The notes under the pieces: model-generated
What the model saw: the letters and a program-made list of their open reading frames with translations, nothing else
Told to the model about the DNA's origin: nothing
Databases searched by the model: none
Shown here: positions 1-41,809 of the stretch, piece after piece
How positions within the stretch are numbered: position 1 is the first letter of the stretch
Layout: the number at the start of each line of letters is the position of its first letter
Program-made: the position numbers and the translations under genes
Assembly: GCA_024275975.1 (NCBI GenBank)
Contig: JAJRYC010000096.1
Span: 1 to 41,809, forward strand
DNA from: Nitrospirota bacterium
GTDB taxonomy: Bacteria > Nitrospirota > Thermodesulfovibrionia > Thermodesulfovibrionales > UBA6898
DNA: 41,809 bases
Direction of reading: 5' to 3'

Positions 1-123
1 CAGTTCCATATCGTCCAGTGACGCTAAATGGTCCGCCATCTCCCTGGTCCAGTCTTCAAGGTTAATTATATAACCGTCGTCATCCACCTCAATCTCTTTT
101 CCCTGAAATTCCATTATCGGCAT
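1..123 (-). CDS. dsrC: DsrC/TusE family sulfur carrier protein, N-terminal part
   Basis: This gene runs off the left edge; only the first 41 codons are present. The visible protein starts MPIMEFQGKEIEVDDDGY and continues into NLEDWTREMADHLAS. That is the usual DsrC/TusE opening: a short strand pair with an acidic turn, then an aromatic-rich helix. DsrC carries sulfur on C-terminal cysteines and works with dissimilatory sulfite reductase; TusE does the related job in tRNA thiolation. The diagnostic C-terminal cysteine arm lies outside the window, so DsrC cannot be separated from TusE. A GGGGAAAG ribosome-binding site precedes the ATG. The family call rests on recognised sequence pattern only. 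Confidence 0.8.
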   Translation of the reverse strand, partial: MPIMEFQGKEIEVDDDGYIINLEDWTREMADHLASLDDMEL

Positions 124-433
124 CTTTCTTTCCCCTTTCTCACATAAAATTTTATTTTTAATAAATTCGTCCGCACGAACTCTTCCGCCCGGTGTGGACC
201 GTAAACATTCTATTTGCAATAAAAAAACCCCTAAAAATTAAACCACTGACTTTGGATAAGCTATTAACAGTAATACACAACAACAGCCGGGGTCAAATAA
301 AAAAAACTTATCAGAAAATCATCTTTGTTTATTATTTTGAACGAATGAATTCCGCATTCAGGATGTTCAGGCGGCCGACCGCTACAAATGCCTGCCTGTA
401 TTGAATATTCCGTTCAACCGGGACATCCACGGC
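124..433. other. Intergenic stretch with no supported gene
   Basis: About 310 bases lie between the divergently read dsrC start and the stop of the zinc-ribbon gene. The open frame at 192-404 has no ribosome-binding site and no protein-like composition. I see no RNA gene, tandem repeat or clear promoter. It must hold the dsrC promoter, but none stands out. Confidence 0.5.
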
Positions 434-886
434 CTAAGCAACAGCATTCTTAATGAGTACAAACAGAAAAGTGGCCGTCAACTTCCTTTGTGACCTCGAA
501 AATCTGTTCCGCATGCTGTCATAACTTAATTCCCTCACTTCATAATCTTCATCCGGAATTAGACCCCATGCCTTATCCCAGTCGCCATCACACGCGTAAG
601 CCAGGCCGTCCACATAAGCTTCACCGAGATTATGACCCGAACGGTCAAAGATGTATATAGCTCCGCATGCGCATTTACCACCCGTGAATGTATCGCCGAA
701 CCCGTTCTCGATTTCCCGGGGTTTGTCTATCTGGCTCTTGCAAAATGGACATGCCAGGATATCCGGATTATCGCTTCTGTTTAACATTGGAATACTCACT
801 TTCACGAAACAGTATAACAGTTTTTCCGCAATTTGTCCGTCCGCCTCCATCGCCCTCTTATCCTTACCCGCATTTTGACTGAACAC
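434..886 (-). CDS. Conserved zinc-ribbon protein of unknown function
   Basis: The protein has a two-pair cysteine arrangement, CPFC followed about 25 residues later by CACG, typical of a zinc ribbon. After it comes a stretch reading GHNLGEAYVDGLAYACDGDWD, then a DEDY acidic segment. I recall this layout (zinc ribbon, GHNLGEA, acidic tail) from uncharacterised proteins of sulfate reducers and relatives, but no function is known to me. The start is uncertain. The longest frame begins with GTG at 886 without a good ribosome-binding site; ATG at 850 has AAGAGG close by; ATG at 787 puts the protein start 11 residues before the ribbon. The gene lies downstream of cbiA on the same strand, about 100 bases away. 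Confidence 0.6.
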   Translation of the reverse strand: MFSQNAGKDKRAMEADGQIAEKLLYCFVKVSIPMLNRSDNPDILACPFCKSQIDKPREIENGFGDTFTGGKCACGAIYIFDRSGHNLGEAYVDGLAYACDGDWDKAWGLIPDEDYEVRELSYDSMRNRFSRSQRKLTATFLFVLIKNAVA

Positions 887-983
887 CGGGACTCTATTTC
901 CAAGCTTTAACGCTCCACGCCTGTCCTTGCTCCTTATTCGTTACTTTCGTTGCGCTGCGCTCTGCTCTTTCATTCCCTTTTGA

Positions 984-2417
984 TTATTTTGCAGACAGGG
1001 CCTTTCTTTGCGCGTATAAATGCGCCTGATTAATGAGTCCGTCCGCCCATTCCGGAGAGCCGAGGGCATGAAGATGCGTATAGGTGGCCAATGTATTCTT
1101 ATAGCTCAAGCCGTCCATTCCATCGATCACTCCATGTCCCCGCCTCATTTTAAATACAAACCGCATCCCCTCTTTATTCCCTGTCCGGAGGACCCTTGAA
1201 TAATGAAACTCATGCCCTCGCAAAACAGTCCCCCGTTTATAAAAAGGATTCGAGCGGTTCACCTCAACTATTGTATAGCCATGCGCCTGAGGTTTTTTCT
1301 CGAGACAAAACCTGACAGGGAAGACACCGGCCATAGAATATGTTCTATTATTCAGAACAAGAGAATCTCCAAGGTACATAAGACCTCCGCATTCAGCATA
1401 GACCGGCAGGCCGTCTTCCACCGCTTTTCGTAACGATTTCCTGAAAATGCCGTTCTTTGCGAGAAGGACCGCATGTGTCTCCGGGAAGCCTCCCCCTATA
1501 TATAGCGCATCAATCTCCGGAAGCTTTTTCCTCTCCAGAGAGCTGATATCTACAAGTTCGGCGCCTCTCCTGCCGAGTTCCTCGAAATTCTCCGGATAAT
1601 AAAACTGGAAGGCGGAATCCCTTATAATTCCAATCTTAATTCGTGGCTGAAGAGCTGTCTTCATCTGGATTACAGCCTTATATTTCAGCTTTCCTCCCCG
1701 CGCTGAAGGCAATGGGGCTGAGTCCCCCGCTATCCTCAGAATTCCTTTAATATCAAGATATTTCCTCGCGATTTCAGCGGCATCGGAGATTGTCTTCCCC
1801 ACATCCGCGTGTTCCTGAAACGGGGTGAGTCCCATATGTCTCTCGGACAGCAGCTCATTACCGAGTTTCGGAATAGAGCCAAGCACCGGAATTTTACAGT
1901 ATTTTTCCACCGACTCTCTTATGACTTTTTCATGCCTTACCCCTGCTATCCGATTTAGAACAACCCCCCTTATATCCACTCTCCTGTCAAAACGCTGCAT
2001 GCCTAGTATCATGGCGGCGGCCGTCCTTGTCACCTTTGTGCAATCCACGATCAGGATGACAGGTGCACCAAGTATTTTGGCAAGCTCCGCGGTACTGTAC
2101 GTGCCGGCTGAGTCCATGCCGTCATAAAGGCCTCTGTTGCCTTCTATGACCGCACAGTCCGAGCTGCCGAAGTGCCCGGCAAAAGAAGCGAGTATTTTTT
2201 CCCTGCTGATCAGGAATGGGTCAAGGTTGTAGCACTCATGCCCCGCAGCCGAGGAAAGCCAGCCTGCGTCAATATAATCCGGCCCCTTTTTATATGGCCC
2301 TATTTTCAGCCCGTTTTCACTCCATGCGGATATCAGGCCCATCGAAAGGATGGTTTTGCCGGAACCGCCTTTAAGCCCTGAGATTACAAGCCTTGGATAC
2401 CTGGATTTCGTTTTCAG
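984..2417 (-). CDS. cbiA: Cobyrinate a,c-diamide synthase (non-ATG start)
   Basis: CbiA/CobB amidates the a and c carboxylates of cobyrinate with glutamine and ATP in cobalamin synthesis. The first in-frame ATG (2342) would cut off the P-loop GLKGGSGKT, which is encoded intact between 2343 and 2372. Translation must therefore begin upstream. The frame is open back to a TGA at 2433-2435 and contains no ATG, GTG or TTG. CTG at 2415-2417, about 6 bases after GGAGAG, is the best candidate; ATT at 2421-2423 is another. The rest is typical: KIGPYKKGPDYIDAGW near the N-terminus, EGNRGLYDG, and a class I glutaminase domain with the nucleophile in YAECGGLMYLG. The length, about 477 residues, fits the family. 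No other cobalamin gene sits directly beside it, although a CobD-like pseudoenzyme occurs at 29482. Confidence 0.88.
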   Translation of the reverse strand: MKTKSRYPRLVISGLKGGSGKTILSMGLISAWSENGLKIGPYKKGPDYIDAGWLSSAAGHECYNLDPFLISREKILASFAGHFGSSDCAVIEGNRGLYDGMDSAGTYSTAELAKILGAPVILIVDCTKVTRTAAAMILGMQRFDRRVDIRGVVLNRIAGVRHEKVIRESVEKYCKIPVLGSIPKLGNELLSERHMGLTPFQEHADVGKTISDAAEIARKYLDIKGILRIAGDSAPLPSARGGKLKYKAVIQMKTALQPRIKIGIIRDSAFQFYYPENFEELGRRGAELVDISSLERKKLPEIDALYIGGGFPETHAVLLAKNGIFRKSLRKAVEDGLPVYAECGGLMYLGDSLVLNNRTYSMAGVFPVRFCLEKKPQAHGYTIVEVNRSNPFYKRGTVLRGHEFHYSRVLRTGNKEGMRFVFKMRRGHGVIDGMDGLSYKNTLATYTHLHALGSPEWADGLINQAHLYAQRKALSAK

Positions 2418-2647
2418 AAGAATCTCTCCATTTCATTGACCCGGATATAATAATGCCTTAATTTCGATGAGTTTATCAACCGCGCGGCGACGACCACTGA
2501 CAGGTATATCCTATTTTCTCCTGCACATAAGATTCAGTGAAAGCGGGCGACTTCGGGTTATATGTATCTGAAGTTACCCGGTCGGCCCCTGTTCCCGCGT
2601 TTGCACGGCTGGCGGATAAGGATTCTTATCTGTTAAATTTATATGAT

Positions 2648-3454
2648 ATGGTTTATACCAGGATAACAAGCGTTTCAAATCAGAATATCAGGCAAGCTCT
2701 CGAGATAAAAACCAGACGGAGCAGATATAAGCATTCGGCGTTCCTGATCGAGGGGCCGCATCTTATCGAGATGGCCCTCGCCTCCGGCGCCGGGATTAAA
2801 AAAGTATTTTTCACCAGCGCGTTTCAGACAATAATGGAGACCAGGGGTCTTTTACGGAATCTCGCGAAAAAAACAGGGGAGATATTTGAGATTGCCGACC
2901 ATATAATCGGCAGGCTCACCGACACGGAAACACCTCGTGGCATTGTCGCAGTTGTCTCTTATCAGCCTTTACCGATAGAAAAACTCCACCTGGGGGGCAG
3001 GGATGTCTTTACCGTTATAGACGGCATACAGGACCCGGGCAACCTCGGCACTATCATCCGCACGGCGGATGCAGCCGGGGCCGAAGCGGTCGTCATTCTT
3101 CCGGGAACAAGCGACGTATTTACGCCGAAAGCGATAAGGTCTACCGCCGGAAGCATATTCAATATTCCGATCGTTTACACGGATACCGCCGGCCTTATCT
3201 CATGGCTCGGGGACAGGAAGATAAAATTACTGGTTACGGCTGTGGACGCCGAAAAATCCATTTATGAAGCCGACCTGAAAGGGCCGCTGGCGATGGTCTT
3301 CGGTAATGAGGCGCATGGCGCATGCGCAACGCTGAAAAAGGCCGCTGATTTATTATTAAACATCCCGATATATGGAAAGGCGGAAAGCCTTAATGTGGCG
3401 GCCTCGGCTGCAATCTGTCTGTATGAGGTTGTCAGACAGCGGAAGTCAGGTTAA
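2648..3454 (+). CDS. TrmH/SpoU-family RNA 2'-O-methyltransferase
   Basis: This is a SPOUT-class methyltransferase expected to methylate a ribose 2'-OH in rRNA or tRNA using S-adenosylmethionine. The N-terminal substrate-binding domain carries FLIEGPHLIEMAL. The C-terminal knot domain contains all three family motifs: DGIQDPGNLGTIIRTADAAG (motif 1), MVFGNEAHG (motif 2) and IPIYGKAESLNVAASAAICL (motif 3). The frame is open upstream to a GTG at 2537, but the extra 37 residues look unlike the family. ATG at 2648 gives 268 residues, the usual size for YsgA/RlmB-like members. The exact RNA target cannot be told from sequence. It is divergent from cbiA. Confidence 0.85.
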   Translation: MVYTRITSVSNQNIRQALEIKTRRSRYKHSAFLIEGPHLIEMALASGAGIKKVFFTSAFQTIMETRGLLRNLAKKTGEIFEIADHIIGRLTDTETPRGIVAVVSYQPLPIEKLHLGGRDVFTVIDGIQDPGNLGTIIRTADAAGAEAVVILPGTSDVFTPKAIRSTAGSIFNIPIVYTDTAGLISWLGDRKIKLLVTAVDAEKSIYEADLKGPLAMVFGNEAHGACATLKKAADLLLNIPIYGKAESLNVAASAAICLYEVVRQRKSG

Positions 3455-3506
3455 ACACACGATTCGAGGAATAATATCCGTTCAGGTCAGCGGCACGAGA
3501 TTGAGG

Positions 3507-3583
3507 TGGTGCCCCCTACACGATTCGAACGTGTGGCACCAGGTTTAGGAAACCTGTGCTCTATCCTACTGAGCTAAGGGGGC
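3507..3583 (-). tRNA. tRNA-Arg (anticodon CCT)
   Basis: On the minus strand a full cloverleaf is present. The 7-bp acceptor stem GCCCCCT/AGGGGGC closes it, the anticodon stem CAGGT/ACCTG holds loop TTCCTAA (anticodon CCT), and the TTCGAAT T-loop is intact. CCA is encoded. It reads AGG codons. Confidence 0.95.
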
Positions 3584-3835
3584 GTATATAAGTTCAAAAG
3601 CTAAAAGATATAACTGCCGCGTGCGCAATCATAACATTTCCGCCGATACCCAGTCCAGTCGAGACAGACGGATCGACATATTCATTGAGAGCGCTCTTTC
3701 AGCATGGAAAGAAGTCTTTCCCCCTGACTGCGGCAATTGCCGGCTTTGACTTTATAGCGCTCTTCAACAGAATTACATCAAACAATGAACAAAAAAAGTT
3801 AAAATTAAGCCTGGGCCGGGGAAATTTCCGGAAAT

Positions 3836-4075
3836 TCAGCTTACCACTATTACCATCTCTACCCACGGAACAGCTTCCTTCACTCTCTCCTGTATGACCT
3901 GAACCAGGTCAATCCTTGTGAAGTGTCAGCTATAACAATATCCGGTCGGTTTTATCCTGACAGTCCTGTCCTGAATGTCTACAAAAAGGATATCACCGGC
4001 TAAAGATGTGTACCTTGGTTTGATTTCTTCGATAATCTGCTTGATTTTTTCTATGTCTTTATCTATATTTTCCAT
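3836..4075 (-). CDS. NifU C-terminal-domain selenoprotein (CxxU, in-frame UGA)
   Basis: This small 79-residue protein matches the NifU C-terminal (Nfu) fold: a helix MENIDKDIEKIKQIIEEIKP, strand-rich GDILFVDIQDRTVRIKPTG, the metal motif, then a long helix and a final strand VEMVIVVS. The Nfu motif CxxC, which binds an Fe-S cluster or acts as a thiol pair, here reads C47-Y-S-U50, with TGA at 3926-3928 in place of the second cysteine. Reading through restores the missing helix LVQVIQERVKEAVPWVE and a natural TGA stop at 3836. A perfect 7-bp hairpin with a GTT loop starts 14 bases past the UGA, where bacterial SECIS elements sit. Stopped at the UGA, the protein would lack half the domain. The start could also be ATG at 4096. 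It is divergent from the nitroreductase remnant. Confidence 0.85.
3895..3911 (-). promoter_or_regulatory. Candidate bacterial SECIS hairpin for the NifU-like gene
   Basis: In the mRNA sense the 17 bases read TGACCTG-GTT-CAGGTCA, a perfect 7-bp stem with a three-base loop. The apical GGU begins about 20 bases after the UGA codon. In E. coli fdhF a stem with a GGU loop occupies nearly the same position, and the UGA is likewise followed by CAC. The hairpin is inside the coding frame, as bacterial SECIS elements are. Confidence 0.75.
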
Positions 4076-4117
4076 AAGCAGTTCTTTATTAACCATATCG
4101 TATTTTACCAGAACGGA

Positions 4118-4354
4118 AATTTTTTTGGAAATACTCGGGACCATAAAAAACAGAAGAAGCATAAGGAAGTTCAAGAAAGATCTGCTTTCCGGGGAAATAA
4201 TCAACAACATTCTCGAGGCAGGCAGATAAAGAATATCCTCGGCCTTGGTGAAAATCTCGAGCTTATGGCTGTTGCAGCCCTCGGCTATCCTGATGAAAAG
4301 CCCAAAAACACCTCCAGGAAGGGTTTGCAGGAGCTTATCGTCTTCAGAAAGTAG
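4118..4354 (+). pseudogene. Nitroreductase remnant with a large internal deletion
   Basis: The 5' part, starting at a TTG, reads LEILGTIKNRRSIRKFKKD and then a helix ending NNILEAGR, the classic FMN-binding start of nitroreductases. It hits TAA at 4227. In another frame, directly after, the C-terminal end of the same family appears: ENLELMAVAALGYPDEKPK, then RKGLQELIVF and a TAG at 4352. Roughly 100 or more central residues, including most of the flavin pocket, are missing. The two sides share similar NNIL/KNIL-coding bases, suggesting deletion between short repeats. It is a dead gene. It starts 42 bases from the start of the divergent NifU-like selenoprotein gene. Confidence 0.7.
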
Positions 4355-4390
4355 AAGAGGACACTAGACATTAACAGGCTGCGGCTTATA

Positions 4391-5290
4391 TTACTTCCCC
4401 TGGCAGGTATCTATTGCTTCCAGTCGGCGTTCGATATCTCTCAGTATCTGGTGCCTGTTCCTGCCCCATTCAGGAGCAATAAGGATGCTGTCCGGCGCAG
4501 TAGCGAAGAGACGCTGAAAGACTATATCAGGGGATAACCGTTCGATAAAATCCACTATAAAATCAAGATATTCCTCATATCCGAAGGTATGGAACGGGTT
4601 TTCTCCGTAGATCTTCTCCAGAGGGGTATCCCTGACAACCTGAAGTTGATGCACCTTCAGAAAATCCACCGGCAGAAGTGAGATTTCGCCAGCCATGGCG
4701 AGCGTTTCTTCACGGGTCTCGGTCGGAAAACCGGCTATGATATGAGCGCCGATATAAATATTCCTGTCTTTTGTCAGATTTATCGCATCCAGAAACTTTT
4801 TGTAGTCATGCCCGCGGTTTATAAAATTGAGACTTTTATCATAAATCGACTGAAGACCGTATTCTATAAGAATAAAATAATCAGCGGCCAGCGCCTCGAG
4901 CATCTCGATCTTTGCGCGATCAACAGCATCCGGTCTCGTCCCGATCGCCAGCCCGACAACGGAAGGCGTCTCAAGTGCTGCTTTATACAGGCCTTCCAAC
5001 TTCTCCACGGGCGCGTAAGTATTTGTGTATGGCTGAAAATACACCAGGAATTTTTCCGTTTTGTATCTCCCACGGATATGCCTGATGCCGTTACTGATCT
5101 GTTTGCTGACCGGAAGCGCGGGTGTACAGGAATCAGGCCTGAAACTGTCGTTATTACAGTATATGCATCCGGAAAGACCAAGCGTGCCGTCCCTGTTAGG
5201 GCATGTAAAACCCGCGTCCACATTGACTTTGTAGACAGTTGAACCAAACTTTTTCCTCATGTACGCGCCGAAGGAACTGTATCTTTGCAT
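4391..5290 (-). CDS. Radical SAM protein, YhcC/TIGR01212 family
   Basis: A 299-residue protein with the extended cysteine motif of the YhcC group: CPNRDGTLGLSGCIYC, where the first cysteine is far from the CxxC instead of in the usual CxxxCxxC. Other family signs are VYFQPYTNTYAP, the SAM-binding region around GTRPDAV, IEYGLQS and AHIIAGFPTE. The family is widespread and conserved but its reaction is not firmly known to me. Length is typical. It starts ATG at 5290 and is divergent from the LysM gene. Confidence 0.85.
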   Translation of the reverse strand: MQRYSSFGAYMRKKFGSTVYKVNVDAGFTCPNRDGTLGLSGCIYCNNDSFRPDSCTPALPVSKQISNGIRHIRGRYKTEKFLVYFQPYTNTYAPVEKLEGLYKAALETPSVVGLAIGTRPDAVDRAKIEMLEALAADYFILIEYGLQSIYDKSLNFINRGHDYKKFLDAINLTKDRNIYIGAHIIAGFPTETREETLAMAGEISLLPVDFLKVHQLQVVRDTPLEKIYGENPFHTFGYEEYLDFIVDFIERLSPDIVFQRLFATAPDSILIAPEWGRNRHQILRDIERRLEAIDTCQGK

Positions 5291-5343
5291 AGGAAATTAT
5301 CGTTTTTTACTGGTTATTATGTCAAATAGGATATAGAATATAC

Positions 5344-5372
5344 TTGACAGTTTTATTCATCTCGGTTATTTT
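5344..5372 (+). promoter_or_regulatory. Sigma-70 promoter of the LysM gene
   Basis: TTGACA at 5344-5349, a 17-base spacer and TATTTT at 5367-5372 lie about 40 bases upstream of the LysM start codon, which also has an AAAGGAG ribosome-binding site. Confidence 0.55.
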
Positions 5373-5410
5373 TTAATAGAGTAAAAACCTTATTAAAGGA
5401 GAATATTAAT

Positions 5411-6391
5411 ATGTTCAAGCAAGGATTAGGGTTATCAATAATATTAATATCACTGATGTTCCCCGCGTTAGCCTTTTCCCAAATTGAGGAGATAAAAGAA
5501 TATACAGTCCAGAAAGGCGATACACTATGGGATATTTCCAGCGAGGAACTTAGCGATACGTTTCTGTGGCCCAAGATATGGAAAGAAAACTCCGGAATAA
5601 AAAACCCGGACAGGATATATCCCGGACAGATCATCAGGATACCTCTGTACCTGCTCCTGGAAGAAAGGCGGAAAGTCCCCGCTGTAAGGTATCAACAACC
5701 TGCGGTGGAAAAGGAATTAAAACTGGTTGAGACAATAAAACCGGTCGAACCTTCCTACCTGGTCAATAAAAACCTGCTGCTGGCAAGCAGCTACATTGCG
5801 AACACTGTTCCTGTCGCGGGAACGATTACAGGCTCCCCTTCCGGAAAAAGTATATTCGGGAATAGGGATATTATCTATGTAAAAACCGATAATCCAGTGA
5901 ATATCGGTGATAAATTTTATATTATCCGGGGCGATAAAATTGTTAACCACCCTGTAACCAACGAAAAAATAGGTTATGTTATCGAGATGCTCGGAGTTGC
6001 GAAGGTTAAAAAATTCGAGTATGGAAACACCGTCGCCGAGATAACAAAATGTTTTGATTCTATAAACACCGGCGATATACTGAATACTTTTTACTAGGTG
6101 GAACCGCCGCTTAAGGCAAACGACTACAGAAAACCGGCAATCGACGGCTATATCGTAGCGACAAGGCACCTGCGGATAATAGCAGGCATGCTTGACGTAG
6201 TTTATATAGACAAGGGCAGAAAGGACGGGATAGAAGTCGGAGATATCCTGAAAACCATTAAATTAGGAGAGAACAAGGTCCCGAACGGAACAATACAGGT
6301 TATCAGTTATAAAGATACCACGGCGACCGCGATTGTACGTGAAAGCATGGAACCTGTATCAGCTGGAAATCTTATAACACAGTTTGAATAA
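5411..6391 (+). CDS. Secreted LysM-domain protein, interrupted by in-frame TAG
   Basis: The protein opens with a signal peptide (hydrophobic run ending PALAFSQ). A LysM domain follows at residues 30-80: EYTVQKGDTLWDIS, then FLWPKIWKENSGIKNPDRIYPGQ. LysM binds peptidoglycan glycans. Two later repeats of the form IxxGDKF(Y)I and GIEVGDILKTIK, with tata-type endings, match LysM proteins of sulfate reducers that carry a C-terminal SLH-like or Ig-like region. A TAG at 6095-6097 breaks the frame after GDILNTFY; the same frame resumes at once with VEPPLKAND and runs to TAA at 6391. The relatives I recall tend to have an acidic residue near this position, so GAG-to-TAG is a simple explanation. A terminator follows. 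Confidence 0.7.
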
Positions 6392-6409
6392 ACGATCACC
6401 GATGGAATG

Positions 6410-6441
6410 CCCCGCCCGGAGGTAAAAGGCGGGGGTTGTTT
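6410..6441 (+). terminator. Rho-independent terminator after the LysM gene
   Basis: CCCCGCC at 6410-6416 pairs with GGCGGGG at 6428-6434, followed by TTGTTT. It sits 19 bases after the LysM stop and lies between two convergent genes. Confidence 0.7.
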
Positions 6442-6471
6442 ACCAAATAAACACGCCCTCGGGGCAAGTCA

Positions 6472-7860
6472 CTAGCAGGCGCCGGTTAAGTTCTTTAATG
6501 CCATGCGCCTGCTCGGATGATTGAGCTTCTTCAGTGCCTTCGCCTCTATCTGCCTTACCCGTTCACGCGTAATCGACAGATGTCTTCCTACTTCTTCGAG
6601 CGTGTAGTTTCTGGCAACCCCTATTCCAAACCTCATCTTTATGACCTCTTCTTCCCTGGGGTTCAATGTCTCCAAAACTCTTATTATATACTCAGTAGTC
6701 TCATTTTGCTCAGCGCCGACATAGGGTGAAAGGCTGTTACGATCGCAGATAAAATCCTCCAGGGCGGTATCTTCATCACCCACCGGCGTCTGCAACGCTA
6801 TTGGATCCAGTATCGCCCTGAAGACATCCTCGACCTTTCCAACAGGTGCATCCAAATCCCCGGCTATCTCCTCATTACTGGGTTCCCTGCCGAACCGCTG
6901 TGTTAATTCCCTGGAGGCCCTTGAAACCCTGTTGTAGAATTCCATCATATGCACAGGCACCCTGATCGTCTTTGTCTGGTCTATCAACGCCCTGGTTATC
7001 GCCTGTCTTATCCACCACGTGGCGTATGTGCTGAACTTGAACCCCTTTTCATGCCTGAACTTGCCAACAGCCTTCATAAGGCCTATATTCCCTTCCTGGA
7101 TCAGGTCAAGCAGGGTCAGTCCCCTGCCCATATACTTTTTTGCTATATTAACCACCAGCCTGAGGTTGCAAATGATCAATTCATCCCTGGCCCCGCTTAT
7201 AATCATCCCTGCGCTTGTAATCCGCTCCCACATGAACTTTAAATCATCCACCTTAATTCCGAGTTCCGACTCAACACTTTTATATTCGGCTTGAGCCTCT
7301 GCTTCCATTACATCAACACCAAACCCCTTCATTACGCCATGGGCTGGAATCTTTTCCTCTGCTGATTCGATCCTTTTCATGGCATCCCCGATCATCCCCT
7401 GGACCATGCTGAAGACTTCATCCGATTCCTCCTCCACTGAAACACCAGGCGTTTCTTCTTCACCATTGCCATTCAATCCCTCTTTCAGGTGCTTGTATAA
7501 GGGTGTTTCCATAATCAGGGCTCTTATAATCTTCTCCCCTTCCTGCAATCTCTTTGCAAGCACTATTTCCTCTTCTTTCGTGAGCACCGGAATTTCTCCC
7601 ATTGAATAAAAATATGCCTGGACAAGGTCTTCGGTCTTCTCATATCCCCCTGCTTCTCCTGAACTCCCGTCGTCGTTAAATGCCTGACCTTTACTGTCCA
7701 TAACCTGGATCCCCATGTCATGCAGAAGGTCTATAAAGTCTTCCAGCTCGTCAGGAGAAAAGAACTCCGGGGGCAGGGCCTCGTTTATCTCACTATAATT
7801 GAGAGCTCCCCGTCTCTTGCCGATGTCGATTATCTCATCTAAAATATCTCTTTCAGTCAT
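6472..7860 (-). CDS. rpoD: RNA polymerase primary sigma factor RpoD
   Basis: All sigma-70 regions occur in order in this 462-residue protein. An N-terminal region 1.1-like segment begins the chain. Region 1.2 follows (DLVQAYFYSMGEIPVLTKEEE). Region 2 reads NLRLVVNIAKKY, DLIQEGNIGLMKAV and FSTYATWWIRQAITRA, covering core binding and -10 recognition and melting. Region 3 has IRVPVHMMEFYN, and region 4 ends with the helix-turn-helix TLEEVGRHLSITRERVRQIE that reads the -35 box. The non-conserved insert between 1.2 and 2 is short. dnaG and rpsU, frequent neighbours of rpoD, are absent here. It stops with TAG, which shows that UAG works as a normal terminator in this genome. Confidence 0.95.
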   Translation of the reverse strand: MTERDILDEIIDIGKRRGALNYSEINEALPPEFFSPDELEDFIDLLHDMGIQVMDSKGQAFNDDGSSGEAGGYEKTEDLVQAYFYSMGEIPVLTKEEEIVLAKRLQEGEKIIRALIMETPLYKHLKEGLNGNGEEETPGVSVEEESDEVFSMVQGMIGDAMKRIESAEEKIPAHGVMKGFGVDVMEAEAQAEYKSVESELGIKVDDLKFMWERITSAGMIISGARDELIICNLRLVVNIAKKYMGRGLTLLDLIQEGNIGLMKAVGKFRHEKGFKFSTYATWWIRQAITRALIDQTKTIRVPVHMMEFYNRVSRASRELTQRFGREPSNEEIAGDLDAPVGKVEDVFRAILDPIALQTPVGDEDTALEDFICDRNSLSPYVGAEQNETTEYIIRVLETLNPREEEVIKMRFGIGVARNYTLEEVGRHLSITRERVRQIEAKALKKLNHPSRRMALKNLTGAC

Positions 7861-8500
7861 ACTTTTTAAAAAATTGCCTGGCTTAAGATCGTTTTAACAC
7901 TGGAAACTTCAGGTGTTCATCCACCCGAAAAGCATCCTTTCCGTATCTCTATTATAAACCGCAGCCACATTACTGGCAGCACAAACACCGTATATACATC
8001 AGGATAAACTGCATCTGCACTTCGCTCCAGGAAAGGATTGACCTTGTCAAGCTTGAGTCTCATATAGCACTTAATACTTTTTTATCAGATAACCGGGCAA
8101 ATGTCAAGTTTAAAATACCACATGATTTAGTAACCAATATTTTAAGTGCCCGGAACAGCCGGCATTATATCAGGCCTCTCCTTGGGTGCGCGCTTTCGCG
8201 GAATTTACTGCTTTTCACGAAGCCATTAATTCTGAAGCTCCATAAAACCGGCCACTAAAAATTTAATCCCAAAAAAGTAATACTACATTATTAACAGGAA
8301 TTTTCAGGCAGGCATTGAACAGAAAATATATGTCGGGATTTTATCTGTTAGCCATACGATATTACTGGAAGACATGAGAGATGTTATAAAATCATTATCA
8401 GGAGTCCTGTTTATAACGCAAACATCACGTGTACACGGTCTGTATATGCTATTTTTTGACCGCCGAACCAAAGCAGTTCATTGATTTTACAGGAAATTAA
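7861..8500. other. 640-base stretch upstream of rpoD without a supported gene
   Basis: No RNA gene, repeat or recognisable protein is visible. A possible minus-strand promoter for rpoD is TTGACA (8102-8107) with TAAAAA (8079-8084), 17 bases apart, which would leave an rpoD leader of about 210 bases. Inside that leader are a 48-codon minus-strand frame (7917-8063) and a protein-like piece in another frame ending NRDTERMLFGWMNT. They may be remains of a decayed gene, but I cannot name it. Confidence 0.35.
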
Positions 8501-8576
8501 TGGTGGACGGTAGGGGAGTCGAACCCCCGACATCCACGTTGCGAACGTGGCGCTCTCCCAACTGAGCTAACCGCCC
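8501..8576 (-). tRNA. tRNA-Ala (anticodon CGC)
   Basis: Minus-strand cloverleaf with acceptor GGGCGGT/ACCGTCC (one G-U pair), anticodon stem CCACG/CGTGG holding loop TTCGCAA (CGC), an intact T-loop and encoded CCA. Confidence 0.94.
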
Positions 8577-8655
8577 ATATAAAAAAGTATAACGAGATAA
8601 TAGTAAAGAAAAAAAGATAGTGAAGTCAAACTATTCGCGCAAGCCACTTGTAATC

Positions 8656-8685
8656 TTGACACAAATTCAGTGAACCTCTTATAAT
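8656..8685 (+). promoter_or_regulatory. Promoter of the Arg-His-Arg-Lys tRNA cluster
   Basis: A perfect TTGACA at 8656-8661 and a perfect TATAAT at 8680-8685 are separated by 18 bases. Transcription would start about 40 bases before the first tRNA. The -10 box lies inside a perfect 15-bp inverted repeat. Confidence 0.75.
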
Positions 8686-8714
8686 CAAAATTCGGAAAAT
8701 TTGATTATAAGAGG
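8675..8714. repeat. Perfect 15-bp inverted repeat over the tRNA promoter -10 box
   Basis: CCTCTTATAATCAAA at 8675-8689 is repeated exactly as its reverse complement at 8700-8714, with a 10-base middle. The left arm contains TATAAT of the tRNA promoter; the right arm would be in the early transcript. It could be an operator, an RNA hairpin at the 5' end of the tRNA precursor, or both. Confidence 0.7.
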
Positions 8715-8732
8715 TAATTTTTAATAAAATAT

Positions 8733-8809
<77 letters not shown>

Positions 8810-8938
8810 GATTATACAGCTTAACGTAATTAACTGATATTAATGCAGCGCCAGATGATGATTTGACTGACTGTATTCATATCTGTTTTACTTATAGTTA
8901 AGCAGGATATATTTCTCAAGGTGTACGCAGTACATTAT

Positions 8939-9016
8939 GGTGGGTGTAGCTCAGCTGGTTAGAGCATCTGACTGTGGCTCAGATGGTCGCGGGTTCGACT
9001 CCCGTCACTCACCCCA
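8939..9016 (+). tRNA. tRNA-His (anticodon GTG)
   Basis: Acceptor GTGGGTG/CACTCAC with the extra 5' G at 8939 opposite C73, as histidine tRNAs require. Anticodon stem TCTGA/TCAGA with loop CTGTGGC (GTG). CCA is encoded. Confidence 0.95.
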
Positions 9017-9105
9017 AACAATCTGCAGAGCAGGTTTGGAGTTAAAGAATCAAGAGCAGAGTATGTTTGTATGTATACGCATATTTATAATTATGAATAT
9101 TGATT

Positions 9106-9182
9106 GCGCCTGTAGCTCAGTGGATTAGAGCATCGGCCTCCGGAGCCGAGGGTCGGAGGTTCGAATCCTCTCGGGCGCGCCA
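9106..9182 (+). tRNA. tRNA-Arg (anticodon CCG)
   Basis: Acceptor GCGCCTG/CGGGCGC (one G-U pair), anticodon stem TCGGC/GCCGA with loop CTCCGGA (CCG), intact T-loop and encoded CCA. Confidence 0.94.
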
Positions 9183-9275
9183 ATTACGCACCGGTTTCAT
9201 TAAATCAGTCCGGTTATCATTGACTGAATGACAGATTTCTGTTTTACTATATTCTTTACCTTATTTTGTTTAAAC

Positions 9276-9351
<76 letters not shown>

Positions 9352-9357
9352 GTACTT

Positions 9358-9400
9358 TTAAAAGGTTTTCAGGCATTAAGAGGCTTGGAAACCTTTTTTT
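9358..9400 (+). terminator. Terminator of the tRNA cluster
   Basis: AAAAGGTTTTC at 9360-9370 pairs with GGAAACCTTT, which runs into a seven-T tract at 9394-9400. It lies directly after tRNA-Lys. Confidence 0.7.
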
Positions 9401-9435
9401 ATGCCTGTTTAAATATTGAATTTACCCATGGAATC

Positions 9436-9576
9436 ATGATGCTTGATTTTAACGAAAATTTCAGCTGTTCCACACGGAAAAAGTTGAAAAATATCGTCCA
9501 AAGACGTAGATTACATACAGGTTCCCGAGAGCTGGAAAAACTGATTATCTCTTTATTGAAAGGAATTTCATGTTAA
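9436..9576 (+). CDS. Possible small basic protein upstream of the HD gene
   Basis: A 46-codon frame starting at tandem ATGs (9436 and 9439) encodes a lysine/arginine-rich chain containing RRRLHTGSRELEKLI. Its TAA overlaps the ATG of the HD-domain gene (ATGTTAA), which would couple the two. There is only a weak GGAATC ribosome-binding site. I do not recognise it, and it may be chance. Confidence 0.3.
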   Translation: MMLDFNENFSCSTRKKLKNIVQRRRLHTGSRELEKLIISLLKGISC

Positions 9577-10756
9577 GAAAGTCATTGCTGTTAAGAATAT
9601 TTGATGCCGCCAACATGCAGAGATGGAATGACAAGATACGTCCCGTGGATTTAAGAGAACTGGACAAGCAGGCACACAAGATGATAATCGCCTATATATT
9701 AGGCAAGTATGAGCAAGGCAACAAAGCCTTTAGCTGGATAGATGTTATCGAGGGCGGAATCTTTGAATTCCTGCAGCGTCTGGTCATAACCGATCTGAAG
9801 CCACAGATATTTTATAAGATCAAGGAAGATCCATCTCAGTATAAAAAATTAAATGAATGGGTCCACCAACAACTAAAGCCCGTCATATCTCCCCTGGGTG
9901 AAGATTTTGGCAGGAGGTTTAAACATTACTTCTCGGATACGCGGGAGAATGTCAACAAAAGAGTTCTTGCTGCTGCTCATTTTTATGCCACAAAATGGGA
10001 ATTTGATATCATTGAGCGCGCAAATCCGAAGGGATATGATATTGCTGAAATAGGAAGAGACCTGGAACGAAGACAGGAGAGATACCTTGACCTGAAGGGA
10101 TTACAGGAGTTAGTGCTGCATGTTAATCTGCAGAATTTCGTTTCACTCTGCGGACAGCTCAGGTTCCAGGTTAGGTGGAGTCATCTGCATATGGTGCCCC
10201 GGACATCCGTCCTCGGCCATATGATGATTGTGGCAATCTTATGCTATTTATTCTCTCTGGAAATCAGCGCATGTAACAACAGATGTATCAATAACTTTTT
10301 TACAGGGCTGTTTCACGACTTACCGGAAATTCTTACCAGAGACATAATATCTCCGGTTAAAAAGTCCTTTAAGGAATTTGAAAGGATGATCAAGATATAC
10401 GAAAAACAGCAGATGAAGAAAGAGGTTTATAACCTGATTCCAAAAATTGGCACGCGGAGATGAAGATGTTTACCGAAGATGAGTTCTCAAGCATTGTAAT
10501 CATCAATGGGAAGAAAAGCAGGAAGAAATCCGATGAGATTAATATTAATTTCAATGAAGACAGGTTTAACCCGAGAGATGGTGAAATCGTTGAGGCATCC
10601 GACCGTCTTGCAGCATTTATAGAGGCATTCCTGACATTGCAGAACGGCATAAAAACGCCTGAGCTGGATGACGCAAAAAGGTCAGTAAAAACCAGATATA
10701 AAGGAAAAAGTATCGCGGGAATAAATTTCGGCGAAATTTACGCGGATTTCGAGTGA
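9570..10756 (+). CDS. HD-domain phosphohydrolase-like protein, frameshifted
   Basis: The first part (9570-10463, 297 residues) carries HD-superfamily signs: HKMIIAYILGK near the start, VRWSHLHMVPRTSVLGHM, and FHDLPEILTRD with the HD pair that binds metal. Such proteins hydrolyse phosphoesters or nucleotides; the substrate here is unknown. The frame ends early after NLIPK. In the next frame the protein clearly continues (NWHAEMKMFTEDEF, then an acidic tail rich in DRLAAFIEAFL, ending GEIYADFE at 10756). The switch lies at a 5-A run, 10442-10446; one extra A would join the parts into about 395 residues, as I recall for this family. Deletion, sequencing error or slippage are all possible. A good AAAGGAA site precedes the ATG. 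Confidence 0.7.
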
Positions 10757-10772
10757 AGATCAACACATCTCA

Positions 10773-12728
10773 ATGAAAGGAATATATTTCGATAATACAC
10801 CCTTGAACGAGGCCCTTCGGAAGTGGGAGGAGAAAATCCAGGCCGAAGGGGTCAAGCCGCTGGAAGGCGAACAGGTAATGGTGGAAGATTCACTCGGCAG
10901 GGTCACTGCCGGCGCGGTTTATGCCGTAATGTCCTCTCCCTTCTACCACTCATCAGCTATGGACGGATACGCGGTAAGGTTTGCCGATACTTTCGGAGCT
11001 TCGGAAGCATCTCCTGTCAGGCTGCGGACGGGATACGAGGCTGTTTACATTGATACAGGCGATCCGGTGCCTGACGAATTCAATGCGGTGATCATGGTCG
11101 AAGATGTGAACCTGACCGGCTCCCCCGGACGATCAACAATGAACGAAGAGGACTCCGAAGGCGGATACATAGAGATCATAAGGCCCGCTACGCCATGGCA
11201 GCATGTGAGGGTTGTCGGCGAGGATATTGTGAATACCGAGTTGATTCTGCCGGAGAACCATAAAATGCGACCTTTTGATATCGGCGCCGTTATCTCGGGA
11301 GGGCATGTCGAAATATATGTGCGGCGCAGACCAAAGGTGATGATCATACCCACCGGCTCCGAACTTGTTGAACCCGGAAAGGCCCTGAAGAAGGGTGACA
11401 TAATAGAATATAATTCAATCATACTGGCTTCGCTCGTGACTGAATGGGGCGGGGAAGCAGTACGGGTTAAGCCAGTACCGGATAAAATCGAACGGATAAA
11501 ACAGGCGGTCCTTGACGGATGTGATTCAGCGGATCTGGTGGTGGTGAATGCCGGGTCTTCCGCCGGCTCAGAGGACTTCACAAGGAAGGTAATGGAAGAA
11601 CTCGGCGAGTTGATTCTGCACGGGGTGAACATAAAGCCCGGCAGGCCGGTTATTCTCGGCTGGATAAATAAGACGCCGGTACTTGGCATTCCCGGCTATC
11701 CTGTCTCGGCATATATCACCTTCAGCCTTTTTGCAAAAGAACTGGTTTACCGGTTGCAGGGGCTTGATACACCGGATCCGGTTTTTATCAAGGCCATCCT
11801 GTCGAGGCAGACGGCCTCCCGCCTCGGGCAGGAAGAATTCCTGAGGGTGAAGGTCGGAAAGGTCGGGGGGAAGCTGATAGCGACTCCTGTAAGCAGGGGC
11901 GCGGGGGTTCTGATGTCTCTGGTAAGGGCGGATGGTTTTGTACGGATACCGGCAATGTCCGAAGGGCCTGGAGCCGGAGCCGTGGTTGATGTCGAACTGA
12001 TAAAGGAAAAAAAGGAGATTGAGAATACTCTTGTGTGTATCGGAAGTCATGACAATACCCTGGACATCCTCTCGAATATTTTAAAGAAAAACCATCCAAA
12101 GCTGTCGCTCTCATCTGCTCACACAGGTTCAATGGGGGGCCTGATCGCCCTGAAAAGAGGCGAAGCGCATCTGGCCGGAACTCATCTGCTTGACGAAGAG
12201 ACCGGTGAGTATAACATTCCTTTTATCCGGAGAATTCTGGGAGACGCGGGGATCGTCCTTATAAACCTGGTCTACCGCCAGCAGGGATTTATTGTATCGA
12301 AAGGAAACCCCCTGAATGTCAGCGGATTTCATGATCTCGTGAGAAAGGACATCACATTCATAAACAGGCAGAGGGGGTCCGGCACAAGGCTTCTTACGGA
12401 TAAACACCTGAAGGAAGCTGGGATATCGCCTGAAGACATCAGAGGGTATGACATGGAGGAATACACTCATATGGGTGTTGCCTCAGCAGTCTTGACCGGC
12501 ATTGCAGATACAGGCGTCGGCATCCTTGCGGCGGCAAAGGCGCTCGGTCTCGATTTCATCCCTGTTGCAAGAGAGCGATATGATCTTGCGATACCTAAAA
12601 AACATATGGAATCCCGGCCTGTTTCGGCGCTCGTCAGGATTATACAGGAAGACAGGGAGTTCAGGGAACTGGTGGAAAACCTCGGTGGTTATGATATATC
12701 GGATATGGGGAAGATACTTTATGAATAA
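10773..12728 (+). CDS. moeA: MoeA fused to a periplasmic-binding-like domain
   Basis: Residues 1 to about 410 are MoeA, which inserts molybdate (or tungstate) into adenylated molybdopterin. Signs include SSPFYHSSAMDGYAV, DTGDPVPDEFNAVIMVEDV, PTGSELVEPG, NAGSSAGSEDFT, HGVNIKPGRPVILG and GIPGYPVSAYI. Residues from about 420 to 651 form a PBP-like domain (LVCIGSHDNTLDIL, then MGGLIALKRGEAHLAGTHLLD and FINRQRGSGTRLL), the type found fused to MoeA or to ModE-like regulators in many anaerobes and thought to sense molybdate or a related ligand. The length of 651 matches that fusion. It is followed at an 8-base overlap by an ASKHA-type activator gene and preceded by the HD gene, suggesting one transcript. 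Confidence 0.9.
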   Translation: MKGIYFDNTPLNEALRKWEEKIQAEGVKPLEGEQVMVEDSLGRVTAGAVYAVMSSPFYHSSAMDGYAVRFADTFGASEASPVRLRTGYEAVYIDTGDPVPDEFNAVIMVEDVNLTGSPGRSTMNEEDSEGGYIEIIRPATPWQHVRVVGEDIVNTELILPENHKMRPFDIGAVISGGHVEIYVRRRPKVMIIPTGSELVEPGKALKKGDIIEYNSIILASLVTEWGGEAVRVKPVPDKIERIKQAVLDGCDSADLVVVNAGSSAGSEDFTRKVMEELGELILHGVNIKPGRPVILGWINKTPVLGIPGYPVSAYITFSLFAKELVYRLQGLDTPDPVFIKAILSRQTASRLGQEEFLRVKVGKVGGKLIATPVSRGAGVLMSLVRADGFVRIPAMSEGPGAGAVVDVELIKEKKEIENTLVCIGSHDNTLDILSNILKKNHPKLSLSSAHTGSMGGLIALKRGEAHLAGTHLLDEETGEYNIPFIRRILGDAGIVLINLVYRQQGFIVSKGNPLNVSGFHDLVRKDITFINRQRGSGTRLLTDKHLKEAGISPEDIRGYDMEEYTHMGVASAVLTGIADTGVGILAAAKALGLDFIPVARERYDLAIPKKHMESRPVSALVRIIQEDREFRELVENLGGYDISDMGKILYE

Positions 12729-14217
12729 AAAGGCGCTTGCGTTCTCATGTCAGGTCATGTTAAATGTCCCTTCCCCCGACAACAAGACCGCGGATGCCGA
12801 AAGACTGAAGAATAAACTTGAAGAGCTCGGGCTGCATGATGTATCAATTCCACTGCATATACTGAAAAACTTACCGGAAGAGCTGCGCAAAAACCGGTTC
12901 GGAGTAAAACTCGTCGTGGGCCGTAAGAAACACGGTTATGAAGTGCAGGACTTCGGCAGGGATAATGTTTACGGCCTCGCCATTGATATCGGCTCATCGA
13001 ATATCGCCTGTTCACTGTTTAATCTCGATTCCGGTGAAAAAGCGGATACACTTGCAAGAGAGAACTCCCAGGTTAAATTCGGTAGCGATGTGCTTTCGAG
13101 GGTGCAGCGGTCCATGCTGGGCGAATCCGCGCTTCTGGCGGAAGAGCTCCTGTCCTGTGTCAATGAACTCATAGGATCAATCTGCCGCAACAACAACGTC
13201 TCTCCAGATGATATATTCGCCATAACTGTCGCCGGCAATACAATAATGTCTCATTTCTTCCTGGGGCTTGATCCGAGAAATATATCTGTCAGCCCATATA
13301 TTCCGGCCGTCAACAGCGCGGTTTTTTTATATGCCGGGGACGCCGGCGTATACGTAAACAAAAATGCCGTTATTTACGTATTCCCTAACGCAGGAAGCTA
13401 TGTCGGCGGGGACATTGTCAGCGGCATACTGTTTTGTGGAATATACAGGGAAGAAGAGCCGGTACTATTTATCGATGTCGGAACAAACGCCGAGATAACG
13501 CTCGGTTGCCGTGACTGGATTATGGTGGGCGCCGGGGCGGCAGGCCCCGCACTGGAGGACGGCATAGCAGGCATCGGCAAAAGAGCCGCCGACGGAACAA
13601 TCTCCGGGGTAAGAATAGACCGCGGAACCAAGGATATCTCCCTGGAGGTCATATCCGGTATCGAGCCGGTCGGCATCTGCGGATCTGGTATGACAGACCT
13701 TGTTTCCGAGTTGTTTTCCTCCGGAATAATCGACCAGGCCGGGGAATTCATAGAGTCCGCGAAAGGCGTTACAGACAGAGACGGGGAAAAGGCATACATG
13801 CTCTTCGGTTCGGAGGACAGGAAACTCTTAGTAAGTCAGAGGGAGATAAAAAACTTCCTGCTCTCAAAGGCCGCCATGTTCGCCTTCCTGTATGTCTTTG
13901 TCAGGTCGGTCGGCCTGACATTCAGCGATCTCAAAAAGATCTATATCGCGGGAGCGCTGGGGTGTGGAATCAATCTCGAACATGCTGTTAATATCGGCAT
14001 GCTCCCCGATCTGCCGAAAGAGAGGTTCATGCCGGTAGGGAATTCCTCTCTCGGGGGAGCGGAAAGGCTGCTGCTTGACGAAAGCCTGCTCCATGAAATA
14101 GAAAATATCATGCCAATGATAACGTATCGCGAGATGAACGAAGACCCGGACCTTATGAATGCCCTGAGGGGAGCGCTTTTCATCCCGCATACCGAACCCT
14201 CGATGCTGAAAGAATAA
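12721..14217 (+). CDS. ASKHA-fold ATPase related to RACo / DUF4445
   Basis: This 498-residue protein belongs with the reductive activators of corrinoid proteins (RACo), which use ATP to drive reduction of a cobalt or other low-potential centre. The actin-like phosphate motifs are present: GLAIDIGSSNIACSLF (phosphate 1), VLFIDVGTNAEITLG (phosphate 2), then VGAGAAGPALEDGIAG and IAGALGCGINLEHAVNIGMLPD. The N-terminal [2Fe-2S] ferredoxin domain of classical RACo is absent; only about 75 residues with one cysteine precede the ATPase. It overlaps moeA by 8 bases, so the two are probably co-translated. That pairing hints at work on a molybdenum/tungsten or corrinoid protein, but this is inference. 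The longer frame upstream (from 12502) is only the moeA shadow. Confidence 0.8.
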   Translation: MNKKALAFSCQVMLNVPSPDNKTADAERLKNKLEELGLHDVSIPLHILKNLPEELRKNRFGVKLVVGRKKHGYEVQDFGRDNVYGLAIDIGSSNIACSLFNLDSGEKADTLARENSQVKFGSDVLSRVQRSMLGESALLAEELLSCVNELIGSICRNNNVSPDDIFAITVAGNTIMSHFFLGLDPRNISVSPYIPAVNSAVFLYAGDAGVYVNKNAVIYVFPNAGSYVGGDIVSGILFCGIYREEEPVLFIDVGTNAEITLGCRDWIMVGAGAAGPALEDGIAGIGKRAADGTISGVRIDRGTKDISLEVISGIEPVGICGSGMTDLVSELFSSGIIDQAGEFIESAKGVTDRDGEKAYMLFGSEDRKLLVSQREIKNFLLSKAAMFAFLYVFVRSVGLTFSDLKKIYIAGALGCGINLEHAVNIGMLPDLPKERFMPVGNSSLGGAERLLLDESLLHEIENIMPMITYREMNEDPDLMNALRGALFIPHTEPSMLKE

Positions 14218-14290
14218 AACTTTACGGATTTAAGAGTGGATTAACCGGAAAACGATAAAGAACGCGATTGTCAAAGTCAAACCGCAACGC

Positions 14291-14314
14291 CCGTGGTTAT
14301 TGGACCACGGTTTT
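14291..14314 (+). terminator. Probable terminator after the RACo-like gene
   Basis: CCGTGGT (14291-14297) pairs with ACCACGG (14304-14310), followed by TTTT. It overlaps the last codons of the convergent osmC-like gene. Confidence 0.45.
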
Positions 14315-14701
14315 CACCTCAAATTCCGGAGGGTTCATAATCGCCTTCTTCACCGCGCACTGGTCGGCGACCTTGATCAGCGCGTTGTAATACTTTTCCG
14401 GGAAATCCGGCGGCACCAATATCTCAAGAACGATCTTCTCCAGAAAAGGCTTGCCGTCCTCTCTTCTGCCGTATTCCAGACGCTCGACAAGAGATATATT
14501 TTCAGCCGGAATTTTTCTTTCCGTGCAGAAACCGAGGATAAAGATACCCGCACATGTCCCTACAGAAGCAAGAAAGTGTTCAAACGGGGATGGGGCCGAA
14601 CCCTCTCCGCCGTACTTTACAGGCTGGTCTGTCTTTATGACCATTCCATTAATCTCGGCGTTCACCTTTTTGCCACCTGGAAAACTAATCTTTATCTCCA
14701 C
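14297..14701 (-). CDS. OsmC/Ohr family peroxidase-like protein
   Basis: The 134-residue protein fits the OsmC fold. It has GGEGSAPSPFEHFLASVGTCAG with the first reactive cysteine, and DQCAVKKAI with the second. In OsmC and Ohr these two cysteines reduce organic hydroperoxides. Both are ordinary TGC/TGT cysteine codons, unlike the UGA-containing genes elsewhere in the window. The order and spacing suit the YhfA-like OsmC subgroup. It is convergent with the RACo-like gene. Confidence 0.82.
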   Translation of the reverse strand: MEIKISFPGGKKVNAEINGMVIKTDQPVKYGGEGSAPSPFEHFLASVGTCAGIFILGFCTERKIPAENISLVERLEYGRREDGKPFLEKIVLEILVPPDFPEKYYNALIKVADQCAVKKAIMNPPEFEVKTVVQ

Positions 14702-14750
14702 TGATCCCCCCTTTTTAAGTCAACCATGATATCTTAAATTATACTGTTTA

Positions 14751-15281
14751 TTAAGCTGCTTCTTCTCTTGTAAGTTCCTTGAGCGTGGGAAGTTCCGAGA
14801 GGTCCTTCAGCCCGAAATACTGCAGGAATTCCCGTGTAGTCCCATAGAGGAGCGGTTTCCCCGGCACTTCTTTTCTGCCCATTATCTTTATGAGTCTCCT
14901 GTCAAGCAGCGTCTTGATAACCCCGTCGGAGTTTACACCTCTTATTAATTCAAGCTCGGCCTTGATAATCGGCTGATTATAAGCAATTATCGCCAGAGTT
15001 TCGAGCGCCGGCATCGAAAGCCTGCTGGAGGCACTGGTATTCCTGAGTTTTTTCACCCATTGAGCATTAGCCGGATTTGTCACCATCTGGTATCCGTTGG
15101 CAATCTCGATGATAAGAACCCCCCGGTTCTTTTCCCTGTATTCCCTGATTAAATCATCCAGCACCTGCCTGATTTCGGCCTCATGAAGTCCGGTGATGTT
15201 CTTTATAACAGGGAGCGTAAGCGGCTCGCCAGTAACAAAAAGCAGTGACTCAATAATAGATTTCTTTTCCTGGGTTTCCAT
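14751..15281 (-). CDS. scpB: Segregation and condensation protein B
   Basis: ScpB binds the SMC-ScpA condensin complex and helps chromosome segregation. The 176-residue protein has the two winged-helix domains of the family: ESLLFVTGEPLTLPVI near the N-terminus and ALETLAIIAYNQPIIKAELELIRGVNSDGVIKTLLDRRLI in the centre, followed by GRKEVPGKPLLYGTTREFLQYFGL. scpA, its usual partner, is not adjacent. It reads in the same direction as the osmC-like gene about 50 bases downstream. Confidence 0.93.
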   Translation of the reverse strand: METQEKKSIIESLLFVTGEPLTLPVIKNITGLHEAEIRQVLDDLIREYREKNRGVLIIEIANGYQMVTNPANAQWVKKLRNTSASSRLSMPALETLAIIAYNQPIIKAELELIRGVNSDGVIKTLLDRRLIKIMGRKEVPGKPLLYGTTREFLQYFGLKDLSELPTLKELTREEAA

Positions 15282-15472
15282 GAATTCATATCAATATATC
15301 AAAAAAGACGCTAAAAATACAACAACCGCTTTAAATTTTTGAGATCCAGGGAGATCCGTCGCCACCGGACTCTTTAATCGTCACTGCCCGCCGTCAGCGA
15401 TGAATTTCATGCAAGGCTGTGGTAAACTTCTACTATTATGAGAAAACTAATTCCCAAAAAGGAGATGCTGCC

Positions 15473-15631
15473 ATGGAAAAATGGAAATGTTCCGTCTGCG
15501 GTTATATCTACGATCCGGAAAACGGCGACCCGGACAATGATATAGCGCCGGGTACGCCTTTCGAAAACATTCCCAATGACTGGACCTGCCCGGTATGCGG
15601 AGCGTCAAAAGACCAGTTTGAGAAAGAGTAG
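15473..15631 (+). CDS. Rubredoxin
   Basis: A 52-residue rubredoxin, a one-iron electron carrier with four cysteine ligands. The two knuckles are [17 protein letters not shown] and [14 protein letters not shown]. Length and spacing are standard. An AAAAAGGAGATG ribosome-binding site fixes the start at 15473. In anaerobes rubredoxin often feeds oxygen- or superoxide-reducing enzymes. No such partner gene adjoins it. Confidence 0.95.
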
Positions 15632-15638
15632 TATCCGT

Positions 15639-16442
15639 TTACTTTAACCCAAGCACATCCTGCATGTCGTACAAACCTGCCGGTTTTCCGGCAAGCCAGA
15701 GGGCGGCCTTTAACGCCCCCCTGGCAAAGGTGTCCCTGCTTGAAGCCTTGTGGGTTATCTCTATCCTCTCGCCAAGGCCTCCGAACATGACGGTATGCTC
15801 TCCCACGATATCTCCCGCCCGGATTGTCTGAATCCCTATCTCTTTCCGCCGCCTTGCTCCGATCATCCCCTTCCTTTCATAAACCGCGACTTCTTCCAGG
15901 TCCCTGTTTACCGCGTCCGCAATCACCTGTGCTATCTTCAGGGCTGTACCGCTCGGCGCGTCTTTTTTCAGCCTGTGGTGGGCCTCAATAATTTCTATAT
16001 CGTATTCATCCCCGAGGACCGAAGCCACTTCCCTCAGGACTTTCAACAGCAGGTTCACCCCAAGGCTCATATTTGACGCCATAACACAGGGAATGCTTTC
16101 GGCCAGCGGTCCGATCTCTTTCATATCGTCTTTTGTAAAACCCGTAGTGCCTATAACCATGGCCCTTCCCTTTTCCGCTGCAACCCTGAGGTTTTCTTTT
16201 GTGGACTCAATGGATGTAAAGTCGATTATCAGGTCGACATCTCCTATTATTTCATCTATGCCGCTGCGCAGTTCAAGGCCGGATTGACCGGAGCCGGTCA
16301 GGACCCCTATGTCACTGCCGATATCTTTGTGTCCCTTTCTCTCAAAGACTCCCGCAAGCTGAATTCCTTCATATTCCCCTGAAAGAACTGATATTCTGCC
16401 GCCCATTTTTCCGGCCGCGCCGGCTACGCCTATTTTTATCAT
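15639..16442 (-). CDS. dapB: 4-hydroxy-tetrahydrodipicolinate reductase
   Basis: DapB reduces the DapA product with NAD(P)H in lysine and diaminopimelate synthesis. The protein shows the nucleotide site IGVAGAAGKMGGRI, then DFTSIEST, the substrate/catalytic motif IEAHHRLKKDAPSGTA, and GEHTVMFGGLGERIEITHKA. GGAGG five bases upstream marks ATG at 16442 as the start, rather than the ATG at 16454. The 267-residue length is usual. Convergent with the rubredoxin gene, with 7 bases between the stops. Confidence 0.95.
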   Translation of the reverse strand: MIKIGVAGAAGKMGGRISVLSGEYEGIQLAGVFERKGHKDIGSDIGVLTGSGQSGLELRSGIDEIIGDVDLIIDFTSIESTKENLRVAAEKGRAMVIGTTGFTKDDMKEIGPLAESIPCVMASNMSLGVNLLLKVLREVASVLGDEYDIEIIEAHHRLKKDAPSGTALKIAQVIADAVNRDLEEVAVYERKGMIGARRRKEIGIQTIRAGDIVGEHTVMFGGLGERIEITHKASSRDTFARGALKAALWLAGKPAGLYDMQDVLGLK

Positions 16443-16482
16443 AATATCCTCCATCCCGTAATAAATTTAGCATGAAATTCAT

Positions 16483-16665
16483 CTATATATCTTCATTATC
16501 CCTTCTCTCATCTTCCTCTTCATCCTCATTCCCTTCGATCCTGTAGTCACCCGATATCCACGCGCCGAAATCAAGGAGCTTGCAGCGTTTTGAACAGAAC
16601 GGTCTCCATGGATTTTCCTCCAGTGTCGTTCTTTTTTTGCATATTGGACAGGTGATCCGCATCAT
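16483..16665 (-). CDS. yacG: YacG-type zinc protein (DNA gyrase inhibitor family)
   Basis: A 60-residue protein with CPIC and, 15 residues on, CSKRC, the four-cysteine zinc knuckle of YacG, followed by LLDFGAWISGDYRIEG. E. coli YacG binds GyrB and restrains gyrase. A very acidic tail ends the protein. Its start overlaps the stop of the Gx-transporter gene by 4 bases, so it ends the uvrA-apbE operon. Confidence 0.87.
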   Translation of the reverse strand: MMRITCPICKKRTTLEENPWRPFCSKRCKLLDFGAWISGDYRIEGNEDEEEDERRDNEDI

Positions 16666-17195
16666 TCCCTGGCCAAATCCTGAAATTTATCTCCATTTTT
16701 TTTCAGGATATTCCTGATTAAAAAATCCGATACAAGTCCATTCGTAACGCCTGACAAGGTCCCGATAAGGAGTATGACCGGGCTGATTATAAGCACCGCT
16801 TCGATCCTCTGTATGAACAGGACATAGGCCAACGCCAACTGGGCAATATTATGGGAGACAGCGCCTATCAGGCTCAGTCCGACAGGACCGAAGAGGTTCC
16901 TGGATATTTTATACGCCAGCCCCATCGCAATGGTGCTGGAAACACCGCCCCCAAAACTCAGGATGAAAGCAGGACCGAGGAATGTCCCCCTGAAGATGGA
17001 AGCGATTATTATTCTTATCAGTGTAACCATCATGGCGGTTCTGAACCCATAGAGCAGGAGAGCGACAAGTGTTATGATATTCGCCAGACCCAGCCTGAGC
17101 CATGGGATGGGCGTCGGGAGCAGGCTCTCGAACCCGTGGAGCGCGATCGCATAAGCCGATAGCAATGCGATACGGTATCTATCCCGTGACTGCAT
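16662..17195 (-). CDS. Gx transporter-like integral membrane protein (Hpre_diP_synt_I family)
   Basis: The protein has about five membrane helices and the family motif HGFESLLPTPIPWLRLGLANIITL, then LGPAFILSFGGG and GAVSHNIAQLALAY. The family was first named heptaprenyl diphosphate synthase component I. It is now often found beside NusG-II and ApbE proteins in periplasmic flavinylation and Rnf-like gene sets, where a role in supplying flavin or a redox partner has been proposed. The start is set at ATG 17195, which follows an AGGGAAAGAG region; the frame is open to 17243. It overlaps the NusG-II gene by 17 bases. Confidence 0.82.
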   Translation of the reverse strand: MQSRDRYRIALLSAYAIALHGFESLLPTPIPWLRLGLANIITLVALLLYGFRTAMMVTLIRIIIASIFRGTFLGPAFILSFGGGVSSTIAMGLAYKISRNLFGPVGLSLIGAVSHNIAQLALAYVLFIQRIEAVLIISPVILLIGTLSGVTNGLVSDFLIRNILKKNGDKFQDLARE

Positions 17196-17601
17196 CGATC
17201 TCTTTCCCTGACTTATCCCCGCCGCCACTTCCGACAAATACAAGGATTTTATTGGGGAGGCAGATGATGACCCCCTTTGAGACCCATCCCTGTTTGACGC
17301 AGACCCGGTTTGGACAGTGCGCCTCCCTTATACGCGCCCTGCCGGATTTTATCTCAATAAGCGTATCTCCATATGGACCGCTGACAGGTATCGTCCGGTC
17401 GACATTCAGGGGGAATGTATACGCCGGTTCTCCGTTTATCTCTATTGTTACGTCCGTGCCCCGGGGCAGGGCTTCTTTAGTGATAAATATTCCAGCGACC
17501 GAAACCACTAACAGAACTAAAAACAGCGTCCAGTCCGCTAGCGTAATATTCTTAATGATTTTCTTCAATCTCAAATCTTCCTTCAAGACCCGGCGTCGCA
17601 T
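17179..17601 (-). CDS. Membrane-anchored NusG domain II protein
   Basis: The protein is 140 residues. One N-terminal membrane helix (TLFLVLLVVSVAGIFIT) places the rest outside the cytoplasm. The extracytoplasmic NusG_II domain shows VTIEINGEPAYTFPL and the conserved HCPNRVCVKQGWVSKGVIICLPNKI-type segment with three cysteines. In related loci this protein adjoins ApbE and Gx. It overlaps apbE by 50 bases and the next gene by 17, so the set is a single operon. The biochemical role is not established. Confidence 0.8.
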   Translation of the reverse strand: MRRRVLKEDLRLKKIIKNITLADWTLFLVLLVVSVAGIFITKEALPRGTDVTIEINGEPAYTFPLNVDRTIPVSGPYGDTLIEIKSGRARIREAHCPNRVCVKQGWVSKGVIICLPNKILVFVGSGGGDKSGKEIDAVTG

Positions 17602-18583
17602 GGATCTTGCCGTTATTATCGATTATTATCGCATCCATGCCAAGGGCCTGAACAAGTTCGAGGCCCTTTTTAGGGCCGAGTATGAAAACAGCGGTCGAAA
17701 AGCCGTCCGCAAAGACCCCTTCATCCGCAATCATACTGACGCTGCGGCAACACTCTGCTGGATATCCTGTTTTCGGGTCTAACAGGTGGTGAAATCTCCG
17801 GCCGTTGATAAAAAAATATCTCTCATAATCACCTGATGTTGACACCGCTTTATTGCTGAGGCTTATTCTGGCGATTATCTCATCGGACCCGTTTCTCTGT
17901 CTCGGGTTTTTCACTCCTATCTTCCATTCGCCCCCGTCGGGCCTTGATCCGAAACCCCTTATATCGCCGGCAACCGCAACGAGTCCCGACTTAATGCCGT
18001 TCTGTTGAAGATTTATAACCGCCAGATCAGCGGCATATCCTTTTGCGATCCCTCCAAGATCCAGCAGCATATCCTTTTCCTTGAGAAAAACGGTCTGTTT
18101 ATCCCTGTTGATAATTATATTTTGATAGTTAACCAGCCGCAGATTGTTTCTGATCCGCACACCTGACGGTTTTTTCTTTTTCGTGAAATCCCATAACTTT
18201 GTTACAGGGCCTATCGTCGGATCAAAAGCACCACCTGATTTTGCGGCGACATACACCGCCCGTTCTACAATATCAATTGTCGCGGGGGACACTCTAACTT
18301 CACTCATGCCAGCCTTCCTGTTAATTTCCGCGACCTCGCTCTTATCCGAGAAGAAGTTGATTAAAGCGCCGAATCTTTCGATAGCTGAGAAGGCTTTTTC
18401 GATCGCCTCGTCAGCTTCATCAGCCGAACCGGAAACAACAGTGATGGTCACAAACGTATCCATCAGCATCCTGCTTTTTTTGTACATCGACTGTTCCTCC
18501 GCTACGCAAGAGGCAAAAAACGACATACAGAGGAGGAGAGCTGTAATATAATATATCTTCCTGTGGCCTTTCAGCTTAGTCAA
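17552..18583 (-). CDS. apbE: FAD:protein FMN transferase ApbE
   Basis: ApbE attaches FMN from FAD to a threonine of secreted redox proteins. The N-terminus is a lipoprotein signal with lipobox FASC, so the enzyme is exported and anchored. Family motifs follow: RMLMDTFVTITV, GAFDPTIGPVTKLWDF, DLGGIAKGYAADLA, VAVAGDIRGFGSRPDG, AVSTSGDYERYF and HLLDPKTGYPAE, which bind FAD and magnesium. Length of 343 is usual. It follows uvrA by 12 bases and overlaps the NusG-II gene. No flavinylation target is present within the window. Confidence 0.93.
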   Translation of the reverse strand: MTKLKGHRKIYYITALLLCMSFFASCVAEEQSMYKKSRMLMDTFVTITVVSGSADEADEAIEKAFSAIERFGALINFFSDKSEVAEINRKAGMSEVRVSPATIDIVERAVYVAAKSGGAFDPTIGPVTKLWDFTKKKKPSGVRIRNNLRLVNYQNIIINRDKQTVFLKEKDMLLDLGGIAKGYAADLAVINLQQNGIKSGLVAVAGDIRGFGSRPDGGEWKIGVKNPRQRNGSDEIIARISLSNKAVSTSGDYERYFFINGRRFHHLLDPKTGYPAECCRSVSMIADEGVFADGFSTAVFILGPKKGLELVQALGMDAIIIDNNGKIHATPGLEGRFEIEENH

Positions 18584-18595
18584 TCCCCTTTCCGC

Positions 18596-21130
18596 CTATA
18601 CGGCCGCTCCCGCCGGGGCCGTATGCGGAAGTTTCTCATTCAGGAAAGTTCCCGTATAAGAATCCGGATTACCGCATATCTCCTCGGGAGTTCCCTCGGC
18701 CACGACCATGCCGCCATCTTCTCCGCCTTCAGGCCCCAGGTCGATCACATAGTCCGCTGATTTTACGATATCCAGATTATGTTCGATTACTACAACAGTA
18801 TTGCCATGATCAACAAGCATATTAATTACGTCAAGCAGTTTCCGGATGTCGGCAAAATGCAGGCCGGTTGTCGGTTCGTCAAGAATATACAACGTATTCC
18901 CGGCGGATTTCTTTCCAAGTTCGCGCGAAAGCCGGATTCTCTGGGACTCGCCACCCGAGAGCGTGGTAGCAGGCTGACCGGTCTGAAGATATCCGAGGCC
19001 GATGTCTTCGAGTATCTCGAGTTTGCCGCGTATCCTGGGGATATTCTCAAAAAACCGGCTGGCCTCCGAGATGGTCATGTCAAAGACCTCGGCAATATTC
19101 CTCCCTTTATATCTGATCTCCAGGGTCTCATCATTATACCTTCTCCCCTTGCATTTGTCGCATAGCACATAAACGTCCGGAAGAAAGTGCATCCCGACTT
19201 TAATCGCTCCATGTCCGTGGCAGCGTTCGCATCTGCCCCCGGCAACATTCAAGCTGAACCTTGAGGGAGAATAACCCCTTACCCTGGAAGCGGGCAGCAT
19301 GGCGAACAGGCCCCTGATAAAAGAAAAAAAACCTGTATATGTTGCGGGATTCGACCTGGGCGTACGACCAATCGGAGACTGGTCAACGGATACAACACGG
19401 GTTAGCATATCCAGGCCCGTTATCCCGTTATGTTTCCCCGGAGGAAGAACCGTTTCTTTCCCGGCGGTCGATATACTTTTCAGGGCGGCCCTGTAAAGTA
19501 TATCGAGGACCAACGTGCTTTTTCCCGAGCCGGACACGCCGGTAACGCAGGTAAATAAGTTAAGAGGGATTTTCACATCGATATTCTTCAGATTGTGTTC
19601 GGAAGCTCCCATTATCATAATAAAATCTTTTGCAGCCCTTCTTTCCAGCGGCAGCTCAATCGAAAGCAGCCCGGCAAGATACCGGCCGGTAAGAGATTTA
19701 CTGTTACTCTCCACCTGCGCGGGCGTGCCTTCCGCGACCACCCATCCGCCCATTATGCCCGCACCCGGCCCCATGTCCACGATATGGTCGGCCCATCTTA
19801 TTGTCTCCTCATCATGTTCCACTATTATAAGCGTGTTGCCTGCATCCCTGATTGACGAAAGACTCTCCAGCAACTTAACGCAGTCTCTCGGGTGGAGCCC
19901 GATGCTCGGCTCATCGAGCACATAAAGGACACCGGTAAGCGAAGAGCCCATCTGGGTTGCCAGCCTTATCCTCTGGGCCTCTCCGCCGGAAAGTGTAAGG
20001 GACGGCCTGTCCAGTGTGAGATAGCCGAGGCCGACTTTTTCTATAAACGAGAGCCTGTCGTTAATCTCCTTGAATATCCTTGAGGCGACTAATATCTCCC
20101 TTTCAGACAGTTCGAGTTTTTTAAAACTGGAGAAGGCATCGCTTACGGACATCGCGCAAAATTCACCTATATTCAGGCCATGAAATTTCACGCTTAACGC
20201 CTCTCTTCTCAACCTGAGACCTTTACATTCCGGGCAGCATCTCTGTTCGTCCGGACCGTCCGAATACTTGTCCGGGTTCTCAAATCCCAGTCCGTTGCAG
20301 GCAGGGCATGCGCCGGCCCTGCTGTTAAAAGAGAAAAATCCCGGGTTGATTTCAGGATAGCTGATACCGCATTTGAGACAGGCCGAGGTCCTGGAAAACA
20401 GGATGTCTTTATTCCCGTCCACAAGATTCAATACAACGGCATCCGAATACTTGAATGCCGTATCGACCGAGGTCCTGACCTGCCGTTCAATGCCACTTTT
20501 TATTATTATCCTGTCTATAACTATCTCGATTGTATGACGTCTGTTTTTTTCGAGGCTTATCTCCTGCGTAAGATCGAGCGGCTCATTATCTATTCTTGCC
20601 CTGATAAAACCTTCATTGCGCATCTCCTGCAGTTCTTTCCTGTAATTGCCTTTCCTGTCCCTGACTATCGGAGAGAGGATCTGCACCCTGGCGCCTTCGG
20701 GGAGAGAGAGAATCGCTTTAACAATATCCTGTGATTCCTGTGTGGATATCTCCAAGCCGCAATTATAGCAATAGGCCTTTCCAAGCCTGGTATAAAGCAC
20801 GCGAAGATAATCGTAAATTTCCGTGATCGTCCCGAGGGTCGATCTCGGGCTTCTGTTTACGGTCTTCTGGTCTATTGCTATCGAAGGGGAAAGCCCCTCG
20901 ATGAAATCGAATTCAGGCTTCCGCAACTGTTCAAGGAACTGTCTTGAATATGCTGAAAGGCTCTCTACATAGCGCCTCTGTCCCTCGGCGTAAATCGTGT
21001 CAATGGCAAGGGATGATTTCCCCGACCCCGAAGGGCCTGTTATTACGGTAATCGCCTCTCTCGGTATAGAGATATCTATGTTCCTGAGATTGTGTTCCCT
21101 TGCGCCCTTTATATTGATGAACTTCTGCAT
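18596..21130 (-). CDS. uvrA: UvrABC excinuclease subunit A, short form
   Basis: UvrA finds bulky DNA lesions and loads UvrB in nucleotide excision repair. Both ABC ATPase halves are complete: Walker [10 protein letters not shown] and GVSGSGKST, signatures [16 protein letters not shown] and [16 protein letters not shown], and [11 protein letters not shown] and [11 protein letters not shown]. Zinc knuckles include CLKCG, CPAC, CPEC and [14 protein letters not shown]. At 844 residues it is about 100 shorter than E. coli UvrA. The missing part lies between CPACNGLGF and [10 protein letters not shown], where standard UvrA has a long insert within the second zinc module. The UvrB-binding segment is present. 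It begins the operon with apbE. Confidence 0.93.
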
Positions 21131-21242
21131 ACGATTAATCTTATAATATAACTTAAACTGCCTGTTTATGTTAACCGCATCGTCCGGGCAGGCAAGAACA
21201 GCCGGAGGAAACGCTGAGAAATGCCTTTTATGCTTTATGAAT

Positions 21243-21272
21243 TGCGTTTTCCTGAACGTAAAAAGTTATAAT
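21243..21272 (+). promoter_or_regulatory. Possible promoter of the DUF1573-cytochrome gene
   Basis: TATAAT at 21267-21272 is exact; a weaker TTGCGT at 21243-21248 is 18 bases upstream. Transcription would begin only a few bases before the ATG at 21281, and no Shine-Dalgarno sequence is seen, so the message may be nearly leaderless. Confidence 0.4.
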
Positions 21273-21280
21273 AGATTTAT

Positions 21281-21955
21281 ATGAAACGGGTTGCTTTTAT
21301 ATTATTCCTGCTGCTTGTCCCGGTTGTCGCCCATGCACAGCCTTCGATAAGTTTTGAGACTATGGAATACGATTTCGGCCTGATGAGCCAGGATAACAAG
21401 GCTGAACATATATTCGAATTCTCGAACAAGGGCGACCGGCAATTAGTTATCGATAAATTGACGGCATCGTGAGGGTGTGCTGCCGTGATGGTCAGTTCGG
21501 ACCACCTGAAACCTGGAGAAAAAGGAAAAATCAGTATTACAGTAAATCTCGCCGGTAAACGGGGGAACGTAACAAAGAGGATCAGGGTACATTCAAATGA
21601 CCCGCTGAAACCCATCACGATACTTACCGTAAAAATGCTCGTAAAAAACAGGCTGCACCTGAATAAATACAATGCGGACGAGATATTCAGCAAAAAATGC
21701 AGGACCTGTCATGTTGAAAGGGGAAAAGGGAAGTCAGGCTTTGAATTATTCAGGGCCGACTGCGGCATGTGCCATAACGGGCGCGGAACGGCGCCGTCCA
21801 TAATGGAAATGCGAAAAAAACCCGCAAAATTTATAACGAAAGCAATAAGAGAAGGGGTCGACAACACAGTCATGCCTGGATTTTCGGTCAAAAACAACGG
21901 TCCGCTGAACGATCCGCAGATTGAATCGCTGATCAGGTTGATCAAACCCCGGTAA
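21281..21955 (+). CDS. DUF1573 - di-heme cytochrome c selenoprotein (in-frame UGA)
   Basis: A 224-residue exported protein. A signal peptide (LFLLLVPVVAHA) is followed by a DUF1573 Ig-like domain (SFETMEYDFGLMSQ through RVHSNDPLKPITILTVKMLV). A C-terminal cytochrome region has CRTCH (140-144), CGMCH (161-165) and a likely axial methionine in TVMPGF. DUF1573 normally carries SCGC after the second strand; here TGA at 21470-21472 gives S-U64-G-C66. The frame continues without a break and the next domain half (LKPGEKGKISITV) follows. Without readthrough the signal peptide and the heme domain would be on separate proteins, and cytochrome c matures only after export. A hairpin sits 16 bases past the UGA. 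A Sec-Gly-Cys pair suggests thiol or peroxide redox chemistry coupled to heme. Divergent from uvrA. Confidence 0.85.
21489..21504 (+). promoter_or_regulatory. Candidate SECIS hairpin for the DUF1573-cytochrome gene
   Basis: TGGTC and GACCA form a 5-bp stem around loop AGTTCG, beginning 16 bases after the UGA. The loop includes GU, which SelB commonly needs, but the stem is shorter than the one in the NifU-like gene. Confidence 0.5.
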
Positions 21956-21978
21956 AACTATAAGGGGTTGTCCGGTAA

Positions 21979-23978
21979 TCAACCCGTTTTATTCAATATC
22001 TCCCTGATTTTCCTTAAAAGCTCATCAGGCGATACAGGCTTCGCGATGAAATTTATTCCTTCATCAAGGATACCCTTTTTATGTATGACTTCAGAAGTGT
22101 AGCCGCTCATAAAGAGCGCCTTCACATCAGGTTTTATCTTCCTTATCTCGTCATAGGCCTCTTTGCCGTTTTTCTTCGGCATTATAACATCGAGAACAAG
22201 AAAGTTGACTTTATCCTTATTTTCGATGAATTTCTTAACCGCTTCCTCACCGTCCCTGGCTTCGATGACTTTGTATCCGGCCTGCTTAAGTATATGTGTC
22301 ACAAGCCTTCTGACATGTTCATCATCTTCTGCTATCAGCAGTGTCTCCGAACCTTCCACTGCAAAAAACCCGGCATCCGGCAGGTCATCAAGCTTTCTGG
22401 TTTCCATCTCTGTTTCGACTGACCTTAAGTATATATTGAAAGCAGTGCCTTTCCCCGGTTCGGACTGAACATCAATAAAACCATTGTGCTGCTTGATTAT
22501 CCCGTATACAATTGAAAGCCCGAGCCCGGTGCCCCGGCCCGGGTCCTTGGTCGTGAAGAACGGCTCGAATATCCTTTCTCTCGTCTTCTCATCCATACCT
22601 GCGCCGTTGTCTGAAACTGAAATGAGCGCATACTTGCCGGTATCGTCATCCGCGAATGACCTTGAATAATCATCGTCTAATTCGACCAATTCAGTCTTTA
22701 TGATTAACTGCCCGCCATCGGGCATTGCATCCCTTGCGTTTGTCGCGAGGTTCATCAGCACCTGCTCTATCTGCCCTGAATCCGCTACCACGGTAATATC
22801 CTTTTCCGAATAGACAGTTTTCATTTCGATATCTTCACCAATAAGCCTCGAAAGAAGCTTTTCCACCCTTTTTACTATCTCGTTCAGCTTGACCGGTTGT
22901 GGATTAATCACCTGTTTGCGGCTGAACGCGAGCAGGCTCTGTGTAAGCACGGCGGCCCTGCCCGCTGAAGACAGTAACTGCTCCAGATACTGCTGTTTCG
23001 CCCTGTCTTCCTTGCTCACCTTCTTCTGCAGAAGGTGTCCGTAGCCTATGATCCCTGTAAGAATATTATTAAAGTCGTGCGCTATGCCTCCGGCGAGCGT
23101 GCCGATCGCCTCCATCTTCTGGGCCTGCCTCAGCTGTTCTTCAAGCTGCTGCTTTTCTTCCTCTCTTTTTTTCAGTGATTGGGCCATATTATTGAAGGCG
23201 GCTGCAAGCTTGCCTATCTCATCCTTTGTCTCTATGGATATGGGTTCGACGGCATCTCCCGTGCCAATCGCCTTGACGCCTTCAGTAAGACTGCTTAGCG
23301 GTTTTGTTATTCCCTTGACTATAAGTAACGCGATAAGCCAGCCTGGAATTATAAAAATAACCGGTATCAGGATACTTTTCAACAGGAGGTCCCTGAGCTT
23401 TTTGTGGAGCAGTTCAGTGGAGAGCACCAGCCTGACAAACCCTATTGTAGGGTCCTTCCTCGGAGACAGATCTTCACCGAAAAACCAGGCTTCTTCCACC
23501 TGGTAAGCCGCTCTGGAAATAACCGGGGCCCAGAATTCGATCTTATCATAGCTTTCATAGTAAAGGTCTGATCTGGTTTCCCTGAGCTTTTTAAATGTCG
23601 TTTCCGGGTTCTCCATCTCCTTTTCCATAACCTTGCCGCGAGAGTCTTGCACGTATTTTTCCGGGTTATCAGTTCTTTTCCGTCCGATGTGAATACTTGC
23701 ACCATCATGACGTTTTCGTTCTGCATAATACCATCTATATGATCTTTGAGGAGTGTCTCATTTTCCGCGAACACGCCAAGCCTGGCGTTATACGCGAGAA
23801 GTTTCGAGAGTTGCTCGCCATCGCTTATAAGATTTTCCTTGAGCGTATTGCTTTGATAATAGATGAAGAACGCTGTAAAGGCGACACACACGGCCAGGAT
23901 AAACAGCGTAAACAAATAGAAAATTTTAGCGCCGAAGTTCTCCCGGCTATATCTCATCAGACTACTTGTGAATTTCAT
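21979..23978 (-). CDS. Hybrid sensor histidine kinase with receiver domain, frameshifted
   Basis: Domains in order are an N-terminal membrane helix, an extracytoplasmic sensor region, a second membrane helix (LIPVIFIIPGWLIALLIV), HAMP, the phospho-histidine helix GTLAGGIAHDFNNILTGIIGYG, the ATP domain (NLATNARDAMPDGG, DNGAGMDE, GRGTGLGLSIVYGI), and a receiver with acceptor aspartate in LVLDVIMPKKNG and lysine in FIAKPVSP. The frame is broken near 23653-23666. The first segment (from 23978) reads to GKELIT and the second carries on with DSRGKVMEKEME. One extra base, in the 5-A run or the adjacent CCC on the coding strand, would join them. It lies 4 bases after the ABC-type binding protein gene, so the two probably form a sensing pair. 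Confidence 0.8.
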
Positions 23979-23982
23979 GTTT

Positions 23983-24915
23983 TTATTTGCAGTTAATTAC
24001 ATTCGCCTTTTCGAGAATTTCTTCATTAATAGTTATTCCCAGCTTATCGGCTATAGTCTGGTTGACGGTTATAACGGCATTTCTCGCGTACATACTCGAA
24101 AACTCTTCTATTGATATCCCGGACAGAATCTTCCTCGTTATTTCCCCAGCCTGCCTGCCTACGTCAAAAGTATCTATATTAAGTGACATTAATGCTCCCA
24201 TTTCCAGGTACTTATCCGAAAATGTGATTACAGGCACTCTGTTTTCGTGGAAAAACAGGAACAAGAATTCGATCGTCTCGGTTGTAACTACCGTAAGATC
24301 AGGCAGCATCCAGAAGGCGTCTACCTTCCCCCGCATGGTTTTCAATAAATCAGGAAGATCTTTTGATTTGTGAATCTCCTTTGCGAATAATTTGATTCCT
24401 AAAGCATCGGCGGCGGTCCGGGCCTTTTTTACAAAATAACCGGTGCTGTCAGGATTATATATGAGCCCCACGGTCTTCAGCCCGGGCATGGCTTTCCGCA
24501 GAATACGCAGCTGTTTCAGGGGCGCCACATTCAAACTCACCCCCCTGATATTCGTTCTGCCGGAAACCATTGGTTGAGGATTCAGGATCATCAGGTAGAC
24601 AATCGGTATCGTTTTAATGACCCTGACTTTTTTCAGTGCGTCAGCTCCTATTGCAACAACGATATCAGGTTCGGACTTGCGAATTGACCTCAAAATGTCC
24701 GTTTCCGTAATTTCAGAGACGATAAACCGGTCGACATCACAATTGCAGTTCTCTTTAAACCCTTTCAGCGCGTCATTATAGGGTTTGACATTGTAGCTCT
24801 GTATGACGGTCACCTCATTAGCAGACGCTACAGAATGCTGAAACAGTATGAAAATTGACAGAATAGCCCATATGCAGACAGGAAGATATGATCCCGATGC
24901 TTTCGCTATGTGCAT
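23983..24915 (-). CDS. ABC-type substrate-binding protein (ABC_sub_bind family)
   Basis: A periplasmic binding protein of the YclQ/TrpX-like ABC_sub_bind group. A signal peptide (CIWAILSIFILFQHSVASA) precedes a fold with PDIVVAIGADALKKV, IPIVYLMILNPQ, VGLIYNPDST and VPVITFSDKYLEMGALMSLNID. The start is placed at ATG 24915, directly before the signal peptide; the open frame goes to 25035 but the extra residues are not signal-like. No permease or ATPase adjoins it. Instead it precedes the hybrid kinase and is divergent from a TonB receptor. I take it as a ligand sensor for the kinase; the ligand is unknown. Confidence 0.8.
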   Translation of the reverse strand: MHIAKASGSYLPVCIWAILSIFILFQHSVASANEVTVIQSYNVKPYNDALKGFKENCNCDVDRFIVSEITETDILRSIRKSEPDIVVAIGADALKKVRVIKTIPIVYLMILNPQPMVSGRTNIRGVSLNVAPLKQLRILRKAMPGLKTVGLIYNPDSTGYFVKKARTAADALGIKLFAKEIHKSKDLPDLLKTMRGKVDAFWMLPDLTVVTTETIEFLFLFFHENRVPVITFSDKYLEMGALMSLNIDTFDVGRQAGEITRKILSGISIEEFSSMYARNAVITVNQTIADKLGITINEEILEKANVINCK

Positions 24916-25028
24916 TTTAGCTTCATCACTGTCATTACGGGGTACCGCGAGCACGAAAAATCCCCTTCTTCTCCAGTATACTTTAATTATAAACTTTTTC
25001 ACTATTGTTAATTTATTGTAATTAATAA

Positions 25029-25056
25029 TAGACAAAAAAAATATTTTATATATAAT
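25029..25056 (+). promoter_or_regulatory. Likely promoter of the TonB receptor gene
   Basis: TAGACA (25029-25034) and TATAAT (25051-25056) are separated by 16 bases, ahead of the AAGG site and the ATG at 25075. Confidence 0.5.
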
Positions 25057-25074
25057 AAACAGAAGGTGCTATGT

Positions 25075-27012
25075 ATGTATAGGTATTCTTCAAAAATAAT
25101 TTCCTTCAAGTTCAAATTAATATTACTACTGTCCGTGGTAATGCAGGTGATCCTGCTTTCCCCTTTTTCCTCCGCGGCCCTACCGGCTGATGAAGAGATA
25201 AAGATCCTGCGTATGTTTTATACTGATGAGGACCTCGTGGTCACACCGACAAGACATCCGACGCCCTTATCCCAGATCGCCGAGAATGTCACAGTCATCA
25301 CAGCCGAAGAGATAGAGCAGATGAACGCTCATACATTGACGGACATCCTTAACACTGTCCCGGGCCTGCAGATGGATATACGAGGCGGTCCGTGGGCTGC
25401 CTCTTCAGGCCATATCCAGGGTTCTGATTTCGAACATATACTGGTAGTGATCGATGGCGTATCACTGAATAATCTCTCAAGCAATTATGCCGATGTCGGC
25501 TCAATACCGGTACAGCATATAGAGAGCATAGAGATAATAAAAGGGCCTGCCTCGTCCTCTTGGGGCTCTTCACTCGGAGGCATAATAAACATCATCACAA
25601 AATCCGCAAAGGAATACAGGAACGTCGGCGGGATGATCTCCGCAATGTATGGGGAGAGGAATACAGGGGATTACAGGTTTGAAACATCAGGCAAAACAGA
25701 TGATATCGGATATTACTTATACGCCGGCAATCTGGTTTCAGACGGCTTGAGGCCGAACTGCTTTTTCCATGAAAACAATCTCTACACAAAGTTCAAATGG
25801 GACCTGGATGAAAAGTCGGGCATTACATTCACCTTTGGATATAATAAGGGATCAAGGGGTGACGGTGAGTTTAAAATTTCAGATTTCGGGATGGAGATCG
25901 GGTTCTCGTCAAGCGATCGCTTTGAGTATCTCTTTTCCACTCTCTCGCTTGACTATAAAATAACGGAAATGGCGGATCTGGGCATCTCACTGAGAACATT
26001 GAGGCGGAATGCGGAATTATTAAGCACCGTCAGCATATTTGATACAAAGATGTCCGACGTAAGGACCTTTGATGACAGGGGGATCGGGGCAAGCGTCAAG
26101 GCGACATGGAAGACCGATCGCCAGCACATGGTATTCGGCGCGGACTTTGACCATGGAAATCTGAAGTCGGTCAGCATCGAAGGTGGAAGACAGAGCCTCG
26201 AAAAATGGGCTTTTTTCGCAAACAACACGATAGTGATCAATAAATTCACCTTTACTCCAGGCGTCAGGTATGACTATACAAACACAAACGGTGACTTCTG
26301 GAGCCCCAGCCTCGGCATAACGTATAAGCTTGCGGAAAAGACCGTTTTAAGAGGGTACATCGCAAAGGGATTCAACATCCCTGGACTCTCTGAAACTTTC
26401 GGTTCAGGTCCATCTTATGTCCCTAACCCGGACCTCGAGATGGAAAAGGTACTCTCATATCAGGTTGGGATGGAATCCACGGCATTTAAATATGTATGGC
26501 TGAAAACAACATTGTACAGGCACGACATATCAGACGCCATAGTCACCGACCTGTTAGATGATGGAGATTAAGATTCTCCATGGACTGTTGTAAACAGGGA
26601 AAAACTCAGGAGACAGGGAATAGAGGTGGAGTTAAAGACCGTCCCTGTATATAACACCTCGCTTTTTGTCGGCGGCGCTTACAATGACGCGAAAGACCGG
26701 GAAACCGGCAAGGCACTGACCGAGGCGAAAGTTTATACTTATGATACAGGCATTCAATACAATGACAAAAAATCCTTCAGCGCCCTACTCAAGGGCCACT
26801 ACATCTGGTGGAACGCAGAAGAAGAGAATAATGCCAGCTATTCCGACTTTATCTGGGACCTTAATCTGAAGAAAAAGGTCTTCAGTGATGACAGGCGGAC
26901 CGCAGAGGTCTTTTTAGCCGCGCATAATATATTTAACGGTTCGCAGTATTTATATGATACATATAAGAATCCCAGGAGATGGATAGAAGGCGGTCTCAGG
27001 ATTAAGTTTTGA
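25075..27012 (+). CDS. TonB-dependent outer membrane receptor, interrupted by in-frame TAA
   Basis: A signal peptide ends near SPFSSAALPA. The plug domain follows (ENVTVITAEEIEQMNAHTLTDILNTVPGLQ, VVIDGVSLNN, IESIEIIKGPASSSWG, GGIINIITKSA), then a beta-barrel ending RRWIEGGLRIKF, with terminal phenylalanine as in outer-membrane barrels. Such proteins import siderophores, cobalamin or similar ligands. A TAA at 26569-26571 breaks the barrel after LLDDGD; the frame continues immediately with DSPWTVVNREKLRRQG, a normal barrel segment. One G-to-T change in a GAA codon would explain it. ATG at 25075 has an AAGG 8 bases before it; GTG at 25066 is also in frame. Divergent from the binding-protein/kinase genes. 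Confidence 0.8.
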
Positions 27013-27054
27013 GAGAGTCTCAACTTCGAGTATTTTTTTTTGAGTAATTTTTAA

Positions 27055-27083
27055 TTGACATTTGCAATATATGGATATATACT
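27055..27083 (+). promoter_or_regulatory. Consensus promoter of the RiPP precursor genes
   Basis: TTGACA at 27055-27060, a 17-base spacer and TATACT at 27078-27083: a near-perfect sigma-70 promoter. It lies 33 bases before the first precursor start, which has GGAG upstream. Confidence 0.75.
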
Positions 27084-27115
27084 TTTTTTATAAACCTTCC
27101 TGGAGAAGCAAAGCT

Positions 27116-27229
27116 ATGAATTTTCATAAGTTGACGAAAAAAAAGGGAATAATCGTACTGGACAGGGGAATCAAAGATATGGAAAGTATATGGGGCGCCT
27201 GTTGCGCGGGCGCTTTTCCGGCTTTCTGA
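27116..27229 (+). CDS. RiPP precursor peptide 1 (WGxCCAGAFP core)
   Basis: A 37-residue peptide. The leader contains KKKGIIVLDRGIKDMES, and the C-terminal core is IWGACCAGAFPAF. A near-copy follows 61 bases downstream and a radical SAM/SPASM enzyme sits after that, the standard layout of a ribosomally made, post-translationally modified peptide. Leader bases are almost identical in the two genes, which points to recent duplication. The first copy has seven extra N-terminal residues (MNFHKLT). GGAGAAG provides the ribosome-binding site. The adjacent cysteines, aromatic residues and proline are the likely modification sites. It resembles my memory of the 'geopeptide' class tied to radical SAM maturases, but this is unverified. 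Confidence 0.8.
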   Translation: MNFHKLTKKKGIIVLDRGIKDMESIWGACCAGAFPAF

Positions 27230-27290
27230 CGAATATACATTTTTTCGTGGTCCTCCCTTGGAGAGGAAAATCCATTTTCAGGAGGTAATA

Positions 27291-27392
27291 ATGCAAAAAA
27301 AGGGAATAATCGTACTGGACAGAGGAATCAAAGACATGGAAAGCAAATGGGGTCGTTGCTGCGCGGGCGCTTTTCCATGGTTTGGAGGATAG
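27291..27392 (+). CDS. RiPP precursor peptide 2 (WGRCCAGAFPWFGG core)
   Basis: A 33-residue peptide: MQKKGIIVLDRGIKDMES, then KWGRCCAGAFPWFGG. The leader is identical to that of peptide 1 from KKGIIV through DMES. The core differs at the position before the cysteine pair (R for A) and ends WFGG rather than AF; a terminal Gly-Gly is a frequent export or cleavage signal. It has a strong AGGAGG site. The coding base differences from copy 1 are largely silent in the leader, so the peptide sequence appears conserved by selection. Confidence 0.82.
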   Translation: MQKKGIIVLDRGIKDMESKWGRCCAGAFPWFGG

Positions 27393-27429
27393 AATAAAAA
27401 AGTAACAGTCTTCAGTCAATATGATCATT

Positions 27430-27457
27430 AAAAAGGGGAGTTAAACTCCCCTTTTTA
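27430..27457 (+). terminator. Terminator between the precursor genes and the maturase
   Basis: An 11-bp perfect stem, AAAAAGGGGAG and CTCCCCTTTTT, encloses TTAAA. It should end most transcripts after the precursors, leaving the maturase downstream at a lower level. Confidence 0.85.
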
Positions 27458-27468
27458 ATATTATCACC

Positions 27469-28767
27469 ATGCAACTGTCAAACTACATAAAGATATATCC
27501 AAGCGATGAAGATCCTGATTACAGGCTACTGTTTTCTACAAGAAGGATGTCATCCATACTGATACCCGTTGCTGTATTGAAATCCATTGAGGACGGAAGT
27601 CTCGACCCCTCTGATTCAGAGACACTTCATGGCCTTGGGTTCCTGGTGCCTGGTCCGGAAGAGGAAAAGAAAGAGATACTCGGACTTTTCAGCAAGGACC
27701 ACGGAAGCAGGGAATTTCATGCCATAGTTGTTTTAAACCTGGACTGTAACCTCGCGTGCAGATACTGCTATGAAGGCACTATGAAAGGCAAGCGGTACAT
27801 GTCCCGGGAAACAGCGGATGACCTGATAAATTTTATCGAAAAATACCTCGCCGAAGGCAAAAACATCAGCATAGATTTTTACGGGGGCGAACCACTGCTG
27901 AGTAGTCATACGATCAAATATATCTCCGCGAAGCTGAAGGCGTCGGCAGGCGAAAAAGGCCTACAATTCAGCTTCGGACTTATAACAAACGGCACGCTGC
28001 TCACAAAAGAGCGGATAAATGACCTGCTGCCTTATGGACTGAAGAGAGCAAAAATAACGATAGACGGGAAAAAAGAAAATCACGATATATCCAGGCCTTT
28101 CACCTCGGGTTCCGGTTCGTTCGATATCATCATCCGTAATTTAAAGGATGCCGGCGGAAAGGTAACTATCCAGCTGGGGGGCAATTACCTGCGGGATAAC
28201 TACCGGGACTTTCCGCCTCTTCTCGATCATCTGATCGAAAACAATCTCGCAAATGATAAGCTCTCTATTGTCAAATTTGACGCGGTAACAAAGGCGACCA
28301 GCCGGTATGCGCTTCCTGACTTCAGGGACGGCTCGGACTCGGTCAACGAACCCTGGATAATAGAATCAAGTCTCTATTTGAGAGAAGAAATTTTAAAGAG
28401 GGGGTATGCTACTTCAAGAATGATTCCGTCACCATGCTCCATAGAGGCAAAAGATGATTTTGTTGTATACTTTGATGGGACGCTCTATAAATGCCCCGCA
28501 TTTATAGGCTTGAAAGAACTTGAAGTGGGTGATTTAAAAACAGGCGTTAAAGAATACAGGGGATTGTATAAGCTTGATGACTGGAGAAAAGAGGGATGTC
28601 TTGAATGTGAATATCTCCCGCTCTGTTATGGCGGCTGCAAGTTTATGAAATTTTTGAGGGACGGCAGCCTGGACGGAGTTGACTGCAAAAAACCTTATTT
28701 AGATGCCACGCTGGAAACACATGTCAAACAGGACCTGAAATACAGGCTGAATCATGGCGACAATTGA
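27469..28767 (+). CDS. Radical SAM/SPASM peptide maturase
   Basis: A 432-residue enzyme. Residues 1-80 form a leader-binding-like start (KIYPSDEDPDYRLLFSTRR). The radical SAM core begins with C93-NLA-C97-RY-C100 for the 4Fe-4S cluster and continues DFYGGEPLL and LITNGTLL. The C-terminal SPASM region has seven cysteines (323, 342, 377, 380, 386, 390, 406) for two auxiliary clusters. Such enzymes modify RiPP cores, often forming thioether or carbon-carbon crosslinks; the cysteine pair of the adjacent peptides is the obvious target. The ATG at 27469 has no ribosome-binding site and lies just after a terminator, so expression is probably low. The MFS gene start overlaps its stop by 4 bases. Geopeptide maturases are a possible match. 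Confidence 0.9.
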   Translation: MQLSNYIKIYPSDEDPDYRLLFSTRRMSSILIPVAVLKSIEDGSLDPSDSETLHGLGFLVPGPEEEKKEILGLFSKDHGSREFHAIVVLNLDCNLACRYCYEGTMKGKRYMSRETADDLINFIEKYLAEGKNISIDFYGGEPLLSSHTIKYISAKLKASAGEKGLQFSFGLITNGTLLTKERINDLLPYGLKRAKITIDGKKENHDISRPFTSGSGSFDIIIRNLKDAGGKVTIQLGGNYLRDNYRDFPPLLDHLIENNLANDKLSIVKFDAVTKATSRYALPDFRDGSDSVNEPWIIESSLYLREEILKRGYATSRMIPSPCSIEAKDDFVVYFDGTLYKCPAFIGLKELEVGDLKTGVKEYRGLYKLDDWRKEGCLECEYLPLCYGGCKFMKFLRDGSLDGVDCKKPYLDATLETHVKQDLKYRLNHGDN

Positions 28768-29336
28768 GCTCTTCCAGCAGTAAGAATCTCCTGATATTCA
28801 CCACCGTCAGCTCTATATTGGCTACAACTATGGGATTTATCGGTCCTTTTTACGTGGTATACGTTGCGGAACTGAGCAAAGGAATGGAGAAACTGGGTCT
28901 GGCGTTCAGCATAATGATACTGGTCCAATCCGCAACCACATACTTTGCCGGTCATTACTCCGACAAGTTAGGCAGGAAAATCTTCCTTTTTATTACAGCT
29001 TATACGGACGCGGCCATACTTTTTTTTTACACCTTAATAAGCGATACCTACGAGCTATACATTCTTCAGGCGCTGCTCGGCGTAACGAACGGCATAGTAG
29101 GCACTGTAGGCACGAGCCTGCTGGGGGATTTGACGGTCAGGGCAAAGAGGGGAAGGATGGTGGGGAAATATAACGCCATCGTGAGCCTGTCATCAGCGAT
29201 CGGTCTTTTTTTTAGCGGATACCTGGTTAAGTCCTATGGCATCAAACCCTTATTTTATCTGGCCTCAATTGTTGTGGCGCTGTCGACTGTATTCTTATTT
29301 TTTATGGAAGAAGAAGAAAAGCAGGCCGAATCGTAA
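28764..29336 (+). CDS. Half-length MFS transporter (six helices)
   Basis: The 190-residue protein has about six membrane helices and the MFS loop 2-3 motif in GHYSDKLGRK, followed by GVTNGIVGTVGTSLLGDL. It ends with the charged linker FFMEEEEKQAES, where a normal MFS carrier has its central loop. The second six helices are missing; only 140 non-membrane bases lie before the next gene. It begins with TTG overlapping the maturase stop by 4 bases, so it is translationally coupled to it and would be the peptide exporter. Either a deletion removed the second half or the half works as a dimer. No frameshifted second half is visible. Confidence 0.75.
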   Translation: MSSSSSKNLLIFTTVSSILATTMGFIGPFYVVYVAELSKGMEKLGLAFSIMILVQSATTYFAGHYSDKLGRKIFLFITAYTDAAILFFYTLISDTYELYILQALLGVTNGIVGTVGTSLLGDLTVRAKRGRMVGKYNAIVSLSSAIGLFFSGYLVKSYGIKPLFYLASIVVALSTVFLFFMEEEEKQAES

Positions 29337-29481
29337 AGATTTATCCATAGTCCACATTTTCAGTATCAAAGCTGACGGAATCACCCCCGGGAAGAGAGAA
29401 GTCAATGATCTTAAAGCCTGGTTTGATGTTATAATAACACCTGAAACCAAACAAAACTATACTTTGAAAAGGTGATATTAA

Positions 29482-30507
29482 TTGAAAAAAAACAAGACCG
29501 ATGACAGCTTCGGGATCAGCCCCGTGGGTCCGTCAAGAAAGATCAGGGCATCAATACGGAAGGCAATCAAAAGCATCAATGAACCCCACACCGACGGATT
29601 GACAAGACTCCCCCGGCTCTTTTCATCAAAATTCGGGATCCAGGAAGAAGGCATCGTGTTTGCCGGATCCATGGAAGAGCTTATTTATTTAATACCCGCT
29701 GTCTTCAGACCGGAAAGAGTGCTTATACTGGGTCCTGCCCCGGGTATCTATCAAGACGCGTCATCCGCCGCGGACGCGGAGGTATCATATTTCAATGCGG
29801 ACGAAAAATCAGGATTTTCAGCAGATACGGGGGTAATAAAGGAGAAGCTGAAAGGAGTTGACCTCCTGTTTGTCGCCAATCCAAACAGGATTACAGGAAG
29901 GTTGACCGACAGGAAAAGCCTTTACTCGGCCTTATCTATCGCCATGGAGAAAAAAACGCGTATTGTTCTGGATGAATCCCTTGTCGAGTTTACCGGGGAT
30001 AACGGCTATTACGGGAACTTATCAAGGACGAACAGACTCATTGTTATCAGGACGACAGCGAATTTCCACGGGCTCCCGGGCCTTGAACTCGCATGGGCCG
30101 TTACTTCACCTGAAACGGCTTCAGCTTTAAAAAAACATATCCACTGGCGGATTAACAATCTCGCCGTTGAGGCAGCAAGAACCGCGCTCAAAGATGACGC
30201 GTACAGGAGGTCGGCAATAAAGTACATAAACGACGAGAAGAAACTTCTCCTGAACGCATTAAAAAAACACGCATGCGTTAAAATCTATCCCTCGGACGCG
30301 AACATTCTACTGCTTAAGCTGGAAAACAACGGGGAGAAAATAGCGGGGTCCCTTTCAGAATCAGGCATTTCGATTAAAAACTGCGAGGATATCGTCGGGC
30401 TCGACGCCTCGTTTCTGAGACTTTCCGTGATGAAACATGAGTCTAATCTTAAATTCATCAGGATACTAACTCGTCTTGTCAAAAACCTGACACCTGAAGA
30501 CGCATAA
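29482..30507 (+). CDS. CobD-like aminotransferase-fold protein lacking the PLP lysine
   Basis: The 341-residue protein aligns well by eye to threonine-phosphate decarboxylase CobD and HisC, fold type I. It has ISPVGPS, GSMEELIYLIPAVFRPERVLIL, FVANPNRITGRL, IVLDESLVEF, INNLAVEAARTAL, YPSDANILLLKL and NCEDIVGLDASFLRLSV. The catalytic segment, normally RSLTKFxALPGLRLGY, reads RTTANFHGLPGLELAW. Asn194 replaces the lysine that forms the Schiff base and Glu202 replaces the phosphate-binding arginine; NPNNPTG has become NPNRITG. It therefore cannot be a normal PLP enzyme. The reading frame is otherwise clean, so it may have a binding or structural role. It begins at TTG with an AAAAGGTG site, downstream of the RiPP locus, and may belong to it. 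Confidence 0.78.
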   Translation: MKKNKTDDSFGISPVGPSRKIRASIRKAIKSINEPHTDGLTRLPRLFSSKFGIQEEGIVFAGSMEELIYLIPAVFRPERVLILGPAPGIYQDASSAADAEVSYFNADEKSGFSADTGVIKEKLKGVDLLFVANPNRITGRLTDRKSLYSALSIAMEKKTRIVLDESLVEFTGDNGYYGNLSRTNRLIVIRTTANFHGLPGLELAWAVTSPETASALKKHIHWRINNLAVEAARTALKDDAYRRSAIKYINDEKKLLLNALKKHACVKIYPSDANILLLKLENNGEKIAGSLSESGISIKNCEDIVGLDASFLRLSVMKHESNLKFIRILTRLVKNLTPEDA

Positions 30508-30650
30508 GCAGGCAGGGCAAGGAGTTACAGCCCGCTTCCCTTCCGGCAGAAAGGCTTTTCAGCGCTGCCGTTGATCAAGGGGATGAAAATTCCTGGATGA
30601 AATTCCATTGATAATCCCCCTGAATATCTTTTTTTATTGTAAAATTATGT

Positions 30651-31973
30651 ATGGCGAAACCGGTAGTAGTAATTGTTGGAAGACCTAATGTAGGTAAATC
30701 CACTCTATTTAACAGGATAACAGACACACATGCCGCGATTGTCGAGGACATTCCCGCCGTCACAAGGGACAGGAATTATCTCGACGCCTAGTGGGAAGAG
30801 AAGCAGTTTATTGTGGTCGACACAGGAGGATTTTATCTCGACCCTCCGGAAGATATCTTTTTGCAGGCAAAGGAACAGGCTTTTTTCGCGATAGATGAAG
30901 GCGACATCATAATCCATCTGCTTGACGGCAAGGACGGCCTCACCCCGGCGGATATGGAACTTGCGCGTCAGTTGCGTGCATCCGGGAAAAAGGTGGTATG
31001 GGCGGTAAATAAGATTGATGCCTCCACAAGAGAAGACAGGCTATATGATTTTTATAAAATAGGGGACGACGATATCCGTCCTCTCTCAGCCGCCACCGCG
31101 TATGGATATGAGGAATTCATGGAGAAGGTCTGCTCCATGCTACCGGACTATTATGAGGAAAAGATAGATTATCCCCGGATAGCGGTGGTAGGAAGACCTA
31201 ACGTAGGTAAATCCACACTTGTTAACGCCCTGGCCGGCAAGCAGCGGACGGTAGTCAGTCCCGTGCCGGGCACGACAAGAGACTCCATAGACAGCGTCTG
31301 CGCTTATCACAGCAGGAAATATCTGCTGATCGATACCGCCGGACTCAGAAAAAAAGGGAAGATAGGGTATTCGATAGAGAGGTTTTCGATGGTCAGGGCG
31401 GTCAGAAGCATCGAAAGGTGCGATGTAGCGCTGATAGTCCTTGATGCCCGCGAGGGTATCACGGACCAGGACCAGAAGATTGCTGGTATCGTAAAAGCTT
31501 ACGGAAAAGGGGCGGTATTTCTGCTCAACAAATGGGATCTGATCTAAAATCCCGCCGAATATTACAAGGAAATTCTGGCGACTTTAAGACGCAAAATGTG
31601 GTTTTGTCAATACGCGCCCGTCATAACCATATCCGGACTCGTCAAGCGAAGAATTGCCAAGGCATACCCGGTTGTTGACAGGATCATAAGCGAACGGCGC
31701 AAGAGAGTGGGCACGGGAGAACTGAACAGATTTTTCGGAACCCTGATTGCAAAGATGGAATTGCCTCTTTATAAGGGCAAAAGAGCGAAGCTGTATTACA
31801 TTACCCAGGTAAAAGAAGAACCACCAGCTTTCGTGATCTTCGCGAATTACAAAAAAGCGGTGAAGGATTATCATATAAGATTCATCGAAAGGGGCCTGAG
31901 AGAAGCTTTTGGCTTCGAAGGCACACCTCTGAAAATTTTCATCAGAGAGAGGAAAAAAGAAAAGGCCAATTGA
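30651..31973 (+). CDS. der: GTPase Der (EngA), interrupted by two in-frame stops
   Basis: Der is a double-GTPase needed for 50S ribosome assembly. Two P-loops are present ([13 protein letters not shown] and [13 protein letters not shown]), with DTGGF and DTAGL, NKID and NKWD, and the C-terminal KH-like domain ([28 protein letters not shown]). Without stops it would have 440 codons. TAG at 30789-30791 (LDA-stop-WEEK) and TAA at 31545-31547 (WDLI-stop-NPAEYY) both sit where Der usually has glutamate. Further departures occur: the first G2 motif reads PAVTRDR instead of PGVTRDR and the second G5 motif, normally SALTG, reads SGLVK. These suggest decay as well as sequence error. Der is essential in most bacteria, so another copy or suppression must be considered. 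yihY overlaps its stop. Confidence 0.85.
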
Positions 31974-32788
31974 AGTTTTTCAGGATCACGGGGAAAAGCT
32001 TTCTGGATTTTTTCAGGGACGACGGGTTAATGCTCGCCGGAGCAATGTCTTATTTCTCGATGATGGCCCTTCTGCCTTTCTGCCTTTTCCTGATTACACT
32101 GTTCGGTTACTTCCTGGGTCATTACCATGAATTTTACCGGTTCTTTCTGACAAAACTCGTGAACTTCTTCCCTTCCGTGACGCACGAAGTAACGGACGAA
32201 TTATTAAAGCTTATCTCATACAAAGGCATCGGAAAATTCAGCCTGGTCCTTTACGGCCTGCTCTCCTATCAGGTCTTCGCGTCTCTGGAAAAAGCCCTGA
32301 ACGTAATATTCAAGGTAAAAATACAGCGACACTTCTTCTCTTCCTTGCTTATTTCGCTGCTGGTGGTGACTTCAATAATCACCCTCCTGATAACATCGTT
32401 TGCAGCAGCGTCGTTTATACACCTGTTTAAGACTTTCCAGATCCTTGAACTGTCGGTCGAGATAAGCAGGATGAATGAAATTATCATCGGATTTGCTCTG
32501 CCTTTTATCCTGGTCCTGCTCACAGTAACAATGATTTACATGCTGATGCCAAAGACAAGGGTGAGATTCGCGGACGCGTTTAAAGGCGCTTTTTTTGCGA
32601 CCGTTCTTTTGGAGGCGGCGAAGCATCTCTTTACATGGTATGTCGGTACTGTCGCGCAGTTCGGCAGGATATACGGCCCACTCAGTGCATTCGTTGTTTT
32701 TCTGCTCTGGGTATTCTATACTTCCAGTATTTTTTTAATCGGTGCGGAGGTTGTGCACAATCTTGGAAATTTCGAAAAAAAGAGGTGA
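31970..32788 (+). CDS. YihY/BrkB-family inner membrane protein
   Basis: A 272-residue protein with six membrane helices. Family signs are LAGAMSYFSMMALLPFCLFLITLFG near the start, KFSLVLYGLLSYQVFASLEKALNVIF, and GAFFATVLLEAAKHLFTWYVGTVAQFGRIYGPLSAFVVFLLWVFYTSSIFLIGAEVV at the end. The family was first called ribonuclease BN in error; its true role is unknown to me. TTG at 31970 overlaps the der stop codon, so the two genes are coupled. Confidence 0.85.
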   Translation: MKFFRITGKSFLDFFRDDGLMLAGAMSYFSMMALLPFCLFLITLFGYFLGHYHEFYRFFLTKLVNFFPSVTHEVTDELLKLISYKGIGKFSLVLYGLLSYQVFASLEKALNVIFKVKIQRHFFSSLLISLLVVTSIITLLITSFAAASFIHLFKTFQILELSVEISRMNEIIIGFALPFILVLLTVTMIYMLMPKTRVRFADAFKGAFFATVLLEAAKHLFTWYVGTVAQFGRIYGPLSAFVVFLLWVFYTSSIFLIGAEVVHNLGNFEKKR

Positions 32789-32791
32789 TTA

Positions 32792-32959
32792 ATGTTAGAC
32801 CTGATCGGGAAAATAGTCGAAGTCAACACAGTTGATACTGTTTATACAGGCAAACTTATTGAAATCAATGAGAGCGAGGCATACCTGGAATCCGCATCGG
32901 GATGGATTGTCGTGCCGGTGGACAGGATTGCGGTCATAAGAGAGCTACAGGAGGAATAA
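32792..32959 (+). CDS. Small Sm-like protein of unknown function
   Basis: A 55-residue protein, MLDLIGKIVEVNTVDTVYTG and continuing with GKLIEINESEAYLESASGWIVVPVDRIAVI. The pattern of five short strands, with an acid-rich turn, resembles the Sm/Hfq-like barrel. AGAGGTG precedes the ATG, and it starts 3 bases after the yihY stop, so it is probably in that operon. Its function is unknown. Confidence 0.65.
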   Translation: MLDLIGKIVEVNTVDTVYTGKLIEINESEAYLESASGWIVVPVDRIAVIRELQEE

Positions 32960-32961
32960 GG

Positions 32962-33684
32962 TCAAATATCTCCCAATACATACTGTATGATAGAGACCGC
33001 CGTTATGGCCGCTGTTTCCGCCCTCAGAATCCTTCTGCCGAGCGATGCGGCTATAAATCCATGATTCGATGCGGTAATTATCTCTTTTTCGGAAAAACCG
33101 CCTTCCGGTCCAGTAAACAGCATTATCCGTGCAAGGCCATCAAGGCCGACCGTTACGTCCGAAAGTAGCTGTCCGCCTTTTTCCCAGAATACAACTCCGC
33201 TGCCCGACACCAGCCCCGGGGTGGTGAAAAGCCCTTCGAAATCCAGAATCTCATGTATCACCGGAATCCTGTCTCTTCCTGATTGCCTTGAGGCCTCTTC
33301 CGCGATCTTTCTCCAGCGCTGCAGCTTTCTTGTCTCTCTGACCTGACTCCTTTCGGTGACAACAGGGATGAACTCTTTTATTCCGAGCTCCGTCGCCTTC
33401 TGGACGACCAGGTCCATCTTCCCGCCTTTCAGAAGACCCTGAATGAGGGTTATATGAAGTGAGGATTCCGTATTGAAGTTCTCTCTTGCAATAATTTCGG
33501 CGGTCAGTCCTTTTTTGGTTTTGCCGATTATTTTTGCTGAATAGGAGTTGCCTTCAGCATCGGTTATAATAAAAATATCGCCCCTATCACATCGCAATAC
33601 ACCTGAAAGATACCCGGCCTTTTCATCCCTGATGGTAACAATACCGCCACTTAAGTCAGTGTCCAACAGAAAGATTCTATGCAT
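32962..33684 (-). CDS. rsmE: 16S rRNA m3U1498 methyltransferase RsmE
   Basis: RsmE methylates N3 of U1498 in 16S rRNA. The 240-residue SPOUT protein has the N-terminal PUA-like part (LRCDRGDIFIITDAEGNSY) and the family motifs LIQGLLKGGKMDLVVQKATELGI, FIPVVTERSQVR, RWRKIAEEASRQSGRDRIP, FTGPEGGFSEKEI and LGRRILRAETAAI. It is 35 bases downstream of dnaJ and likely ends the heat-shock operon. It is convergent with the Sm-like gene (stops 2 bases apart). Confidence 0.93.
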   Translation of the reverse strand: MHRIFLLDTDLSGGIVTIRDEKAGYLSGVLRCDRGDIFIITDAEGNSYSAKIIGKTKKGLTAEIIARENFNTESSLHITLIQGLLKGGKMDLVVQKATELGIKEFIPVVTERSQVRETRKLQRWRKIAEEASRQSGRDRIPVIHEILDFEGLFTTPGLVSGSGVVFWEKGGQLLSDVTVGLDGLARIMLFTGPEGGFSEKEIITASNHGFIAASLGRRILRAETAAITAVSIIQYVLGDI

Positions 33685-33719
33685 CCAGCCAGGGGCGAAG
33701 GCGCGATGACCAGGACAGG

Positions 33720-34817
33720 TCAGTTTTCAACGCCGGTAAACAGGTGTTTCAGTTTTTCCTTGAAGCTCTTCGACCCCTCATCGCTATTTATGGACGCGAA
33801 TTCTTCAAGAAGTTCCTTCTGCCTCGGGGTAAGTTTCTTCGGGACTTCAACATAAATCACTACGACCTGATTACCCCTATAATGGCTGTCGAGGCGCGGC
33901 GCGCCTTTGCCTTTGAGATGAAACATCCGGCCGGACTGTGTCCCCGGGGGTATCTTCAGCTTCGCCGAACCGTCCAGAGTAGGGATCTCTATCTCCGCTC
34001 CGAGTGCGGCCTGTGAAAATGATATGGGCACTTCGCAGATAATTTCCGTATCCTCCCTGCGGAAAAACGAATGTTTTTTTATGGTCAGCACAACGTACAG
34101 ATCGCCGGCCGGCCCACCGAAAGATCCCGACTCTCCTTCGCCCCTTACTTTCAGCGTAGAGCCCTGGTCAACTCCAGGCGGAAGTTTTATATTAATAGAT
34201 TGATGTTTCTGTTCCCTGCCCTGGCCTCCACATGTTCTGCATCGATGTGTGATTATCCTTCCCGTGCCGCGACACCTTCCGCAGGACTTCGAGACACTAA
34301 AGAAACCCTGCTGGAACCTTACCTGTCCGGACCCTTTACAGGAAGAACAGGTCTCTGGGTCCTTGCCGGGCTCGGAACCGGATCCACCGCAGTCACCGCA
34401 CATTTCCCACCGCGGGAATTCTATGGTCTTTTCGGTCCCAAAAACCGCTTCTTCGAGAGTGATATCCAGGTTATACCGGAGATCGTTGCCTTTAGCGGGT
34501 CTCCGCCCTGTCCGCCCGCCGGAGGAACCAAACAGGTCCCCAAAGAGGTCTTCAAAGATATCTCCGAATCCACCCGCCGCAGAAAACGGGCTGAAGCCTC
34601 CGCCCCCGTCAGTACCGAACCTGTCATAATGCTCCCTTTTTTCCGGATCGCTGATACAGGAATACGCCTCGTTTATCTCCTTGAACTTTTCTTCGGCAGC
34701 CTTGTCCCCGGAGTTCCTGTCGGGGTGATGCTTGAATGCAAGCTTTCTGAATGCCTTCTTTATTTCCATTTCAGTCGCATCCACTGAAATTCCAAGCACT
34801 TTATAATAATCTTTCAT
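33720..34817 (-). CDS. dnaJ: Chaperone DnaJ (Hsp40)
   Basis: DnaJ delivers unfolded proteins to DnaK and stimulates its ATPase. The J domain has the HPD triad in [12 protein letters not shown] Gly/Phe-rich linker follows, then four CxxCxGxG zinc repeats ([32 protein letters not shown]), and the substrate-binding C-terminal domain. At 365 residues it is a normal type I DnaJ. It follows dnaK after about 215 bases that contain an inverted repeat. Confidence 0.96.
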
Positions 34818-34946
34818 TTAACACAAGCCCTTATATATTTTACAGTATGCCCCCAAATGCACGCATTAGGGGAGCTTCCGGTTATTCAGAGTCTGTCCAT
34901 CAATTCAGTCTCTTGTCACAGTATCATCGCACTCGACATTCCTGCC

Positions 34947-35007
34947 TGTCATTTCGAAGGAGTTCGAAATCTGGAAACCCGGATTCCTCCCTTCGGTCGA
35001 AATGACA
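34947..35007. repeat. Inverted-repeat element between dnaK and dnaJ
   Basis: TGTCATTTCGA at 34947-34957 is repeated as its exact reverse complement TCGAAATGACA at 34997-35007. The middle contains further partial complementarity (GGATTCCTCCCTTCGG with the AAGGAG side). This type of short palindrome, beginning GTCATTTCGA, is familiar to me as an intergenic REP/MITE-like repeat in several bacterial genomes. In RNA it would form a hairpin within the operon, between the dnaK and dnaJ cistrons. Confidence 0.6.
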
Positions 35008-35032
35008 ATTCAGAATCGACACAACACCAGGA

Positions 35033-36955
35033 CTACTTATTGTCCTTGTCAACATCTTCAAATTCCGCTTCCACAACTTCTTCCTCTTCAGCTTCCTCGC
35101 CCCCGGATGTATCCGCTGATGCTGACCCGCCGGATTGCGTCTCCGTCCCTTGCGTCTTGTAAATATGCTCCGCGAACTTGTGAGACAGTGTTGTGAGATT
35201 CTCGGTTGCTGCCTTTATCTCACCTGGATCATCACTTGAGTCTTTCATTTTTTTGCATTTTTCGAGTGCCTCTTCTATATCTCTCTTTTCGTCGTCAGAG
35301 ATCTTATCCGAATAATCTTTCAGTGACTGTTCAACTGAGTATACGATGGCGTCGGCAGCGTTCTTTGCCTCGACAAGCTCTTTCTTCTTTCTGTCCTCAT
35401 CCGCGTGGGCGTCGGCATCACGCACCATCTTCTGTATATCTTCCTCACTCAGACCACTCGAAGCGGTTATTCTGATCGACTGTTCCTTGTTGGTACCAAG
35501 GTCTTTCGCTGATACATGAAGAATACCGTTTGCGTCAATGTCAAAGGACACCTCGATCTGGGGGACGCCCCTCGGCGCCGGGGGAAGACCGATGAGTTCG
35601 AAATTGCCGAGCAATTTGTTGTCGGAGGCCATCTCCCTTTCGCCCTGATATATTTTTATCGTCACGGCAGGCTGGTTTTCCGTGGCCGTCGAGAAAATCT
35701 GACTTTTCTTTGTCGGTATCGTCGTGTTTCTTTCTATTATTTTTGTGAATACGCCACCAAGGGTCTCTATCCCCAATGACAAAGGGGTGACGTCAAGAAG
35801 CAGGACTTCGTGAACATCGCCTTTAAGCACCGCCGCCTGGATCGCCGCGCCCAGGGCGACGACATCATCAGGATTAACCGTACGGTTGGGTTCCTTACCG
35901 AAAAAGGCGGTAACTTCCTGCTGCACCTTCGGCGTTCTTGTCTGTCCGCCGACAAGCAGTATCTCATCAATATTCGACGTTGACAGACCTGAGTCCGACA
36001 GGGCGTTTTTACACGGGCCAATGGTTCTTGAGATAAGATCTCCAGTCAGTTGTTCAAACTTGGACCTCGCGATCTTCAACAAAAGGTGTTTCGGTCCTGT
36101 TGCATCGGCCGTGATAAATGGAAGATTGATCTCTGTTTCCATTGCCGTGGAAAGCTCTATCTTCGCCCTTTCAGCCGATTCCTTCAGTCTCTGGAGCGCC
36201 ATCTTGTCTTTTTTGAGATCTATCCCCTGGTCTTTTTTGAATTCCTCGATCATCCAGTCTATTACCTTCAGGTCAAAATCATCTCCGCCGAGGAATGTGT
36301 CTCCGTTTGTTGATTTCACCTCGATAACTCCCTCGCCAATCTCCAGGATCGAGATATCGAACGTCCCACCGCCCAGGTCATATACGGCGATCTTCTCCTC
36401 CTTCTTTTTATCCATGCCATAAGCAAGAGCCGCCGCGGTCGGTTCGTTTATTATTCTCAGAACATTCAAACCAGCGATTCTTCCGGCATCTTTTGTCGCC
36501 TGCCTCTGGCTGTCATCAAAATAGGCTGGGACTGTTATTACCGCCTCTGTAACTTTTTCACCGAGATAATCCTCCGCGGACTGTTTTAATTTCTGGAGAA
36601 TCATGCCCGAAATTTCAGGCGGAGAATATTTTTTCCCAAATATTTCAACATGCGCGTCCCCGTTCGCCGCTTCAATAATTCTATAAGGAAGTCTCTCCTT
36701 GGCGTGTTCCACCTCCGCGCTCTTATATTTTCTTCCCATCAGCCTTTTTATCGAAAAAATTGTATTTTCCGGATTTGTAATCGACTGTCTCTTTGCTATC
36801 TGACCGACCAGTTTCTCCCCTTTGTCTGTAATAGCAATGACGGACGGCGTGGTTCTGTTGCCTTCCTGGTTCGGTATAACTATAGTTTCATCCCCCTGCA
36901 CAACAGCCACAACCGAGTTTGTGGTCCCAAGGTCTATTCCAATTGCTTTTCCCAT
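35033..36955 (-). CDS. dnaK: Chaperone DnaK (Hsp70)
   Basis: DnaK binds exposed hydrophobic peptides under ATP control. The nucleotide domain begins [18 protein letters not shown] and includes [49 protein letters not shown] and [11 protein letters not shown]. The peptide-binding domain shows [17 protein letters not shown] and a helical lid ending in an acidic tail ([15 protein letters not shown]). The length of 640 is standard. It starts 1 base after the grpE stop. Confidence 0.97.
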
Positions 36956-36956
36956 A

Positions 36957-37580
36957 TTAAGATTCCTCCTCCGTATCCTTGTTTATCCTGATTTCTATAT
37001 CTTCCGCCCCGGTTTCTCCCGGTTCTTTTCCTTTTTTGACTTCTTTTTTAGGTCTGATGGTTACCGCAACAAGAGCAGGCCGCAGCACCTTGTCACCGTA
37101 CATATATCCGGTCCTCAATTCCTCAGCCACCATTTTTTCATCCATGTCCTCTCTCTCGACCTGCATCATTGCATGGTGAATCGCCGGATCAAACGGCTTG
37201 CCTTCCGCCTCTATTGGCGTGAGATTGAATTTTTCAAGTGTACGGTGAAGTTCCTTGAGTGTCATCTTAACCCCCTGAACGAGGCTGTCATCTGAATCAC
37301 CCGACGCATGTTTAAGCGCCAGCTCAAGGTTATCTATCGCCGGCAACAGTTCGTACAGAAGAGATTCGTTGCCGTATTTTATCAGCTCTTCCTTTTCTGA
37401 ATTTACCCTTTTCCTGTAATTCTCGAAATTAGCATACAACCTGAGATACTTGTCATTCAACTGCTGTATATCCAGAGGAGCTGATTCATCCTCTGTTTTA
37501 GCCTGCCCGGAAGTCTCCTGCTCTTCCTTTGAAAGCTCTTTGGCCTTTTCATGTTCAAAAGACTTATCATGTTCTTCCAC
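36957..37580 (-). CDS. grpE: Nucleotide exchange factor GrpE
   Basis: GrpE releases ADP from DnaK. An acidic, charged N-terminus is followed by a long dimerising helix ([26 protein letters not shown]), the four-helix bundle segment [12 protein letters not shown], and the beta-wing with GEPFDP-like [28 protein letters not shown]. 207 residues, normal. Located 10 bases after hrcA within the operon. Confidence 0.95.
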
Positions 37581-37590
37581 TATGAACCTC

Positions 37591-38616
37591 CTATCTATCT
37601 AACAGTATATTCGAAATATAATTAGCTGTCATGTCCACTATCGAAATCGCCTTCAAATAATTCATCCTTCTGGGACCTATCAAACCTATAGCACCCACCG
37701 GTTTGCTGCCTTCATTATAAGTTGAAATAACCATACTGAAATTTTTCATCTCATCAATAGGGTTTTCAGAACCTATAAATACCTGCGTGCCGTCGGAAGC
37801 GGAAATTTTATCAAGCAGTTCGACTATCAGATGTTTGTCTTCGATCGTTTTCAGCAGCAACCTTATCCTGTCGATATCACAGAAATCCGGAAGATCGAGC
37901 ATCTCCGACAAGCCGGAGACATAAATATCGCCCTCGGCGGACGAGAAAACATTTCTGCATATTTTAAGCGCCTCTGAAATGAGACTGTCACAGATGTTCC
38001 TCTCTTCCGACATCTCGTTTAAGACTATTCTTCTTATTTCTTCAACTGTAAAACCGGCAAACTCCGAATTAATGTATCCCGAAATTCTGTTCAGGTCTTT
38101 CTGTGATATTTCTGGATCGATCGACACAACTTTATTCCTGATCATCGCTTCGTCCGTAAACAATATCACCGCCACCTGATTTTTTCTGTATTTTAATAAC
38201 TCGATCTTATTAAGTGTGGTCATGCCTGTTTTCGGAGACATTATTATGCCGATGTAATTAGACAGTGAAGACAATACCTTTGAAGCCCTGTCATGGAAGT
38301 AGTTGATATCTTTATTCAGAGTTTCCAGCCGCTTATATAACTCCAGAAGCAGTTCATCGTTCACATAATCCTTTCCAGTTATCAATGTATCGACATATAA
38401 CCTGTATCCGCTGTCAGTAGGTATCCGCCCGGCGGATGTATGGGGCTGACGCAGGTAACCCATCTCCTCCAGGTCGGACATTATGTTGCGTATTGTCGCA
38501 GGAGAAAGTCCGAAAGAGAATTTTTTTGTTACAACCCTTGATCCGACCGGACCGGGCGCATTCATGTAACACTGTATAACCGCAAATAAAACCTTCCTGT
38601 TCCTTTCACCCAGCAT
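37591..38616 (-). CDS. hrcA: Heat-inducible repressor HrcA
   Basis: HrcA binds CIRCE elements and represses the groE and dnaK operons, with GroEL controlling its activity. The winged helix near the N-terminus has KKFSFGLSPATIRNIMSDLEEMGYLRQPHTSAGRIPTDSGYR-like family sequence (residues 28-70), and the C-terminal part carries SENPIDEMKNFSMVISTY and GAIGLIGPRRMNY. Length of 341 is usual. It heads hrcA-grpE-dnaK-dnaJ. A perfect CIRCE lies 3 bases before the ATG, so the gene represses itself. Confidence 0.95.
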   Translation of the reverse strand: MLGERNRKVLFAVIQCYMNAPGPVGSRVVTKKFSFGLSPATIRNIMSDLEEMGYLRQPHTSAGRIPTDSGYRLYVDTLITGKDYVNDELLLELYKRLETLNKDINYFHDRASKVLSSLSNYIGIIMSPKTGMTTLNKIELLKYRKNQVAVILFTDEAMIRNKVVSIDPEISQKDLNRISGYINSEFAGFTVEEIRRIVLNEMSEERNICDSLISEALKICRNVFSSAEGDIYVSGLSEMLDLPDFCDIDRIRLLLKTIEDKHLIVELLDKISASDGTQVFIGSENPIDEMKNFSMVISTYNEGSKPVGAIGLIGPRRMNYLKAISIVDMTANYISNILLDR

Positions 38617-38619
38617 TGT

Positions 38620-38646
38620 TTAGCACTCTCCATGTTTGAGTGCTAA
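38620..38646 (-). promoter_or_regulatory. CIRCE operator
   Basis: TTAGCACTC, nine bases, GAGTGCTAA: an exact match to the CIRCE consensus. On the hrcA strand the spacer and the start of the right arm contain GGAGAG, which is also the hrcA ribosome-binding site, about 12 bases before the ATG. HrcA binding would thus cover the start of the message directly. Confidence 0.95.
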
Positions 38647-38648
38647 TA

Positions 38649-38677
38649 ATTTAACAGGTATTTGCCGCGGGTGTCAA
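38649..38677 (-). promoter_or_regulatory. Promoter of the hrcA-dnaK operon
   Basis: On the minus strand TTGACA (38672-38677) and TTAAAT (38649-38654) are 17 bases apart, directly upstream of CIRCE. Confidence 0.65.
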
Positions 38678-38800
38678 GTAGCAGGGACTTATTAAGTCTT
38701 AACAATTCATTACTTATAGACAAATACCTGGCCAGGTTAACAGGGTTAAGCAGAGTTAACCACAGCGCCGCGTGAAATCAATAAAGGCCGGCAGCCCTCT

Positions 38801-39637
38801 CTACCACTTCAATTTCCCGGACATAAGCTTTTTGTACAGGCCTTCAGGGACGAAAACGTGAGAATGTATCTCATCGTCATAGTATCTTGTCTCGATTTCA
38901 CACTTTCTCTTCATCTCTCTTGGATTAAGACTTTTTGATCCTACCGCGAATGTCCACCAGTTACCGGGATAAGTGGCGATCGGCGTCGCATAGCAATCCA
39001 CCACGGGGAAGACCTGCCCTAATACTTCCTGTGTTTCCCTGACGATCTCTTTATGCAGCAGTAATGATTCGCTGTGCGTGACAAAGAATCCGTCGTCCTT
39101 AAGGCAGTTGCTGATTGACCTGAAAAACTCCTCGGTAAAAAGACTTTTCGCAAAACCGATGGGGTCGGTCGAGTCGACAATTACCGCATCGATATCATGA
39201 CCACACTCTTTTATGAACTCCGCTCCGTCCATGCACTTTATTTCAACACGGCGGTCATCAATGCTGCACGCCACCTGGGGGAAAAACTGCCTGGATGTCT
39301 TTATGACTTCCTCGTCTATTTCAACAAAATAGACCTTCTCTATAGTGTCATGCTTGAGAACTTCCCTGACCGTCCCCCCATCGCCTCCGCCGATCACCAC
39401 AACCTTTTTGGGGTTGGGATGGGCGTAAAGGACCACATGGGCAAGCATCTCATGATAAAAGAATTCGTCTCTTTCCGTAAGTTGCACAATTCCGTCAAGA
39501 ACCAGTATTTTTCCGAAATACGGGTTTTCGAAGACCAGAATATCCTGGAACTCACTTCTGGATTTATAGAGTATTTTTTCTATGTCATAAGCATATTGAA
39601 TATGCACAAAAGGCGCGATTTCGAAAAATTTCATCAT
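38801..39637 (-). CDS. speE: Spermidine synthase
   Basis: SpeE moves an aminopropyl group from decarboxylated S-adenosylmethionine to putrescine. The methyltransferase-like fold has VVVIGGGDGGTVREVLKH, the acidic VEIDEEVI, the catalytic region VIVDSTDP, and YATPIATYPGNWWTFAVGSK near the C-terminus. A QLTERDEFFYHEMLAHV segment binds the polyamine. It starts 17 bases after the ornithine decarboxylase-like gene, so the two make one polyamine operon. ATG at 39637 or the next codon, with GGGGGG upstream. No S-adenosylmethionine decarboxylase is visible in the window. Confidence 0.94.
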   Translation of the reverse strand: MMKFFEIAPFVHIQYAYDIEKILYKSRSEFQDILVFENPYFGKILVLDGIVQLTERDEFFYHEMLAHVVLYAHPNPKKVVVIGGGDGGTVREVLKHDTIEKVYFVEIDEEVIKTSRQFFPQVACSIDDRRVEIKCMDGAEFIKECGHDIDAVIVDSTDPIGFAKSLFTEEFFRSISNCLKDDGFFVTHSESLLLHKEIVRETQEVLGQVFPVVDCYATPIATYPGNWWTFAVGSKSLNPREMKRKCEIETRYYDDEIHSHVFVPEGLYKKLMSGKLKW

Positions 39638-39654
39638 TGGTGTAACCCCCCTGG

Positions 39655-40809
39655 TTAAATTAGAATAGTTTCCGGTATCGAGAATCCGTTAAACTCCGAG
39701 GCATATGATACTGTATACGCCCCGCTTGAGAGAATCAGAATCAGATTGCCGACATCAGGTTCGGGGAGCAATATGTCCTTATCTATGACATCGAAGCTGT
39801 CGCAGCTCGGACCGGCCAGCGTCCATTTCTTCTCCTGCCGTGAACTCTCCACAATATAACTGTATTTTATGCCGCCGATACTTTCCATAAGTCCGTTAAA
39901 TATGCCTACATCGATATACAGCCAGTCCTCATCAGCCCTCTTCGCCTTTCCAATAACTCTTGATACGAAGACACCCGCGTCGCCCACGACCGCCCGGCCC
40001 GGCTCGATAAAAACCTGTGTATTCCCTGGAAATTTTTCGTATATCAGCCTGTTAACATTCCTGTCTATGGTTTCAATGTCTACAACGTCCTGCGTATAAG
40101 GAATGGGATATCCACCTCCTATATTGAGAACCGAGAGATTGACGCCCCGCTTTTCCGCCCTGTCCCAGAGGGTCTTCGCCTTATCCAGCGCCGTATTCCA
40201 GTTGTATATATTCCTGCACTGGGACCCAACATGAAACGTAATGCCCACGGGGTTCAAGCCCTTCTTCTTCGCCATGACCAGCAGGTCCTCGGCCACGTCG
40301 ACCTCAACCGCGAATTTCTTGCTGAGCGGCCAGTCGCTCCCTTCATTCGGAACCAGCAGCCTTACATAGACATTGCTCCCGGGGGAACAGTCACGCAGTT
40401 TTTCGATTTCCTCTATTGAATCAAAAGAGAAGTTAGAGATGCCATAGCTGCTTGCCATCTCTAAAAACCTGAATGATTTTACGGGGTTGCTCGATATAAT
40501 CCGCTCCTTTCCAACCCCGATGGCGGACAGGATATTAAGCTCACCTTCCGATGCTATCTCAAAACCTATGCCAAGGCTGTCGATCAGCCTCAGTACTTCT
40601 ATATCCGGATTCGCCTTAACGGCGTAAAAAACCCTTGAGTTCTTTATCCTTTTGCCGACCAAGCCAACCTTCTCGATGATCTTTGCCCTGTCCATCAAAA
40701 GATACGGCGGCTCGGTCTCCGAATCCTCCAGATACCTCAAAACCTTCCGGATGGTCGATTCTGAAGCGATCTCTGAATGTAATTTGTTTATCCTGAATCT
40801 ATGTCCCAT
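39655..40809 (-). CDS. Type III PLP-dependent decarboxylase, ornithine/lysine decarboxylase-like
   Basis: A 384-residue alanine-racemase-fold decarboxylase. The PLP lysine is in RVFYAVKANPD; other sites are FHVGSQC, LNIGGGYPIPY, and IEPGRAVVGDAG for the phosphate. The C-terminal catalytic cysteine and aspartate occur in LAGPSCDSFDVI. The pattern is that of eukaryote-type ornithine decarboxylases and bacterial lysine/ornithine decarboxylases, which make putrescine or cadaverine. The adjoining speE supports ornithine decarboxylase. GAAGG precedes the ATG. Confidence 0.88.
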   Translation of the reverse strand: MGHRFRINKLHSEIASESTIRKVLRYLEDSETEPPYLLMDRAKIIEKVGLVGKRIKNSRVFYAVKANPDIEVLRLIDSLGIGFEIASEGELNILSAIGVGKERIISSNPVKSFRFLEMASSYGISNFSFDSIEEIEKLRDCSPGSNVYVRLLVPNEGSDWPLSKKFAVEVDVAEDLLVMAKKKGLNPVGITFHVGSQCRNIYNWNTALDKAKTLWDRAEKRGVNLSVLNIGGGYPIPYTQDVVDIETIDRNVNRLIYEKFPGNTQVFIEPGRAVVGDAGVFVSRVIGKAKRADEDWLYIDVGIFNGLMESIGGIKYSYIVESSRQEKKWTLAGPSCDSFDVIDKDILLPEPDVGNLILILSSGAYTVSYASEFNGFSIPETILI

Positions 40810-40826
40810 CTTCCGCCTTCCGCTTC

Positions 40827-41504
40827 CTATCTCTGTCTCCTTGCAAGCATAAGCCTTTTCGCAGTGCTTCTGACCGCATCGGAAACATTCTTGTTTTTTT
40901 CCAGTATCTAAATATCCTTACGCTTCAGGTGGCTTACCAGTGAGACGGAAATCCCTGGCGGGGTCTTGGGGTTTGTCACAAGGGCCTGAGTAATCGCGTA
41001 GTTTTTGACCCATTCCCTGTTCTTTGATATCCTCCTAAGCATCTCCTCCGGCACCTGCCTGGATCGGGCTATCATCTCGATCTCGCTATCCGTTATTTTC
41101 TGGTTGCCAAGGACACTCTGCATCACCTCTTTATTGGGGTCCTTGATAAGGATGCCCCTGATCTCCCTTCCCCCTTTGAGCGCAAGCTGTATCTTTCCAG
41201 ACACATTCAGCTTCTGAATTTTCTGGAATATTTTCGGGGCCCGTTTTGCGCGGTCTCTTTCCGCTTCGGGTATATCTCTCCCGGCCTTGACCGGGAGATG
41301 AAGAACTCCCGAGGCATACGCTGACACATCCGACGGCGTATCCGGATGTTCAATAAGAAGCTTCAGTATTTCAGGGCGGCCTGTATTCGCCTTTGCGATC
41401 TCATCGAAAACACCCGGGCCGGAAGTGTCTTCAAGCAATATCCCGATTACCTCCTGTGATGCGAGAGAGAAATCAAGCCCTATCTGAATTACCGGTTCTT
41501 CCAT
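40827..41504 (-). CDS. Conserved helical protein of unknown function, with in-frame TAG near the end
   Basis: The protein is rich in short helices separated by NP/HP turns (EHPDTPSDVSAYASGVL, KDPNKEVMQSVLGNQKITDSEIEMIARSR, TNPKTPPGISVSLVSHL), a pattern of HEAT or leucine-rich-variant repeats. I recall similar proteins in Desulfobacterota and Nitrospirota but know no function. A TAG at 40908-40910 follows HLKRKDI. The same frame then continues ILEKNKNVSDAVRSTAKRLM and stops at 40827, only 17 bases before the decarboxylase start. That tail fits the family pattern (a basic LA/KRL end), and DI-E-ILE would be natural, so TAG probably stands for GAG. GGAGAG precedes the ATG at 41504. It probably leads the polyamine operon. 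Confidence 0.6.
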
Positions 41505-41809
41505 CTAAACTCTCCTTGCATAAAGAAACGCCCCTTCTCAGGATTTCAACCTGGTTCCGTCAACCACGGCTATTTCCTGGAAGTTCCAGCTTGGCCGTAT
41601 TTTGCGTAACAGGCGTTTTTTAACAGAATTATTATCAGCTTCAGCGGGGCTATTGTCAAATTCAGGCCTTGGCTGACGTTTGGGAAATGTAAGCTAATTT
41701 CTGGTAATCTGGGGGTAGTCCCGCAAAAAAGCATAGAAAAAATGAGCAGTTACAAAAGCGACAAGATAAGCGGAGGCCAAAAGTTGTAGGCACACGATAT
41801 ATAGTTTTA
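41505..41809. other. Right-edge stretch without a supported gene
   Basis: On the minus strand a 50-codon open frame ends NFQEIAVVDGTRLKS just before the upstream region of the helical protein gene. It looks faintly protein-like and could be the remains of a gene, but I cannot identify it. No tRNA, repeat or insertion sequence end is visible. Confidence 0.3.

Follow-up and report, generated by a model that had tools for sequence, protein, structure and literature searches.

Can a TGA codon in an otherwise open frame be read as selenocysteine (Sec), so that an exported DUF1573 domain and a di-heme cytochrome c are made as one protein, and what would such a protein do? The question is raised by a gene on a contig of 41,809 nucleotides from a Nitrospirota bacterium (GCA_024275975.1, JAJRYC010000096.1), the whole of which is referred to here as the window and which belongs to a 2.5-Mb assembly that is 97% complete. 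An initial annotation of this DNA had described a frame continuous from a signal peptide to two CxxCH motifs except for one TGA, and this frame was recovered as described (Table 1). Standard ORF calling splits the gene and leaves the heme half as a 156-aa ORF with a GTG start (21485-21955), which, as the same annotation had remarked, has no signal peptide. Here we present the features of the gene and its relatives, together with a proposal for the role of the encoded protein.

Table 1. Features of the DUF1573/cytochrome c gene in the window
Feature	Position	Strand	Remarks
Whole gene, predicted exported DUF1573/di-heme cytochrome c selenoprotein, 224 aa	21281..21955	+	Stop TAA 21953-21955; translation with TGA as U
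Signal peptide, residues 1-19, likely cleavage A-H-A / Q	21281..21337	+	KR, hydrophobic core and AHA-Q, judged by eye
DUF1573 domain (PapD/ASH-like beta sandwich)	21347..21619	+	PF07610, 79.4 bits on DNA, 85.2 bits on protein
TGA read as selenocysteine, U64, in S-U-G-C	21470..21472	+	Sole TGA within the otherwise open frame
C66, partner Cys of U-G-C	21476..21478	+	Invariant across 51 aligned fusions
SECIS-type hairpin	21487..21506	+	Loop of 6 nt, AGUUCG, closed by a stem of 7 base-pair positions, of which one is an A-C mismatch in the window
Heme 1 attachment motif CRTCH, residues 140-144	21698..21712	+	Cys, Cys and His invariant
Heme 2 attachment motif CGMCH, residues 161-165	21761..21775	+	Cys, Cys and His invariant; Pfam Cytochrome_CBB3
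M198 of MPG	21872..21874	+	Invariant; putative axial ligand of heme 2

The translated protein exceeds the Pfam cut-offs for both DUF1573 (PF07610, 85.2 versus 26.1 bits) and Cytochrome_CBB3 (PF13442, 39.6 versus 27 bits). Two CxxCH motifs, the PF13442 match, the signal peptide recognized by eye and a helical C-terminal domain in the structural model characterize it as a predicted c-type cytochrome. The hydrophobic N-terminus is preserved in all relatives, and residue 64 (U or C), C66, both CxxCH motifs and M198 are invariant among Sec- and Cys-forms in the 51 aligned fusions. By reference to class I cytochromes c, heme 2 probably has M198 as its axial ligand. A promoter scan near the gene start delivered nothing better than chance.

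An AlphaFold2 model based on 51 aligned sequences (mean pLDDT 92, pTM 0.68) combines a beta sandwich with a helical cytochrome domain, the U-G-C motif being located at the turn that joins strands 55-62 and 67-71. The closest solved match of the sandwich is 2qsv, a DUF1573 protein; PapD/ASH-like domains also match. A search of PDB sequences with the window protein gave no significant match.

Predicted selenocysteine at codon 64

A search of 396 genomes of the phylum, together with a search of the window's family, delivered 34 full-length TGA-bearing DUF1573-cytochrome fusions in 31 Nitrospirota genomes, all with a single TGA per frame. These Sec-forms span the families designated f1, f2, f9, f11, f16 and f17. 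The window's family contributes 22 matches in 16 of its 27 genomes, each with exactly one TGA. The codon sits in S-U-G-C in all sequences inspected (the 29 fusions of the tree set), and because it is common to every Sec-form relative a chance TGA is excluded. SCGC is found in the fusions of families f22, f23 and f28 and in a small number of others, so that the proposed alignment check, whether Cys occupies the Sec site in relatives, came out positive; the Sec/Cys tree of the fusions requires three changes. An in-frame UGA conserved in homologues and replaced by Cys in others is the pattern of a bacterial selenoprotein, and both sides of the TGA are conserved (dN 0.25-0.62, dS saturated).

Many genes that encode DUF1573 without a cytochrome domain also have a single TGA, in those inspected at the same site. 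One of them (L085, G018:C112) reads S-U-G-G, with Sec retained and the partner Cys gone. Adjacent pairs of DUF1573 matches with one TGA apiece occur at G357:C267, G180:C23, G381:C46 and G400:C41 and may represent proteins with tandem domains and at least two Sec residues. Three other candidates (L055, L056 and L060), whose matches extend to residue 186, were rejected as fusions and represent tandem DUF1573 domains without hemes.

The hairpin starts 14 nt past the end of the TGA; the initial annotation had given 16 bases, so that the hairpin stands, with a spacing close to the one given there. Folded as a single sequence the window copy is unremarkable (z = -0.66), and the argument therefore rests on covariation between sequences. 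In 41 sequences, 93.4% of the pair cells are standard pairs, versus 80.3% in shuffles and 15-43% in slid controls, and 45 both-sided changes cover six of the seven pairs. The observed covariation was reached by none of 500 shuffles, and RNAalifold recovers the same helix unaided. The inner pairs flip jointly between C-G/U-A and U-A/C-G, and the encoded residues change with them from Ala-Ser-Ser-Ser to Val-Ser-Ser-Asp (the state of the window copy), which provides a clean case of an RNA hairpin dictating coupled amino-acid changes. Of the six possible Ser codons, the loop has AGT in every one of 29 fusions. Synonymous codons of the Sec-forms are under their strongest constraint at this very site: at codons 69-74, 77% are identical, versus 42% gene-wide and 49% for the Cys-forms at these codons. 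The location right after the UGA, the both-sided changes and the conserved loop AGTT mark the hairpin as of the SECIS type.

The window genome encodes selA, selB, selD and a tRNA-Sec with the anticodon UCA. Among the genomes with fusions, selA is present in 30 of 31 with the Sec-form versus 6 of 16 with the Cys-form (Fisher p = 1.5e-5, relatedness uncorrected), the only Sec-form genome without it being an incomplete assembly (G313). This comparison shows that lineages without selA substitute Cys for Sec.

With the TGA shared, the hairpin covarying and the machinery present, the placement of Sec in the CGC motif of DUF1573, as first annotated, is borne out, and the gene is almost certainly a selenoprotein gene on the strength of sequence comparison. 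Neither of the observations named in advance as speaking against it, relatives that end at the TGA and have a separate signal-bearing cytochrome gene, or missing Sec machinery, was encountered. That the TGA is a plain stop, a sequencing error or the mark of a decayed gene, with the heme half as a separate ORF, would agree with the split made by the standard ORF caller, but is refuted by the same TGA in 31 genomes and the covarying hairpin; the conservation on both sides and the Sec machinery point the same way, and this explanation can be practically dismissed. Decoding of the UGA as Cys by a tRNA-Sec-like selC* tRNA is likewise highly improbable. Such tRNAs are known from Nitrospirae (PMC7609411), and in the window genome a second tRNA that resembles tRNA-Sec shows cysteine features; however, this tRNA has the anticodon GCA, it is the tRNA-Sec (L086) that carries UCA, and SelA and SelD are present. 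The second tRNA itself (G000:C91:10675-10768; L087:1501-1594, minus strand) scores 57 bits to RF01852 and is likely a selC* tRNA-Cys.

The initial annotation had also counted a second Sec candidate within 42 kb and expected a genome rich in selenoproteins. The second candidate, a NifU-like gene in the window, stands, and elsewhere in the genome selD and a DsbA-like gene also bear a TGA. The NifU-like short domain (PF01106, 51.5 bits; 3839-4075, minus strand) has its TGA at 3926-3928 in C-Y-S-U. One TGA each is found in this gene in 10 other genomes of the family, as CxxU in those inspected, and a GACCTGGTYCAGGTC-type hairpin follows the TGA in several genomes. NifU is unmentioned in a 2026 selenoproteome review, and the NifU-like gene may therefore represent an unlisted selenoprotein family. 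The selD gene (G000:C68:27926-28849, L192) has one in-frame TGA and hence probably encodes a selenoprotein itself.

Gene neighbourhood and DsbA-like proteins

The window gene is isolated, being flanked on the opposite strand by an upstream 844-aa ORF that aligns with genes for excinuclease subunit A (UvrA) and a downstream 557-aa ORF that resembles a signalling gene; no DsbA partner adjoins it. The Sec-form loci examined share no conserved functional neighbour, and a DsbA-like gene is nearby in only one of them. UbiA- and UbiX-like genes beside the f1 Sec-forms and housekeeping genes beside those of f9 were considered as partners and rejected, their conservation looking positional, not functional.

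The link to DsbA-like proteins comes mainly from Cys-forms. A DsbA-like gene ends at most about 60 nt from the start of the fusion, or overlaps it, in six of six f28 genomes and in at least three of four f22 genomes, and these neighbours bear CPHC or CSHC. In family f23 a single sequence at a contig end (L132) continues from the fusion into a DsbA-like start, FFDFYCGHC; the DsbA-like tail of a second f23 copy (L130) is broken or degenerate. In one Sec-form genome (G001) three consecutive genes on one strand encode a Sec-DsbA with QUPHC, a protein resembling di-heme cytochrome c peroxidase, and the Sec-fusion. The window genome encodes a Sec-DsbA-like domain, QUPYC (G000:C46:282-755, L175), which forms the end of a longer protein resembling a beta-propeller. 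Most related genomes have Thioredoxin_4 genes that contain a TGA.

DsbB was found in none of 48 genomes checked. VKOR was not found in 39 of them, the window genome included; eight of the nine matches are weak (25-39 bits), and the only strong one is in a genome that has no fusion (G002). Five Sec-form genomes give weak VKOR matches, and neither fusion nor VKOR is present in several genomes of f1 (mostly g10); for these reasons the fusion is not considered an obligatory substitute for DsbB.

Five genomes have a second DUF1573-cytochrome paralogue, of the Cys type (L138 and L140-L143), with a gene for a periplasmic rhodanese-like protein in its vicinity; the four with L140-L143 carry the Sec-form as well.

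Proposed electron relay and alternatives

By comparison, the UGA of codon 64 almost certainly encodes Sec under the direction of the hairpin that follows it, so that one exported chain would hold the signal peptide, the DUF1573 domain and the cytochrome c with its two heme sites. The Sec-Gly-Cys (or Cys-Gly-Cys) at the loop of the sandwich would be a redox pair that alternates between a reduced state and a selenenylsulfide (or disulfide). Its partner would be a DsbA-like protein of the thioredoxin fold: two electrons would pass between the pair and the CxxC (or UxxC) of this protein, and would be split, one per heme, with the hemes connecting to the periplasmic cytochrome pool. A relay between the Sec-Cys pair and two hemes had been suggested initially and is, as we infer, still the most plausible reading; a periplasmic relay that joins the (seleno)thiol pair and the hemes to a thioredoxin-fold partner has in our judgement an about even chance of being correct. 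The peroxide, sulfur or arsenic chemistry that had been offered alongside finds a peroxidase-like neighbour at one locus and rhodanese genes near a Cys paralogue, and is less well supported than the link to DsbA-like thiol oxidoreductases, which the initial annotation did not contain.

The likeliest direction of the relay would be thiol oxidation, i.e. re-oxidation of DsbA, because the partner has a DsbA-type CPHC and DsbB and VKOR are mostly missing; we favor this direction tentatively, at somewhat below even confidence. More speculative, and doubtful as a whole, is a third bacterial route of disulfide formation, in which a soluble, Sec-using DUF1573-cytochrome c would re-oxidize DsbA-like proteins and let hemes take up the electrons; its setting would be anaerobic Nitrospirota without DsbB and mostly without VKOR, the DsbA-fused Cys-forms being the selenium-free version.

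Sec commonly accelerates disulfide and peroxide reduction, which would suit a flow in reverse, from cytochromes to the Sec-Cys pair and on to the reduction of periplasmic disulfides, like a cytochrome-fed DsbD/CcdA pathway. The DsbA-like neighbours are compatible with either direction, and the window organism is probably an anaerobe, low-potential hemes being common in anaerobes; yet the adjoining DsbA proteins bear the oxidising CPHC, and the genomes retain DsbA-like proteins in spite of lacking DsbB, so that reverse flow is considered unlikely. Action of the Sec-Cys site on a small molecule such as peroxide, selenite, polysulfide or an arsenic species, in which the hemes would supply or take up the electrons, is rather improbable. 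It would account for the cytochrome c peroxidase-like gene between Sec-DsbA and Sec-fusion in G001 and for the rhodanese-like genes by the f9/f2 Cys paralogues, and it has a parallel in the Geobacter selenoprotein cytochrome ExtKL, which is tied to selenite reduction (PMC5877670). Against it, no such neighbour is conserved over the Sec-form loci. Moreover, we know of no catalytic pocket in DUF1573, and the fold matches PapD/ASH-like binding folds. This resemblance to binding rather than catalytic folds, and the affinity of CxC motifs for soft metals, would fit instead a site for handling metal or heme (delivery of copper, mercury or heme) with the cytochrome domain as its electron carrier; no gene for metal transport or assembly is conserved nearby, however, the adjacency to DsbA favors a redox role, and the probability of this explanation is low.

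Comparison with known systems

The widespread domain DUF1573 has no assigned function, and lists of selenoproteins include its Sec form without a role. The two-heme fusion and the DsbA-like neighbours of the (seleno)thiol-heme relay proposed here suggest a concrete, testable one, thiol-cytochrome electron transfer in the periplasm, and touch on disulfide formation in anaerobes without DsbB or VKOR. Sec-DUF1573 with the motif UGC is already catalogued as a predicted selenoprotein family in two reviews (PMC9312934, PMC13188914), and the Sec site is therefore not new. The family concerned, OS_HP2 (NF041425; PF07610), has the same domain with Sec at the first position of the CGC motif and is the best NCBIfam match of the window protein, which at 72.2 bits versus a cut-off of 100 is related to it only. 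The NCBIfam model describes a 98-aa domain, whereas the domain in the window is joined to a di-heme cytochrome c, and both reviews give no cytochrome domain, partner or function for OS_HP2. In the searchable literature on DUF1573, which covers few subscription papers, no heme fusion or thiol partner is described, and within that scope the DUF1573/di-heme cytochrome c fusion appears to be undescribed.

The multiheme cytochrome ExtKL of Geobacter is likewise an exported c-type cytochrome with a predicted Sec, but has five hemes, belongs to another family (NF040886) and has no DUF1573 reported in the accessible text. The Bacteroidales DUF1573 proteins, such as 2qsv from Porphyromonas gingivalis, share the fold; the relatives inspected have the motif SCGC, i.e. 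Cys instead of Sec, and no heme domain. DsbB and VKOR transfer the electrons of DsbA into the respiratory chain, as is proposed for the window protein, which by analogy of role may work like a DsbA oxidase. It matches neither PF02600 nor PF07884 and is unrelated to DsbB and VKOR in sequence; these are membrane proteins that use quinone, whereas the window protein is predicted to be soluble or lipid-free and exported, and would use hemes.
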